Shown here: positions 1 to 54,953 of the stretch, one piece after another
How the letters are laid out: the number at the start of each line of letters is the position of its first letter
How positions within the stretch are numbered: position 1 is the stretch's first letter
IMG/VR virus record: IMGVR_UViG_3300017744_000010
Location: 1 to 54,953 of that record
Source: a virus
Direction: 5' to 3' (one strand)
Length of the DNA: 54,953 bases
The notes under the pieces: model-generated
Seen by the model: only the letters and a program-made list of their open reading frames with translations
Told to the model about the DNA's origin: nothing
Databases searched by the model: none
Program-made: the position numbers and the translations under genes

Positions 1-1233
1 GCAAAGGCTACTCTGAAGAATTTTGCATCAGCAGGTTCTACGGCAACACCAAAACCAGTTGCTTCTAAGCCACCTGGTTCCACATTCAATCCCAATGCCC
101 CTAAAGTTATGGTTAACAACTCAGTAGAATATAATGATTTTGATTCAGTCCTAGAGAGCCTCATGGATAGTGGCTTCGGACTTGACGAAGCTCTTGCACT
201 TATGGTCAATATGTCCGAAGAAAAGGACTGGATTCAAGGTGCTATCAAAAAGCCCGGTGCTCTTCATAGAGAAATGGGAATACCCGAAGGGGAAAAAATT
301 CCAGAAGCTAAGCTAAAAGCCGCTGCTAAAAAAGGTGGTAAGTTAGGTGAACGTGCTCGCCTAGCAATGACTCTTAAAGGTTTTCATAAAGAAGCAAACT
401 TTGAAGAGTGGGTAGATTTTCTACTTGCTGAAGGTGAAGATTTAAGTGACTTTAGTGTAAATGAACTTAATGATTTACTTACAGAGATGAGTAAATCTGA
501 AAAAGAAGATAAGGAAGGTCATGCTATAGCTCTCTATAAAGATCAGTGGAAAGATCGTAAGATTGCCGATTACGATGAAACTCACGGTAGAAAAGGTAGA
601 GCCAAAGAAATGAGAGCGGATGCTGGTGAAGACCGCAAACGCATGAAAAACATCTATGGTAAAGATTGGAAGCATAGTAAGTACTCTACTGGTGAAAATA
701 AAGACAGTAAAGAGCCTATGGAAAAAGGCATGAAGAATGAAGAGTACGGTAAAAAAGGTAAAGAAGGTCATGCAATAGCTCTCTTTAAAGATCAAGAAAC
801 AGATCGTAGAGAAGCTGACTATGATAAAGAAAAAGGTAAAGACAAAAGGTCTAGCGAATTACGTGCTGATGCCGGTGAAGACCGTAAACGCATGAAAAAA
901 ATGTACGGTAAAGAATGGGATCATAATAAGTACTCTACTGGTGAGAAGGAAGATAGTAAAGAGCCTATGGAAAAAGGCATGAAGAGACAGAAAACCCACA
1001 AGGAAGAGATGGATTCTCTCTACCAGGCATACCTCTCTATGATGAGTGAGGAAGGCTGTGACGCCCGTAAGGATGAAGGTCAAGAGCGTAAGGGTACTGA
1101 CGCTAGAACCGACTACAGCAAGCCTCCTGCTGCCGGTAATGACTTCGGTAAGAAGAAGCCTATGAGCGATGAGGATCGCAGTGCTGCTATGGCTAAGGTT
1201 GTAGCCAAGCTAAAGAAAAAAGGCGGTAAGTAG
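1..1233 (+). CDS. Lys/Glu-rich repeat protein, 5'-truncated by the window edge
   Basis: The reading frame is open from base 1, so the gene starts outside the window; the ATG at 109 is probably internal. The visible product is about 410 residues. A conserved-looking segment (WIQGAIKKPGALHREMG, followed by KLGERARLAMTLKGF) lies near residues 41-90 counted from the ATG at 109; it resembles a segment seen in many marine phage structural or hypothetical proteins. Further on, two copies of a roughly 78-residue unit (KEGHAIAL-x-KDQ ... ADAGEDRKRMK ... YSTGE ... KEPMEKGMK) lie at about residues 137-215 and 216-293. The composition is extremely charged and no enzyme motif is visible. It is followed by a strong terminator and lies upstream of the fibre block, which fits a virion or scaffold-like role, but I cannot assign a function. 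Confidence 0.8.
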   Translation, partial: AKATLKNFASAGSTATPKPVASKPPGSTFNPNAPKVMVNNSVEYNDFDSVLESLMDSGFGLDEALALMVNMSEEKDWIQGAIKKPGALHREMGIPEGEKIPEAKLKAAAKKGGKLGERARLAMTLKGFHKEANFEEWVDFLLAEGEDLSDFSVNELNDLLTEMSKSEKEDKEGHAIALYKDQWKDRKIADYDETHGRKGRAKEMRADAGEDRKRMKNIYGKDWKHSKYSTGENKDSKEPMEKGMKNEEYGKKGKEGHAIALFKDQETDRREADYDKEKGKDKRSSELRADAGEDRKRMKKMYGKEWDHNKYSTGEKEDSKEPMEKGMKRQKTHKEEMDSLYQAYLSMMSEEGCDARKDEGQERKGTDARTDYSKPPAAGNDFGKKKPMSDEDRSAAMAKVVAKLKKKGGK

Positions 1234-1258
1234 TACTAACTAATTAGAATCTTAGTTA

Positions 1259-1266
1259 GATAAATA
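1259..1266 (+). promoter_or_regulatory. Late-promoter-like octamer GATAAATA
   Basis: It matches the T4-like late consensus TATAAATA at 7 of 8 positions. It lies between the stop of the repeat protein and the terminator that follows, so any transcript from it would run straight into that terminator. Its function is uncertain. Confidence 0.3.
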
Positions 1267-1269
1267 GAG

Positions 1270-1293
1270 CCTCCCTATATGGGAGGTTTTTTT
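1270..1293 (+). terminator. Rho-independent terminator
   Basis: A perfect 6-bp stem CCTCCC/GGGAGG with a 5-nt loop is followed by seven T. It ends transcription after the Lys-rich repeat protein. Confidence 0.9.
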
Positions 1294-1299
1294 ATGTGT

Positions 1300-1305
1300 T
1301 ATAAT
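1300..1305 (+). promoter_or_regulatory. Host-type -10 box TATAAT
   Basis: A perfect TATAAT sits 7 nt after the terminator T-run and 39 nt before the HNH gene. No convincing -35 is visible. The same terminator-then-TATAAT layout recurs at 28510. Confidence 0.55.
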
Positions 1306-1314
1306 AAACATATT

Positions 1315-1322
1315 CCTAAATA
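1315..1322 (+). promoter_or_regulatory. Late promoter CCTAAATA
   Basis: A T4-like late octamer of the variant common in this window (CCTAAATA), 21 nt before the HNH endonuclease ATG. Together with the TATAAT at 1300 it may allow both early and late expression. Confidence 0.5.
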
Positions 1323-1343
1323 AAATATACGCAAGTATAACTT

Positions 1344-1745
1344 ATGGATACGTATGGTTCACCCGAAGGTTATCTTTTTAACCTCCACACCTGTTCATCT
1401 GCTGAAGCAAAACGAATGTGGAAAGCATCTATAAAAGATCAGTGGGATAATAAATGTGCCTACTGTGGCTCAGATACAAACCTGACATTAGATCATATAG
1501 TCCCACGTTCAAGAGGAGGTAGTAATCATACAACAAATGTTTTGTGTGCATGTGAATCATGTAACGCAGACAAAGCATATACCGAATGGATCATCTGGTA
1601 TATAGAACAGCCATTTTTTACTGAAGAACGCCGCGAGGCAATCGAAAAATGGATGTTCCCGACAGAGGAAGTAAATCCAAATCTATTTGTGCAAGAGCAA
1701 CCAAAGAAAGTTTCTTATGGTCGCCGCAGAACTAGATCATACTGA
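1344..1745 (+). CDS. HNH endonuclease, free-standing
   Basis: A 133-residue protein with a textbook zinc-braced HNH fold: C38-x2-C41, the catalytic D50-H51 in LDHIVPRSRGG, N65, and C70-x2-C73 followed by N74. HNH enzymes nick or cut DNA using a metal ion bound at the ββα finger. Here the enzyme is encoded alone between a terminator and the giant fibre gene, as is typical of phage homing-type endonucleases, which often lie beside the gene they help to spread. There is no N-terminal recognition domain beyond about 30 residues and no C-terminal repeat domain, so target specificity cannot be inferred. It is too short to be a terminase or Cas9-type protein. The family is certain; a homing role is inferred. 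Confidence 0.9.
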   Translation: MDTYGSPEGYLFNLHTCSSAEAKRMWKASIKDQWDNKCAYCGSDTNLTLDHIVPRSRGGSNHTTNVLCACESCNADKAYTEWIIWYIEQPFFTEERREAIEKWMFPTEEVNPNLFVQEQPKKVSYGRRRTRSY

Positions 1746-1769
1746 CTCTTATCCTTTACATATTTTTAA

Positions 1770-1883
1770 ATGGACTCACATCCAAGCAAATTAGAAACAG
1801 AAATAGACGAATTACAAAAGGGCTTTATGGGCTCTATACTTGGAGCAATAATGTACATACTTCCCTTTATCATATTTCTTTAA
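1770..1883 (+). CDS. 37-residue single-span membrane peptide
   Basis: The ATG at 1770 opens 37 codons. The N-terminal half is charged (DSHPSKLETEIDELQKG) and the C-terminal half is a hydrophobic stretch (about residues 20-37, ending LPFIIFL) long enough for one membrane span. It fills most of the gap between the HNH gene and the fibre promoter. No strong Shine-Dalgarno is visible and the peptide matches nothing I recognise. It is probably a small phage membrane peptide, but a chance ORF cannot be excluded. Confidence 0.5.
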   Translation: MDSHPSKLETEIDELQKGFMGSILGAIMYILPFIIFL

Positions 1884-1905
1884 AAAAGTCAAGTCAAATT
1901 AGGTG

Positions 1906-1913
1906 TATAAATA
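1906..1913 (+). promoter_or_regulatory. Late promoter TATAAATA for the giant fibre gene
   Basis: An exact match to the T4 late promoter octamer, 66 nt before the giant fibre ATG and just upstream of the strong ribosome-binding site at 1919. Confidence 0.8.
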
Positions 1914-1918
1914 ATCGT

Positions 1919-1971
1919 AAGGAGATTATATGAATGTGATTTCTTTACATTAGCCTGAATCTGACGTAGCA
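1919..1971 (+). promoter_or_regulatory. Strong Shine-Dalgarno with a 7-codon leader in frame with the fibre gene
   Basis: AAGGAG at 1919-1924 is spaced 5 nt from an ATG at 1930, which reads MNVISLH and then TAG at 1951-1953. This leader is in the same frame as the fibre ATG at 1972; six sense codons separate the TAG from that ATG. The ATG at 1972 has no purine-rich ribosome site of its own. The fibre may therefore be made by re-initiation after the leader or, less likely, by amber read-through. Confidence 0.6.
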
Positions 1972-4900
1972 ATGATTTCATCAGAAACCAAAATTATACT
2001 AAAGCGCTCTGGTGTACAGGGGCGTATCCCATCCTTAGCTGATCTAAAACTAGGGGAGCTGGGAGTCAATTATTATGATGGCAAACTATATTTTCGTCAA
2101 GAAAATGAAAGTGTGGGGGCTCGAATTATTGAGCCTGGTCAAGGTGACGATATTGGTAGGACTATTTTCGTAACCGTAAATGGTAACGACAATAACTCAG
2201 GTCTTAACGAGAGAGACTCCGTAAGAACTATTAAGAAAGCTGCCGAGTTAGCAGCATATGGTGACGGCATTAAAGTTTTTCCAGGACATTATATTGAAGA
2301 CAACCCCATCGAATTCCGCGATCTAGTTGCGGTTGAGGGTATGGATCTTCGTAACGTTCTAGTTACTCCAGCAAATCCAGAGAAAGATTTATATTTAGTT
2401 GGTGACGGTTTCCACGCAACTAACCATTCATTCGTCTCCAATGTAGATTCACGTAATGGTGCTGCCATTATCTCATTCCGTCCTCTAGAAGGCACAGCAT
2501 CTGATCGCTACTTTGATGCTGCTCGTCTAATCAGAGATAACCTAGACTTCATTGCAAGTGAGACTGTAGGATTCTTAACCAGTGGTTATTCAGGCTTCGC
2601 TGGTGGTCAGAGATCCCAAGATGCTGCGCGTGCTCTTGAGTTAAATACACAGTTCATTACTGAGGAAGCTTTTCAATACATCAATAGTCCTGATTATAAA
2701 GGACCTTCATATGTAAATCCAGATATCAATCAGTGTCGTAGGGATCTTAAAGATATTCTAAACGGTTGGAGATATGATTTAATCTCCGATGGTAACTCTG
2801 AGTCAACTGGTGTAGGTTTAACTTATTATGCTCCTGTCAAGTTTATCAACTCAACTAATATCACTGATTTAGTTTATGATAATACTACTGGATTACTAAT
2901 ACTTGAAACGGAATTAAGCACACAGGTACTTCCTGGGCAGGAGATTAAGCTACGTGATATTCAGCTTGATTGTCCTCCATATAACAATACATTCTTTATC
3001 GCAGGATTTGATTACAACAATGTTAGTGGTGTTGGTACAGTAACTCTACCATTTATTCACGATATTCAGGCTGGTGATACAATCAAGCTAGATGATCTCA
3101 AGTTTGACTGCCCACCATATGGCGCTCAATCATATCCAGTATCTAACTTTGTTTATGATGAAACAACAGGTTCAAGTACAGTAACTCTATCTTCCGAGCA
3201 TAACTTGAAGATTGGTGAAACGATTGAACTAAGAGATCTTCAGTTTGATTGTCCTGCTTATGGTGGAACGTTCACTGATGTTGTAAATCTTGAATATAAT
3301 AATGTAAGTGGTGAAGCCACACTAACGTATGCTGATGCTGCTAATCTAGACGTTGGTGATATAGTATTGCTCTATGATCTCAAACTATCTTGCCCCTCAT
3401 ATGGCAACGCAATCTCAATTACTGGATTCAATTACGACAACTTCACTGGTATAACCGAGACCACATTTGCGACCCCACATAATCTACGTACTGGTGATCT
3501 AGTTAAGTTTGAGAATCTTAAGTTTAGCTGTGATAGTTACTTGAGTGAGTCTTATAATATCATCGCGTTTGATTATAATAATTTAACTGGAGAAGCTCTA
3601 GCAACCTTTAATACTGATCACAGCCTAACAGGCGGTAGTGATGTTACTCTAGATGACCTAGTATTTTCTTGCAATAGCTACATTCCCACTGGAATTGCTA
3701 TCACATCATTCATCTATAATGAAGCTAGTGGTAACAGTACAATTGGATTGAGCCATCCTCATGGTCTACAAATTGGAGACCGTTTCCAGTTAGATAATCT
3801 TGTATTCGAATGTAATAGCTATAGCTTCACAGACATTGACATTTTAAATGCTTCATATGATAATGTAACTGGCTTTGTAAATATTGCTCTAGTATCGGAT
3901 CATGGTAGTCAGGTAGGTCAGCTTGTAAAACTAACTGGTCTTGAGTATTCCTGCTCCAACTCTGGTATCACAACAACAATCTTCCCCGATGGAACGATTG
4001 GAGATGAGTTTGAGATTCTTTCAGTTCCTGCACCCAATCAGATGATTGTCAATGTGGGGGTTTCTACTATTGCACATAGCTATGTGGATGGCGGAACAGC
4101 TACTGTTGGCATCACAACCACAGTATTCCCTGATGGAACACAGGGATTTGATTTCACTGTGACTGATTTGGTTGATTCATTGACACTCGTAACGAATGTT
4201 GGAGTGTCAACTATTGCTCACACATATGTTGGGAATGGCACACTAAAAGTTGGTTTCACAACCACAGTATTCCCTGATGGAACACAAGGTGATAAATTCC
4301 CAGTTCTAGGAGTTCCTTCTGCCAATTCTGTCGTTCTTCAAGTCGGCGTATCCACGATTGCCCATACCTACGTTGGTGGTGGCACTGCATCTAATGAGAA
4401 TAATTTCTTAAGAGTATCTGATTTTGATTACAATGATACTGATGGTACTGGTCTAGTAACCTTACTAAGTGATCACGACTTAATTGTTGGTGATAGTTTT
4501 ATCCTAGAAGATCTTAAGTTCACCTGTGATAGCTATAGATCTACAGCTAATACATTAGATATTACGGACTTCCAGTATGATAATGCTACAGGTCAGTCTG
4601 TTATCACTCTAGCATCATCTCACAATCTACAGCTAGATGACACCATCGCATTGTATGACATTGATGTTGACTGTACTTTCGGTTCAGATGTTTATCCAGA
4701 TGGATCTAGACCTAACTTCTACGATGTACTCGCTGTTTTAAATCCAAATACAATCGTAACGAATGTTGGTGTATCTACACTAGTACACACATATACTGGT
4801 GGAGGAAAGCTACAAGTTGGTATCACTACTAACATCTTCCCAGATGGAACTCTCCCAGCAGGAAATTTCTTTAGAGTAATTTCAGTTCCTGCACCCAATC

Positions 4901-7900
4901 AAGTTCTAACTAAAGTTGGAATTAGTTCCATTGCTCATACCTATGCTTCTGGTGGAAAGTTCTATACAGGTATCACAACTAATATTTTCCCACAGACATT
5001 TGAAGATCCTAATGTAAGAGTTACTAACGCAATTTATGACAATGTGACTGGTGTAGTCACCATCAACTGTGATAATGCTCACGGTTTAGTTTCCACTGAC
5101 CTAGTACTTCTTCAGGGACTAGAGTTCTCTTGTGCTTCAGGTGGTCCTGGTGGAGCTCCTGGGGTATTACTATTCCCACGTAACCAAGAAACTTATGAGG
5201 TTGTCAGTGTAATAGATCCTTTCAGCTATACCATTGATGTTGGTCCAAATTCTATCCCACATACATATATTTCTGGTGGTGTTTCAACTCGCCAAAATAT
5301 TATTGATGCCGTATATAATAGATCCAGTGGAGAACTATCCGTTACTCTTGATAGGCAGCACGGTTTGGTTAAGGGAGATAACGCAAGTGTAGTTGATTTA
5401 TTATTCTCCTGTGCTTCAGGTGGTGCAGGTAATGCACCTGGACAACTATTATTCCCACGACCAACTGATGAGTTTGAAATCATAAGTTCAAATGCTTCAC
5501 AATTCACAATCAACGTAGGCTCATCAATTGGTCTACCCCACACATATGTTAATGGTGGATCTGCTAGTATCGGTGGAGTGACTGCTTCAATTACCAATGC
5601 GTTATATGATGAAGAGACAGGTCTACTTGTAGTAACAACCAGCTCCGTTTTAGCAACAACAACTGGAGCTATAATTAAAGTTCAAGGTCTAAACTTTGCA
5701 TGTAATTCTGGTGGTCCTGGTAATGATCCAGGTACAGTCATCTTCCCACGTCTAGATGTTCCAGTATTTGAAGTTGTTAATGTAGTTAATGAAACAACAT
5801 ATGTAATTAATGTAGGTACTTCAACTCTAGCACATACATATATCTCTGGTGGCTTCTCTAGCCTCAAGAAAAAAATTAACGAGCAAAATATCTTTGAAGT
5901 TATTGGTACACCAACACCTAACACGATAGTCACTAATGTTGGCGTGAGTTCTATCCCCCACACTTATGTGAGTGGTGGTAATGGTTTCGTTGGAATCACA
6001 ACTAACATCTTCCCCGATGGAACTCGTCCTACAGGAAGTCGTTTTGAAATTTTAGGTAAGCTCTCACCAAATAAAGTAATTATTGATGTGGGAATCTCTA
6101 GCATCCCACATAATTATCAAAGTGGTGGAAGAATGCAGTATGGAGAAACCAATGAGCGTGCTATTTTAGACTTTGAATATAACAACCTAACGGGTGGAGC
6201 TACTGTTATTGTACGTGGTCCTCACGGTCTATCCACTGGTGATAATGTCAAGCTCACTGGTATGGAGTTTGAATGTGCTAACAGCCCAGGTATTACAACC
6301 ACCATCTTCCCTGATGGGACAGCTGCCAGTCTCAATATCTTCCCAGTAACTGGTATTATAAACAACACAACATTCACCACCAATGTGGGTCGAGTTCCTT
6401 TTGCTCACACCTATGTTCAGGGTGGAGATGCTTTTGTTGGAATCACTACTAACATCTTCCCTGATGGTACGCAAGGATATACCTATATTGTAGATTCTAT
6501 TCCTTCCCCTACTCAGGTTAATCTAAATGTTGGTGTCTCTAGCATCCAGCACAATTATATTAGAGGTGGCTTACTCTTCAGTGGTCAAACTAATGAGCGT
6601 GATATCGCAAACTTTGACTATGATTTTAAATCAGGTCTAGCAATTCTAACATTTAGAGAGGTACAAGCAAATCTCTTTACGGGTGATCTAGTTAAGCTAA
6701 AGGGTCTGAACTTCTCTTGTTCTGAAGGAATTAGTCAGTACCCAGATGGTTCACAAGGAAACCTCTTCAAAATTACGGAGAGATTAAACCCAACACAGTT
6801 CCAATTGGATATTGGTCCATCATCATTTGCTCACACCTATGTACAAGGAACAGGAGAAGCATTCGTTGGTATTACTACTAACATCTTCCCTGATGTGGGA
6901 GGTAATCCTGGTCAGCAACCAACAAAATTATTCAATGTAATTAATATTCCAACTCCAAATACTGTTGCTGTTCAGGTTGGTCCTTCTTCTATTCCACACA
7001 TCTATGAGGGTGGTGGTACACTATCAGTCGGTATTAACACAGATATTTTCCCTGGCGATAGTCAAGTATCTCCACGAGGAGATGTGTTTGTTGTTGATGC
7101 GATCACGGAATCTGGTGAGTTGGTAATCAACGTTGGAACTTCCACAATCACTCACGATTATGAGAGAGGTGGTCAGGTCCTATATGGTCAGAGTGCTGGT
7201 GGAGAGCTACAGCATATCACTGGTCCTGGTGTTAAGCAAGCGACCATTGCTGCTATTGATTTTGAGCGAGATATTTCCAAGTATGCCTTAAATAATCGCC
7301 CATGGGGTTCATTTATTGCTGCTGAAACGGGTCTGGTTCAACAACTTGGTTATGATAACATCAGTGGCTTCGCTACAGTAACCGTACCTGGCATCAATGT
7401 TCAGCGTGGGGATATGATAAGGATGAGTGATGTTCAGTTTGTCTGCTCTGATGAGTATGCTGGACTAACTACTACATTCTTCCCCGACAATACTCGCCCA
7501 GAAGGTCAGTACTTCACGGTTGATAATCGTATTGATGAGAATAATTTTGAAACTTTCATTGGAATCTCTACGATCAAACACAACTACTTTAAAGGTGGCA
7601 ACGTATATCGTTATCGCCAAGCTCTTGATGATATTTTATACGATAGATTTAGTGGTATAGCCAGTGTAACTTCACTAGCTCACGGGTATAAGGTAGATGA
7701 CCTTATTGAGATGGGTGATATTCGTTTCTCGTGCCCAGTATTTACACCTGACTATGATATTGAAGACTTTATTTACGACAATACAACTGGTTTATCTACA
7801 GTAACAACTACGGTTGATAATGATGTGAAAGTTGGTGATCTAATTCGTTTGGATGACATTGAACTTGATTGTCCCCCATATGGTAATGACAAAAATATTA

Positions 7901-10900
7901 TTGACTTTGATTACAATAATCTTACTGGTGTATCATCAATCACTGTACTTCAGCCACATGGTCTCACGTTAAACGCAAGACCCCCTGTAGCAATTTCAAC
8001 AGCTGTTTATGATAATGTCTCTGGAATTATTACCGTAACTACTGTAGCACCTACTAACGTTGATCTATCAATTGAAAGTGGTGTTCAGCTATCAGGTCTT
8101 GGATTCTCTTGCCTTGGTACTTCTGGTATAACAACAACAATCTTCCCAGACGATTTAGGTTTAATCTATCCTATTGAGGAGATCAATAATAGCACTACCT
8201 TCTCCGTTAAGGTTGGCGTATCAACAATCCCCCACATCTATCAAGGTGGTGGTGATGTAACTAAAGTAAGTAGGTATAGCATTAAGCTAGCTGATATTAA
8301 ATTTGACTGCCCATCTTATGGCAATTCTATTGATGTCTCCAACTTCGTATATGATAATACAACTGGAAACTCACTAGTATCTGTGGTCTCTCCCCACGGT
8401 CTTAATGTTGGAGACAATATTAAGTTGGCTGATATTAAGTTCCAGTGTCCTCCATATGGAAATCAATATAATGTTGTTGCTGCTGACTACGACAACCTTA
8501 GTGGTATCATAACAATTACTACTAACCGCGATCTAGGTGGAATTGATATTGGTGAGACCTTAAGGATTAGAGACTTACAGTTTGATTGTAACTCTGGAAC
8601 TCCTTTCGCAATTCAGCAGATCACTTTTGACCCATTCAATGGACGTATAGCTACACTCACACTCAATGCCGACCCAAGAATTAATCCAGGTGATAGGATT
8701 AAATTGGCAGGTCTTCTATACAGAAATGCGGCTGGTGATGAGATTCCTTATCCTGATGGAAGGGATCCTAGCTATAACCTATTTGATGCTAGAACAGTCA
8801 CACAAGTAAGTCCTGGTGTTTGGGAAGTTCAAGTTCAGTTTGTTAACATCACTGACACATTTGTAATCTTCCTGGTTAATGGAAATGATTACGGTACATT
8901 ATTCACTGGCGTAACAGGAAACATATTCCCAGAAGATGTAGGTCCTGAAGGTGGATTCTATGATGTTCTAGGTCTTCCAGCTTCCAATCAATTCACCGCG
9001 CAAGTTGGAGTATCAACTATTGCTCACACATACATTAGATATGGTGAAGTATTCTCTGGAGTAACTACAAACTTCTTCCCAAGCCCAAGCACACAGAACT
9101 CTCCTAAAGGAAATATCTATGAGGTTATTGGAGTTCCAACTCCTAATGAAGTTAGAATTAATGTTGGCATCTCAAGTATCATTCACGTATATGGTTCCGG
9201 TGGCTCCTTATCTGTAGGTATTACTACTAATATCTTCCCCGATAAGGAAGATGGTAACATATTCCCAGTCATTAGCATTGGTAGTTCAACTGAAGTTCGT
9301 GTGAAAGTTGGAACTTCTACTATCCCACACAACTATATTAGTGGTGGATTGATGGCTGTAGGTATCACTACAAACATTTTCCCAAGTACCAATCCACAAA
9401 ACTCACCTCTAGGAAATATCTTTACTGTTCTTAGTAAGGATGATATGTGTCCTGATAGATTCACTATTAATGTTGGTGTATCTAGCATCCCACACTCCTA
9501 TGTTGAGGGTGGAACTGTAACCACAGGAGTAACAACTGATAAGTTCCCCGATGGAACTAATGGTTTTGAATTCCCAGTTTCTGGAGTATTAAATGAAAAT
9601 ACTTTCCTTGTGAATGTGGGACCCTCTACCATCAGCCACACTTACCTTTCTGGTGGATTTACTAGACGCATTGAAAGTCCTATCAATGAATTTATATACA
9701 ATAATGAGTCTGGAGCTGCGTTGGTTGGAGTAACTAGTCATAGACTTAATGTTGGTGACCTAGTGAGGTTACGTGACATCAAGTTTGATTGTGACCCATA
9801 TGGTGATGAGAAGATGATCAGTGGGGCAAATTACAATAACTTAACAGGAAGACTAATTGTAACCACTGATACAGCACACGGGCTATCAATTAATGAGACT
9901 ATCAAACTTGCTGGCATACAGATGGATTGCCCTGCCTATGGTAATGACATTGCCATTACTGGTGCCAACTATAATAATATAAGTGGTAACATTAATGTAA
10001 CAGTTGCTGCCGCACATGGTCTATCAATTGGTAGCAATGTCAAATTAGCTGGATTAGATTTTGTATGCCCCGGTGGCTCTGGTATTACTACCACAATCTT
10101 CCCCGATGATACGGCAGCTAGCCTCAATATCTATAGAGTAACAGCAGTTCCAGCATCCAACTCATTGACAGTTAATGTGGGCACTTCAACTATCACACAC
10201 ACGTATGTGGGTGGCGGTGATATCTTTGTTGGCATTACTACGAATATCTTCCCAGGTAGTGCTCAAAACTCACCACTCGGTAGTTTCTATGAGGTATTAG
10301 ATACTCCATCCCTAACAGAATTCACTTTGAATGTTGGTGTCTCATCAATCTCACACGAATATGTACGTGGTGGATTGGTACAGACTGGAGTCACTACTGA
10401 TATGTTCCCTGATGGAACTCAAGGTGAGTACTTTGAAGTTAATGATGTTATTAGCACTGATACATTCTCAATTAACGCAGGTATTTCTTCCATCGTCCAC
10501 CGATATAATTCAGGTGGATTCAGTTCCAAGTATGCTACTTATCAATCAAGGACTCCACAAGTCGTTGATATGTCAGTAACACGTGTACCTAGGGGCTGTG
10601 AGGCTGTAGCTGCCCGTGTAGATCAGTTGTCTAACATTGTAACCTCCATCATTAAAGAAGGTCCCTCAGCGGCTCCTGGTGAGGTTCCAGTGAATGTAAC
10701 TTCAGCATCTTATAATAAACTAACAGGAGATCTTTCAGTAACTACTAATAGAGAAACTGCACTAGCTCCTAAAGATATTGTGAGGATGGAAAATCTAATC
10801 TTCCAATGCAGTAAGACTAGCAAGGTTGTAGGTGCTACTTATAATAACTTAACAGGTAAGCTTGTAATAACGACCGAAGCTAAAAACGGTGTTACTGTTG

Positions 10901-13900
10901 GCACTAGCGTTACTCTGGAAGGTCTTGTATTTGGCTGTAGTGATGGTAGCTCAATCTACCCATCAAAGGTTTCTCAAGTATTCCCTGTAGCTGAAATCCT
11001 ATCACCCACTAAGTTTGTATTGAACCTAGAAAAATCTAACACAGTTCATACCTGGACTAGTGGTGGTACAGTAACAACTGTAGCAACCCAACGTGTATTC
11101 CCAGACAATGGTGTTGTACTATACCCAGTTAAGGCTGTTCTATCCCCATCAACATTTACAATTAATGTTGGTCCTTCTGATATTGATCATTCCTATATCA
11201 ATGGGGGTACTATTTCTCCTGGATTAAGATACGAGGTAGAAGACGCAGACTATAATAAAATCTCTGGTCTACTAACAGTAACAACAGAAGAAGATCACCT
11301 ACTAGTACCTAATACAGGTGTACGGTTGAATGGTTTAGTTTTCTCTTGCCTATCTGGAGGTACAAATAATCAGTCAGGCTCACTACCTTTCCCCGATGGA
11401 AGACCTGCCAATGTTGTTAATGCTGTATTCAATCACATTACTGGATCACTTAGCGTCACAACAGAGAAGCCACATCAAGCATATCGTGATGCCAAAGTTC
11501 GCCTAGAAAATCTTGAGTTCTCTTGTGTAGCTGGGACAGAAGTATATCCACTTAATCCAGATAAACTTCTCCGTGTGGTTGAGGTAGAAGATTTCTATAC
11601 CTATAAAGTTCAACTAAAGCCAACTCCAAAAGTTCATACTTATGTACAGGGAGGGACTTCTACTGTCGGAACTAACGTATATAATGTTAATTCTGTAGTC
11701 AACGCACGTACATTTACAGTACAGATGGCACCTACTAACTTATCTCATACGTATGAGGGTGGTGGTACTGTAGCTTCAGTATTCTGTGAGCAGATTCAAG
11801 ATGGTATTAACTTACGCACTAGACTATGTGCCAATGACGTTGGTAAGATTTATCTAGCAGTTGTTTATGACATCACACGTGGCGGTAATATGAAGTCTGT
11901 AGAGGCAGCACAACTTTATTATGATGCTGTCGGTCAGTATCAGCATCTTGCTGGTGGCGAAGTCAGTCAGACAATAGAAGCACTAGACTACTCACTCAAT
12001 ATTGTACGTTGTATCATCAACAATGTAACTTGGGGTGGCATTCCACGTGGATACTTTACCAAGCGTGAAAGAGCGTTTATTCCAACCAAAGGCAATTTGA
12101 CTGCACCCCTTCTAAATAGTGCTCTATCTCGTGATCTACTACGCTTGGCTGATATGCCACCTTCTACAACTCAATCTGTTGTATGTATTGAAAAGGCGTA
12201 TGAGAGAGGACAGTATACAACCAAGAAGAAGTTTATTGAGGCTCTCGATTACAATAATATTACTGGTATCGGATCATTTACAACCAGACAGGCTCATCGC
12301 TTAATCAAACAGGATGCCATCCGCCTAGCAGATATCCAGATGCGTTGTGTGGGTAGCCCAAGAGTCACCACTAACATCTTCCCAGATGGTACACAAGGAA
12401 ATATCTTTGAGGTCATGGAGACCTTCCAGGACAATCCAGCTAATGTTGTCGGTACTGCTGACTACAATAATGTAACTGGTAACTTGATCATTGGATGCCC
12501 AGGTGTTGAGTTGGACTATGAGGTTGGCACACTTGTCAACTTAAGAAATCTACGTTGGGTATGTGGATCATTGGATATCAAAGTATATCCAACCAATCCC
12601 GATTATGTCTACGAAGTTAAGCAGTTACTATCTTCCGACTCATTCCTAGTTAATGTAGGGGTATCAACAATACCCCACACGTTTGTGGCTGTAGGAAATG
12701 AGTCTATAGTCCCCATTGTTCAGGAGCTTCCTAGGAAGTTCACTGCTCACGTAGGAACAGTTGACTTCCCCCACATTTATGAGAGTGGTGGAAGCGTATG
12801 GAAGCAAGAGCCTTTCAGTACACCATCTACTCAAACACAGTTACGTGATGTTTCTATTCAAGATGATCCAAGACAATTCTCTAACGCCACACCAAATGCT
12901 TGTGCGAATGTCTTCTCCGCAATTGAGAACGCAGTTGGGGTTGTAACAACCATTATTGACGTTGGCTTTGAAGATTCTGGTATCGTTATTAGCTATCCAG
13001 GCAACGATGGTAAGGGAGTCCCAACAATTGATCAAATGGCATCACAAGGTGTCGGTAACATAATCAAGGGTCCATACATCCGTAACTGTACGAACTTCGT
13101 TCCTAAGTCTATCGGAATGAGAATGGATGGTTTTGATGCTGAACCAGGCGATGAGATTCCTAACGGTGTTCAAGGTTCATCTAACGTTGACTCCTTCACC
13201 CAGTTCAACCCAGGTGGTATTGGTTGTTCCATCTCCAATGGTACATATCAACAGCTCGTTTCTATCTTCACCATCTGTTGTGATGAAGCTATCGTAGCTG
13301 ACTCTGGAGCACAGCTTGACCTTACTAACTCCAACTCATCCTTCGGTACTCTGGGTCTAGTTGCTCGCGGTATCGGTGACGCAAACTCCAAGTGTATTGA
13401 CCGCTATACTGGTGTGGTAGCTGAGGAAGCAGAGCTTGATGATGATGTAGTCATCATCCGGGGTATCGGTAACAAACGTCCATATGATGGTCAAGGAATC
13501 TTCTTCGGTGAGTTGTACCGTGAGGTTACCGAAATTCAAGTTACGGATGGGGGCTCTGGTTATAGTGATGAAAATCCACCGGTAGCAACTGTTTCTATAC
13601 CAGCTGGTCCTTCGGGAATTAAAGCTGAAGTGTCTCCTACAGTACTTGATGGAAAGGTTGTTTCTATTGAACTGATCTCCAATGGTAATCAGTACCTGGA
13701 GGTAAGCCCAACCGTTACGATTGCTCCACCAGTAAGACCTGACGGTAGGCAAGCTAAAGCTATCGCAATCACTGAACCAATTTACTATGACGTTGATAGT
13801 TCTACTGCCCCAGATGAGGGAACTGTACGAGTCATTTTCAAACAAAGGCTAAATAATACAGTATCTGTAGGTACAACCGTATTCTTCTCTCGCTTGAGTC

Positions 13901-14175
13901 TACAAATCGCATCATCACACTCCTTTGAGTATATTGGTTCGGGTAATAGCATTGACGGCGCGAGACCTTCACAGGGCGGGGTTCCTATTAAAGCTAATGA
14001 AATCGTTAAGCAAAACGGCGGTCAAATCGTCTATACCTCAACGGATCAAGCAGGTAACTTTAACATCGGTGATGATTTCGTAATTAACCAGTTCACTGGC
14101 ACAGTTACGGGAAGGTCCTTTGATCAATCGGTGCTAAATAAAGTAACGCCACTCATCATCGCATTGGATAGCTAA
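1972..14175 (+). CDS. Giant repeat-rich virion adhesion/fibre protein (4067 aa)
   Basis: The N-terminus (KRSGVQGRIPSLADLKLGEL ... YYDGKLYF) is the attachment motif seen at the start of many cyanophage fibre proteins. Residues about 60-180 (TVNGNDNNSG ... TIKKAAELA ... YPG-type turns) look like a right-handed β-helix of pectate-lyase/tailspike type. Residues about 290-3600 are dozens of degenerate copies of two alternating modules: one around YDNxTGxxxVT...HGLxxGD...LxFxC, the other around ITTNIFPDGT ... NVGVSTIxHTYxxGG. Almost every module of the first type carries one cysteine. Blocks resembling other cyanophage fibres (CRRDLKDIL..., CANDVGKIYLAVVYDITRGGN, ACANVFSAIENAVG) occur between repeat arrays. 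A second β-helix-like segment and a GGSGYxxENPP motif (about residue 3855) precede the C-terminus. The protein is probably exposed on the virion and binds the host surface; it has no recognisable enzyme active site. Translation probably depends on the leader at 1930. Confidence 0.85.
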   Translation: MISSETKIILKRSGVQGRIPSLADLKLGELGVNYYDGKLYFRQENESVGARIIEPGQGDDIGRTIFVTVNGNDNNSGLNERDSVRTIKKAAELAAYGDGIKVFPGHYIEDNPIEFRDLVAVEGMDLRNVLVTPANPEKDLYLVGDGFHATNHSFVSNVDSRNGAAIISFRPLEGTASDRYFDAARLIRDNLDFIASETVGFLTSGYSGFAGGQRSQDAARALELNTQFITEEAFQYINSPDYKGPSYVNPDINQCRRDLKDILNGWRYDLISDGNSESTGVGLTYYAPVKFINSTNITDLVYDNTTGLLILETELSTQVLPGQEIKLRDIQLDCPPYNNTFFIAGFDYNNVSGVGTVTLPFIHDIQAGDTIKLDDLKFDCPPYGAQSYPVSNFVYDETTGSSTVTLSSEHNLKIGETIELRDLQFDCPAYGGTFTDVVNLEYNNVSGEATLTYADAANLDVGDIVLLYDLKLSCPSYGNAISITGFNYDNFTGITETTFATPHNLRTGDLVKFENLKFSCDSYLSESYNIIAFDYNNLTGEALATFNTDHSLTGGSDVTLDDLVFSCNSYIPTGIAITSFIYNEASGNSTIGLSHPHGLQIGDRFQLDNLVFECNSYSFTDIDILNASYDNVTGFVNIALVSDHGSQVGQLVKLTGLEYSCSNSGITTTIFPDGTIGDEFEILSVPAPNQMIVNVGVSTIAHSYVDGGTATVGITTTVFPDGTQGFDFTVTDLVDSLTLVTNVGVSTIAHTYVGNGTLKVGFTTTVFPDGTQGDKFPVLGVPSANSVVLQVGVSTIAHTYVGGGTASNENNFLRVSDFDYNDTDGTGLVTLLSDHDLIVGDSFILEDLKFTCDSYRSTANTLDITDFQYDNATGQSVITLASSHNLQLDDTIALYDIDVDCTFGSDVYPDGSRPNFYDVLAVLNPNTIVTNVGVSTLVHTYTGGGKLQVGITTNIFPDGTLPAGNFFRVISVPAPNQVLTKVGISSIAHTYASGGKFYTGITTNIFPQTFEDPNVRVTNAIYDNVTGVVTINCDNAHGLVSTDLVLLQGLEFSCASGGPGGAPGVLLFPRNQETYEVVSVIDPFSYTIDVGPNSIPHTYISGGVSTRQNIIDAVYNRSSGELSVTLDRQHGLVKGDNASVVDLLFSCASGGAGNAPGQLLFPRPTDEFEIISSNASQFTINVGSSIGLPHTYVNGGSASIGGVTASITNALYDEETGLLVVTTSSVLATTTGAIIKVQGLNFACNSGGPGNDPGTVIFPRLDVPVFEVVNVVNETTYVINVGTSTLAHTYISGGFSSLKKKINEQNIFEVIGTPTPNTIVTNVGVSSIPHTYVSGGNGFVGITTNIFPDGTRPTGSRFEILGKLSPNKVIIDVGISSIPHNYQSGGRMQYGETNERAILDFEYNNLTGGATVIVRGPHGLSTGDNVKLTGMEFECANSPGITTTIFPDGTAASLNIFPVTGIINNTTFTTNVGRVPFAHTYVQGGDAFVGITTNIFPDGTQGYTYIVDSIPSPTQVNLNVGVSSIQHNYIRGGLLFSGQTNERDIANFDYDFKSGLAILTFREVQANLFTGDLVKLKGLNFSCSEGISQYPDGSQGNLFKITERLNPTQFQLDIGPSSFAHTYVQGTGEAFVGITTNIFPDVGGNPGQQPTKLFNVINIPTPNTVAVQVGPSSIPHIYEGGGTLSVGINTDIFPGDSQVSPRGDVFVVDAITESGELVINVGTSTITHDYERGGQVLYGQSAGGELQHITGPGVKQATIAAIDFERDISKYALNNRPWGSFIAAETGLVQQLGYDNISGFATVTVPGINVQRGDMIRMSDVQFVCSDEYAGLTTTFFPDNTRPEGQYFTVDNRIDENNFETFIGISTIKHNYFKGGNVYRYRQALDDILYDRFSGIASVTSLAHGYKVDDLIEMGDIRFSCPVFTPDYDIEDFIYDNTTGLSTVTTTVDNDVKVGDLIRLDDIELDCPPYGNDKNIIDFDYNNLTGVSSITVLQPHGLTLNARPPVAISTAVYDNVSGIITVTTVAPTNVDLSIESGVQLSGLGFSCLGTSGITTTIFPDDLGLIYPIEEINNSTTFSVKVGVSTIPHIYQGGGDVTKVSRYSIKLADIKFDCPSYGNSIDVSNFVYDNTTGNSLVSVVSPHGLNVGDNIKLADIKFQCPPYGNQYNVVAADYDNLSGIITITTNRDLGGIDIGETLRIRDLQFDCNSGTPFAIQQITFDPFNGRIATLTLNADPRINPGDRIKLAGLLYRNAAGDEIPYPDGRDPSYNLFDARTVTQVSPGVWEVQVQFVNITDTFVIFLVNGNDYGTLFTGVTGNIFPEDVGPEGGFYDVLGLPASNQFTAQVGVSTIAHTYIRYGEVFSGVTTNFFPSPSTQNSPKGNIYEVIGVPTPNEVRINVGISSIIHVYGSGGSLSVGITTNIFPDKEDGNIFPVISIGSSTEVRVKVGTSTIPHNYISGGLMAVGITTNIFPSTNPQNSPLGNIFTVLSKDDMCPDRFTINVGVSSIPHSYVEGGTVTTGVTTDKFPDGTNGFEFPVSGVLNENTFLVNVGPSTISHTYLSGGFTRRIESPINEFIYNNESGAALVGVTSHRLNVGDLVRLRDIKFDCDPYGDEKMISGANYNNLTGRLIVTTDTAHGLSINETIKLAGIQMDCPAYGNDIAITGANYNNISGNINVTVAAAHGLSIGSNVKLAGLDFVCPGGSGITTTIFPDDTAASLNIYRVTAVPASNSLTVNVGTSTITHTYVGGGDIFVGITTNIFPGSAQNSPLGSFYEVLDTPSLTEFTLNVGVSSISHEYVRGGLVQTGVTTDMFPDGTQGEYFEVNDVISTDTFSINAGISSIVHRYNSGGFSSKYATYQSRTPQVVDMSVTRVPRGCEAVAARVDQLSNIVTSIIKEGPSAAPGEVPVNVTSASYNKLTGDLSVTTNRETALAPKDIVRMENLIFQCSKTSKVVGATYNNLTGKLVITTEAKNGVTVGTSVTLEGLVFGCSDGSSIYPSKVSQVFPVAEILSPTKFVLNLEKSNTVHTWTSGGTVTTVATQRVFPDNGVVLYPVKAVLSPSTFTINVGPSDIDHSYINGGTISPGLRYEVEDADYNKISGLLTVTTEEDHLLVPNTGVRLNGLVFSCLSGGTNNQSGSLPFPDGRPANVVNAVFNHITGSLSVTTEKPHQAYRDAKVRLENLEFSCVAGTEVYPLNPDKLLRVVEVEDFYTYKVQLKPTPKVHTYVQGGTSTVGTNVYNVNSVVNARTFTVQMAPTNLSHTYEGGGTVASVFCEQIQDGINLRTRLCANDVGKIYLAVVYDITRGGNMKSVEAAQLYYDAVGQYQHLAGGEVSQTIEALDYSLNIVRCIINNVTWGGIPRGYFTKRERAFIPTKGNLTAPLLNSALSRDLLRLADMPPSTTQSVVCIEKAYERGQYTTKKKFIEALDYNNITGIGSFTTRQAHRLIKQDAIRLADIQMRCVGSPRVTTNIFPDGTQGNIFEVMETFQDNPANVVGTADYNNVTGNLIIGCPGVELDYEVGTLVNLRNLRWVCGSLDIKVYPTNPDYVYEVKQLLSSDSFLVNVGVSTIPHTFVAVGNESIVPIVQELPRKFTAHVGTVDFPHIYESGGSVWKQEPFSTPSTQTQLRDVSIQDDPRQFSNATPNACANVFSAIENAVGVVTTIIDVGFEDSGIVISYPGNDGKGVPTIDQMASQGVGNIIKGPYIRNCTNFVPKSIGMRMDGFDAEPGDEIPNGVQGSSNVDSFTQFNPGGIGCSISNGTYQQLVSIFTICCDEAIVADSGAQLDLTNSNSSFGTLGLVARGIGDANSKCIDRYTGVVAEEAELDDDVVIIRGIGNKRPYDGQGIFFGELYREVTEIQVTDGGSGYSDENPPVATVSIPAGPSGIKAEVSPTVLDGKVVSIELISNGNQYLEVSPTVTIAPPVRPDGRQAKAIAITEPIYYDVDSSTAPDEGTVRVIFKQRLNNTVSVGTTVFFSRLSLQIASSHSFEYIGSGNSIDGARPSQGGVPIKANEIVKQNGGQIVYTSTDQAGNFNIGDDFVINQFTGTVTGRSFDQSVLNKVTPLIIALDS

Positions 14176-14180
14176 GTATC

Positions 14181-14537
14181 ATGGCAGCAGTAGCACTAAA
14201 CAAATTTCTAACGGTAAGACATTTGGTTACCGACTCCAAGGTGGGGATTTATACTGCACCTATTGGAGTTGCTTCCATTGTTCTTTTTGCTCAAGCCACT
14301 AATGTTGGTTCGGGCGATCAATCAGGAATTAAATTCGTCACCTTTTCTCACGCCCGACCTGGTGACATTCCTGAAGACTTTCAAATTATCAATGATGGTC
14401 CAGTCATCCCCAATGATGCATTGAACTTAGTTATTGGTAGACTCGTTCTTGAAACGGGTGATGAGTTAGTCCTTCAAGGCGACTCGACCGGAGATGTGAA
14501 GGTTGTAGTCTCTATTCTAGAAACAGCTAAGAGCTAA
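14181..14537 (+). CDS. Small structural-type protein of the fibre block (118 aa)
   Basis: It starts 5 nt after the giant fibre stop and is clearly co-transcribed with it. The 118-residue product is predicted by eye to be mostly β-strands (VGIYTAPIGVASIVLFAQATNVG, a run of about 20 apolar residues broken by Gly and Pro, then alternating strands to the end). It has no signal peptide, no cysteine and no enzyme motif. Its place between two huge fibre genes suggests a fibre connector, a cap or a small virion decoration. I do not recognise the family with certainty; small proteins of this kind are annotated as virion structural proteins in cyanophages. Confidence 0.75.
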   Translation: MAAVALNKFLTVRHLVTDSKVGIYTAPIGVASIVLFAQATNVGSGDQSGIKFVTFSHARPGDIPEDFQIINDGPVIPNDALNLVIGRLVLETGDELVLQGDSTGDVKVVVSILETAKS

Positions 14538-14565
14538 AAACCGTTCGCATTATTATCCTGGGTCA

Positions 14566-17500
14566 ATGGCATTATTTTATCAGTCTGGCAGAGTAAGTAG
14601 ATTCTCGGTAGGTACACCTGGGTTTTCAACCAATAGGGACCTAACTCTTAGTGTGTCTGGGTCACTGGGTGTTGAAACATCTAACCCAAGAGCAAGTATT
14701 GATACTCCAGAGATCAGTATTAGAGGACCAATATATGATGCTGGTATTCAAACTGGTGGATTAGGATATTTTTTATCACAAGATATAGAAGGTGTTAAGT
14801 GGGTAGCTGCATCCCCACTTGACCTGACCTTTGTAAGAGTATATGAAGACGACGTACAAGTAGGTCTAAGTTCTTTCAGTGGATTGAACTTTAAGTCAAA
14901 CGACCCCTCACTAATTACGATTGTTGAGAGTCCAATTGGACCAAATATTGCAGACATTAACTTCAATACATACTGGATTAGAACCCAGTACGGTAATAAT
15001 TCAGGTATTTCAACTGGTTATGGACCAGACGGGACCTATGCTTCCCTCCCTGGTTATGGAACCAGCGAAGCTGTAGGTGTTACTTCTGTTGGTATTGGTA
15101 CAGATAAACCAGAAGATGACTTCCAAGTTGGTATTGGATCTACGGGTGTTACTATCAATGGACCCCTAGGTAAGTTAGAAGCCGAAATTATTAAGGCAAA
15201 AAATATTGAGATTGAAGGTAATATTACCGTAGAATCTTTAATTGTAGACCCAGGTATTGCTACATTCCGTGGTAACATTGATGCGCAAGGTATCTCTAGC
15301 TTTACCGGGGATATTATAGCTGGATTTGCTACGATACAAGAGCTGTATGTAAATGATTTAGAGGTAGAAGTTTTTAGGGCTGGCGTAGCAACCTTAGGTT
15401 TGGGTAGGTCTGCCGCATCATTCACGGTAGTTGAGAATGGTCTAGAAGTTCAGGGTGACATTGGCACCTTCTTTAATGATCTGTATGTTGGGAATGATCT
15501 ATATGTAGCTGGTGATACGTTCTTCAATCAGATTAATGCTGAAAATATCAGAGTCAGTGGTGTTGCCACATTAAATGCTGTTGAAGGAAACACAGGAATC
15601 TTCACTAGCTTTAAAGTAACAGGGATCACCACACTAAATCAGCTTGAGTTTAATACGGGAGTAGGTACTGATTTACAGTTAGAGTCTTCAACTATTGGAG
15701 TTCTAACAGCTACTGATATAACTGCTGGTATTGCTACGCTTGGCTTTGCTAGTATTAAAGATGCCAATATCACTGGTATCGTAACCGTAACCGAAGTTGA
15801 TGTAGAACAGATTGATATTGAACGTGCTCAGGTGGGCGTTCTAACTATCACCCAAGCCCTGTCAGTCAGTGGAACTAGTACATTTGTTGGTCTAGTAACC
15901 GTAACTGGAGAAGTATTTGTTGATGGTGACTTAACTGTAACCGATCAGTTCACCGTAAAAGATCTAGGAGCAGAGAACCTAGAGGTAACTGGTATTGGTA
16001 CCATTGTAAATCTAGAATCTAATGTTGGTATTATCACCACATTGTTCACAGAAGGTTCTGTTAATACTGGTGTTGGTACATTTAATGTTGTTGATACCAA
16101 TGATATTCAGGCAGGTACTGGTACTATTGGTGGTATTGGTTTTAATTCTGGTAGAATTGACGGAACAGAACTAGATTTTGACCGTGGACGAATTGGTATT
16201 CTAACGGGTGACCTACTCAGTTATGGCATTGGTACATTTAGAGATAGGCTAGACAGCCCAGGCATCTCTAATATTGCCGTTGCTATTGGTAGCAATCTAA
16301 ACTACAGTGGTTTCTCTCAAATTAATGGAGTAACTTTCGGTGATGAGTTAGTAGATGTTGTCAACAGAGACCTTAGAGTTAGTGGCATCACTACCTTTGC
16401 TGGTGTGGGCACCTTCGGAGAAGATCTCTATGTAAAGAATGACCTATTTGTTGGGGGTGAACTATCTTTTGAGCAGCTAACAGGTACCAACCTACTAGTT
16501 CTAGGCATCGCAACAATCAATCAGCTAGATCTAAACACAGGTATTGGCACCTTCCTAGACCTAGAGTTCCTACAAGTTGGTGTTGCTACTATCACCAACC
16601 TAACGGGAACGATTTCAACAATCACCAGAATGGATTCTGGTACTGTTGCTGTTACTACAGATCCATCCAAGTATCCAACATCCAACGGTCAGTTCTATGC
16701 TGACAGAGCATTCACTGAATTCTTAAATTCAGTAGAAACATTCAGTACAGACCTAACAGTATTTGATGAGACTGTTCTAGGGGGCAGACTAGAAGTTGCT
16801 GGTGTATCAACATTTGGATCTGACATTGATCTTAATGGAGACATTGATGTATCTGGTCTAACTACAACCAACTTCCTATTCGCTGGTGTAGGCACAATCT
16901 TACTCTTAGATACCGACTTCATTGAGTCGGATGAGATCAACACAGGTATCATTACAGCCCAAGATTTAATTGTTACCGAATCTGCTGACTTCCAAGGAGA
17001 TGTCGTTGTAGACATTGGTGGCACAGCTAACATTGCTAATGCTAACATTGGTGTCGCTAGTATCGGTCAAGAGGTCGTAGGAACCTCTACAGTAGGCTTC
17101 TTAAGCGCTACTAATGCTCTTGTCGGCGTAGCAACTGTTGGCTTTGTGAGCGCCACAGAGGTAGTGATAGAAGACCTTGAGGTTGGTACATTCCGTGCCG
17201 GTATTGCTACGGTGGGCTTCGGTTCATTCGGCACTGATGCAGATGAAGGAGCCTTATTTGTAACAGGTATCAATACATTCATCGGCTTTACTACCTTCAC
17301 TGGTGAAGTTTATATTGATGGTGACCTTACTGTAAGTGGAGTCACTACATTCAGGCAGCTTGACGCAGAGCAATCACAGATTGGTATTCTAACTACCAAG
17401 ACTCTATTAGATTCTAATGGTCTACTTGAAGCAGAGAACGTTTCTATTAGCACAAGCCTAACGGTAAATGGTCTCACAACTCTAACTGGGTTCACTACAA

Positions 17501-20202
17501 CTGCCGATGTAATCGTTGGCGGTGCCCTAACTGTTGTTGGAGATACAACATTCCTAGGAATTGTATCTATTACTGATACATTATTCGTCAACCAGGAAAT
17601 TACTGGTGTTTCCACAGTAAATAGACTGGAGTTTAATGTAGGTATTGGTTCTACGTTGACTGTGGGCTTCCTCAGCACCAAGGACTTATATGTTGCTGGT
17701 GTTTCTACCTTCGTTGGTGTAGGCACGTTCCAGAACGATCTATACGTCTCTAAAGACCTCTTCGTAGAACGAAATGTTTTAATTGGTAGTGCTCTAACAG
17801 TACCTGATTTAACAGCAACTGGTAATGCGAACATCACAGGTGTTGCTTCTATCACTAGTGGTACTATTGGAATTGTAACAATCGGCATTGCGTCTATTAG
17901 CAATGGCACAATCGGGGTTGCCACTGTTGGTTTCTTAAGTGCTGCTAGTGGTGATGTTACTCTAGAGAATGCTGATATTGACAACGCGACTATTGGAGTT
18001 GCCACTGTCGGTTTCTTAAGTGTAACTGATGGTAGTATTTCAGGCATCGTCACGTTCACAGGTGAGATTGATATTAATGCGAACGTTGACATTGAAGGAT
18101 TGCTTCGCGTTGATGACCTCATCGTAACAGGAGTAACCACACTCAACATCGCAGATATTAGTGATGCTGAAATTGATACCGCCTTAATTACTGACGCTAC
18201 CATCAGCACATCCCGTATTGGATTCTCTAGTGTTGGTATTTTAACTGTTGGATTTGGTGAGACTACAGCCGGATCATTCTTCCGCACAGGTGTTGGTACT
18301 ATTGTAGGATTTACTACAATCACTGGTGACGTATTCATTGATGGTAACCAGACAATTACTGGCATCTCTAGCTTCTCCCAGTTAGATGCGCAGCAGTCAC
18401 AGATTGGTATCCTAACGGTATTTGATTTACTAGATTCCGACTTCATATTCTCCGCTGGTCCTCTAGGATTTGCCACACTCAATAACTTCTCAGCAAATAT
18501 CGGTGTTGTTACTGGTCTAGCTATCAGTGGTGTACTGACTGCTCAGGATCTTGAGGTAGAAGACTTGAGAGTGACCAGAAACCTTGAGGTCAATGGAATT
18601 AGTTCATTGGGTGCTCCTGGTCCTCTTGGATTCACTACAACTAGAGGTGACCTATATGTTGGAGGTGACCTATTCGTACTAGATGACATCTTCTATGATG
18701 AAATTTCTGGTCGTAACTTATTCATTAGTGGTATTGGTACAATCAATACACTATTTGCCAATACTGGTATTGTCACCACACTATTGGTAGAGAACTTTAA
18801 TGCGAACATTGGGGTCGTAACAGATCTACGTGTTGAACAAGCTTCTGTTGGTGAGTATATTGGTACTTCAATCACAGCAGATTTCTTAGATATTACTGGG
18901 CTTTCCACATTCCGTGACACTTCAGACTTCAGAAATGATGTTCTAGTTGACCGTAATGTAGATATTGTTGGTATTCTTACCGCATCTACTGTAGAAGCAA
19001 CAGGAATCTTCACGGGTCCCCAGGCATTTATTGATAATATTACAGCATCTGTAATAAATGTAGGCGATTTAACTTCTCTTCGTCAAACCACAGGAGTAGC
19101 TACAGTAACTACATTCCTAAACCTACTAGGCAATTTCCAAGCAGTTGGAATGTCTACGATCAATATGATCGAGTCTGTGGAGATAATGAACTCCGGTATA
19201 GTAAGTACGGGGTCACTATTCGTAGAGACACTAGCGGAATTTGAAGATGTAATTATCAACGATACTCTTACCATTGATGGTATTGTTTCTATTAGCACTG
19301 ATGTCTTCATTACTAATGGCAATCTGATTATCACTAATGGCAATCTTGTCGCGGAAGATATCACCGCTACTAGAAACCTATTCGTAAGTGGGATTGGCAC
19401 AATTATTGCTATTGAATCCTCTAACGTTGAGGTTTCTGGATTCCTAAATGTTAATGGTATTACTACTAGCACCGAGATATATTCCTCACTACTATATGCC
19501 AATACTGGTATTGTAACAACACTTATTGGTGATAACTTAACCTACAATACTGGGATTATCACGTCCCTAACTGTGCTGGGTAGTGAGGTTATAGCTAACG
19601 ATCTTCAAGTTGTTGGTATAACTACTACCAATAATTTAAATGTCACCAACGACGCACAGATAACAAACTTAAATGTGGTCGGTGTTTCTACATTAGCTAG
19701 CGCAGATATTAACCTCGCTAATATAACAAATCTAAATTTCAATTCTGGATTTGGAACTAGCCTCACGCTTGAGTTTGGAGATATTACCGACGCAAATATC
19801 GGTATTGCCACCATCAACTATGCTGATGTAACCGATTCACAAGTCGGAATTGAAACAGTTACTGTCAATCTAGATATCAAAGATATAACTAGACATTCGG
19901 CATTCAGATTGTCCACCGCATCACAGTTCCCAACTCCTATGGTCATAGCAGATGATCTAACATATGATACATATGATATTACATTACAGGGAGTTGAAGC
20001 TGGAAACGTACATACAACTAAAATTTTGGCAATTCAAGATGGTACAAGTCCATTCTTCAATGAATACTCCACGGTATTTAATAATGTTGAGGTTGGTACG
20101 TATGAAGTTATCATCAGCGGAGGAACTGTAGCAATTGAAATTACTCCCACATCCTCCAATCCATCTACGTTTACAGCAACAGTTGTCGCCACAAAGACAT
20201 AA
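14566..20202 (+). CDS. Long repeat-rich tail-fibre-like protein without S74 chaperone (1878 aa)
   Basis: The N-terminus (ALFYQSGRVSRFSVGTPGFS ... LSVSGSLGVETSNPRASID) and about 1600 residues of short β-repeats (variants of NTGIGTxLxLxxLxVGVATIxxLxVTGxST with GDLYVxxDLFVGG) are typical of cyanophage long fibres. The repeats suggest an extended trimeric β-rich shaft. The C-terminus (about residues 1770-1878) changes to a non-repetitive, probably β-sandwich domain (SQFPTPMVIADDLTYDTYDITLQG ... VEVGTYEVIISGG). Unlike the two genes downstream, it does not end in the SDIRxKDN peptidase-S74 chaperone, so its folding or trimerisation must be achieved differently. It starts 28 nt after the 118-residue protein and has no late octamer of its own, so it is probably read through from 1906. 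Confidence 0.85.
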   Translation: MALFYQSGRVSRFSVGTPGFSTNRDLTLSVSGSLGVETSNPRASIDTPEISIRGPIYDAGIQTGGLGYFLSQDIEGVKWVAASPLDLTFVRVYEDDVQVGLSSFSGLNFKSNDPSLITIVESPIGPNIADINFNTYWIRTQYGNNSGISTGYGPDGTYASLPGYGTSEAVGVTSVGIGTDKPEDDFQVGIGSTGVTINGPLGKLEAEIIKAKNIEIEGNITVESLIVDPGIATFRGNIDAQGISSFTGDIIAGFATIQELYVNDLEVEVFRAGVATLGLGRSAASFTVVENGLEVQGDIGTFFNDLYVGNDLYVAGDTFFNQINAENIRVSGVATLNAVEGNTGIFTSFKVTGITTLNQLEFNTGVGTDLQLESSTIGVLTATDITAGIATLGFASIKDANITGIVTVTEVDVEQIDIERAQVGVLTITQALSVSGTSTFVGLVTVTGEVFVDGDLTVTDQFTVKDLGAENLEVTGIGTIVNLESNVGIITTLFTEGSVNTGVGTFNVVDTNDIQAGTGTIGGIGFNSGRIDGTELDFDRGRIGILTGDLLSYGIGTFRDRLDSPGISNIAVAIGSNLNYSGFSQINGVTFGDELVDVVNRDLRVSGITTFAGVGTFGEDLYVKNDLFVGGELSFEQLTGTNLLVLGIATINQLDLNTGIGTFLDLEFLQVGVATITNLTGTISTITRMDSGTVAVTTDPSKYPTSNGQFYADRAFTEFLNSVETFSTDLTVFDETVLGGRLEVAGVSTFGSDIDLNGDIDVSGLTTTNFLFAGVGTILLLDTDFIESDEINTGIITAQDLIVTESADFQGDVVVDIGGTANIANANIGVASIGQEVVGTSTVGFLSATNALVGVATVGFVSATEVVIEDLEVGTFRAGIATVGFGSFGTDADEGALFVTGINTFIGFTTFTGEVYIDGDLTVSGVTTFRQLDAEQSQIGILTTKTLLDSNGLLEAENVSISTSLTVNGLTTLTGFTTTADVIVGGALTVVGDTTFLGIVSITDTLFVNQEITGVSTVNRLEFNVGIGSTLTVGFLSTKDLYVAGVSTFVGVGTFQNDLYVSKDLFVERNVLIGSALTVPDLTATGNANITGVASITSGTIGIVTIGIASISNGTIGVATVGFLSAASGDVTLENADIDNATIGVATVGFLSVTDGSISGIVTFTGEIDINANVDIEGLLRVDDLIVTGVTTLNIADISDAEIDTALITDATISTSRIGFSSVGILTVGFGETTAGSFFRTGVGTIVGFTTITGDVFIDGNQTITGISSFSQLDAQQSQIGILTVFDLLDSDFIFSAGPLGFATLNNFSANIGVVTGLAISGVLTAQDLEVEDLRVTRNLEVNGISSLGAPGPLGFTTTRGDLYVGGDLFVLDDIFYDEISGRNLFISGIGTINTLFANTGIVTTLLVENFNANIGVVTDLRVEQASVGEYIGTSITADFLDITGLSTFRDTSDFRNDVLVDRNVDIVGILTASTVEATGIFTGPQAFIDNITASVINVGDLTSLRQTTGVATVTTFLNLLGNFQAVGMSTINMIESVEIMNSGIVSTGSLFVETLAEFEDVIINDTLTIDGIVSISTDVFITNGNLIITNGNLVAEDITATRNLFVSGIGTIIAIESSNVEVSGFLNVNGITTSTEIYSSLLYANTGIVTTLIGDNLTYNTGIITSLTVLGSEVIANDLQVVGITTTNNLNVTNDAQITNLNVVGVSTLASADINLANITNLNFNSGFGTSLTLEFGDITDANIGIATINYADVTDSQVGIETVTVNLDIKDITRHSAFRLSTASQFPTPMVIADDLTYDTYDITLQGVEAGNVHTTKILAIQDGTSPFFNEYSTVFNNVEVGTYEVIISGGTVAIEITPTSSNPSTFTATVVATKT

Positions 20203-20211
20203 TTTATACAG

Positions 20212-20219
20212 TATAAATA
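20212..20219 (+). promoter_or_regulatory. Late promoter TATAAATA
   Basis: An exact T4-like late octamer in the short gap after the 1878-residue fibre, 44 nt upstream of the GTG start of the next fibre gene. A TATAAT at 20231 lies between them. Confidence 0.8.
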
Positions 20220-20263
20220 CATTCATACAATATAATTTTTAATTATAGGGGGAATGTGAACCC

Positions 20264-23200
20264 GTGGCGAATCAGAATTTCCGCGTCAAGAAAGGTTTAG
20301 AAGTAGGATTAGGTGGAACGTCTCTATTCGCAGACGACACCGGAGTTGGTATTAATAGTACAACACCTAGAGGTGATCTTGATGTAAGGGGAGATGCTTA
20401 CATTAAGGATCTTAGGGTAGGACCTTCAACGGCAGGGATAGGGTCAACTTCCCTCTTTGTAGATGGTGGTACATATATTGATGGGGATGTATTTATTACT
20501 GGTGATCTCATCTTTGATGATGCGATCCTAGATGATCTAGTCGTCACTGGAATCTCATCACTTAATCAGCTAACATTTAATGTTGGCATTGGATCTACTC
20601 TCACTCTTCAATACCTAAATGTTACAGAGAGCGCAAAAATTAATGGCGCAGGTATTGCTACTATAGGTGGCGATCCAATATTCGAGACCATTGAAGTAAC
20701 TGATTACTCCATATTCGGTGGACTGAATACAACTGGTTTCTCAACATTCTACCAGAACCTAGACATAAAAGAAGACCTATCAGTTGGTGGCAACATCGTA
20801 CTGGAGGATCTAGATGCCGGTAATATTACTGTTGGTGGTACAGTATTCACTAATGGCTTAGATTTTAATGTAGGTATTGGAACCACACTCACTCTTCAGT
20901 TTCTTGAAGTTACAGACAGCGCGGAAATTAATGGCGCAGGTATTGCTACCGTTGGTGGTGATCCAGTATTTAACTCATTATCAGTCACAGGATTCTCCAC
21001 TTTCGGTGGACTGAATACAACTGGTTTCTCTACATTCTACCAAAACTTAAGAGTAGATAAAAACTTACAAGTTGGTGGAGATATTTCACTTGACGATCTA
21101 ACCTCAGGTAATATTACCGTTGGTGGAACTGTAACTACCAATGGATTAGTATTTAATGTTGGTATCGGTACTACAGCTCAGTTTGAAGACTTAATTGTAA
21201 CTGGAATCTCCAGCCTTCAAACTATCACTGGCTTTGGCTCTGACCTGCAGTACTTACCAGCAGGATCTATAAGTACAGCTATAGGTATTGGTTCAACGAT
21301 TCCCCCCACTCTGCGACCGACAGGGGAACCAATACAAGCTGGCGATCTATGGTTTGACGCCCAAGATTTAAGACAATACACATACTATATTGATCCTAAT
21401 GGTGACGCACAGTGGGTAGATTCTAACCCACCCCCAACTGAACCAGCATTACGATTTAGTGGTGATGATGGTGAAATTGGTGAAGTTGATCTTCAACTAG
21501 CAGTATTTAATATTGTAGGTAAAAAGAACCAAGTACTTACTGATGCTGTAGGAGCAGGAACATCTCTTATTGTTGGTCTATCCACAAACGTTTCTATTGA
21601 TGGAAGCCTTTCTGTAGGAACAACTGCTAGTTTTGGTGGTTCTGTTTCTATTGGAGATACATTATTTGTTACGGATAATGTTGTTATTGGTGGTGGTATT
21701 ACCTTCCAGGGTGATGTTACTATTGAGATTGATGTAGAAGTAGAAGGTAATATTAATCAGAGTCCATCTGGTATTGCAACCTTTGGTGAATTAAACTTCA
21801 ATGTCGGCTTTGGAAACTCACTTACTGTAGATGATCTATTTGTAACTGGTACTATTGAAGCAGATGGTGCGGGTATCGCTACTATTGGTGGCTCACCTGT
21901 CTTTGAGAACCTAACTGTCACTGGGATTACTACACTAGGTTTCACTACAGTTCAAGGTAACTTGAATGTTACGGGTGACTTAATTGTTGGTGACGATATT
22001 GTATTTGATGAAGCCACTCTAAGGAAGATTAATGTTTCTGGTTTAGCATCACTTAATCAACTAACTTACAATGTTGGTACAGCACAAACTCTAACTATAC
22101 AGCAGAGACTATTTGTAGACAACGCTCCCACAGATCTAAATGGAGATTTGCGTGTTGGTGGAGCATCTACATTTATTGGTATCGCCACATTTAATAATTT
22201 AGTATATTTTGGCTCTACTGTTGACATAAATGGAGATCTTATAGCTGATGATGCTAGTTTTGTAGATCTAACAGTAAGTGAATCACTAATTTCTTCGGAC
22301 ATATTTACATATAATGTAGGAACTGGGGACACATTCACTGCCACTAGAGATCTTAGAGCTCCTGGAAACTTAACTGCCACCGTAGCAGGCATCTCAACTG
22401 TAAATGTTGCTACTGAGCTTGAAGTCTCTGGGGTTAGTTCCTTTATTGGTGACATTGACTTCACTAAGGCAACTGGGTTTGACCTAACAATAAAGAACCT
22501 CACAGTACCTGCTGGTGGTAGCGCTAATATTCCTGGCATCGCACTCACCACTAGTGATGCTGTATTCCCTAACCTATTAGTAACTGGAGTATCTACATTC
22601 CAGGGTGAGGTAGAAGCAGATGCCAATGTATCTATAGCAGGTACGATATTTGTAGGAGCAGATGGAAGTCCTGTTATTACTTTAGATCCAAGCCAAAGGC
22701 TTGTTCAGGTAGGTGATTCTTTCATTCAAGGATCTAACTTCGCCACATTAACCCCTGCCAAAATTAAATCGGGTGAAGCAGAGTTTACTCAACTAAATGT
22801 AACAGGTTCTACAAATTCAGTATTTGCTGGTGATGTTGAAGTACAGGGTAATCTCGTAGTAAGTGGAGACATTGAATATGATGAGGTAACTGGTCGTAAT
22901 CTTGAAATTACTGGCATCGGTACAATTAAAGATCTATTCAGTGAGAATCTTACTGTATCAGAACTTACCGAACTAAAAGATCTAAATGTTAGTGGTACTG
23001 CTAATATTTCTGGTGTTGGTATTGTTACTCTAGGTGGTGACGTAACATTCAGTTCAGTAGTAGTAACTGGTTTCTCCACTTTCAGTGGAGTAGGTACATT
23101 CCAAAATGACCTATTCGTTTCCGATAACCTATTCGTTTCTGAACTAACATCCACTACAAACTTAATTGCTAGTGGAGTTTCTACCTTAAGTGTAGTTGGA

Positions 23201-24256
23201 GCAGACACTATTGGGTTTGGAACTGCTACTGGTAATGAGATAACCATAAACAGTCTTACTGTACCACCTGGTGGCTTTGTAAGCCTTCCAGGAATTCCGG
23301 TCAGTGGAGGAAGTGCGACATTCGCTGAACTAGAAGTTACTGGTGTATCTACATTCGCTGGTATCGCAACATTCTCTGCTGACATCTACGTTCGTGGTGA
23401 TTTAGTTGTAGAAGGTAACCAAGTATTCTCTGGCATTAGTGGTCAGAACATTGACGTCTCAGGAATCCTTACAACTAATCAGTTTAGGGCTACTGGATTA
23501 TCAACATTCACTAGTGATCTATTTGTAGAAGATGATCTATTCGTAAAGCGTAATCTTCTAGTTGGTGGCATAGCAACTGTAGGTACTCTAACCGCAACAG
23601 ATGCTCGTGTCCTAAATCTAATTATTGATGGCAACCTTACAGGTGGTTCCGATGGACAAGCAATTATTATTGATGGTGACTCTATCATCAGTGGTATTGT
23701 AACTATTGGTCCAGCTTCAATTACATTGAACGGTCTTCCCGGTCAAGAGAAGATTGAAATTGGAACTGGTAGTGGAAATGTTATTGCTGGTCTCAATACA
23801 TTTACAAATGAACCATCTCACGTCCAGGTTGATGAAGGAAGATTCAACACATTCATTAGCGTAGCTGGTGTGGGTTCAACCTCAACCTTCAGTGGTGATG
23901 TAGTTGTTGGAGGTCAGATACGAGCAGACAGTGCAAGTATAACGGGCACTATTAGTGCTGGGGACTTTAATTCCCTCTCGGATATTAGAGTCAAGGATAA
24001 TGTGAAGCCCATTGAGGGAGCCCTTGATAAAATTTGTAAATTAAATGGTATTACCTTTGAGTTTATAAATAGCGGGAAACAATCTGCTGGTGTCATCGCC
24101 CAAGAAGTCCGGGAAGTTTTCCCAACAATGGTTGTTGGAGATTTCCCCAAGTCTGTTAATTACAATGGATTGATTGGGGCTTTGATTGAATCTGTGAAGG
24201 AACTCAAAGAAGAAAATAATGAGTTAAGGGCTAGGATAGAGAGGCTAGAAAGTTAA
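20264..24256 (+). CDS. Tail-fibre protein with C-terminal peptidase-S74 intramolecular chaperone (1330 aa)
   Basis: It starts with GTG (ANQNFRVKKGLEVGLGGTSL, the usual cyanophage fibre opening), with an AGGGGG ribosome site 11 nt upstream; no ATG is in frame before it. The shaft is made of β-repeats (VTGxSTFxGxxTTGFSTFYQNL, VGGDIxLDDL, LNFNVGIGTTLT), some near-identical in tandem around residues 130-300. The last ~95 residues are an S74 domain: S1239-D-I-R-V-K-D-N, then GITFEFINSGKQSAGVIAQEV, VNYNGLIGALIESVKEL and a coiled coil. In phage tailspikes and fibres this domain assists trimerisation and then cuts itself off next to the Ser of the SDxRxK motif. It belongs to the same family as the two neighbouring fibre genes and is probably a distal or short fibre. 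Confidence 0.9.
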   Translation: MANQNFRVKKGLEVGLGGTSLFADDTGVGINSTTPRGDLDVRGDAYIKDLRVGPSTAGIGSTSLFVDGGTYIDGDVFITGDLIFDDAILDDLVVTGISSLNQLTFNVGIGSTLTLQYLNVTESAKINGAGIATIGGDPIFETIEVTDYSIFGGLNTTGFSTFYQNLDIKEDLSVGGNIVLEDLDAGNITVGGTVFTNGLDFNVGIGTTLTLQFLEVTDSAEINGAGIATVGGDPVFNSLSVTGFSTFGGLNTTGFSTFYQNLRVDKNLQVGGDISLDDLTSGNITVGGTVTTNGLVFNVGIGTTAQFEDLIVTGISSLQTITGFGSDLQYLPAGSISTAIGIGSTIPPTLRPTGEPIQAGDLWFDAQDLRQYTYYIDPNGDAQWVDSNPPPTEPALRFSGDDGEIGEVDLQLAVFNIVGKKNQVLTDAVGAGTSLIVGLSTNVSIDGSLSVGTTASFGGSVSIGDTLFVTDNVVIGGGITFQGDVTIEIDVEVEGNINQSPSGIATFGELNFNVGFGNSLTVDDLFVTGTIEADGAGIATIGGSPVFENLTVTGITTLGFTTVQGNLNVTGDLIVGDDIVFDEATLRKINVSGLASLNQLTYNVGTAQTLTIQQRLFVDNAPTDLNGDLRVGGASTFIGIATFNNLVYFGSTVDINGDLIADDASFVDLTVSESLISSDIFTYNVGTGDTFTATRDLRAPGNLTATVAGISTVNVATELEVSGVSSFIGDIDFTKATGFDLTIKNLTVPAGGSANIPGIALTTSDAVFPNLLVTGVSTFQGEVEADANVSIAGTIFVGADGSPVITLDPSQRLVQVGDSFIQGSNFATLTPAKIKSGEAEFTQLNVTGSTNSVFAGDVEVQGNLVVSGDIEYDEVTGRNLEITGIGTIKDLFSENLTVSELTELKDLNVSGTANISGVGIVTLGGDVTFSSVVVTGFSTFSGVGTFQNDLFVSDNLFVSELTSTTNLIASGVSTLSVVGADTIGFGTATGNEITINSLTVPPGGFVSLPGIPVSGGSATFAELEVTGVSTFAGIATFSADIYVRGDLVVEGNQVFSGISGQNIDVSGILTTNQFRATGLSTFTSDLFVEDDLFVKRNLLVGGIATVGTLTATDARVLNLIIDGNLTGGSDGQAIIIDGDSIISGIVTIGPASITLNGLPGQEKIEIGTGSGNVIAGLNTFTNEPSHVQVDEGRFNTFISVAGVGSTSTFSGDVVVGGQIRADSASITGTISAGDFNSLSDIRVKDNVKPIEGALDKICKLNGITFEFINSGKQSAGVIAQEVREVFPTMVVGDFPKSVNYNGLIGALIESVKELKEENNELRARIERLES

Positions 24257-24261
24257 AGTTA

Positions 24262-24269
24262 CATAAATA
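24262..24269 (+). promoter_or_regulatory. Late promoter CATAAATA
   Basis: A late-type octamer 5 nt after the preceding stop and 60 nt before the next fibre gene. Confidence 0.7.
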
Positions 24270-24274
24270 TAAGG

Positions 24275-24294
24275 AGGCATATTTAGCCTTTTTT
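24275..24294 (+). terminator. Weak terminator-like hairpin
   Basis: A 4-bp AGGC/GCCT stem with a 7-nt loop is followed by a T-run. It lies downstream of the late octamer at 24262, so it would act on read-through or as a leaky element. The stem is short. Confidence 0.3.
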
Positions 24295-24329
24295 GTACGT
24301 ACACAAAGACTTTAAGGAGAAAAATTTTA

Positions 24330-26009
24330 ATGGCATACCAAATACAAGGTGATGTTATTATTAATGATACAAGAGATCTTATTGGTATTAATACCGCTGG
24401 TATTGATGCCGCTCTCTTTGTAGGTGATCAGATTCAGCTAGATGCTGGTTCTGGAATCGTAACTGCGGTTGAGTATCGTGGTGATGGTTCACAACTAACT
24501 GGTATCATCACAGCCGGTGGTGGTGGCGGAACAGTTATTGACTTAAATGTTACTGGCATCGCGACAATTGGTGACTTAAATGTTACTGGTGTTGCTACAT
24601 TTAACGGAAACATTGATCTCAATAATAATGATATTCTAAATGGTGGTGCAGGCAACTTCACCTCATTAGATGTTGCTGGTCATATTGAAGGTGACACACT
24701 ACAAATCAGTGGTCTATCCACATTTGCAGGTGCTGCCGAGTTTAACCAGATTAGTTTCACTGGCGGAGACGCTGATGAATTCGCATCTGGAATCACAACA
24801 GACCTAAATGTGTCTGCTGGTGCTAACGAGCTAGCAACTGCCGAAGGTACAAAGGATTATGTTGACTCCAAGATTGGTGGTGGTTCACTACTAGAGATTG
24901 TTGGTGATAATGGTGTTCAAGGTGAGATTGACCTAGCAAATGACGAAGTATTTGAACTCTCAGGTACTTCTAATCAGATTGATACTGATATTGCTGGCGT
25001 TGGTTTCAACACCGTCACCTTCTCACTCTCATCCACACTAGAGCTTCCTGGCTCTGTGGCGTTTGCTGGTGGTGATGCTGACGAGAACTTCACTGGAATC
25101 ACAACAGACCTAAATGAGTCTGCTGGCGCTACTGAAGCAGTTACTGCTGCAGGAGTTGTTGCCTATGTTTCTGGTCAGGTTGGTGGAAACTCTAATCTAA
25201 CTATTGTTGACGATGCTGCTGGCATTGGAACAATTGCTCTAGGTACAGAGAATTTTGTAATCAACGGCACTGTTAATGAAGTCACAGCTGTTGTCTCTGG
25301 CGATCCTGGAGAACTTACTCTTGGCTTGGCTGAAAATGTAACAATTGCTGGTAACCTAACCGTTACTAACGACTTCGGTTTTGATGGTGGTCAAGTAGTT
25401 AACGTTATTGGTATTGAGACCTCATTGGTCGATACTGTAAGCGGAATTGCTACTAACACCAGCATTCCTACTCAACTAGCTGTTAAGACTTACGTCGATG
25501 CTGCTATTACCGAGACTGGTGGTACTCTAAACTTTGGAGGCGGTACTGGAACTGGTTCTGTTGACTTAAGCAGCCAGACCTTCAGCATCGTAGGTACTAA
25601 TCTAGAAGTAGAAACAGTTGGTGCTGGTCAATCTATCACGATTGGTCTACCTGACAGTGTATCTATTACTAGCTTGCTAACCACAGGTGCTGGCGCTGTT
25701 ATTACTGGTGTCTGTACCGCTACTGACTTCAACTCAACTTCTGATATCCGTAAAAAGGATAACATCGTTGAGATTGACGAAGCTGTAGCTAAAGTTCAAG
25801 CACTACGCGGTGTAACTTTCGATTGGAAAGATGGTTCAGGCTCTTCAGCTGGTGTTATTGCACAAGAAGTCGAAGCTGTTCTACCTACTCTAGTCAAGGA
25901 AGGTGCTGATCACAAGACTGTTGTTTATAACGGTCTAATTGGTCTACTAGTTCAGGCTGTTAAAGAACAGGCTGATCAAATTGCTGCTCTTCAAGAGAAG
26001 CTTGGTTGA
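24330..26009 (+). CDS. Short fibre-like protein with C-terminal S74 chaperone (559 aa)
   Basis: A strong ribosome site (AAGGAG at 24314) is spaced 10 nt from the ATG. The N-terminus (AYQIQGDVIINDTRDLIGINTAG ... VEYRGDGSQLTGI) and repeats follow the cyanophage fibre pattern. The middle has two or three copies of a unit of the type GGDAD-xx-ITTDLNxSAGA-xx-A-xTAxG-xxxYV, a phage tail-fibre repeat also found in other phages (compare the TQxAVKxYVD motif near residue 385). S471-D-I-R-K-K-D-N begins a complete S74 self-cleaving chaperone, with AGVIAQEVEAVLPTLV and a heptad-like tail (VKEQADQIAALQEKL). Probably a receptor-proximal or short fibre. A hairpin and a strong terminator follow it. Confidence 0.9.
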   Translation: MAYQIQGDVIINDTRDLIGINTAGIDAALFVGDQIQLDAGSGIVTAVEYRGDGSQLTGIITAGGGGGTVIDLNVTGIATIGDLNVTGVATFNGNIDLNNNDILNGGAGNFTSLDVAGHIEGDTLQISGLSTFAGAAEFNQISFTGGDADEFASGITTDLNVSAGANELATAEGTKDYVDSKIGGGSLLEIVGDNGVQGEIDLANDEVFELSGTSNQIDTDIAGVGFNTVTFSLSSTLELPGSVAFAGGDADENFTGITTDLNESAGATEAVTAAGVVAYVSGQVGGNSNLTIVDDAAGIGTIALGTENFVINGTVNEVTAVVSGDPGELTLGLAENVTIAGNLTVTNDFGFDGGQVVNVIGIETSLVDTVSGIATNTSIPTQLAVKTYVDAAITETGGTLNFGGGTGTGSVDLSSQTFSIVGTNLEVETVGAGQSITIGLPDSVSITSLLTTGAGAVITGVCTATDFNSTSDIRKKDNIVEIDEAVAKVQALRGVTFDWKDGSGSSAGVIAQEVEAVLPTLVKEGADHKTVVYNGLIGLLVQAVKEQADQIAALQEKLG

Positions 26010-26032
26010 TCTATCTATTATAACATAGATAT

Positions 26033-26050
26033 GGGGCTTGACAAAGCCCC
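26033..26050 (+). terminator. GC-rich stem-loop after the fibre block, possible weak terminator
   Basis: A perfect 7-bp stem GGGGCTT/AAGCCCC with a GACA loop lies 24 nt after the fibre stop. No T-run follows, so it may be an RNA 3'-end stabiliser rather than a terminator. Confidence 0.4.
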
Positions 26051-26091
26051 TTAAATCAACTACAATCAGCCTTGTCTAGGGTGATAAGACA

Positions 26092-26107
26092 CTCTAAGTA
26101 CTTAGAG
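26092..26107. repeat. Perfect 16-bp palindrome
   Basis: CTCTAAGT/ACTTAGAG without a spacer, between the stem-loop at 26033 and the terminator at 26114. It could be a protein-binding site or part of a compound 3'-end structure. Confidence 0.6.
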
Positions 26108-26113
26108 ATTTAT

Positions 26114-26140
26114 AGAAGGACTTTAAAGTCCTTCTTTTTT
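26114..26140 (+). terminator. Rho-independent terminator
   Basis: AGAAGGAC/GTCCTTCT stem (8 bp, extendable through the TTTAAA centre) followed by six T. It separates the late fibre block from the small-gene region. Confidence 0.9.
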
Positions 26141-26145
26141 ATGTC

Positions 26146-26153
26146 TATAAATA
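26146..26153 (+). promoter_or_regulatory. Late promoter TATAAATA
   Basis: An exact late octamer directly after the terminator and 21 nt before the 43-residue acidic ORF. Confidence 0.7.
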
Positions 26154-26174
26154 ATTATAGCTATTAATATGTAA

Positions 26175-26306
26175 ATGGGATTTTCTATTAAAGGAAAAGA
26201 GATTATTTCAAGTGGTGATGAAGAGCTAAAGTCAAGTAGCGATGAAGAGTCTACTGAAGAAGTGGTAGTACCTATCCCCACCCCCACTGAGGAAGAAGCA
26301 CAATAA
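26175..26306 (+). CDS. 43-residue acidic peptide
   Basis: The ATG at 26175 opens 43 codons behind a perfect late octamer. The product is very acidic and Ser-rich (SSGDEELKSSSDEESTEE) and ends in a proline/threonine tail (PIPTPTEEEAQ); it is probably disordered. The clean promoter and position support it being real. A small late virion or regulatory peptide is possible; I recognise no family. Confidence 0.55.
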   Translation: MGFSIKGKEIISSGDEELKSSSDEESTEEVVVPIPTPTEEEAQ

Positions 26307-26318
26307 GTGATTGTATGT

Positions 26319-26324
26319 TATAAT
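26319..26324 (+). promoter_or_regulatory. Extended -10 promoter (TGTTATAAT) for glutaredoxin
   Basis: TATAAT preceded by TGT forms an extended -10 element, 24 nt before the glutaredoxin ATG. No -35 is evident. Confidence 0.6.
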
Positions 26325-26347
26325 AGTACCTTGGTGAGTCATATCAA

Positions 26348-26584
26348 ATGTTAACAGTATATTCTAAAACTAAATGCCAATACTGTGAAGCTATAACTAA
26401 GCTTCTTAAGTTAAAAAATATTGAGTACAAAAAATTACTATTAGCTGTTGACTTTACTAGAGAAGAATTCATTGAGAAGTTTGGATCTAACACCACGTTT
26501 CCAAAAGTCCTAAAGGAAGATGGTACCGTCATCGGAGGTGCTACTGAAACTGTTAACTATCTGAAGGCTGAGGGACTGTTATAA
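26348..26584 (+). CDS. grx: Glutaredoxin
   Basis: A 78-residue single-domain glutaredoxin. The dithiol site is C10-Q-Y-C13 after the first β-strand (MLTVYSK), with the cis-proline P52 in TFPKV and the GG turn (VIGGATE) of the glutathione site. It would transfer electrons from glutathione to phage or host disulfides, most plausibly ribonucleotide reductase during phage DNA synthesis, as T4 NrdC does. Length and motifs are normal for phage glutaredoxins. Its own TATAAT promoter suggests early or middle expression; the next late octamer overlaps its stop codon. Confidence 0.92.
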   Translation: MLTVYSKTKCQYCEAITKLLKLKNIEYKKLLLAVDFTREEFIEKFGSNTTFPKVLKEDGTVIGGATETVNYLKAEGLL

Positions 26585-26587
26585 ATA
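26580..26587 (+). promoter_or_regulatory. Late promoter TATAAATA overlapping the glutaredoxin stop
   Basis: An exact octamer whose TAA is the stop codon of glutaredoxin, 25 nt before the membrane protein at 26613. Confidence 0.7.
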
Positions 26588-26612
26588 ACTAAAAGACCTT
26601 GGGGGAGAGCAA

Positions 26613-26843
26613 ATGCTTACTCTATCGATTGTATTTGGCGTCATAATGCTCCAAATGTTTCTTCTGTTAGGGGGTGTCATAGGCTATCTAACTTATGGTT
26701 ACATTTCAGCTCAAGCTTCAGCATTACCAAACCACCCAGAGTTTTACGATGAAGAAGGTAACGTATTACCAGATGAGATTCTTGCTATTCGTTTTGAGAA
26801 TAGCTACGATAATCTGGGTGAGTGGGAAGAAGAAGACCTTTAA
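26613..26843 (+). CDS. Small membrane protein with one N-terminal span (76 aa)
   Basis: A GGGGGAG ribosome site lies just before the ATG. Residues about 4-32 are hydrophobic (LSIVFGVIMLQMFLLLGGVIGYLTYGYI) and form one membrane span. The remaining ~44 residues are acidic and hydrophilic (PNHPEFYDEEGNVLPDEILAIRF ... EWEEEDL). Proteins of this layout are common, uncharacterised members of T4-like cyanophage genomes. It stands 20 nt before the next gene and is probably co-transcribed with it from the late octamer at 26580. No function can be given. Confidence 0.8.
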   Translation: MLTLSIVFGVIMLQMFLLLGGVIGYLTYGYISAQASALPNHPEFYDEEGNVLPDEILAIRFENSYDNLGEWEEEDL

Positions 26844-26863
26844 AACATTATTTTTTAATTATC

Positions 26864-27475
26864 ATGGCAGAAGCGACAACGAAAACAAGGAAGCCTTCCG
26901 CTTCCAAAGCAACTACTTCACCTAAAAAGAAGCCAATTTCGATGGACCTACCAAATAGTCCATTGATGTTTGAAATTTTAGATTTAGCTTCTCGTCAAAG
27001 GAGTAAAGCTAAAAAGGTCGAAGTACTTCAGAAATATGAATGTATGACTCTAAAGTCTCTATTCATTTGGAACTTTGATGAAACTGTTATCAGTGAATTA
27101 CCTGAAGGTGAAGTACCTTACGGTGATCCAGAAGATCAGACCAAGTATAATGGCTCATTGTCTGAAAATCTAGCAGATAAGTCTCGTAAAATGTATACTG
27201 ACGGAAACTTTTCACTAGGTAGTGCTGACACTAACGGTAGAACTACTCTCCGTGCTCAGACTCGTAACTTCTATCATTTTGTTAGGGGTGGTAATGATTC
27301 TCTATCTGGTATGCGTCGTGAGTCTATGTTCATTAACCTTCTACAGTCAGTTCACCCTCTTGAAGCCGAGATTATGGTCCTTGTGAAGGACGGTCTTCTA
27401 GAAAATACTTACAAGGTCTCTAGAGAAATAGTTGAGCAGGCTTATCCAGACATCAGTTGGGGTGGTAGAGGTTGA
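26864..27475 (+). CDS. Conserved T4-like cyanophage protein (203 aa, DUF6433-like)
   Basis: The ATG at 26864 (AEATTKTRKPSASKAT) is preferred over the in-frame ATG at 26822, which overlaps the previous gene. After a basic, disordered N-terminus of about 30 residues there is a compact helical domain (SPLMFEILDLASRQRSKAKKVEVLQKYECMTLKSLFIWNFD, followed by a YNGSLSENLADKSRKMY segment and ESMFINLLQSVHPLEAEIMVLVKDG). The part LLQSVHPLEAEIMVLVKD is strongly conserved, as I recall, among T4-like phage hypothetical proteins assigned to DUF6433; the DUF number is from memory. No catalytic motif is visible. A role in replication or DNA binding is only a guess from the basic N-terminus. Its stop overlaps the next start. 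Confidence 0.8.
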   Translation: MAEATTKTRKPSASKATTSPKKKPISMDLPNSPLMFEILDLASRQRSKAKKVEVLQKYECMTLKSLFIWNFDETVISELPEGEVPYGDPEDQTKYNGSLSENLADKSRKMYTDGNFSLGSADTNGRTTLRAQTRNFYHFVRGGNDSLSGMRRESMFINLLQSVHPLEAEIMVLVKDGLLENTYKVSREIVEQAYPDISWGGRG

Positions 27476-28020
27476 AGCTAGATCGAATTCAACTTGGATT
27501 TGATTGGTGCGAAGACTACTATTACGTAAAGGAAACCATTATCAGGGAGCATAAGGCAACTAAGTATCAACCGGATGAGAATAATTTTAAAATTAAGGAT
27601 TGGGATTGTACTAAACTACTCATTCCTTTATATCATCTTTTTTATGAGAAAGTTATTTCCGATTTTACTTATCCAGACTATTGGGAGAATACTGCTCCGA
27701 ATATACAATTCTATGCTTATGTGATGAATAATGAAAGGTGGGAAGAAAAGTATATGCCTAAACTTTGGCATGACCACACAAAAACTTTTTGTATGGCTAA
27801 TGGTGTATTTTATTTTAATACACCGACCTGCCCCAAAAGTTGCCCAGATGATGGTGCCCTTTTAGTTAAGGAAAGTTGGGACCACCCAGAAGTAATGCTC
27901 CACCCCAAAGAGGGTGAGCTTATTATATTTCCCGGTAGCTACCCCCACTGCCCCATTGGTGTTGAGACTGACGAGTATCGTATAGCAATTAACATTGAAG
28001 CACAGCGATATTGGCTCTAA
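27472..28020 (+). CDS. Putative 2OG-Fe(II) oxygenase-like protein (182 aa)
   Basis: It starts with TTG in a 4-nt overlap (TTGA) with the previous stop; no in-frame ATG exists for the first ~80 codons. The C-terminal half resembles the double-stranded β-helix of 2OG-Fe(II)_Oxy_5-type proteins: WH100-D-H102 as candidate metal ligands, ANGVFYFNTP, then the second half GELIIFPGSYPHC with the distal H159 and R170 in DEYRIAINIE as the 2-oxoglutarate anchor. Such enzymes hydroxylate proteins, nucleic acids or small molecules using Fe(II), O2 and 2-oxoglutarate and are common in cyanophages. The substrate is unknown. A second oxygenase of a different subfamily is encoded at 54354. Confidence 0.7.
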   Translation: MKLDRIQLGFDWCEDYYYVKETIIREHKATKYQPDENNFKIKDWDCTKLLIPLYHLFYEKVISDFTYPDYWENTAPNIQFYAYVMNNERWEEKYMPKLWHDHTKTFCMANGVFYFNTPTCPKSCPDDGALLVKESWDHPEVMLHPKEGELIIFPGSYPHCPIGVETDEYRIAINIEAQRYWL

Positions 28021-28068
28021 TTTCTCTCCATCAAAATTTCCCATAAACCTTAAGAAATTATAAAGCTT

Positions 28069-28076
28069 CCTAAATA
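28069..28076 (+). promoter_or_regulatory. Late-type octamer CCTAAATA
   Basis: It lies 49 nt after the oxygenase stop and just upstream of the TATACT box and the riboswitch-like leader, so the same leader could be transcribed early and late. Confidence 0.45.
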
Positions 28077-28090
28077 TGTGGAGAGTATGC

Positions 28091-28096
28091 TATACT
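28091..28096 (+). promoter_or_regulatory. Extended -10 promoter (TGCTATACT) for the riboswitch leader
   Basis: TATACT preceded by TGC, with the structured leader beginning about 7 nt downstream. No clear -35 is seen. Confidence 0.6.
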
Positions 28097-28101
28097 CTTT
28101 A

Positions 28102-28213
28102 TACGTTCATCACACAGACGGCTGTGTGACGCAAGTAGGATGACGCGGAACGGATTCGTTCATTTCGCACAAGAGTGTGAAACGCAAACGCCACCCGAAG
28201 GAACGGGGTTTTT
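28102..28213 (+). promoter_or_regulatory. Glutamine riboswitch-like leader (glnA / Downstream-peptide motif)
   Basis: The 5' strand CGTTC (28104-28108) pairs with GAACG (28201-28205) to close the element. Inside are a 7-bp hairpin CACACAG/CTGTGTG with an ACGG loop, the strongly conserved GACGCAAGTAGG (28128-28139), an extra 8-bp hairpin TTTCGCAC/GTGTGAAA, and CCGAAGGAACG at the 3' end. These are the signature blocks of the glutamine-binding glnA/Downstream-peptide RNAs known from cyanobacteria and cyanophages, the latter usually upstream of short ORFs, as here. A 4-bp CCCG/CGGG hairpin followed by TTTTT overlaps the 3' closing strand and could be an alternative, terminating fold. Recognition is by eye from remembered consensus; no covariance search was run. 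Confidence 0.8.
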
Positions 28214-28241
28214 ATTAACCTTATTTCTTAGGAGCAAACAA

Positions 28242-28376
28242 ATGCTAGCAGTGTATCGTGGTGTCGCTTATGACACCGACCGTAAGCTAACGAAAGAATC
28301 AGATTACAAAAAAGTAACTGAAACTTATCGTGGTATTCAGCACACCGAAACCGTTAAGGTGGAGGTAGCAAAATGA
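28242..28376 (+). CDS. DUF4278-like small protein under the riboswitch (44 aa)
   Basis: The ATG at 28242 follows AGGAG at 28230; the longer frame from 28140 lies inside the riboswitch and is rejected. The 44-residue product has two YRG boxes (MLAVYRGVAYDTD ... ETYRGIQH), the hallmark of the DUF4278 family of small proteins found in cyanobacteria and their phages. The function of that family is unknown. Being the first gene after a glutamine-sensing leader, it is likely made according to the nitrogen state of the cell. It overlaps the next ORF by ATGA, so the two are translationally coupled. Confidence 0.8.
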   Translation: MLAVYRGVAYDTDRKLTKESDYKKVTETYRGIQHTETVKVEVAK

Positions 28377-28477
28377 ATACACTAGACATCATCCGTCAAA
28401 AAGAGCTAAAAGCAAGAAAGCTTCACGAAGCTCGGTTGCTTATGGCAAGACTAAACAATAGAGCGATTATCGCTTGA
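28373..28477 (+). CDS. 34-residue basic helical peptide
   Basis: The ATG overlaps the previous stop (ATGA), and the ORF ends 5 nt before a strong terminator, so it is the second gene of a two-gene riboswitch operon. The peptide is basic and probably one helix (IIRQKELKARKLHEARLLMARLNNR). I recognise no family. Its placement between coupled start and terminator supports its being translated. Confidence 0.65.
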   Translation: MNTLDIIRQKELKARKLHEARLLMARLNNRAIIA

Positions 28478-28482
28478 TTTTG

Positions 28483-28505
28483 GGAGCCGCAAGGCTCCTT
28501 TTTTT
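28483..28505 (+). terminator. Rho-independent terminator
   Basis: Stem GGAGCC/GGCTCC with a GCAA tetraloop and seven T. It ends the riboswitch operon. Confidence 0.92.
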
Positions 28506-28509
28506 ATGC

Positions 28510-28515
28510 TATAAT
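28510..28515 (+). promoter_or_regulatory. Extended -10 promoter (TGCTATAAT) for the thyX operon
   Basis: TATAAT preceded by TGC, 4 nt after the terminator T-run and 21 nt before the next ATG. No -35 is visible; the upstream sequence is the terminator itself. Confidence 0.65.
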
Positions 28516-28536
28516 GTATCGGAATACATAATACTA

Positions 28537-28728
28537 ATGGAAAGAGATAAGGTAAAATTCTTAATTCAATCAATTGAAGTTCTTATTGAAGAACTAAAAG
28601 CAGAGGTTTACACCGACTCTGAGACCCATAAGGTTTCTGAGACTGCTTATAGCGACGAGGAGGAAGCAATTTCCACCGATGATCTAATCCAAACAATGTT
28701 CAACCAAGTGATTGACGATACACTATGA
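28537..28728 (+). CDS. 63-residue acidic protein upstream of thyX
   Basis: The ATG at 28537 follows the TATAAT promoter directly; the longer frame starting at 28474 crosses the terminator and is rejected. The N-terminal part is helical (MERDKVKFLIQSIEVLIEELKAEVY) and the rest very acidic (TAYSDEEEAISTDDLIQTMF). The stop overlaps the thyX start (ATGA), so the two are coupled. No family is recognised. Confidence 0.75.
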   Translation: MERDKVKFLIQSIEVLIEELKAEVYTDSETHKVSETAYSDEEEAISTDDLIQTMFNQVIDDTL

Positions 28729-29477
28729 AACCAGTAAAAGCCGCAGACCTACTCCGCCTTGACCCATATCAGAAGGTAGAGATGATCAGGTGTACGCCTA
28801 ATCCACAACAACTTGTGTATATGGGTGGCAAAAACGATTACAGTGAACTTCCCATTGAAGACACCAATATCCCTCATGAGAAGGATGCTGGTGAGTGGGT
28901 GATCAATCAGCTTTTAGCAAACGAACGCGGTCATTGGGGACCCTTAGAGCACCCAGCAATCTCATTCAGTTGTTCTGGTTTCGTTCACAACGTAATCGTC
29001 CAGGCACGTACTCACCGTGTCGGAGTGAGCTTTGACGTTCAGTCACAACGCTACACTTGCAAGCGCGTCCTGAAAGTAGCAGATGGTGAACTATTACCAC
29101 AGAAGGTCTTCTATGTGCGTCCTCCTGGCTTCTACACCAACCGTAAAGGTAAGAAGTATGAATGGACCCCTGATGACTATGAGACCCAGCTAGGGCTCTG
29201 TCGGGCTGCCTCACAGCGCTTCGCTATACAGTTTGAGAATGGTGTATCAGAAGAGCACTCTAGGGACTACCTTCCCCAGAATATCCGTCAAAACTTCGTG
29301 GTTACATTCAGTCTCCGCGCATTACTTCACTTCCTTGATCTCCGAGCCAAGCTTGACGCACAGCTAGAAATCCAGGCACTATGTGAAGCAATGGTTGCAC
29401 CAACAAAGGTATGGGTTCCCCAGATCTTTGAGTATTATGAAGAGAAGCGTCTTCACAGAGCGCGTCTTGCCCCCTAA
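28725..29477 (+). CDS. thyX: Flavin-dependent thymidylate synthase ThyX
   Basis: A 250-residue ThyX, which methylates dUMP to dTMP with methylene-tetrahydrofolate, FAD and NADPH for phage DNA synthesis. The signature region is R95-THR-VGVSFDVQ-SQRY at residues 95-110. It is a THR variant of the canonical RHRx7S motif with one extra residue before the Ser, a form I recall from other cyanophage enzymes. Other family features are GHWGPLEHPAISF (about residues 69-81), the SEEHSRDYLPQNIRQNF stretch and LRALLHFLDLRAKLDAQLEIQ, which carries the dUMP/FAD-binding Arg and Gln. Length is normal. It is translated from an ATGA overlap with the 63-residue protein and probably belongs to the early/middle nucleotide-metabolism set with glutaredoxin. 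Confidence 0.95.
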   Translation: MKPVKAADLLRLDPYQKVEMIRCTPNPQQLVYMGGKNDYSELPIEDTNIPHEKDAGEWVINQLLANERGHWGPLEHPAISFSCSGFVHNVIVQARTHRVGVSFDVQSQRYTCKRVLKVADGELLPQKVFYVRPPGFYTNRKGKKYEWTPDDYETQLGLCRAASQRFAIQFENGVSEEHSRDYLPQNIRQNFVVTFSLRALLHFLDLRAKLDAQLEIQALCEAMVAPTKVWVPQIFEYYEEKRLHRARLAP

Positions 29478-29480
29478 ATA
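29473..29480 (+). promoter_or_regulatory. Late promoter CCTAAATA overlapping the thyX stop
   Basis: A late-type octamer whose TAA is the thyX stop, 26 nt before the ATG at 29507. Confidence 0.65.
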
Positions 29481-29506
29481 ACATTAAGACATGGAGTTTA
29501 AAATCT

Positions 29507-29752
29507 ATGGCGACATATCATGTAGTCCAAAAAGAGACTAAAGAAACCCAAGTAATTGAGTGTAGTGTACACGAAATTATGGATTGGTACGCTGAAAACC
29601 CCTTATGGGAACGCGATTGGTCTTATGGATGCGCAACTACCACATCGGAAGTTGGTGAATGGAAAGAGAAACTAGTTAACAGGAATCCAGGATGGAACGA
29701 TGTTCTTGATCTGGCTTCTCGTGCTCCGGGGTCCAGGGTCAAAAAGATCTAG
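29507..29752 (+). CDS. Conserved cyanophage-type hypothetical protein (81 aa)
   Basis: A short ribosome site (GGAG at 29493) precedes the ATG. The 81-residue protein is compact and Trp-rich (MDWYAENPLWERDWSYG, then EVGEWKEKL and a conserved-looking NRNPGWNDVLDLASRAPGSRVKKI). The PGWxDVLxxxxxxPGS ending is familiar from short proteins in several T4-like cyanophages, but their function is unknown. Preceded by a late octamer and followed by a hairpin, it is probably a single-gene late unit. Confidence 0.8.
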   Translation: MATYHVVQKETKETQVIECSVHEIMDWYAENPLWERDWSYGCATTTSEVGEWKEKLVNRNPGWNDVLDLASRAPGSRVKKI

Positions 29753-29775
29753 GTACCCCTTTTTTGTGCCTTTTT
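29751..29775 (+). terminator. Probable terminator overlapping the stop of the 81-aa gene
   Basis: AGGTAC/GTGCCT stem (6 bp with one G-T pair) enclosing a C3T6 loop, followed by TTTT. It is weaker than the terminators at 1270, 26114 and 28483. Confidence 0.45.
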
Positions 29776-29800
29776 CAATGTTGTTACCTTTATTAAAAAA

Positions 29801-30589
29801 ATGCCTACAAGAAAGAATCGTAAGTCTGCTAACCCCATTGGGGTCGGTCTCACCGCAAAGCAGATGAAGAGAAGAAAGCCTATTGATCAGAGCCTTTTAG
29901 CTAAAATTGATGCCATTACAGAAAATCAACAAATATTGTTTGATGAGTATGACAAAGGACAAAACATCGTAGCTTATGGGTGCGCTGGAACAGGAAAAAC
30001 TTTCGTCACTCTTTATAAAGCACTACAAGAAGTTCTAGATGAAAAAACTCCATATGAGAAAGTTTATCTTGTTAGATCTTTGGTAGCAACTAGAGAAATT
30101 GGTTTCCTACCAGGAGACCACGATGATAAATCAGCACTATATCAAATTCCATATAAGAATATGGTCAAATATATGTTTGATTTAGATCTACAGACTATTA
30201 ATTCTACAGGTCAAACATCTCCATTCGAGATGCTTTATGGAAATTTGATGGCTCAAGAGACATTAAAGTTCTGGTCTACTTCATTCTTACGTGGAACTAC
30301 ACTTGATGGAGCAATCATCATTGTAGATGAGTTCCAAAACTTAAACGCACACGAACTAGATTCTATTATGACTCGTGTTGGTGAAGATTCTAAAATTCAT
30401 TTCTGTGGAGATGCTACGCAATCTGACCTAACAAAAGCTTCAGAACGCAGTGGTATTATGGACTTTATGTCTATCCTAGAGCGTATGCCTTCTGTTAGTA
30501 AGATTGAGTTTGGTTTAGACGACATTGTTCGTTCTGGTCTATGTAAGGAATATTTGGTAGCCAAACATGAATCTGGCATAGAAATATAA
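29801..30589 (+). CDS. phoH: PhoH-like P-loop ATPase
   Basis: A 262-residue PhoH family ATPase. The Walker A motif is GCAGTGKT (residues 60-67) and Walker B AIIIVDEFQN (171-180), with a sensor-like HFCGDATQSDL segment after it. PhoH proteins are near-universal in T4-like cyanophages and resemble the helicase part of PhoH/RhlB-type ATPases; RNA or phosphate-related roles have been proposed, but the actual job in phage infection is not known. The first ~30 residues are basic (TRKNRKSANP ... KQMKRRKP). No ribosome site is obvious before the ATG. It is followed within 40 nt by the nuclease gene with its own promoter. Confidence 0.95.
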   Translation: MPTRKNRKSANPIGVGLTAKQMKRRKPIDQSLLAKIDAITENQQILFDEYDKGQNIVAYGCAGTGKTFVTLYKALQEVLDEKTPYEKVYLVRSLVATREIGFLPGDHDDKSALYQIPYKNMVKYMFDLDLQTINSTGQTSPFEMLYGNLMAQETLKFWSTSFLRGTTLDGAIIIVDEFQNLNAHELDSIMTRVGEDSKIHFCGDATQSDLTKASERSGIMDFMSILERMPSVSKIEFGLDDIVRSGLCKEYLVAKHESGIEI

Positions 30590-30602
30590 TTCATGCTATA
30601 AT
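30573..30602 (+). promoter_or_regulatory. Host-type promoter for the nuclease-gp33-gp59 operon
   Basis: CTGGCA (30573-30578) and extended TGCTATAAT (-10 at 30597-30602) are separated by 18 nt, 22 nt before the nuclease ATG. The -35 resembles that of gp32 (TTGGCA). Confidence 0.65.
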
Positions 30603-30624
30603 AAAGGTATCTTATTATTGATAG

Positions 30625-31302
30625 ATGCCTTTTACTCATAATCCAGTTGAGATTCCAAGTTTAACTAGAGAAACCATCGATGGGGTTAGGTATTATACTG
30701 CCCCCAATACCGAGGGTGAACTAATTAAGCTTATTTCTATTACCTCTATTACTTCTCATTGGAGTAGAGAGGGTATCATGAAATGGAGAGAACGTGTTGG
30801 TGAGGAAGAAGCCAACCGTGTATCTAAACGAGCAACCACTAGGGGTACAGATATGCACCTCTTAGCGGAACATTACTTACAGAATGAACCGTTGCCCAAG
30901 GCGAAGGTTCCTATCTCCCAGATCTTATTTAATACTGCAAAGCCAGCCCTTAATAAGATTGACAATATTATTGTCCAAGAACGAGCAATGTATAGCTTGC
31001 TTCTTGGTATTGCCGGAACACCTGACTGTATTGCTGATTATGACGGGGAACTTTCTATCATTGACTTTAAGACCTCCAAATCTCCAAAGCCCCTAAAGTG
31101 GGTTGAAGGATATTTTGTTCAAGCATCAGCCTACGCTTGTATGTTGTATGAACTAACAGGAATCAAAGCCAAAAAACTTGTTATTATTATGGCTTGTGAG
31201 GATGGTGAGCTTAAAGTATATGAAGAAGATGTATATAAGTGGATCCCTAAACTTGATACATACATTCGCAAATTTGTAAACGACAAACTGGAAGTCTTAT
31301 GA
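30625..31302 (+). CDS. RecB/Cas4-like PD-(D/E)xK nuclease
   Basis: A 225-residue nuclease of the RecB-like superfamily. Motifs in order are RGTDMH (H78, motif I-type), E119 in IIVQERAM, D134 in GTPDCIAD, IIDFKTSK with D147 and K149, and Q166 in the YFVQASAYA helix. These are the metal ligands, catalytic lysine and C-terminal Q/Y motif of this fold. Such enzymes degrade single- or double-stranded ends. It is the first gene of an operon with gp33, gp59 and the DUF1825 protein, suggesting a role in recombination-dependent replication or host DNA breakdown. Its stop overlaps the gp33 start by ATGA. Confidence 0.85.
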   Translation: MPFTHNPVEIPSLTRETIDGVRYYTAPNTEGELIKLISITSITSHWSREGIMKWRERVGEEEANRVSKRATTRGTDMHLLAEHYLQNEPLPKAKVPISQILFNTAKPALNKIDNIIVQERAMYSLLLGIAGTPDCIADYDGELSIIDFKTSKSPKPLKWVEGYFVQASAYACMLYELTGIKAKKLVIIMACEDGELKVYEEDVYKWIPKLDTYIRKFVNDKLEVL

Positions 31303-31565
31303 GTATCAAAAATGAATTAGAAGAAGCCTTACAGCAAAAATTTCTAACACCGATTAAATTTTCTTATATTATTGAAAAAATTGTTCTTAATGAAAAGTTA
31401 AATTACATAGAGGCAATTATTCACTATTGCGAAAAGGAGAATCTTGAGGTAGAATCAGTATCCAAGCTTATGACAAAGCCACTCAAAGAGAAACTTAAAG
31501 TTGATGCAACCAATCTAAACTTTATGAAGAATGTTGGTGCTAGCAAGGCTAAACTACCCCTATAA
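31299..31565 (+). CDS. 33: gp33, late-promoter transcription co-activator
   Basis: An 88-residue homologue of T4 gp33, which in T4 binds the RNA polymerase β flap with gp55 and links it to the sliding clamp to activate late promoters. The typical cyanophage form is visible: FSYIIEKIVLNEKLNYIEAI, then ENLEVESVSKLMTKPLKEKLKVDATNLNF and a short basic/hydrophobic tail ending KAKLPL, which would be the clamp-binding end. The gene order gp33-gp59-gp32 is as in T4-like phages. Its presence agrees with the many TAAATA-type late octamers in this window. It overlaps the upstream nuclease gene by 4 nt. Confidence 0.85.
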   Translation: MSIKNELEEALQQKFLTPIKFSYIIEKIVLNEKLNYIEAIIHYCEKENLEVESVSKLMTKPLKEKLKVDATNLNFMKNVGASKAKLPL

Positions 31566-31600
31566 CTCACAGAATGAATAGCAGATTACGCAGAGGAATT

Positions 31601-32191
31601 ATGACACCGTATGATGTCTACACAACCTACCTAGCAATGAAAAAGCACTTTACTGATGCGAAATTTGACTTTTTTAGATACCACGGTAAAACAAAAGCCT
31701 CTGTAGCAGCATTCAACAAAAGAAAAGACAAGTACTTCTTTGAACGTATGAGTCGTAAATTATCAGACGATGAAGTCAAAATGTACTTTATTGCAAATTT
31801 TGTAGCCACCGAGAATCCTTCTGCCGTCTGGGTTGGTGAAATTATGCAGAGTGGTGAGAGAAACTATAAAAATCTTTCAAAAAAATATCAAAGTCTTACT
31901 TACCTATTTGGTCAAGAGTGCTCTACATTGTTGGGCGAATATACATTACCTGAATTATTTGATGTAAGTAAGGGGCACCCACCAATAATAAAAAGATATT
32001 TGGGCGGAGACATATCAATTGAAACCTTAACAATATTGGAGATAATTTTTGGGTTTTGTGCTAAAATAGACACAAAGTTAACTGATCCTGTTTGGGAAAC
32101 TGTCAGCTTTAAAGTAAAAAAGTATCGTCCGTTTATTAACATTGACATTACTAAATGCAAAACTATTTTGAGAAACCTTATCAATGCCTGA
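31601..32191 (+). CDS. 59: gp59, loader of the replicative helicase
   Basis: A 196-residue homologue of T4 gp59, which binds fork DNA and gp32 and loads the gp41 helicase. The N-terminus TPYDVYTTYLAMKKHF, the basic RKDKYFFERMSRKL segment and the C-terminal WETVSFKVKKYRPFINIDITKCK parallel the T4 protein closely. I chose the ATG at 31601, which has GAGG 4 nt upstream and gives the family's usual MTPYD start, over the in-frame ATG at 31574. It overlaps the next gene by 8 nt and lies in the gp33-gp59-DUF1825-gp32 run. Confidence 0.92.
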   Translation: MTPYDVYTTYLAMKKHFTDAKFDFFRYHGKTKASVAAFNKRKDKYFFERMSRKLSDDEVKMYFIANFVATENPSAVWVGEIMQSGERNYKNLSKKYQSLTYLFGQECSTLLGEYTLPELFDVSKGHPPIIKRYLGGDISIETLTILEIIFGFCAKIDTKLTDPVWETVSFKVKKYRPFINIDITKCKTILRNLINA

Positions 32192-32594
32192 AGACAATTT
32201 TTTTCAATCTGAAGTAGTAGCAGATTCACTTAGACAGATACTTGAACTACAAGACTCCGTTTTGGCTTTTGCCCAATATGGTAGTTTTGCCAGTATTGAA
32301 GAACAGCAAAATAATCTAGACATTCTCCGTAAGCTAATGTCTAAACAGAGAAATATGTGCTTTCGTTGTACATTAACCGACTCTCCAGATGCTAAAGCTT
32401 TATTGGGTGAAATATTAAAACATTTTGAGGAGTATGGTCATATTGTTGATAGAGAGAACCCAATGGGTGTGTTTGATGAAATTGCTTCTAGTCTAGATGA
32501 AATTGAATTTGAACTAGATTATTTTAGTAAGTATGGTCGCTATCCAGATGATGAAGAACCTGGTGGTGAAACTCCACCAACAACTATGTTCTAA
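32184..32594 (+). CDS. DUF1825 family protein of cyanobacterial type (136 aa)
   Basis: The N-terminus NFFQSEVVADSLRQILELQDSVLAFAQYGSF followed by LMSKQRNMCFRCTLTDSPDAKALLGEILKHFEEYG fits DUF1825, a small helical family found in cyanobacteria and their phages. Its function is unknown. The phage copy sits between gp59 and gp32, overlapping gp59 by 8 nt, so it is expressed with the replication genes. The C-terminal 40 residues are acidic and end in a disordered PGGETPPTTMF tail. This gene is one of the markers of a cyanobacterial host. Confidence 0.85.
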   Translation: MPEDNFFQSEVVADSLRQILELQDSVLAFAQYGSFASIEEQQNNLDILRKLMSKQRNMCFRCTLTDSPDAKALLGEILKHFEEYGHIVDRENPMGVFDEIASSLDEIEFELDYFSKYGRYPDDEEPGGETPPTTMF

Positions 32595-32615
32595 TCCACA
32601 AACTGTCTACTGGGC

Positions 32616-32644
32616 TTGGCATCCCATCTATTATGCTCTATAAT
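32616..32644 (+). promoter_or_regulatory. Consensus host-type promoter for gp32
   Basis: TTGGCA (32616-32621) and TATAAT (32639-32644) with an ideal 17-nt spacer, 41 nt before the gp32 ATG. It is the best -35/-10 pair in the window, fitting the high demand for gp32. Confidence 0.85.
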
Positions 32645-32685
32645 AAACAAGTTCAGCCAGTTATCCAATCAATCCGAACAATCCT

Positions 32686-33636
32686 ATGTCATTTAAAGAT
32701 CTCAAAAAGCAATCATCTCTAGGCTCTCTAACTCAGAAGCTCGTCAAGGAAGTAGAGAAGATGAATAACTCAGGCGGCAGTAACAACGACGACGGTTACT
32801 GGAAGCTAGAATGTGATAAAGCCCAAAACGGTTACGCAGTTATCCGTTTCCTCCCCGCTCCAGAGAATGAGGATATGCCGTTCGTCAAGATGTACTCCCA
32901 CGCCTTCCAGGCAAAAGGTGGCTGGTATATCGAGAACAGTCTTACAACAATGAACCAGAAGGACCCAGTATCCGAGTTCAACAGTGAACTTTGGAATAAT
33001 GGTAAAGATTCTGGTAAAGAGCAAGCCCGTAAGCAAAAACGTAAGCTTAGTTATATTGCCAACATTTACGTTGTAAAGGATCCTGAAAATCCACAGAATG
33101 ACGGAAAAGTATTCCTTTATAAGTTTGGTAAGAAAATCTTCGACAAGCTTATGTCTGCTATGCAGCCTGAGTTCGAAGACGAGGAAGCAATCAACCCATT
33201 CGACTTCTGGGAAGGCGCTAACTTCAAGCTCAAGGCTAAGAGCGTTGGTGGTTACCGCAACTATGACTCCTCTGAGTTTGGTAAGGTAGAGCCCCTCCTA
33301 GGTGGCGATGACGACGCCTTAGAAGCACTATGGAAAACAGAGAATTCACTAGCTGAGCTAGTGGCTCCAGATCAGTTCAAAGAGTATGAAGTTCTTAAGA
33401 AGCGTCTCAATCAAGTCCTAGGCTTAGGTGCTCCTAGCAGCCGCCCAGCTGCCCAAGAGGATTCTGGTGATGAGGACATTGAGGAGCAATTACGCTCTGC
33501 TCGTCCTGCCTTTAAGAAGGAAGTAGCAGCCTATAGTGAGCCTGAACTACCAACAACATCAATACCAGAACCTGCTTCTAGTGATGACGATGAGAATTCT
33601 CTTAGCTGGTTTTACCAATCACTAGCTGACGAATGA
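32686..33636 (+). CDS. 32: gp32, single-stranded DNA-binding protein
   Basis: A 316-residue homologue of T4 gp32, which coats single-stranded DNA during replication, recombination and repair. The basic N-terminal LAST-like segment (FKDLKKQSSLGSLTQKL) is followed by the OB-fold core: YAVIRFLPAP, YSHAFQAKGGWYIENSLTT, KRKLSYIANIYVVKDPENPQNDGKVFLYKFGKKIFDKL, and FWEGANFKLKAKSVGGYRNYDSSEF. The C-terminus (about 255-316) is acidic and disordered and would recruit partner proteins. The cysteines that bind zinc in T4 gp32 are absent from the YIENSLTTMNQKDPVSEF stretch, so this is a zinc-free version as I recall from other cyanophages. The gene stops with no base between it and the convergent gp4. Confidence 0.95.
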   Translation: MSFKDLKKQSSLGSLTQKLVKEVEKMNNSGGSNNDDGYWKLECDKAQNGYAVIRFLPAPENEDMPFVKMYSHAFQAKGGWYIENSLTTMNQKDPVSEFNSELWNNGKDSGKEQARKQKRKLSYIANIYVVKDPENPQNDGKVFLYKFGKKIFDKLMSAMQPEFEDEEAINPFDFWEGANFKLKAKSVGGYRNYDSSEFGKVEPLLGGDDDALEALWKTENSLAELVAPDQFKEYEVLKKRLNQVLGLGAPSSRPAAQEDSGDEDIEEQLRSARPAFKKEVAAYSEPELPTTSIPEPASSDDDENSLSWFYQSLADE

Positions 33637-34068
33637 TTACACGCCGAGTTCTTTCTCGGTCATAATTTTAAATTCCCAACCTTGATCTAAACAGAATTCT
33701 CTAGCAGCATTCCATTTAGCCTGGTTCTGGGAATACATAGCCTCTGCAATAAGAACGTTCTTTGTACGACGTTTGTATTGTGGGGGCTTTGTTTCTCTTA
33801 GGGGTTTTACTTCAATCAGTATCTTTTTTAAGTTGCCTTGTTTGTCTATGGATTCAATGTAGAAGTCTGGATAATACCTGGCACGTCTTTTCTTTACTGG
33901 ATTATAATATGGTATATTAATTTCCTCTGATGCCCAACGCTTTATAGCCTCTTTGGTGTCACAATATACGCAAAACTTTCTTTCCCATAGGGATCTATAT
34001 ATAATTTGATTTGGATTGCCAATATACTTTTTTGGATTTTGTGGTTTATAGATTCCTTTATAGGACAT
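33637..34068 (-). CDS. 4: gp4, head-completion protein (TnsA/PD-(D/E)xK-like fold)
   Basis: The only minus-strand gene. I chose the ATG whose first base is 34068 (MSYKGIYKPQNPKKY), which gives 143 residues and the family's normal start, rather than the one at 34131. In T4, gp4 acts late in head filling before tail joining. YRSLWERKF (E29), RYYPDFYI (D68) and ILIEVKP (E86, K88) form a PD-(D/E)xK nuclease-like motif as in TnsA and Vsr-type folds. It is tail-to-tail with gp32 with no gap, and its promoter region overlaps that of gp54 on the other strand. A minus-strand late octamer lies 24 nt upstream. Confidence 0.9.
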   Translation of the reverse strand: MSYKGIYKPQNPKKYIGNPNQIIYRSLWERKFCVYCDTKEAIKRWASEEINIPYYNPVKKRRARYYPDFYIESIDKQGNLKKILIEVKPLRETKPPQYKRRTKNVLIAEAMYSQNQAKWNAAREFCLDQGWEFKIMTEKELGV

Positions 34069-34073
34069 AAATA
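34066..34073 (+). promoter_or_regulatory. Late promoter CATAAATA for gp54
   Basis: A + strand octamer 27 nt before the gp54 GTG. Its first three bases are the complement of the gp4 start codon, so the gp4 start lies within the gp54 promoter. Confidence 0.7.
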
Positions 34074-34091
34074 GAGTAGGTAGTTTATCAG

Positions 34092-34098
34092 TATTTAG
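34092..34098 (-). promoter_or_regulatory. Minus-strand late promoter CTAAATA for gp4
   Basis: On the minus strand it reads GCTAAATA, 24 nt upstream of the gp4 ATG. It faces the gp54 promoter at 34066 from 18 nt away, and abuts the gp54 start. Confidence 0.6.
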
Positions 34099-34099
34099 C

Positions 34100-34861
34100 G
34101 TGCCTAGACAGCTAAACATAGAAGATGTCAAACCCCTGATAGGTAATTTGTCAAGATCAAATTACTATCAAGTACAGTTTGGTGGCTTATCTCCAAGACT
34201 CAGGGGATATCTTGGGTCCCGTGGAGTAGATAGTGCATTTATATCCGAAGATTCTGGTTTGTTGTGCTACAGCGCTCAACTTCCTGGTTCATCTTTGGCA
34301 GGAACTGAGTCTACTAATTTTACGGGAATTACAGAGACAATGGCGCATAGAAGGGTATTTACTTCCCTTTCATTGGAATTTTATTGTGACAGTAACTACA
34401 GGTCTTTAAAATTTTTAGAGCACTGGATGGAATATGTTGCTAGTGGAAACGGATTCCTAGACTATGCTGATAGAAACTATACATATAGGATGAATTATCC
34501 AAATGATCCTATCAGTGGATACAAATGTGATTCCACAAAAATATATAAGTTTGAATCCGATGTTCAGAGAGTGATGGAATATTCATTCCTTGGGCTATTT
34601 CCAATCAATCTATCATCAACTCCAGTTAGGTATGGTCCTACTAGTGAGCTAACCAGAGTTAATTGTGAGTTTAGATATGATAGATATATTGCAGGCTCTA
34701 TCCTATCATATGATACGGTTAGAGGATTTGGAAATAATTTAGAATCAGGTCTGACTAATGCATTCTCTGATTTAAATTTCAATGGATTTGGCAACACACT
34801 TAACACAATTAACCGAATAGCTGGACCTGTTTCAGATATTTTAAACTTATTCACCAACTAA
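34100..34861 (+). CDS. 54: gp54-like baseplate tail-tube initiator
   Basis: A 253-residue protein starting with GTG (PRQLNIEDVKPLIGN). SNYYQVQFGG, LLCYSAQLPGSSLA, ITETMAHRRVFTSLSLEFYCD, FLEHWMEYVASG and RVMEYSFLGLFPINLSS match the tail-tube-like fold of gp54 homologues in cyanophages, which starts tube polymerisation on the baseplate together with gp48. The C-terminal ~45 residues (LNFNGFGNTLNTINRIAGPVSDIL) resemble the hydrophobic end of T4 gp54. No clear ribosome site precedes the GTG. The order gp54-gp48-gp53 supports the call. T4 gp54 is longer (about 320 residues). Confidence 0.85.
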   Translation: MPRQLNIEDVKPLIGNLSRSNYYQVQFGGLSPRLRGYLGSRGVDSAFISEDSGLLCYSAQLPGSSLAGTESTNFTGITETMAHRRVFTSLSLEFYCDSNYRSLKFLEHWMEYVASGNGFLDYADRNYTYRMNYPNDPISGYKCDSTKIYKFESDVQRVMEYSFLGLFPINLSSTPVRYGPTSELTRVNCEFRYDRYIAGSILSYDTVRGFGNNLESGLTNAFSDLNFNGFGNTLNTINRIAGPVSDILNLFTN

Positions 34862-34864
34862 ATA
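34858..34864 (+). promoter_or_regulatory. Late promoter CTAAATA overlapping the gp54 stop
   Basis: A late-type heptamer whose TAA is the gp54 stop, 19 nt before the gp48 ATG. Confidence 0.65.
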
Positions 34865-34882
34865 TAAAAAAGCTGAAGAACT

Positions 34883-35806
34883 ATGGCATTAAGTAAAACA
34901 CTTCAGTATCCCACCAATATTGCTTCGGGCAATAATGATTATTTTATGGTGGGTGTGTTTAATTATGAACCACCTAATAGTGTGGGGCAGAATAGTGGGA
35001 GAAAGACTCTTAGCCAAATTTTTGCTGGTGGAGGAAGTAAAGGTACTAGAAATTTAAAAAAATCATTATCAAATATTATTTTGCCAATGCCTGATAATAT
35101 TTCAGACTCAAATGCTGTTACTTGGGATACTGATACTTTAAATTCTCTTCAACTTGCAGGTGTACAAGCTTTAGATGATATTTTAACTAGCGTAAGAAAG
35201 GATAACGTAGATAAGAAGCAACAACTAGCAGGTGCGGTCGATAAGTTCGTTAATGGTGCTGGGGCAGCAGCTCTAGATCCTGCAGTACGTGAGGCTGTTA
35301 AAAAGGCATTAATTGGTGAGGCAGTTAATATTTTTGGTGGTAATATTGATTCACAGTCTTTGGTTAGTAGGACTACTGGGCAGGTATTAAATCCAAACCT
35401 AGAGCTCTTATTTAAAGGTGTTATCTTGAGAGAATTTAATTATTCATTTACTCTCACACCAAGAGACGCTAGCGAATCGAATGAGATTCTGCAAATTATT
35501 TCTACCTTCAAACAGTCTATGGCTGCCAAAAGTACTGCTTCTAGTGGTGGTGGTAGAGGTATATTTATCAAAGCACCAGATGTTTTTCAGCCTGTTTTTA
35601 TGCAAGGTCCTAGAGCACATCCGTTTTTATATTCTATAAAACAGTCTGCTCTAGTTGGGATGAATGTTAATTATGTTGGAACGGGATCATATGCTACTTA
35701 TAGTGATGGCACACCAGTAAAAATGCAAATGCAACTAAGATTTAGAGAGTTGAGTCCTGTATATAATGAAGATTATAGATCTATTGATAGTGGAGTTGGA
35801 TTCTAA
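34883..35806 (+). CDS. 48: gp48, baseplate tail-tube cap
   Basis: A 307-residue homologue of T4 gp48, which sits on the baseplate hub at the base of the tail tube. Typical parts are LQYPTNIASGNNDYFMVGVFNYEPP at the start, the short LSNIILPMPDNISDSNAVTW stretch, then LFKGVILREFNYSFTLTPRDASESNEILQIISTFKQSMA and the C-terminal MQMQLRFRELSPVYNEDY, which is the tube-like domain. It follows gp54 by 21 nt behind its own late octamer, and its stop overlaps the gp53 start by one base (TAATG), giving translational coupling. Confidence 0.92.
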   Translation: MALSKTLQYPTNIASGNNDYFMVGVFNYEPPNSVGQNSGRKTLSQIFAGGGSKGTRNLKKSLSNIILPMPDNISDSNAVTWDTDTLNSLQLAGVQALDDILTSVRKDNVDKKQQLAGAVDKFVNGAGAAALDPAVREAVKKALIGEAVNIFGGNIDSQSLVSRTTGQVLNPNLELLFKGVILREFNYSFTLTPRDASESNEILQIISTFKQSMAAKSTASSGGGRGIFIKAPDVFQPVFMQGPRAHPFLYSIKQSALVGMNVNYVGTGSYATYSDGTPVKMQMQLRFRELSPVYNEDYRSIDSGVGF

Positions 35807-36453
35807 TGTCATATTTTAGACAGTTACCAAATATTGAGTATCAAAACTTTTTAACTTCTAGTACTGGATCGCAGGATTACTTATTACTGAAAAATATTTT
35901 TCTCAGGGGTAAGTTAAGAGACGACCTGCAGAGTAATTTTACTGTTTTTCAGAAATATAATATTCGTGGAGATGAGAGACCAGATCAAATAGCATATAAT
36001 GTATATGGGGCTTCTGAATATGACTGGGTTGTTTTAGTGACAGCCAACATCATAAATTATCAAAACGATTATCCTATTACCGTTCAGCAACTCTATGATT
36101 ATGTTATTGATAAGTACGGTACTGCCGCAAATAATATTAATCACTATGTGAGTACAGAGGTTAGGGATAGTAGTGGGAGATTGATTTACCCTGCGGGAGT
36201 TGTTGTTGCTCCTAATTTTACAATACAAAATCCAGACAATCCCTTTCAAACAATTTCACCTATAGTGGGTATTACCAATTTTGAGTATGAAACTAATAAA
36301 AACGATAAGAAGCGAGAAATTTTTATATTAAGACCATCTTACTTAAATCAATTCCTCAACGATATGCGAGACATTTCCAAGTATGGATTTAACTCCGAAT
36401 ATGTAAATTCAGATACCATTAGGGCAGCCAATACTAAAAATACGAGTCCCTGA
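35806..36453 (+). CDS. 53: gp53, baseplate wedge subunit
   Basis: A 215-residue homologue of T4 gp53, which links neighbouring wedges of the baseplate. The N-terminal YFRQLPNIEYQNFL, the middle YNIRGDERPDQIAYNVYGASEYDWVVLVTANIINYQNDYPI, which is the LysM-like portion typical of gp53, and REIFILRPSYLNQFLNDMR near the end support the call. It is coupled to gp48 and to the downstream ORF by one-base stop/start overlaps, so gp48, gp53 and the 123-residue protein form one late transcript. Confidence 0.92.
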   Translation: MSYFRQLPNIEYQNFLTSSTGSQDYLLLKNIFLRGKLRDDLQSNFTVFQKYNIRGDERPDQIAYNVYGASEYDWVVLVTANIINYQNDYPITVQQLYDYVIDKYGTAANNINHYVSTEVRDSSGRLIYPAGVVVAPNFTIQNPDNPFQTISPIVGITNFEYETNKNDKKREIFILRPSYLNQFLNDMRDISKYGFNSEYVNSDTIRAANTKNTSP

Positions 36454-36824
36454 TGGCTAAAAAGAAGAAAAAATCTCCTGATAGGATTCGCCCATTATTG
36501 GATGAAATAGATGGTACGGAATATGCTGAAGATATAATGGATGATTTAATTCCATTATTGAGTGATACTCAAACAAATATGCCTATACCAGGAAAAGTAT
36601 ATGTATATGTTTATTTTGCCTTTACTCCGAACATATTAAGTGATAGGTACCCAATCGTTCAAATTACGGGTGTTTATGATTGGGGTTGGTCGGGTGTAAA
36701 TCTTCATATAGGAAAACCGAGGAATTATAATTTTAACGGTAATACAACTCCATTCTATATGCTTAAGCCAATGGAAGTTCAATCTGCTTTAGCTCTACCT
36801 TTGATGAGATTATATCAAAATTAA
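36453..36824 (+). CDS. Cyanophage-conserved hypothetical protein between gp53 and gp26 (123 aa)
   Basis: The ATG overlaps the gp53 stop (TGATG). The N-terminus is basic (AKKKKKSPDR); the rest looks β-rich (GKVYVYVYFAFTPN, YPIVQITGVYDWGWSGVNLHIG). YDWGWSG is a compact aromatic motif. Small proteins in this position are present in other T4-like cyanophages, but no function is known to me. Being locked between baseplate genes in one operon, it is probably a baseplate component or assembly factor. Confidence 0.75.
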   Translation: MAKKKKKSPDRIRPLLDEIDGTEYAEDIMDDLIPLLSDTQTNMPIPGKVYVYVYFAFTPNILSDRYPIVQITGVYDWGWSGVNLHIGKPRNYNFNGNTTPFYMLKPMEVQSALALPLMRLYQN

Positions 36825-36827
36825 CCT

Positions 36828-36835
36828 CCTAAATA
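36828..36835 (+). promoter_or_regulatory. Late promoter CCTAAATA for gp26
   Basis: A late-type octamer 3 nt after the preceding stop and 25 nt before the gp26 ATG. Confidence 0.7.
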
Positions 36836-36860
36836 ACTATAGCATTCCTTTTACTATATT

Positions 36861-37571
36861 ATGGCTCTTCCAAAGATTGCCAAGGTGACCCATGAAGCCA
36901 TTGTGCCTTCTACGGGTAAAAAGATTAAGTTCCGTCCCTTCCTTGTTAAGGAAGAAAAGGTTCTTATCTTAGCTCGTGAGTCTAATGATCAAGGTGAAAT
37001 GGTTAGGGGGATTAAAGATGTTATTGAGGCATGTGTTCTTACTAAACAATTTTCTACAGAAAATTTAGCAACTTTTGACATTGAATACTTATTCTTATCT
37101 ATCCGTGGCAAGTCTATTGGAGAAGATGTTGAAGTTATTATTACTTGTCCAGATGATGGTGTTACTAAGGTAACCCAGACAATTTTCTTGGATGAGGTAA
37201 AAGTTGTTTTTGATGATGAGCATTCAGACAAAGTTAAAATTGATGATACGTATTCTATTCAGATGAAGTATCCCAATATTGAAACTGTTATGGGTGCAGA
37301 TCAAGAAGACATCAGTATTATGGATAGTCTGGAACTAATCACATCTTGCATTAGTATGATTTTCTCTGAAGACGAGTCCTGGGCAGCAAGTGAATCATCA
37401 AAGGAGGAGTTGCTTGAGTGGGTAGAAGATTTAGAGCCAAAGCAGTTTGAAGGAATTGAAAAGTTCTTTACAACAATGCCTAAACTAAGTCATACTATTC
37501 AGGTTACTAATCCAGAAACCAAGGTGACTAGTGATGTTGTACTTGAGGGGCTAGGATCTTTTTTCGCATAA
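36861..37571 (+). CDS. 26: gp26-like baseplate hub assembly protein / tape-measure chaperone
   Basis: A 236-residue member of the T4_baseplate (gp26/gp51-type) family: PSTGKKIKFRPFLVKEEKVLILARES at the start, LTKQFSTENLATFDIEYLFLSIRGKSIG, ITCPDDG, YSIQMKYPN and LEWVEDLEPKQFEGIEKFFTTMPKL follow the family. In T4 this group is needed to assemble the hub around the tape measure gp29. It is encoded directly upstream of gp29. The last codons are TCT TTT TTC GCA TAA: T TTT TTC is in the correct phase for a -1 slip that would bypass the stop and continue into the 56-residue ORF at 37574, giving a product of about 294 residues. This is the layout of the lambda G/GT chaperones. Confidence 0.85.
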   Translation: MALPKIAKVTHEAIVPSTGKKIKFRPFLVKEEKVLILARESNDQGEMVRGIKDVIEACVLTKQFSTENLATFDIEYLFLSIRGKSIGEDVEVIITCPDDGVTKVTQTIFLDEVKVVFDDEHSDKVKIDDTYSIQMKYPNIETVMGADQEDISIMDSLELITSCISMIFSEDESWAASESSKEELLEWVEDLEPKQFEGIEKFFTTMPKLSHTIQVTNPETKVTSDVVLEGLGSFFA

Positions 37572-37598
37572 GTATGGCTCACGAAGATCTTGAGTCAT
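37559..37598 (+). promoter_or_regulatory. Programmed -1 ribosomal frameshift signal
   Basis: The slippery heptamer T-TTT-TTC is at 37559-37565, in the zero frame of gp26. After an 8-nt spacer an 8-bp stem forms between 37574-37581 (AUGGCUCA) and 37591-37598 (UGAGUCAU), with one G-U pair and a 9-nt loop. The -1 frame has no stop between the slip site and the 56-codon ORF. Heptamer, phase, spacer and stem all meet the standard rules for -1 frameshifting. Confidence 0.75.
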
Positions 37599-37744
37599 AC
37601 TATAAAACAAACTTTGCACTTATTCAACACCATAAATACAGTCTTAGAGACATTGAAGATCTAATCCCTTGGGAAAGAGACATTTATGTCACTCTACTAA
37701 AGAACTGGATTGAGGAAGAAGAACAGCGCATAGCACAACAGTAA
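37574..37744 (+). CDS. 56-residue C-terminal extension of gp26 (-1 frame) or small separate protein
   Basis: The ORF opens with ATG 2 nt after the gp26 stop, in the -1 frame relative to gp26. The product is helical and acidic (AHEDLESYYKTNFALIQHHKYSLRDIEDLIPWERDIYVTLLKNWIEEEEQ). The pattern YYxxxFxLxxHHxYSxxxIExLIPWERxIY resembles the T-domain of tail assembly chaperones and small ORFs next to gp26 in other T4-like cyanophages. It has no good ribosome site of its own (only AAGT precedes it), which favours translation by frameshift or coupling. It ends 8 nt before gp29, whose tape-measure helix it may bind. Confidence 0.8.
   Translation: MAHEDLESYYKTNFALIQHHKYSLRDIEDLIPWERDIYVTLLKNWIEEEEQRIAQQ
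37631..37638 (+). promoter_or_regulatory. Possible late promoter CATAAATA inside the 56-codon ORF
   Basis: A late-type octamer 114 nt before gp29. It lies in coding sequence (H-K-Y codons), so it may be coincidental. Confidence 0.3.
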
Positions 37745-37752
37745 TACTACAA

Positions 37753-39681
37753 ATGAGTTTATTTGGAGCTGCTAATTCAGGTGTTGATCCTCAATCGGGG
37801 GCATACCTGACAAAACAACAAAGAATCGCTATGTTCCGCGCTTCACGTGGAATGGGTGGTGGAAATAGTGGTGGATCCGATAAAGCCGGTGGCGTACAGC
37901 CAAAATCGGCTATTGTTGTTGCTAATAAATTTGCAACTATAACGCAGACATTAAATAATAATTTTCAACAATCAGCAACTAATATTTCTGATCAGGCTCA
38001 GAGTAATAAAAAGTCTATTGAAAATCTTTATAGAATTATCTCTGACAAGAGAGATCAAGAATTAAAAACTGAAAAGCAAGAGACTAGACAAACTTCATTA
38101 GACCTTGAAAGGACTAAGAGACAATCCAGAGAGAATTTTGTTGAGGGATTGTCCAAGGCTGCTGCCGCAGCAATGGCACCACTACAGAAAACTGCCAATG
38201 CCGTAACCGGAAAGGTTATGAGTTTTTGGGATAAACTGAAAAGATTATTATTACTATTAGGTGGTGCTTGGCTGGTTGATAATCTACCAGAAATACTCGA
38301 TAGTATTAAGTCATTTGATTTAAGTATTGATAGTTTTAGTACCGCTGTTGCTGGCATATTGCCGAATGTTCGTGGTATTTTTAATATATTTGATGGTATT
38401 GTAAGGGGAATATTAAAAGGTGTTAGGAAGGTTGCATCTACTTCTTTTAGAATTGCTGCTAAAATCGGTGGTACAGCATTTAGAATTGCTAGAAAAGTAT
38501 TTGACTCAATAATTGACGTAACAGCTAGAGTCTCTGGTGCAATATTTAATGGGATAAAAAAATTAGGAAGTAAGTTATTTGATTTATACAAGAGTGCCAA
38601 AAATACTCTTAGTGGTGGTCTTAAATCTGCCCAAGCTGCTAAAAATGCCAAGGTAACTAAACCAAAGGGATTATTTGGGAATATTGTTGATAAGTTGAGG
38701 CAGGGTGGGAGTAAAGTTAAATCTTTTGCTAGCAACGTTGGTGGTAAACTTGGCTTTGATAAGATGCGGGAGGGTGCTTCTAACTTTGCGCGTGGATTAA
38801 AAGATAATATTAGTAGTTTTGGTGAAAAGGCAATGGGGAAATTGAATCCCCTACAGGCATACGCCACTAAAGAAGGTATTGAGAAGGGTAGTAAAGCATC
38901 TAGAGAGAAAGGAATAAGAAATCTATTAACCAGTGTATTTGAGAAAGCTGGAATAGCTGGAGGGGCAGGTAAAAAATTATTAGGTGGTATTGGGAGGATA
39001 TTAAGACCTCTTTTGAGATTTCCTGGTGTTGGTATTGCGGTTGACATAGCACTCAATAAAGCAGGTGGTCAAGGTAATCAAGAGGCTCTTATTAGAGGAC
39101 TTGCTTCTGGTATTTCCGGTATGGTGGGAATGAAAGCTGGTGCTGTTATTGGTGCTGGCATTGGAACCGTAGCAATCCCAATTCCTGGTCTTGGAACTGG
39201 TATTGGTGGCATTTTAGGTGGTCTTATTGGTAGTATTCTTGCTGCAAATACAGCTGATGCTTTGGCTAAAGCTGGGATGACGATGGCTGGAATGGAAACC
39301 ACGTCTGATGAGACGATGGCTGCTAATTATGGTAATATTATTGAAAATATTACTAACAATAATAATACAGCTACGATTACTCCTGCCTCAGATAATAAAA
39401 CAACTCACCCCGACAAGTCTATTAAAATTACTCCAGGAGATCGTATCGATGCTGGTAGCTTTAGTACACCAGATGGAATGCAATTGTCTGGTGGTCTTCC
39501 AGCGAGTACGTTTAACTTGCAGGAGCTTCCTCCAATTATGACCCGTATGGAAAAAGAGAAGCCAGAGGAAATTCTTCCACAGCAGGAAGTTAAACCAATT
39601 AATACTAGAGATCCCCAGACTGATATTTACAGACAACTTGCTGGTAAGATATATCAGTTAACTGAGGTAGGTGCTAACTAA
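37753..39681 (+). CDS. 29: gp29, tail tape-measure / baseplate hub protein
   Basis: A 642-residue homologue of T4 gp29, which sets tail length and sits in the tube until DNA ejection. After a Gly-rich N-terminus comes a coiled-coil-prone stretch (about 60-130), then the motif KRLLLLLGGAWLVDNLPEILDSI (about 160-183), also found in the next protein. Long amphipathic and Gly/Ala-rich segments follow, including GMVGMKAGAVIGAGIGTVAIPIPGLGTGIGGILGGLIGSILAANTADAL (about 455-505), a hydrophobic stretch probably inserted in the host membrane at ejection. It lies immediately after the gp26/frameshift ORF and its stop overlaps the next start (TAATG). Confidence 0.88.
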   Translation: MSLFGAANSGVDPQSGAYLTKQQRIAMFRASRGMGGGNSGGSDKAGGVQPKSAIVVANKFATITQTLNNNFQQSATNISDQAQSNKKSIENLYRIISDKRDQELKTEKQETRQTSLDLERTKRQSRENFVEGLSKAAAAAMAPLQKTANAVTGKVMSFWDKLKRLLLLLGGAWLVDNLPEILDSIKSFDLSIDSFSTAVAGILPNVRGIFNIFDGIVRGILKGVRKVASTSFRIAAKIGGTAFRIARKVFDSIIDVTARVSGAIFNGIKKLGSKLFDLYKSAKNTLSGGLKSAQAAKNAKVTKPKGLFGNIVDKLRQGGSKVKSFASNVGGKLGFDKMREGASNFARGLKDNISSFGEKAMGKLNPLQAYATKEGIEKGSKASREKGIRNLLTSVFEKAGIAGGAGKKLLGGIGRILRPLLRFPGVGIAVDIALNKAGGQGNQEALIRGLASGISGMVGMKAGAVIGAGIGTVAIPIPGLGTGIGGILGGLIGSILAANTADALAKAGMTMAGMETTSDETMAANYGNIIENITNNNNTATITPASDNKTTHPDKSIKITPGDRIDAGSFSTPDGMQLSGGLPASTFNLQELPPIMTRMEKEKPEEILPQQEVKPINTRDPQTDIYRQLAGKIYQLTEVGAN

Positions 39682-41633
39682 TGGCTAATCCCGCTGTCGC
39701 AACAAAAGCAATAGGAATTGCTAAAACTTTAGTAAGAGGTTCAAAATCTTTTCTTAAAGGAGTAGCTTCTACTTCCAATTCTGTCATATCATCTACTGGA
39801 GATAAAATTAAAGCTACAAGTTTAAAAATTAAAAATGAAAATCTAAGTCAGAGGAGAAAGGAGAGAGATACTGAGGAGCTTGAAAGAAGAGAAAGTAGGG
39901 AAAAGAAGAGAGAGAGAGGAATTGCACCTGCAGCAACTAAACTTGTAGATGTAGTTGTTAAAAAACCATTAGCTTCTTTATGGAAGCTTATAGCTGCTTG
40001 GGTTGTTGATAACTTACCTAAGATAATTAAGGAGGTTGAAATTTTTATTAAGAAGGTAAGAGTATTTACTGGATTTGTGAAAAGAGCTATTACTTCAGTA
40101 GGATCCACATTTAAGTCTCTTGGTAAAATTTTGAGTGCCTTTGTAAAAAATATAAAGGAGTTTGATTTTACGGATAAATCAGGCAGGATTGAAACTGCTA
40201 AAGAAGAATTGGATGAAAATCTTGAGGATATATCTACATCCGTCAGTGAAATGGGAGCAGTCTGGGGAAGAGAGGAGGAGGAGCTAGATTATATTCTAGA
40301 GAAATTTAAAAGTGAGGATAATGTAAAAAAAATACGTGCTGAACTTGATAAAGAATTTAAAGATGAGGAGCCAGCTGCCGAACCACAAACACCTGCTGTT
40401 GGCAAAGACTCTAAATCTGGTAAAACATCAAATCGTCAGGCACTTTTAGATACAATTTCTTGGGCTGAGGGAACTTCAGGTCCTAAAGGATATAATACTT
40501 GGTTTGGTGGTAGAACTGACTTGGATTTAGCTAAGCTGACCATTAATCAGGTTGTTGCAGAGCAGAAAAAAAGGCAAAGGAATAAAGATCCCCGAGCAAG
40601 GTTCTGGGATGGTACAAAGTATGACTACAGCTTTGCTGTAGGTAAGTATCAAATGTTGGAACCAGAACTTGCCGCAGTAAAAGCTGGATTGGACCCATCA
40701 AAGGCTAAGTTTACTCCTGAAAACCAGGATAAAATGGCTATTGCTCAGTATATAAAAGCACAAGCTGGAATGAAGGATTCCGAAATTGATTCCCCTCTTA
40801 CTAGAGAAGGTATTGATAAATTAGCTCCTGTTTTTGCTTCTTTCCCGAATCTTATGGGTCCCGATAAATTCGGTAAAGTTGGAACAAATAGTAGTTTCTA
40901 TGGGCAAGGTGGAAAGAAGGAAAGTGAAATTATGGATTTTTATTCAAAAGCTCAAGGGGCATCATCAAATAGACCTGAAACTAAACCAGCACCAGCAGTT
41001 CAGGCACCACAGCCAGCAGCAGCTGCCACTGGAACATCTAAAGTTGTTGATGAATTTCAGGGTGGAAAGTCTGGTAAAATTATAACTTCTAGTAAATATG
41101 GTTGGAGAGAGCATCCTACACTTGGTGGTTACAAAATGCATAATGGTATTGATCTAGCTCCTCCTGGAGCTGGTTATAGGGTAGCATTGAAAGCTTCTGG
41201 TGAAGTTACTAGAGTAGATTTTGATGGGAGTGGATATGGTTACTTTGTAATTATCACTTCAAAGGAAACTGGGAAGAGTTATATGTTTGCCCACCTCAAA
41301 TCCATTTATGTAAAGAAAGGTGATTCCTATACTGGGCAAGCTATTGGTGAGATTGGCAGTACAGGTACCAGTACTGGTATTCACCTCCATTATGAGGTTT
41401 ATATTGGTGGTAAGGATGGTCGTGCGATTGATCCAACTCCATATCTCAATATGATAAGCATTGGCAAGAAACTTTCAAAGAAAGAAACTGCTGCTCCAAG
41501 TAATGTAAATAGCACCTTATCGGGAGCAAAAAACGTTTTGTTGGATGGATTAGCTTCTATCAAGACTGGAGGAGCAAAGATTATTAATAATACAATATTA
41601 ATGACCCAGAAAGAATATATTTCTAGGGAATAA
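39681..41633 (+). CDS. Tail-associated bifunctional peptidoglycan hydrolase (lysozyme-like + M23 peptidase)
   Basis: A 650-residue protein with three parts. The N-terminal ~200 residues are charged helices containing LWKLIAAWVVDNLPKIIKEV (about 97-117), close to the AWLVDNLPEI motif of gp29. Residues about 250-420 resemble the GH104-type muramidase/transglycosylase domain of phage endolysins: LLDTISWAEGT with the candidate catalytic E263, GYNTWFGG, then YSFAVGKYQM. A Pro/Ala linker leads to a complete M23 zinc endopeptidase: MH487-NGID491, SYMFAH538L, GIH568-L-H570-YEV. Together these would cut glycan strands and peptide bridges during DNA entry. It is encoded next to gp29 and before gp27, so it is virion-borne rather than a holin-dependent lysin; it probably replaces the lysozyme domain missing from gp5. 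Confidence 0.88.
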   Translation: MANPAVATKAIGIAKTLVRGSKSFLKGVASTSNSVISSTGDKIKATSLKIKNENLSQRRKERDTEELERRESREKKRERGIAPAATKLVDVVVKKPLASLWKLIAAWVVDNLPKIIKEVEIFIKKVRVFTGFVKRAITSVGSTFKSLGKILSAFVKNIKEFDFTDKSGRIETAKEELDENLEDISTSVSEMGAVWGREEEELDYILEKFKSEDNVKKIRAELDKEFKDEEPAAEPQTPAVGKDSKSGKTSNRQALLDTISWAEGTSGPKGYNTWFGGRTDLDLAKLTINQVVAEQKKRQRNKDPRARFWDGTKYDYSFAVGKYQMLEPELAAVKAGLDPSKAKFTPENQDKMAIAQYIKAQAGMKDSEIDSPLTREGIDKLAPVFASFPNLMGPDKFGKVGTNSSFYGQGGKKESEIMDFYSKAQGASSNRPETKPAPAVQAPQPAAAATGTSKVVDEFQGGKSGKIITSSKYGWREHPTLGGYKMHNGIDLAPPGAGYRVALKASGEVTRVDFDGSGYGYFVIITSKETGKSYMFAHLKSIYVKKGDSYTGQAIGEIGSTGTSTGIHLHYEVYIGGKDGRAIDPTPYLNMISIGKKLSKKETAAPSNVNSTLSGAKNVLLDGLASIKTGGAKIINNTILMTQKEYISRE

Positions 41634-41636
41634 ATA
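41629..41636 (+). promoter_or_regulatory. Late promoter AATAAATA for gp27
   Basis: A late-type octamer overlapping the hydrolase stop, 22 nt before the gp27 ATG. Confidence 0.65.
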
Positions 41637-41658
41637 GTGTAGGTGAATCTGTGTTGGA

Positions 41659-42990
41659 ATGTCAATTAGACCATCTCTCTATAGAGTAATTACAATTAAA
41701 AAGGAAAATAGGACTGCAGATTTTAGACTAGCTGCGACGTCTATTGATTTCTTTGAGGATATCTTGTGCCCCACAGTTTCTTGTACGATTCAAATTGCTA
41801 ATTCTGGTGGAGCAATTAAGAGTGATTCAACTGGTAAATATGTTTCTTTATACGAGGGAATGAAGATTCGTAAAGGTGAGGAAGTAGAACTTTTTATTCA
41901 GAGTAACTCAGCAACAAATCAAGATTTAGATTATGCCACCAGAAGATCGTTATATGTTAATGATATTACTGAGTTAATTAGAGACGATAGGTCGGAATTC
42001 TTCAAGCTTCATTTATTTTCTAAAGAAGCTTACATGAATGAGATGGTATTTCTTGAGAAAAAATATGGTGAGTCAACTAGAATTAGTGATCACGTAGAGA
42101 ATATAATTTCTGAAAGTTTTCAGTCTTCAATTGAGAGTGATATTGATCCAACCTCAGTAAATTATGGTTTCTGGGGAAGTCAGATGAAGCCATTTGAGGC
42201 GATAATGAAATTAGCAAGTAAAGCTAATTCGGAGGGTAGTATAACTTCAGAAACAGGAAATTCATCAGCAGGATTCTTTTTCTATCAGACCAGGAGAGGA
42301 TTCGCATTTAAGTCTATAGACAATCTGGTAGCACAGTCAGTTCATGTGCCCAAATATGTTTATACTGAATATAATGGATCCCCTGTTGATTTCAAGCCAA
42401 GAGGAGATCTAACTTCACTGGACTATAAAATAAATCATTTTGTTATAAATCAAGCTGGAAGTTTAGCTGAAGATCTGCGCAAAGGAGTTATCGCTTCAGC
42501 TAGGAGGTTTTTTGATCCAGTTTCATTTAATGTTACTGTTGATAATATCTTTAGTCAAGAGAATTATGGAATTATTCCAACTCTAGGTGAGCCACTTAAT
42601 GAGGAAACACCAAAATTAGGTAATATTGACTTATCCAAATTCCCAACTAAAATTATCACAGAAACTTTTGATAAGGGTACTGCTAATCCAAAAGTAAGTA
42701 CTAAAAATAATCTTGATCCAACATTATATTCATCTCAAAGAAAAATGAGATATAATTCTCTGTTTGCTCAATCGGTTAGTATTCAGGTTCCCCTAAATAC
42801 AAATTTACACGCAGGGGATTTAATAGAGTGTGTATTCGCTAGTATTGGTGATAGTGAACTAACGGAGCCAGATAGAACCCAAATTAGCGGTATATATATG
42901 ATAAAGGAATTGTGTCATCATTATGATCCAAGAACTTCCTATACATCTATGATGTTGACCAGAGACACTTACGGCGAAAGACAGAAGTAA
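41659..42990 (+). CDS. 27: gp27, baseplate hub subunit
   Basis: A 443-residue homologue of T4 gp27, which forms the trimeric torus holding the gp5 spike. The start (RPSLYRVITIKKENRTADFRLAATSIDFFEDILCPTVSCTIQIAN), the KYGESTRISDHVENIISESF and FWGSQMKPFEAIMKLASKAN segments, GFFFYQTRRGFAFKSIDNL, and the end (VSIQVPLNTNLHAGDLIECVFAS) are typical of gp27-like hub proteins. It lies directly upstream of the gp5 gene, as expected for partners in one complex, with only 2 nt between the genes. Confidence 0.9.
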   Translation: MSIRPSLYRVITIKKENRTADFRLAATSIDFFEDILCPTVSCTIQIANSGGAIKSDSTGKYVSLYEGMKIRKGEEVELFIQSNSATNQDLDYATRRSLYVNDITELIRDDRSEFFKLHLFSKEAYMNEMVFLEKKYGESTRISDHVENIISESFQSSIESDIDPTSVNYGFWGSQMKPFEAIMKLASKANSEGSITSETGNSSAGFFFYQTRRGFAFKSIDNLVAQSVHVPKYVYTEYNGSPVDFKPRGDLTSLDYKINHFVINQAGSLAEDLRKGVIASARRFFDPVSFNVTVDNIFSQENYGIIPTLGEPLNEETPKLGNIDLSKFPTKIITETFDKGTANPKVSTKNNLDPTLYSSQRKMRYNSLFAQSVSIQVPLNTNLHAGDLIECVFASIGDSELTEPDRTQISGIYMIKELCHHYDPRTSYTSMMLTRDTYGERQK

Positions 42991-42992
42991 TC

Positions 42993-45101
42993 ATGAGACT
43001 TTATTTCGGCAGAATTGCTCCAACAGAACCCCAGCAATCACAATTAGCTGGTGGTGGATGGTCTTGGAGATATAAAGTTCGTATTTTTGATAAACATCCT
43101 CCAGATAAGAATGTATTATCCGATGATGACTTACCGTGGGCTCAAGTATTGCTGCCTGTTACCGCAGGCTCTGGTGCCGCCAATTATGCGCAGACCCCAT
43201 CATTAAATCAGGGCGATACTGTTAGCGTTGCTTATTATGATGAAGATGAACAGCAACCAGTCATTACTGGAATTCTTCCAAGAACTGATATAGTATCTAA
43301 TGGTGATCCATCCGAAAACGGAAAAACGGGATATCTACCACATAGTGGATTTACAGAAAATAAAAATAAAAATAGTAAAGTTCCTGATGATGAATCCAAT
43401 CAAAATAATGTAAATAGCCAACCATCAAAGAGAACTGACAAATTAGCATCTGCTGTTGGTAGTAAAATTGCGTTGGCAGATACTTGTGATCCCAATGGAT
43501 ATAAAGCTTCTGCTGTAACCAATGAGATTAATAACTTACTGGCAGAAATTCAAAAATTTACTGACAATGTGGCTCGTGTTGAGTCTATGATTGCCGGTAC
43601 AATTGATAGAGTACATGCTCTAGTGAATCCATATGTTGGAGAAATGATATTCAACTTATTTGATGGGTTAGTTCCTTTATTGAATGCCGGATTGAGTGCG
43701 TTATACAAAAAAACATTTGCCGCAGTTCTAGCAGCAACTCAAGATCCTGTTAAAGCTAAATTGGCAGCGGAAGCTGTTCTAATTGCTTTACAGCCGCCAA
43801 TTTTAATACTACAAGAAGCTATTCAATTGATAGCAAATGAAGTAGTCTCTGGTATGCTAACAAAAATTGAAGACCTAGTTAGAGATACTATTGAAAACAA
43901 CGAAAATTTTAGTAGCTGTGCTGGTGCTCAATTTAATTCGGCTCTAGTTAATTCAATTATTAATGATATTGATGATGGTGTTTCTCCATTATTAAGAGCT
44001 GTGGCGACTATTTTGAGTGGTGGATTTAGTACTGAAGATGCCCTACGATCCACTATAGATATTGTTAGAGATTTTGCTGGGGGGCTTTTGGCATTGAATC
44101 AGAGTGGTAATAAATGTAGTGGACTTGTGAAAGAATATATTGTTGGTCTTGGTGCTGCTGACAGTATTGGTGATATTTTGGATGATATACTTAAAGCAGC
44201 TAACGTTGCTAATGGGGCTATAGAAGAAATTACTGGTTCTGCTGATAGTTTGACCAGGCAATTTGGTGATTTCCCATTCTTGAGTGAATATTCTGGCAAT
44301 ACTAGTGCGATCTCTAATTGTACAACAGATCTCCCTACAACTTGTTTTGGACCACAAGTTCAAATTTTTGGAGGAAGAGGTGAAGGTGCTACAGCAGAGG
44401 CATTTGTTGGTAGGTATGTTGATACTGTAGATGAAAGAACTATCACCAATAAGCAAGGTGGCGTTGTTTCTATCGAAGTAACTAATGGTGGGGAAGGTTA
44501 TATATACCCACCATTTGTGGAGATTACAGACAACTGTGGGCTTGGGATTGGTGCTGTAGCAAGGTCTGTTATCAATAGGGAGGGTAAAGTAATTAGAATT
44601 TATATTGTAACTCCTGGAGAGGGCTATCCATCATCTGGTGAGGAGTTATTTGTTGTGAATGATGTACAGATAATCACTGGCGGCTTTGGTTATTCTCCTG
44701 GTATCGTACAGGATCAGTATGGTGGAAGATATGAAATACTTCCTAATGAAAGAGGAACGGTAATTAATATATTACCAATTAATATCGTTCAAATCCCTAA
44801 TGATGTTGATAGTAATGAACTTATCATCAATATACCTTCCGTAGATCCCCCAATTCCTCCTGGGGGAACTCTTGTTAACGATAGTCCAATTGCTTCTGAA
44901 CCAATAAATACAGGTAAAATATATGATGCTAATGGTAAATTTGTAGCTAATGCCATTATTGGTAGTGGACTGACTTATACACCAGTCCTAGTGAGACTAC
45001 CTACGGCAGAGCAAATTGCTGCTGGTGAGATTTCTGATAGTCTCACTCCAAGACTTCTACAGACAGAAGTTGTTCAAGTTATTGATTGTGTTGAGAGCTA
45101 A
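42993..45101 (+). CDS. 5: gp5-like baseplate hub protein, OB-fold part without lysozyme (702 aa)
   Basis: The first ~110 residues (RLYFGRIAPTE ... WSWRYKVRIFDKHPPDKNVLSDDDLPWAQVLLPV ... LNQGDTVSVAYYDEDEQQPVITGIL) are the N-terminal OB fold of gp5, which packs on gp27. Instead of the T4 lysozyme domain there is a long helical region (about 165-440: ADTCDPNGYKASAVTNEINNLLAEIQKF ... YIVGLGAADSIGDIL). The C-terminal third is β-rich with two copies of GGEGYxxPPFVEI/GEGYPSSGEELF-type motifs (about 485-540), also seen in the giant fibre at residue 3855. The spike β-helix is in the next ORF. Gene order gp27-gp5 is as in cyanophages. Confidence 0.85.
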   Translation: MRLYFGRIAPTEPQQSQLAGGGWSWRYKVRIFDKHPPDKNVLSDDDLPWAQVLLPVTAGSGAANYAQTPSLNQGDTVSVAYYDEDEQQPVITGILPRTDIVSNGDPSENGKTGYLPHSGFTENKNKNSKVPDDESNQNNVNSQPSKRTDKLASAVGSKIALADTCDPNGYKASAVTNEINNLLAEIQKFTDNVARVESMIAGTIDRVHALVNPYVGEMIFNLFDGLVPLLNAGLSALYKKTFAAVLAATQDPVKAKLAAEAVLIALQPPILILQEAIQLIANEVVSGMLTKIEDLVRDTIENNENFSSCAGAQFNSALVNSIINDIDDGVSPLLRAVATILSGGFSTEDALRSTIDIVRDFAGGLLALNQSGNKCSGLVKEYIVGLGAADSIGDILDDILKAANVANGAIEEITGSADSLTRQFGDFPFLSEYSGNTSAISNCTTDLPTTCFGPQVQIFGGRGEGATAEAFVGRYVDTVDERTITNKQGGVVSIEVTNGGEGYIYPPFVEITDNCGLGIGAVARSVINREGKVIRIYIVTPGEGYPSSGEELFVVNDVQIITGGFGYSPGIVQDQYGGRYEILPNERGTVINILPINIVQIPNDVDSNELIINIPSVDPPIPPGGTLVNDSPIASEPINTGKIYDANGKFVANAIIGSGLTYTPVLVRLPTAEQIAAGEISDSLTPRLLQTEVVQVIDCVES

Positions 45102-45103
45102 CT

Positions 45104-46168
45104 ATGACTGCTAATTGGGAAAAAAGATCATTACATAGTTTTGGTTCTAATTTTAGAATAGATGTATGTAATCCACAAACTACTACTGCTGGTAGTCAAA
45201 TATATGAAATATATGGGGTGACCGATAAGGAAGAAGATGTAAACCTTGTGGGTTTGGGGGAGAATGGAAACTTTCACATCTACAATGACAGAACTATTGA
45301 AATTGTTGGTGGACAAAAAGCAACATCTTCTGGGGTTGATATTTTAATCCAAGGCAAGAATGGAGATGTATGTATTAATGCCGATAGAAATGGTAGAGTT
45401 CGTATTCGCGCCAAAGATATTACCCTACAAGCTGATGAGGATATTGATATAGTTGCTGGTAGAAATGTCAGTATTAAATCTGGATCTGGTCGTACTCTTA
45501 TAGCAGGTAATGTTTTAGAGAAGAGTGGTCTTAAGGGAAACTTATTAGACGACGCTGCGCAGTGGGCTACTAGAGTATTTGAGGATACTGGTCTTCCTGC
45601 TGGTGCTTTTGGGGCATTACTCTCACCATTTTCAGGTCTTACGGATCTAGCTGGTGGTTTAATATCATCTCCTAGTTTGTTTTCTGGATTAGTTGATGGG
45701 GCTATTGGTGGAGCACTAACTGGAATTACTGGAGGTCTTGGTGGAATTGCTAGTGGTGCTTTGGGAAGTCTTACTGGCGGTCTTGGTGATCTTGCTGGTG
45801 GTGCTTTAGGAAGTCTTACTGGCGGTCTTGGTGATCTTGCTGGCGGTCTTGTAGGTGACACTCTTGGTGGTGTGGTTGATGGTGCCCTTGGTGGAATTAC
45901 TGGAGGTCTTGGTGGAATTGCTGATGGAGCCATTGGTGGGCTTACAGGTGGTCTTAATGATGTTGTAGGTGGTCTTACAGATGGTCTTACTTCTACTGTT
46001 AGTAGTTTAAGTGGTGGTCTAACTGAAACTGTGGGTGATTTTATGGGATTTGATCTCAATCAGACTGTGGGTGGGCTTGCCAATACTGCTACAAATACTC
46101 TTTTAAATGATCTCACATCAGGTCTAACTGACAATATTGGTAATTCTATTAATTTTGAAGAAGAATAG
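45104..46168 (+). CDS. gp5C-like membrane-piercing spike protein with Gly-rich repeats (354 aa)
   Basis: Residues about 35-145 (GLGENGNFHIYNDRTIEIVGG ... GVDILIQGKNGDVCINADRNGRVRIRAKDITLQADEDIDIVAGRNVSIKSGSGRTLIAG) have the short alternating strands of the gp5 C-terminal β-helix needle. In T4 this is joined to gp5; here it is a separate ORF that starts 2 nt after the gp5-like gene. Residues about 185-310 are repeats of GGLGxLAGGALGSLTGGL, including two near-identical 15-residue units, and the tail is amphipathic (TVGGLANTATNTLLNDL). The repeats could form a flexible or membrane-active extension. A PAAR tip is not visible. Confidence 0.8.
   Translation: MTANWEKRSLHSFGSNFRIDVCNPQTTTAGSQIYEIYGVTDKEEDVNLVGLGENGNFHIYNDRTIEIVGGQKATSSGVDILIQGKNGDVCINADRNGRVRIRAKDITLQADEDIDIVAGRNVSIKSGSGRTLIAGNVLEKSGLKGNLLDDAAQWATRVFEDTGLPAGAFGALLSPFSGLTDLAGGLISSPSLFSGLVDGAIGGALTGITGGLGGIASGALGSLTGGLGDLAGGALGSLTGGLGDLAGGLVGDTLGGVVDGALGGITGGLGGIADGAIGGLTGGLNDVVGGLTDGLTSTVSSLSGGLTETVGDFMGFDLNQTVGGLANTATNTLLNDLTSGLTDNIGNSINFEEE
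45767..45856 (+). repeat. Two near-identical 45-bp tandem repeats
   Basis: Each unit encodes the 15 residues GSLTGGLGDLAGGAL. The copies (starting 45767 and 45812) are nearly identical in DNA, indicating recent duplication inside the spike gene. Confidence 0.85.
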
Positions 46169-46185
46169 TCCCCTACTTCAACCCA

Positions 46186-46193
46186 CCTAAATA
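46186..46193 (+). promoter_or_regulatory. Late promoter CCTAAATA for the collagen-fibre genes
   Basis: A late-type octamer 30 nt before the first collagen-like gene. The second collagen gene has none of its own. Confidence 0.7.
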
Positions 46194-46223
46194 CACCAGC
46201 ACCCGTTTTATTATTGACTAGTA

Positions 46224-49190
46224 ATGGCTATTCAATTTCCAGCAAATCCAAACATTGGCGATCTGTTTACAGACGTTTCTACAAATATCACTTACTTTTG
46301 GAGTGGTAAATATTGGTCTGCCCAAGGTCCAGGAACGGGTATAGGAGCCACAGGCGCTACTGGTTCCGTTGGATCTACTGGATTTGGCGCAACAGGCGCT
46401 ACTGGTTTTAAGGGGCAAAAAGGAAAAACTGGTTCTACTGGTCTCAGGGGACCAACAGGACCTAAAGGTTTTATTGGCTTAACAGGAGCTACTGGTCCTG
46501 ATGGATCACCTGGTGGTGCCACTGGACCCCAAGGTCCTCTAGGTGCTACTGGAAGTACAGGTCCTCTAGGAAGTACAGGTCCTTTAGGTTCTACTGGTGC
46601 CACAGGTCCTCAAGGTTCTCCTGGTGGAGCTACTGGTGCTACTGGTATTGCTGGTCTTACTGGAAATCCTGGCGCTACTGGCAGTGAAGGTCCTGCTGGA
46701 TCCCCTGGTGGTTCTACTGGTGCTACTGGTTTACAAGGTCCTCGTGGGGCGACTGGTTCTGGTGCCACCGGTCTTACTGGTGCTACCGGCTCACTTGGTC
46801 CTGTTGGTCCCCAAGGTTCACCTGGTGGTGCTACTGGTAGTACTGGTCCTTTGGGTTCTACTGGTGTTGGTTCTACAGGTGCTACTGGAATTAAGGGTGA
46901 CATTGGATCCACTGGAATAGTTGGTCCACAAGGTGCTACTGGTATAAGTATTACCGGTGCTACTGGTCCTTTCGGTCCTGGTGGTCTTCCTGGTTCTACT
47001 GGTTTAACTGGAAGTACAGGAGCCACTGGTGAACTTGGTCCTGTTGGAACAACTGGATCTACTGGTCCTCAAGGCGATCCTGGTGGTGCTACTGGTGCTA
47101 CAGGTGTTATTGGTACTACTGGAGCCACGGGTATAACTGGTTCTACTGGTGCTAATGGTGCTACTGGTCCCCAAGGTCAAGCGTCTCTAGTCCCAGGTCC
47201 TGATGGTTCTACTGGTTCTACTGGACCATTGGGTTCTACTGGTGCCACAGGAATTACTGGTGCCACTGGTAGTGATGGTCCTACAGGTCCTCTAGGTCCT
47301 AGAGGTTTCCTTGGTTCTACAGGTGCTACGGGTATCGTAGGTCCTTCTGGTGGTATTACGAACCAGTGGGAAACTACAGTATCAGTTCTAACTGCTAACA
47401 ACGCAGCTTTAATCGCAGATTCCACGGGCTCTAATCTAAAAATATTTAAAGTATCAAAATTTGATCAAAGCTTTAATGATCAAACGGCATTCTTAAGTGG
47501 ATTGGTACGGGGTAATACGATCACACTAGCTTCTGGTACTGGATCTTATATCTTTGAAGTTAAGGTTAACGGTGGTCTCGTCAATTCTGCTGGTGTTGAA
47601 TGTTTCACTATCCTAGTTGAGTCAACAGGGGGTAGTGGAGTTCTTGATGCGGGTACAATTACATTAACCAAGGCAGCAACTAACGTAACATTTGTATTCT
47701 CTACAGTAAATATTTCGTATCCTAGTGCTGATGGAGACCTAACTATTGACTATAACTTTGAGTTCAACGGATATCCAAAGTATTTGGCATTCTCTCCAAC
47801 TGATGTTTTGGGTGAAGATGTAACACAGTTCTTCTTTGATCCTTTGGCTAATAGTGGAGCCTTTACTGAATTCTATTTCCAAGCACAAATTACGGGCTCA
47901 ATAAACGATTTTAGGTTTAATGTAGCAGGTGGTCATTATTACGCAGACATTAACTCTTGGCTATATGTTGGTCAAGTAGATACTTTATACGAAGTCCCTG
48001 TAGGTAGTGCTGATAATATCGCACAAGTTTGGAATGTTCAGGTTGCTGGTATATCCAAAGGTGCTACTGGTGTTGCTGGTTCTCCTGGTGGTGCTACTGG
48101 CGCCACTGGTATCGCAGGTCCTGCTGGTTCTCCTGGTGGCGCTACAGGTTCTACTGGTATTCCTGGTACTCCTGGTCTAGCTGGAGCAACTGGACCTAGT
48201 GGTGCGGCTGGTCTTCCTGGTATTCAAGGTGATCCTGGTGGTGCCACAGGTGCTACTGGATTTACTGGTGCTGTTGGTGCTACTGGTATTGATGGAATAA
48301 TTGGAACAACAGGTGCTACAGGTCCTCAAGGTTCTCCTGGTGGAGCTACTGGTGCCACTGGTCTTCAAGGTTCTACTGGTTTAGGTGCTACTGGCTCTAC
48401 AGGTCCTCAGGGCGATCCTGGTGGTGCTACAGGTCCCGCAGGTTTACAGGGAAATCCTGGTACAAACGGTATTCCTGGTAATCCTGGCACAAATGGTACT
48501 GCTGGTTCTACAGGTGCCACAGGTCCACAAGGTACATTTGGATCTACTGGTGCCACTGGATTGACTGGTCCTACAGGTCTTGGTGAGCTTGGTGGTACAG
48601 GTGCTACAGGTGCTACGGGTCTTCCTGGTGCTGGTGGAACACCTGGTTCTGCTGGAATTGAAGGTGCCACAGGTCTGCAGGGTAATCAAGGTATAGCTGG
48701 ATTACAGGGGGTTGAAGGATTAGTTGGTGCTACAGGTCCTGTGGGTCCACAGGGTCCCACAAGTGGTGGTACAGGTGCTACTGGCTCTATTGGTCCACGG
48801 GGTTCTACTGGGGATCAGGGCGAGCCTGGTCCTCCTGGTCCTTTCGGCGGTCCTGCTGGTCCTCCTGGTCCTCCTGGTCCCGGTGGTGGTCCTACAGGTG
48901 CTACTGGTGCTACAGGTGTTCCTGGTGCTACTGGTGTGCGGGGCGAGAAAGGAGATGGTGGTTCACTCGGTGCTCCTGGTTCTACTGGTGTTGAAGGTCC
49001 CAAGGGTGATGGTGGAGCTACTGGTCCACAAGGTATTCAGGGAATACAGGGAAATAATGGTGGATTGGGTGCTACTGGTGCTACTGGACCTGATGTGAGG
49101 GCAGTTGGTGTGAACGCAATCTTTACCACAGCAGATGGTAAAACTATAACTGTTACTGATGGGATTGTTACTAATGTAGTTGACGCTTAA
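46224..49190 (+). CDS. Collagen-like fibre protein with a central globular domain (988 aa)
   Basis: The N-terminus ([33 protein letters not shown]) is the short attachment domain seen on many phage fibres. Gly-X-Y repeats run from about 35 to 376, then a non-repetitive β-rich domain of about 235 residues ([18 protein letters not shown] ... [23 protein letters not shown]), then Gly-X-Y again from about 612 to 957, and a 30-residue cap. Most triplets are GAT, GST, GPQ and GSP, so threonine in the Y position is very common; proline in Y (GSP, GDP, GPP) also occurs. This should form a triple-helical rod with a knob in the middle. Thr and Pro side chains offer sites for the glycosyltransferases and the hydroxylase-like enzyme encoded just downstream. 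Its host-binding role is inferred. Confidence 0.9.
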
Positions 49191-49205
49191 CTTACACCTC
49201 TTAAT

Positions 49206-52200
49206 ATGACTTATATTAATAAAAAAGTACCATCAAATGGATCTCTACGTGTTGTCCGAAACGGTCAGTTAGAGTATGCTGGACTCCCATTAAATGGTGA
49301 CAAAAACCAAATAGTCACATTTGATGTAAAGAATGATGAATTTGAGTCTACTAACTTAAAAGACTTATTGGCTTTAGGTGGGGGTGGTACTGGTACTGCT
49401 TTGACTGTGAGAGAATCGCGGGGCTTTGGTGGTACTATTGGTGAAAGTCTATCTAATATTAATACAATAACGTTTGATGAAAATACTGGCTTTAATGTAG
49501 AAGATGCTGGGAATGGTGAAGCATTCATTAGATTGGGATCATCATTTGCTCCTTGGTTTGTTGCAGGTCAAGGAACATTGATACCAGATGGCGAGGAAGC
49601 TATTACCTTTGTTGCTGGTGTTGGTATTGCTATATCAACCAAAACTACAAGAACTGGTATTGGTACTACATTATCTAAAGCAATTATCTTTACGAGTACT
49701 GGTGTTCCTGGTCCTCCTGGTCCTTCTGGTGGTGCTACCGGAATTCAAGGTGCAACTGGTCTCCAAGGATCCACGGGAGCTACGGGATTTACAGGAGCCA
49801 CTGGTTCTACTGGTCCTATTGGAGCTACTGGGTTAGCCTCTATTATTCCTGGTCCTCCTGGTCCTAATGGTCAACAGGGCGCTACTGGTCCTCTCGGTCC
49901 CCAAGGTTCTACTGGCGTACCAGGGGCTACAGGACCTAGAGGATTTATTGGTGCTAGTGGTGCTACAGGTCCTCAAGGTAGTACTGGTGTTCAAGGTGCT
50001 ACTGGTACTACTGGTCCTCAAGGAACTACTGGTGCTACTGGAGTTTTTGGTTCAACAGGTGCCACTGGTCTTAGTGTAATTGGATCTACTGGTGCCACTG
50101 GTCCCCAAGGTTCTACTGGCTCAACTGGTGCTACTGGAGTTTTTGGTTCTACAGGTGCTACTGGTACTGCTGGTCCTACTGGTGCTACGGGGGCAGGTCT
50201 TACTGGTGCTACAGGACCTACTGGGTCTACTGGAATTCAAGGTGCCACTGGTCCCCAAGGATCTACTGGTTCTACAGGAGCTGGTACTACAGGCGCCACA
50301 GGATCTACTGGAATTGATGGCGCTACGGGTCCCCAAGGAACTACTGGAGCTACGGGATTTGGTGCCACAGGACCTACTGGGTCTACTGGGATTCAAGGCG
50401 CTACTGGTCCCCGAGGCACTACTGGTGCTACTGGGTCAGGTGGAACAGGTGCTACAGGATCTACTGGAATTGACGGCGCTACTGGTCCCCAAGGAACTAC
50501 TGGAGCTACGGGATTTGGTGCCACAGGACCTACAGGATCTACTGGAATTGAAGGTGCCACGGGTCCCCAAGGAACTACTGGAGCCACTGGGTTTGGAGCA
50601 ACAGGACCTACTGGGTCTACTGGAATTCAAGGTGCCACTGGTCCCCAAGGAACTACTGGAGCCACTGGAATTGGTGCTACTGGGGCTACGGGAATTCGGG
50701 GTGCCACAGGATCCACTGGTCTTCAAGGTACTACTGGAGCCACTGGAATTGGTGCTACTGGGGCTACGGGAATTCGGGGTGCCACAGGAGAGAGTGGATC
50801 TTCAGGCGCAACTGGTGTCACAGGAGCAACTGGTGTAGGTGCTACAGGTGCTACTGGTCTTGAAGGTGCTACTGGTCTCGCAGGTTCTACTGGTCCATTT
50901 GGCGCTACTGGTGCTACTGGTGCTCCTGGAACTGGGGGATCTACTGGAATTGGAGGTGCTACCGGTGCTACTGGATTTGGTGCTACTGGTGCTACAGGCA
51001 CATCTGGATCTACTGGAGCTACTGGTTCTCTAGGTTCTACTGGAGCAACTGGTTCTTTGGGTGCTACTGGTCCTCTAGGTGCTACTGGATTGTTAGGTTC
51101 TACAGGATCTACTGGTCCATTGGGTGCTACAGGTGCTACGGGATTAGGGGCTACAGGTGTCATAGGATCTACTGGTCCCTTGGGTGCTACAGGTGCTACA
51201 GGATTGGGGTCCACTGGTCTAACAGGTTCTACTGGTCCTACTGGAGCTACTGGTTCTTTTGGTGCTACAGGTCTTGATGGTCCTCTGGGATCTACTGGAG
51301 CAACCGGATTAGGTGCCACTGGTATTCCGGGGGCTACTGGTCCCCTTGGTTCTACAGGTGCTACGGGTGCTCCAGGAACAAGTATCAATGTAAAGGGAAC
51401 AGTACCAACCTTTGCTGACCTACCAACAGTTGGTAATCAGGTAAATGATTTATACTTGGTTGCTGATGAAGGGGGTGAAGGTTATGTTTGGGATGGTACA
51501 TCCTGGAATGCTGTTGGTAAAATTCAAGGTCCCACTGGTCCTCAAGGGGCTACTGGCGCAGGTGCTACAGGTGCTACAGGTCCATTAGGTGCTACAGGTG
51601 CTACTGGTCCACTGGGTTCTACAGGTGCAACTGGTGTATTTGATAATACTAGTGATATCACTACTACTGGTAATATTGAAGCATCAATTATTACAGCAAC
51701 TGTAAAATTTATAGGTGATTTTGATGGTAATGCCGCAAGCGCAGATGAAGCCGCATTGTCAATTGAGTCTCAAGTATCAACAGCAGGAGGAACTGATGAT
51801 GATCATAGAGTTATAATTGTTGATGGTGTTAATGGACCCCTCGGACTAGAAAGTGATAATGGATTATTTTACAGACCATTGTCAAATACATTATTTGCTG
51901 GTAGATTTATTGGTGAAGGTGTTATTTCCTCTTTTGCTGACGATACTAGTGGCACCCAGGCTATATCTAATAGCACAACTTGGATCAATTCAACGTTGTC
52001 AGTGACTATCACCAAGCAATTATCAACTAGTTCTATCCTTGTTCTTGTAAGTCAATCATATTTGGCTAGTTCTGCGGTTGGTGGTATTAGAATACAGAGG
52101 GGAGGCACTACAATTTTGAGTGCTGATGCGGATATTGGAGTTTTGAGTGCCAGTACGGGCACACCATTGACCACCACATCTCTATTAAATAGATGGTCTT

Positions 52201-52337
52201 CTTCCTACTTGGATGCAACTACAGCTACGGGATCTATTACATATTCTACACAGTTTAGGAGAAGCTCTGGTAGTGGTTTCTTTGCGACTCAACCATCGGG
52301 TAATGTTAGTACTATCCAAGTCTTTGAGATTGGCTGA
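49206..52337 (+). CDS. Second collagen-like fibre protein with a C-terminal head domain (1043 aa)
   Basis: Residues 1-165 form a non-collagen base ([24 protein letters not shown] ... [20 protein letters not shown]). Gly-X-Y repeats dominated by GAT and GST follow from about 165 to 725. A short insert ([40 protein letters not shown], about 727-770) has the known phage pattern of a small β-domain. A further short collagen stretch (about 775-811) leads to a non-repetitive C-terminal domain of about 230 residues that ends TIQVFEIG and is probably a β-sandwich receptor-binding head. Seven consecutive 26-residue units at about 355-540 each contain a one-residue break in the Gly-X-Y phase. It starts 16 nt after the first collagen gene, so both are one transcript. 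Confidence 0.9.
50271..50816 (+). repeat. Seven tandem 78-bp repeats in the second collagen gene
   Basis: Units begin at 50271, 50349, 50427, 50505, 50583, 50661 and 50739. Each encodes eight Gly-X-Y triplets plus a two-residue Gly-Z (GA, GF, GS, GF, GF, GI, GI), so the triplet phase breaks once per unit. Several units differ by only a few bases. Confidence 0.85.
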
Positions 52338-52360
52338 TCCTATGGTATAATACATAGGAT
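52324..52360 (+). promoter_or_regulatory. Host-type promoter inside a perfect inverted repeat, for the glycosyltransferase operon
   Basis: TTGAGA (52324-52329) and TATAAT (52346-52351) are 16 nt apart. The -10 box lies in the 8-nt centre of a perfect inverted repeat, ATCCTATG (52337-52344) and CATAGGAT (52353-52360). This would suit a dimeric repressor covering the -10, or an RNA hairpin at the 5' end. The fibre stop codon ends at 52337. Confidence 0.7.
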
Positions 52361-52376
52361 ACACTCAACATATATT

Positions 52377-53450
52377 ATGCGATTTCATATTCTAGGTTTG
52401 CCCCACACGGTGTCTAGTAAAGAATATGTTGCCTGTGCTTACACCCAAAAGGTAGTAAAGTTCGGCAAGATGATGAAAGAACGTGGGCACGAGATAATTC
52501 ATTATGGTCATGAAGATAGTGATCTAGTATGCGATGAACACGTTACTGTGACTACCAATGCCGACCTAGAAAAAGCATATGGATCCTATGACTGGAGAAA
52601 GAACTTCTTTAAGTTCAATACGGGTGATCACGCATATCAAACATTCTATAAGAATGCTATTGAAGAAGTTGGAAAGAGGAAGCAACAACATGATTTCATT
52701 TTACCTTTTTGGGGATCAGGTACTCGCCCTATTTGTGATGCTCATCCTGACCTTATCACAGTAGAGCCTGGTATTGGCTACGCAGGAGGTCATTGGGCTA
52801 ACTGGAAGATCTTTGAGAGCTACGCTATTATGCACGCTTATCAAGGTTTGGCGGCTGTTGGCACTTGTCAGCAAAGCTGGTATGATGTAGTTATTCCTAA
52901 CTATTTTGATTTAGAGGACTTTGAGTATGCGCCAGAAAATAAAGAGGATTATTTTCTATTTTTGGGTCGTGTATATTCTGGTAAAGGTATTGATATTGCC
53001 GTCCAAGTAACCGAGAAGATTGGAGCCAAGCTAGTAGTAGCTGGTCAGAACCCAGAGAACAGAACATTCCCACCACACGTTGAGTTTGTTGGATATGCCG
53101 ATGTAGAGACCCGTAAGCGCCTTATGAGCCGCGCTAAGGCGTCCTTTGTAGCTTCCACATACTTGGAGCCATTTGGTGGTGTACAGGTGGAGAACTTGCT
53201 CTCAGGCACCCCTACGATCACTACTGACTGGGGAGCATTCGTAGAGAACAATCCACACGGACTAACTGGATTCCGTTGCCGCACCTTTGCTGATTTTGTA
53301 AATGCCGCTAAAAACATTGATAGCATTGCTCCTAGCGTATGTCGTAGTTATGGCGAGCAGTTCTCCCTAGAGAATGTCGCACCAAGATATGAGAAGTTTT
53401 TCCAAGATGTTCTCAATGTATATACTGGGGAAGGTTGGTATAAACTATGA
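52377..53450 (+). CDS. GT-B glycosyltransferase (GT4-like)
   Basis: A 357-residue two-domain enzyme. The C-terminal domain has [37 protein letters not shown], typical of nucleotide-sugar-binding GT4 enzymes, and the E-x7-E motif E264-PFGGVQV-E272 followed by [16 protein letters not shown]. The N-terminal acceptor domain starts [22 protein letters not shown] and contains [26 protein letters not shown]. It would transfer an activated sugar to an unknown acceptor. It follows a collagen-like fibre gene and is the first gene of an operon with a second glycosyltransferase (ATGA overlap) and an oxygenase. The host-type promoter suggests expression before or in addition to the late fibre genes. Confidence 0.9.
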
Positions 53451-54349
53451 AAAGAATTGCCTTTTTTACATACAATGAATGGGCTTTCGGGTCTATTCAT
53501 AAGGCTTTAATAAAAGAACTTTATAAAAATGGCATTGATGCTAACATTATTGATTGGAATATTACATATACCAGAGAAGAGTTTGATGCTTTTCAGGAAA
53601 TCTATGATGTATTTGTTACAGTACCAGGAAACGCAGTAACTGCTATACTATCCTATGGTGTTCCTTATAGTAGTATTATTGCTATCGCTCACGGTAGATA
53701 TGATATTCAGTTTGGTTTAGCCGAAGGAAATGATTTCAATGCTTTCTATGCGTATGGCGGTGTTAGCGCAGATTTGGGAGAATATTCATATAACCTTGGT
53801 ATTACTAGGGACTTCTATGTTGTCCGTAATGGTATTAACTTTGATGAGTTCTACCGCCCAGTAGCAGAACAACTAAATGTTATTGGGTATTCGGGTGCTA
53901 TTGAAAAAGATAATCCCCACTCTGATATTAAGGACTGGAAGCGTGGTTATCTAGTCAAAGAAATCGCATCTAGAACCAATACCCAGATACTTCTACCGTC
54001 ACAAAGAAGTCATCTAGCAATGTCTGCTTACTATAAAGATATAGATTGTCTTATGGTATCTTCCACAGAACAAGAATCTTGTGGTCTTCCCTTGTTAGAA
54101 GCAGCCGCAGCAGGTAGGCTACCTATATCAACTCTCACTGGTATCAATAGAGATTTTGAAGTTCCTACTGGCGTTATATTGCCAATGGAAGAAGATCGCT
54201 ATATATTTGCGGGTATGAATGCCATCAATACACTTAAAGAAAACCCCAGCTTCTTTAAACAGCTATGTACAAATGCCCAAGATTTTGCTAGAATACACTA
54301 CGATTGGTCTGTTGTTATAGACGGCTGGATCACATTACTCACATTATAA
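53447..54349 (+). CDS. Second GT-B glycosyltransferase (300 aa)
   Basis: A 300-residue protein overlapping the previous gene by ATGA. The N-terminus [24 protein letters not shown] is a Rossmann-type start; [11 protein letters not shown] is the usual link to the second domain, which holds the E-x7-E motif E210-SCGLPLL-E218 followed by [14 protein letters not shown]. The enzyme is shorter than most GT4 members and its acceptor domain is reduced. It is unrelated to the first glycosyltransferase beyond the fold, so the pair may add two different sugars in order. The acceptor is not known; neighbouring collagen-like fibres are the obvious candidate. Confidence 0.88.
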
Positions 54350-54353
54350 GATT

Positions 54354-54950
54354 ATGCTTACCGATTTAATACAAATTGTAGACTGCCTTACTCCCGAAGA
54401 GACTAAAAGGTGTCTTGAACTATTGGAAAATGAAGAATGGTCACCTACTACTGTGTTTGGTATGAGTGGAAGTGAGGTGAATCCTGGTATTCGTCTTAAT
54501 GATAGAGTTTGCTTAGACGATGCATCAGAATGTGCTAACATTATGCATGAGGGTATGAATGCCGCCCTATTAAAATATAAAGATACTGTGGCGGGAATTA
54601 ACCAGGAGTTTCAAAAGTTTCCTATCCCAGGTACCTATAGAACAAATTGTTTCCGAGAATCTATTCAGGTTCTCCGATATACTGAAGGTCAGTATTACAA
54701 GTGGCATACTGATGAGGCTACTGATAAGACCCTTAATGAAGTCAATAGAACCATCTCTATGGTTTTATATCTAACAGACGATTTTGAGGGTGGAAGAACT
54801 CACTTTATCCATCGTTACTATAAGCCAAAAGCTGGTCAGGTATTAGTATTCCCATCTAACTGGTGTTTCCCACATGAATGTGAAGTGGTCACCAAAGGAA
54901 CTAAAGTCGCAGCAGTTACTTGGTATCACTCACATTATAACTTTGATTAA
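54354..54950 (+). CDS. 2OG-Fe(II) oxygenase, prolyl-4-hydroxylase/PKHD type (198 aa)
   Basis: The iron-binding triad is H118-T-D120 and H174, with K184 ten residues later as the likely 2-oxoglutarate anchor. RTISMVLYLTDDFEGGRTHF and KPKAGQVLVFPSNWCFPHECEVVTKGTKVAAVTWYH follow the P4Hc/PKHD family (PiuC-like) closely. These enzymes hydroxylate proline or related residues using O2 and 2-oxoglutarate, releasing succinate and CO2. It lies 4 nt after the second glycosyltransferase in the operon behind the collagen-like fibres, which makes fibre proline or glycan precursors plausible substrates. The gene is complete; the window ends 3 nt later. Confidence 0.92.
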   Translation: MLTDLIQIVDCLTPEETKRCLELLENEEWSPTTVFGMSGSEVNPGIRLNDRVCLDDASECANIMHEGMNAALLKYKDTVAGINQEFQKFPIPGTYRTNCFRESIQVLRYTEGQYYKWHTDEATDKTLNEVNRTISMVLYLTDDFEGGRTHFIHRYYKPKAGQVLVFPSNWCFPHECEVVTKGTKVAAVTWYHSHYNFD

Positions 54951-54953
54951 TGA

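Follow-up and report, generated by a model that had tools for sequence, protein, structure and literature searches.

The junction between genes 26 and 51 of a T4-like cyanomyovirus raises the question of whether two separate proteins are made there or, by a change of reading frame, a short and a long form of one protein. We addressed this question in a 54,953-base virus record (the window, taken at its full length), which is close to the Synechococcus phages S-CAM7 and ACG-2014f. The initial annotation had proposed that a programmed -1 frameshift would fuse gp26 to a small ORF of 56 codons in the manner of lambda G/GT. Our comparative analysis makes it very probable that ribosomes undergo a programmed -1 frameshift where gp26 meets gp51, by which two tail assembly chaperone forms would be obtained from one message.

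T4 gp26 and gp51 are listed as hub chaperones (PMC3004832), and Vladimirov, Gautam and Davidson (2022, Virology 566:9-15) named gp26 and gp51 as tail assembly chaperones of T4-like phages. Drawing on that work, one paper describes that in some T4-like phages frameshifting is replaced by a pair of genes, one short and one long and fused (PMC10885494), and another refers to it for poly-T slip signals in TAC-N genes of T4-like phages (PMC12846349). The initial remark that a G/GT frameshift is not usually described for T4-like gp26 has thus been overtaken: both proteins were named chaperones in 2022 and slip signals have apparently been recognized in some phages.

The 3′ End of Gene 26 Carries an In-Phase Slippery Heptamer

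Gene 26 (36861-37571, plus strand) encodes 236 aa and ends in the zero frame at the TAA stop 37569-37571. In profile searches its product matched PF12322 T4_baseplate (E 7.9e-65) and the baseplate hub family phrog_150 (E 1.1e-70), and its AlphaFold2 model reached a pLDDT of 87.4; the top PDB match of this model in a fold search was the HK97 tail assembly chaperone 2ob9, at a non-significant level (E 0.88, prob 0.60). By analogy with known systems, gene 26 is predicted to be the short form of a tail assembly chaperone (TAC-N, "G-like"). Between gp53 and gp26 lies a 123-aa ORF (36453-36824) with a partial match, over residues 3-90, to phrog_429 "DNA end protector" (E 3.7e-16). In S-CAM7 the annotated start of gp26 (L202:3001-3711) is placed 46 codons late, at 3139 versus 3001, homology to the window gp26 beginning at 3001.

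Read directly, the last codons of gene 26 are TCT (37557), TTT (37560), TTC (37563), GCA (37566) and TAA (37569), and they include the slippery heptamer T TTT TTC (37559-37565, plus strand), whose phase relative to gp26 is X XXY YYZ and which lies two codons ahead of the stop, as had been claimed. The -1 frame has no stop codon from 37547 to 37744 and joins an ORF of 56 codons from ATG (37574-37744, plus strand); the reading across the junction is ...GSFF-RIS-MAHEDLESYYK..., and both the open frame and the junction residues agree with the initial annotation. From the slip site, the open frame and their conservation, a gp26-gp51 -1 product (TAC-NC, "GT-like") of about 294 aa is predicted for 36861-37744 on the plus strand, with the junction ...SFF/RIS-MAHEDL..., that is SFF followed by RISMAHEDLESYYK, and with ...SFFR / ISMAHEDLESYYK as the junction peptide.

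The bare string TTTTTTC occurs 12 times in the window against 13 expected, and the raw count was dropped as evidence since it is at chance level. The heptamer goes beyond chance in its phase, its place and its conservation, not in its bare count.

The Small ORF Is Gene 51

The small ORF, left nameless in the initial annotation, matched phrog_634 "baseplate hub assembly catalyst" in the profile search (E 1.3e-28), and the same 56-codon ORF is annotated as gp51 in ACG-2014f, S-CAM7, P-SSM2 and others. It also matched the C-terminal residues 239-277 of 282 in phrog_150, the gp26 family, which implies that both domains are fused in some phages, and gave a profile match to the C-terminus of T4 gp51 (E 1.1e-6). 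The helical character ascribed to it earlier was reproduced by its AlphaFold2 model (pLDDT 85). A fold search with gp51 was negative, as were sequence searches of solved structures, and a sub-threshold Pfam match of gp51 to Stealth_CR2 (E 0.001) was taken as spurious. By analogy, gp51 is predicted to form the C-terminal part of the long version of the chaperone. In no T4-like record examined are the gp26 and gp51 ORFs joined by the annotation, and no gp26-gp51 fusion was found in a plasmid search.

The Slip Site Is Conserved Among T4-Like Phages

In the first 161 loci, gp51 was in the -1 phase in 161 out of 161. An identity cut-off of 80% left 53 representatives of the full set of 185 loci (first scan, further scans and annotated isolates, some contigs being present twice). 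The -1 frame was open into gp51 in all 53, and an in-phase nnT TTT TTN was found in 52 (TTC in 45, TTT in six, TTG in one and none in one), so that the check in relatives suggested by the initial annotation showed heptamer and phase to be kept, and loss was not seen. The codon before the TTT of the heptamer varied (AGT, TCT, GCT, GAT, AAT, for Ser, Ala, Asp and Asn) and always ended in T. Calculated from the genes' own codon usage and with shared ancestry ignored, the naive chance is 10^-12.8 for this T and 10^-9.3 for the TTT, and among other in-frame Phe-Phe pairs of the same genes, used as a control, T TTT TTN was seen in 4 of 52. The phages with the conserved slip site belong to Kyanoviridae, Pootjesviridae, several Straboviridae and other groups, with cyanobacteria, Pelagibacter, Methylophilales, Caulobacter, rhizobia, Pseudomonas, Vibrio, Aeromonas, Stenotrophomonas and Citrobacter as hosts. 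A chance heptamer between ordinary neighbour genes, with no recoding at all, would agree with the expected number of such strings in the window, but it would not be kept across these groups despite variable flanking codons; the within-gene control and the conservation data already contradict this explanation, to which we give practically no credence.

Seven further isolates were read by hand beside the 53 representatives. T TTT TTC was present in S-CAM7, S-N03, S-CRM01 and Citrobacter phage Ci1, T TTT TTT in pf16 and T TTT TTG in phiM9, and the Klebsiella phage Menlow kept the -1 phase without the heptamer. In Menlow (Ackermannviridae, L198:2277-2453) an unannotated gp51-like domain with no start codon follows gp26, and the junction reads GAG ATT TTC ATT TAA TTTTTG. 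The -1 phase without the heptamer was also found in the Vibrio D503 group, which counts against the frameshift. In Vibrio phage D503 (L173:2699-2899) the junction reads TCA CTT TTC AAG TAA, the gp51-like domain is kept and an ATG overlaps the stop (TAATG); this phage has probably changed to coupled initiation, and its annotation holds just a short ORF inside the gp51-like domain.

A T run at a junction could also act during transcription, with the fusion being produced by slippage of the polymerase and not of ribosomes. The poly-T tract at the junction would be compatible with this, and some relatives have T7 followed by the stop. However, RNA polymerase slippage normally needs longer runs, and 45 of the 53 representatives have T6 then C and no longer run; moreover, the codon phase and a hairpin at a 5-nt spacer are typical of ribosomal slippage. 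We therefore consider a transcriptional origin of the fusion highly improbable.

A Predicted Hairpin Encloses the Start Codon of Gene 51

Folding of positions 37566-37605 gave, on the plus strand, a spacer of 5 nt after the heptamer (37566-37570) and a putative stimulatory hairpin (37571-37601) with an 11-bp stem, in which 37571-37581 pairs with 37591-37601. The initial annotation had rightly placed a stem here, and its dimensions of 8 bp and an 8-nt spacer are replaced by 11 bp and 5 nt. The folding energy of -15.2 kcal/mol compares with -4.5 (sd 2.0) for shuffled sequences (z -5.3), none of 200 shuffles being as stable, and in a 60-nt frame z was -4.0. A stimulatory structure 5-9 nt downstream, which is a frequent and not a universal trait of G/GT-type pairs, is present here.

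Across 88 distinct sequences, 95.6% of the cells in the stem were paired versus 28-40% in slid controls, and compensatory, both-sided changes were found at two pairs (8 cells). In the 3′ arm the Ser codon was TCA in 37 of 37 (usage 0.23), the Tyr codon TAC in 34 of 38 (usage 0.21) and the Glu codon GAG in 31 of 31 (usage 0.34); the next Tyr outside the stem was mostly TAT. Given the conserved pairing and the strongly biased synonymous codons of the 3′ arm, conservation extends to the RNA and is not confined to the protein, and selection acts on the hairpin. At the same place Cr30 and L184 carry hairpins whose sequence is unrelated to that of the window hairpin. A significant hairpin was looked for at the junction in Milchi, N34, L041 and L190 and was not found, and among the heptamer-bearing relatives some have a weak hairpin or none, which counts against the frameshift reading.

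Relatives Without a Start Codon Argue Against Coupling Alone

In the window, gp51 has an ATG of its own 2 nt past the gp26 stop, leaving separate translation possible. Gp51 could accordingly be a separate small protein made by translational coupling, with ribosomes restarting at this ATG after the gp26 TAA. A start codon near the stop is found in 45 of the 53 representatives, many records annotate gp51 as its own gene and many genes in the window lack a Shine-Dalgarno sequence, all of which would suit coupling. A clear Shine-Dalgarno is missing for gp51; this had been noticed in the initial annotation and is true, but weak as an argument, and it was dropped because gp26 and the ORF after gp51 lack one as well.

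Eight representatives have no ATG, GTG or TTG within the first five -1 codons and were classed as start-less: L041, HTVC008M (L164), Melnitz-3 (L165), Milchi (L168), Aeh1 (L170), L184, L186 and L190. In L061 the gp51 ATG is lost too, and in HTVC008M and Melnitz-3 the annotation begins gp51 inside the conserved domain. For the start-less relatives frameshifting would be the simplest route to the whole gp51 domain. Coupling leaves these relatives unexplained, together with the invariant in-phase heptamer and the fixed -1 phase; in addition, the gp51 ATG (37574-37576) sits inside the hairpin, in the 5′ arm of the stem, and the domain is fused in T4. As the explanation of the junction, coupling therefore appears unlikely to us, while separate initiation of gp51 could take place in addition to frameshifting.

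T4 Carries an Uninterrupted Counterpart

T4 gp51 (249 aa) matched PF12322 over residues 1-201 (E 3.9e-52) and phrog_150 over its full length (E 2.6e-84), with phrog_634 matched at the C-terminus, whereas T4 gp26 matched PF12322 (8.8e-64) and phrog_150 up to 235 only. In the alignment, T4 gp26 ends ...GLKEFFELL at the slip point and T4 gp51 continues into the gp51 domain. The T4 proteins and the window pair thus share PF12322, phrog_150 and phrog_634, and each pair would comprise a short protein plus a longer one extended by the C-terminal domain, the longer one of the window being predicted. The comparison indicates that T4 gp51 corresponds to the predicted frameshift product in uninterrupted form and T4 gp26 to the short form, and the G/GT likeness drawn initially fits with a gp26-like domain and a gp51 domain in one T4 ORF. 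Proteus phage PM2 and Shewanella phage Thanatos-1 have the same two-gene layout as T4; in these three phages the short and long forms are separate genes on opposite strands, whereas in the window they would come from one locus with a slip site.

In a tree of gp26-like proteins, T4-type gp26 and gp51 fell on one side of a branch (95/87), which is compatible with a single duplication giving rise to the T4-type copies. The slip site is kept in KVP40-like phi-pp2, Aeh1 and Ci1, which are Straboviridae like T4. As the tree does not fix the root, the case for an ancestral frameshift is drawn from the wide spread of frameshifting. We lean toward the view that T4-like phages of the sea, and many others of this type, produce gp51 mainly or solely as the frameshift tail of gp26, through the T6 heptamer and, in cyanophages, a selected 11-bp hairpin hiding the gp51 start. 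This arrangement may be ancestral in the T4 superfamily; in the T4/PM2/Thanatos line a single gene duplication, yielding a short gp26 and a gp51 that is fused, may have taken its place.

If true, this would account for gp51 looking "truncated" in cyanophages and "missing" in Aeh1. Sullivan et al. (2010, PMC3037559) noted cyanophage and vibriophage gp51 without the first ~200 aa and Aeh1 without gp51, and offered no explanation. In our analysis, by contrast, what the short gp51 lacks is gp26 itself, to which the predicted frameshift would join it. In Aeh1, where the literature lists gp51 as missing, we found it unannotated in the -1 frame (L170:2702-2911).

Comparison With Known Chaperone Pairs

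The lambda G/GT pair resembles gp26/gp51 of the window in organization and inferred role, and differs in its heptamer, G GGA AAG versus T TTT TTC. P2 E/E+E′ is a known case of -1 frameshifting, as stated in PMC3931495 citing Christie 2002; the 3′ end of E reads GGT TTT TTG and the P2 record marks a -1 shift. The P2 chaperone pair lies just before the tape measure, a place that the window pair would share if the next gene is the presumed tape measure, and, like the shift predicted for the window, that of P2 falls on a T6 heptamer where the first gene ends. This heptamer of P2 is T TTT TTG, a T6G also found in Rhizobium phage N34 and Sinorhizobium phage phiM9; the second domain of P2 is without detectable sequence similarity to gp51. 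Profile comparisons of gp26 and gp51 with the HK97 and P2 chaperones were negative. The Pakpunavirus/Andersonviridae chaperone locus (PMC12846349) resembles the window, where the shift is predicted, in a conserved -1 shift at a poly-T and a C-terminal part annotated as a hypothetical gene, but has a GTTTTT motif and belongs to different phage families.

In the S-CREM2 virion proteome (52 proteins, PMC10665884) gp26 and gp51 are absent and their neighbours present, as expected of chaperones. On the analogy with lambda G/GT and P2 E/E+E′, the listing of the T4 proteins as hub chaperones and this absence from the virion, gp26 and gp51 would act as tail assembly chaperones.

Genes Downstream of Gene 51

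The next gene (37753-39681, plus strand) starts 8 nt downstream of gp51 and encodes 642 aa matching phrog_3405, of unknown function (E 2.3e-162). The spacing given in the initial annotation is correct; the tape-measure identity given there found no significant profile match in the profile search, and this ORF is presumed to be the tape measure by its position only. Directly after it lies a 650-aa ORF (39681-41633) with an M23 peptidase domain (E 7.6e-17). In S-CREM2, which has a 418-nm tail, the two large ORFs after gp51, ORF208 and ORF209 (L195:984-10055), are annotated "endolysin" and are abundant virion proteins; they measure 1565 and 1456 aa versus 642 and 650 aa in the window, and one or the other may be the tape measure. 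The size of the gene after gp51 was not linear with tail length in S-CREM2, S-N03 and S-CRM01.

Proposed Mechanism and Implications

From the sequence and phase of the slip site, its conservation, the selection on heptamer and hairpin and the uninterrupted T4 version, we infer the slippage, its frequency and the role of the products as chaperones as follows. Most ribosomes would end at the gp26 stop and give TAC-N, the short form comparable to lambda gpG. For a minority, the hairpin would hold up the ribosome while Phe-tRNAs occupy TTT TTC, and the two tRNAs would slip together by -1, from TTT TTC to TTT TTT, helped by the hairpin; these ribosomes would then read R-I-S-M-A-H... through gp51 and give the long form of 294 residues (TAC-NC, like lambda gpGT). 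By the lambda analogy, coating of the tape measure protein would be the task of the short part, and recruitment of tail tube subunits may be that of the gp51 domain.

The comparative tests indicate that the frameshift signal is real and functional. The kind of system is already known; details that may be new are the hairpin, the relatives lacking a start codon and the gp51 of Aeh1. Few marine viruses are as common as the cyanomyoviruses, whose genomes, by the hundreds, are annotated with gp51 as a separate, oddly short gene or leave it out. The contrast with T4 would be a clean case of an exchange between recoding and gene duplication, perhaps in that order. If the shift is real, the gp26 and gp51 gene models would have to be merged, proteins 26 and 51 of the T4 "hub" would be a G/GT-type chaperone pair, and adjusting a single heptamer would make tail assembly testable in a relative of T4.
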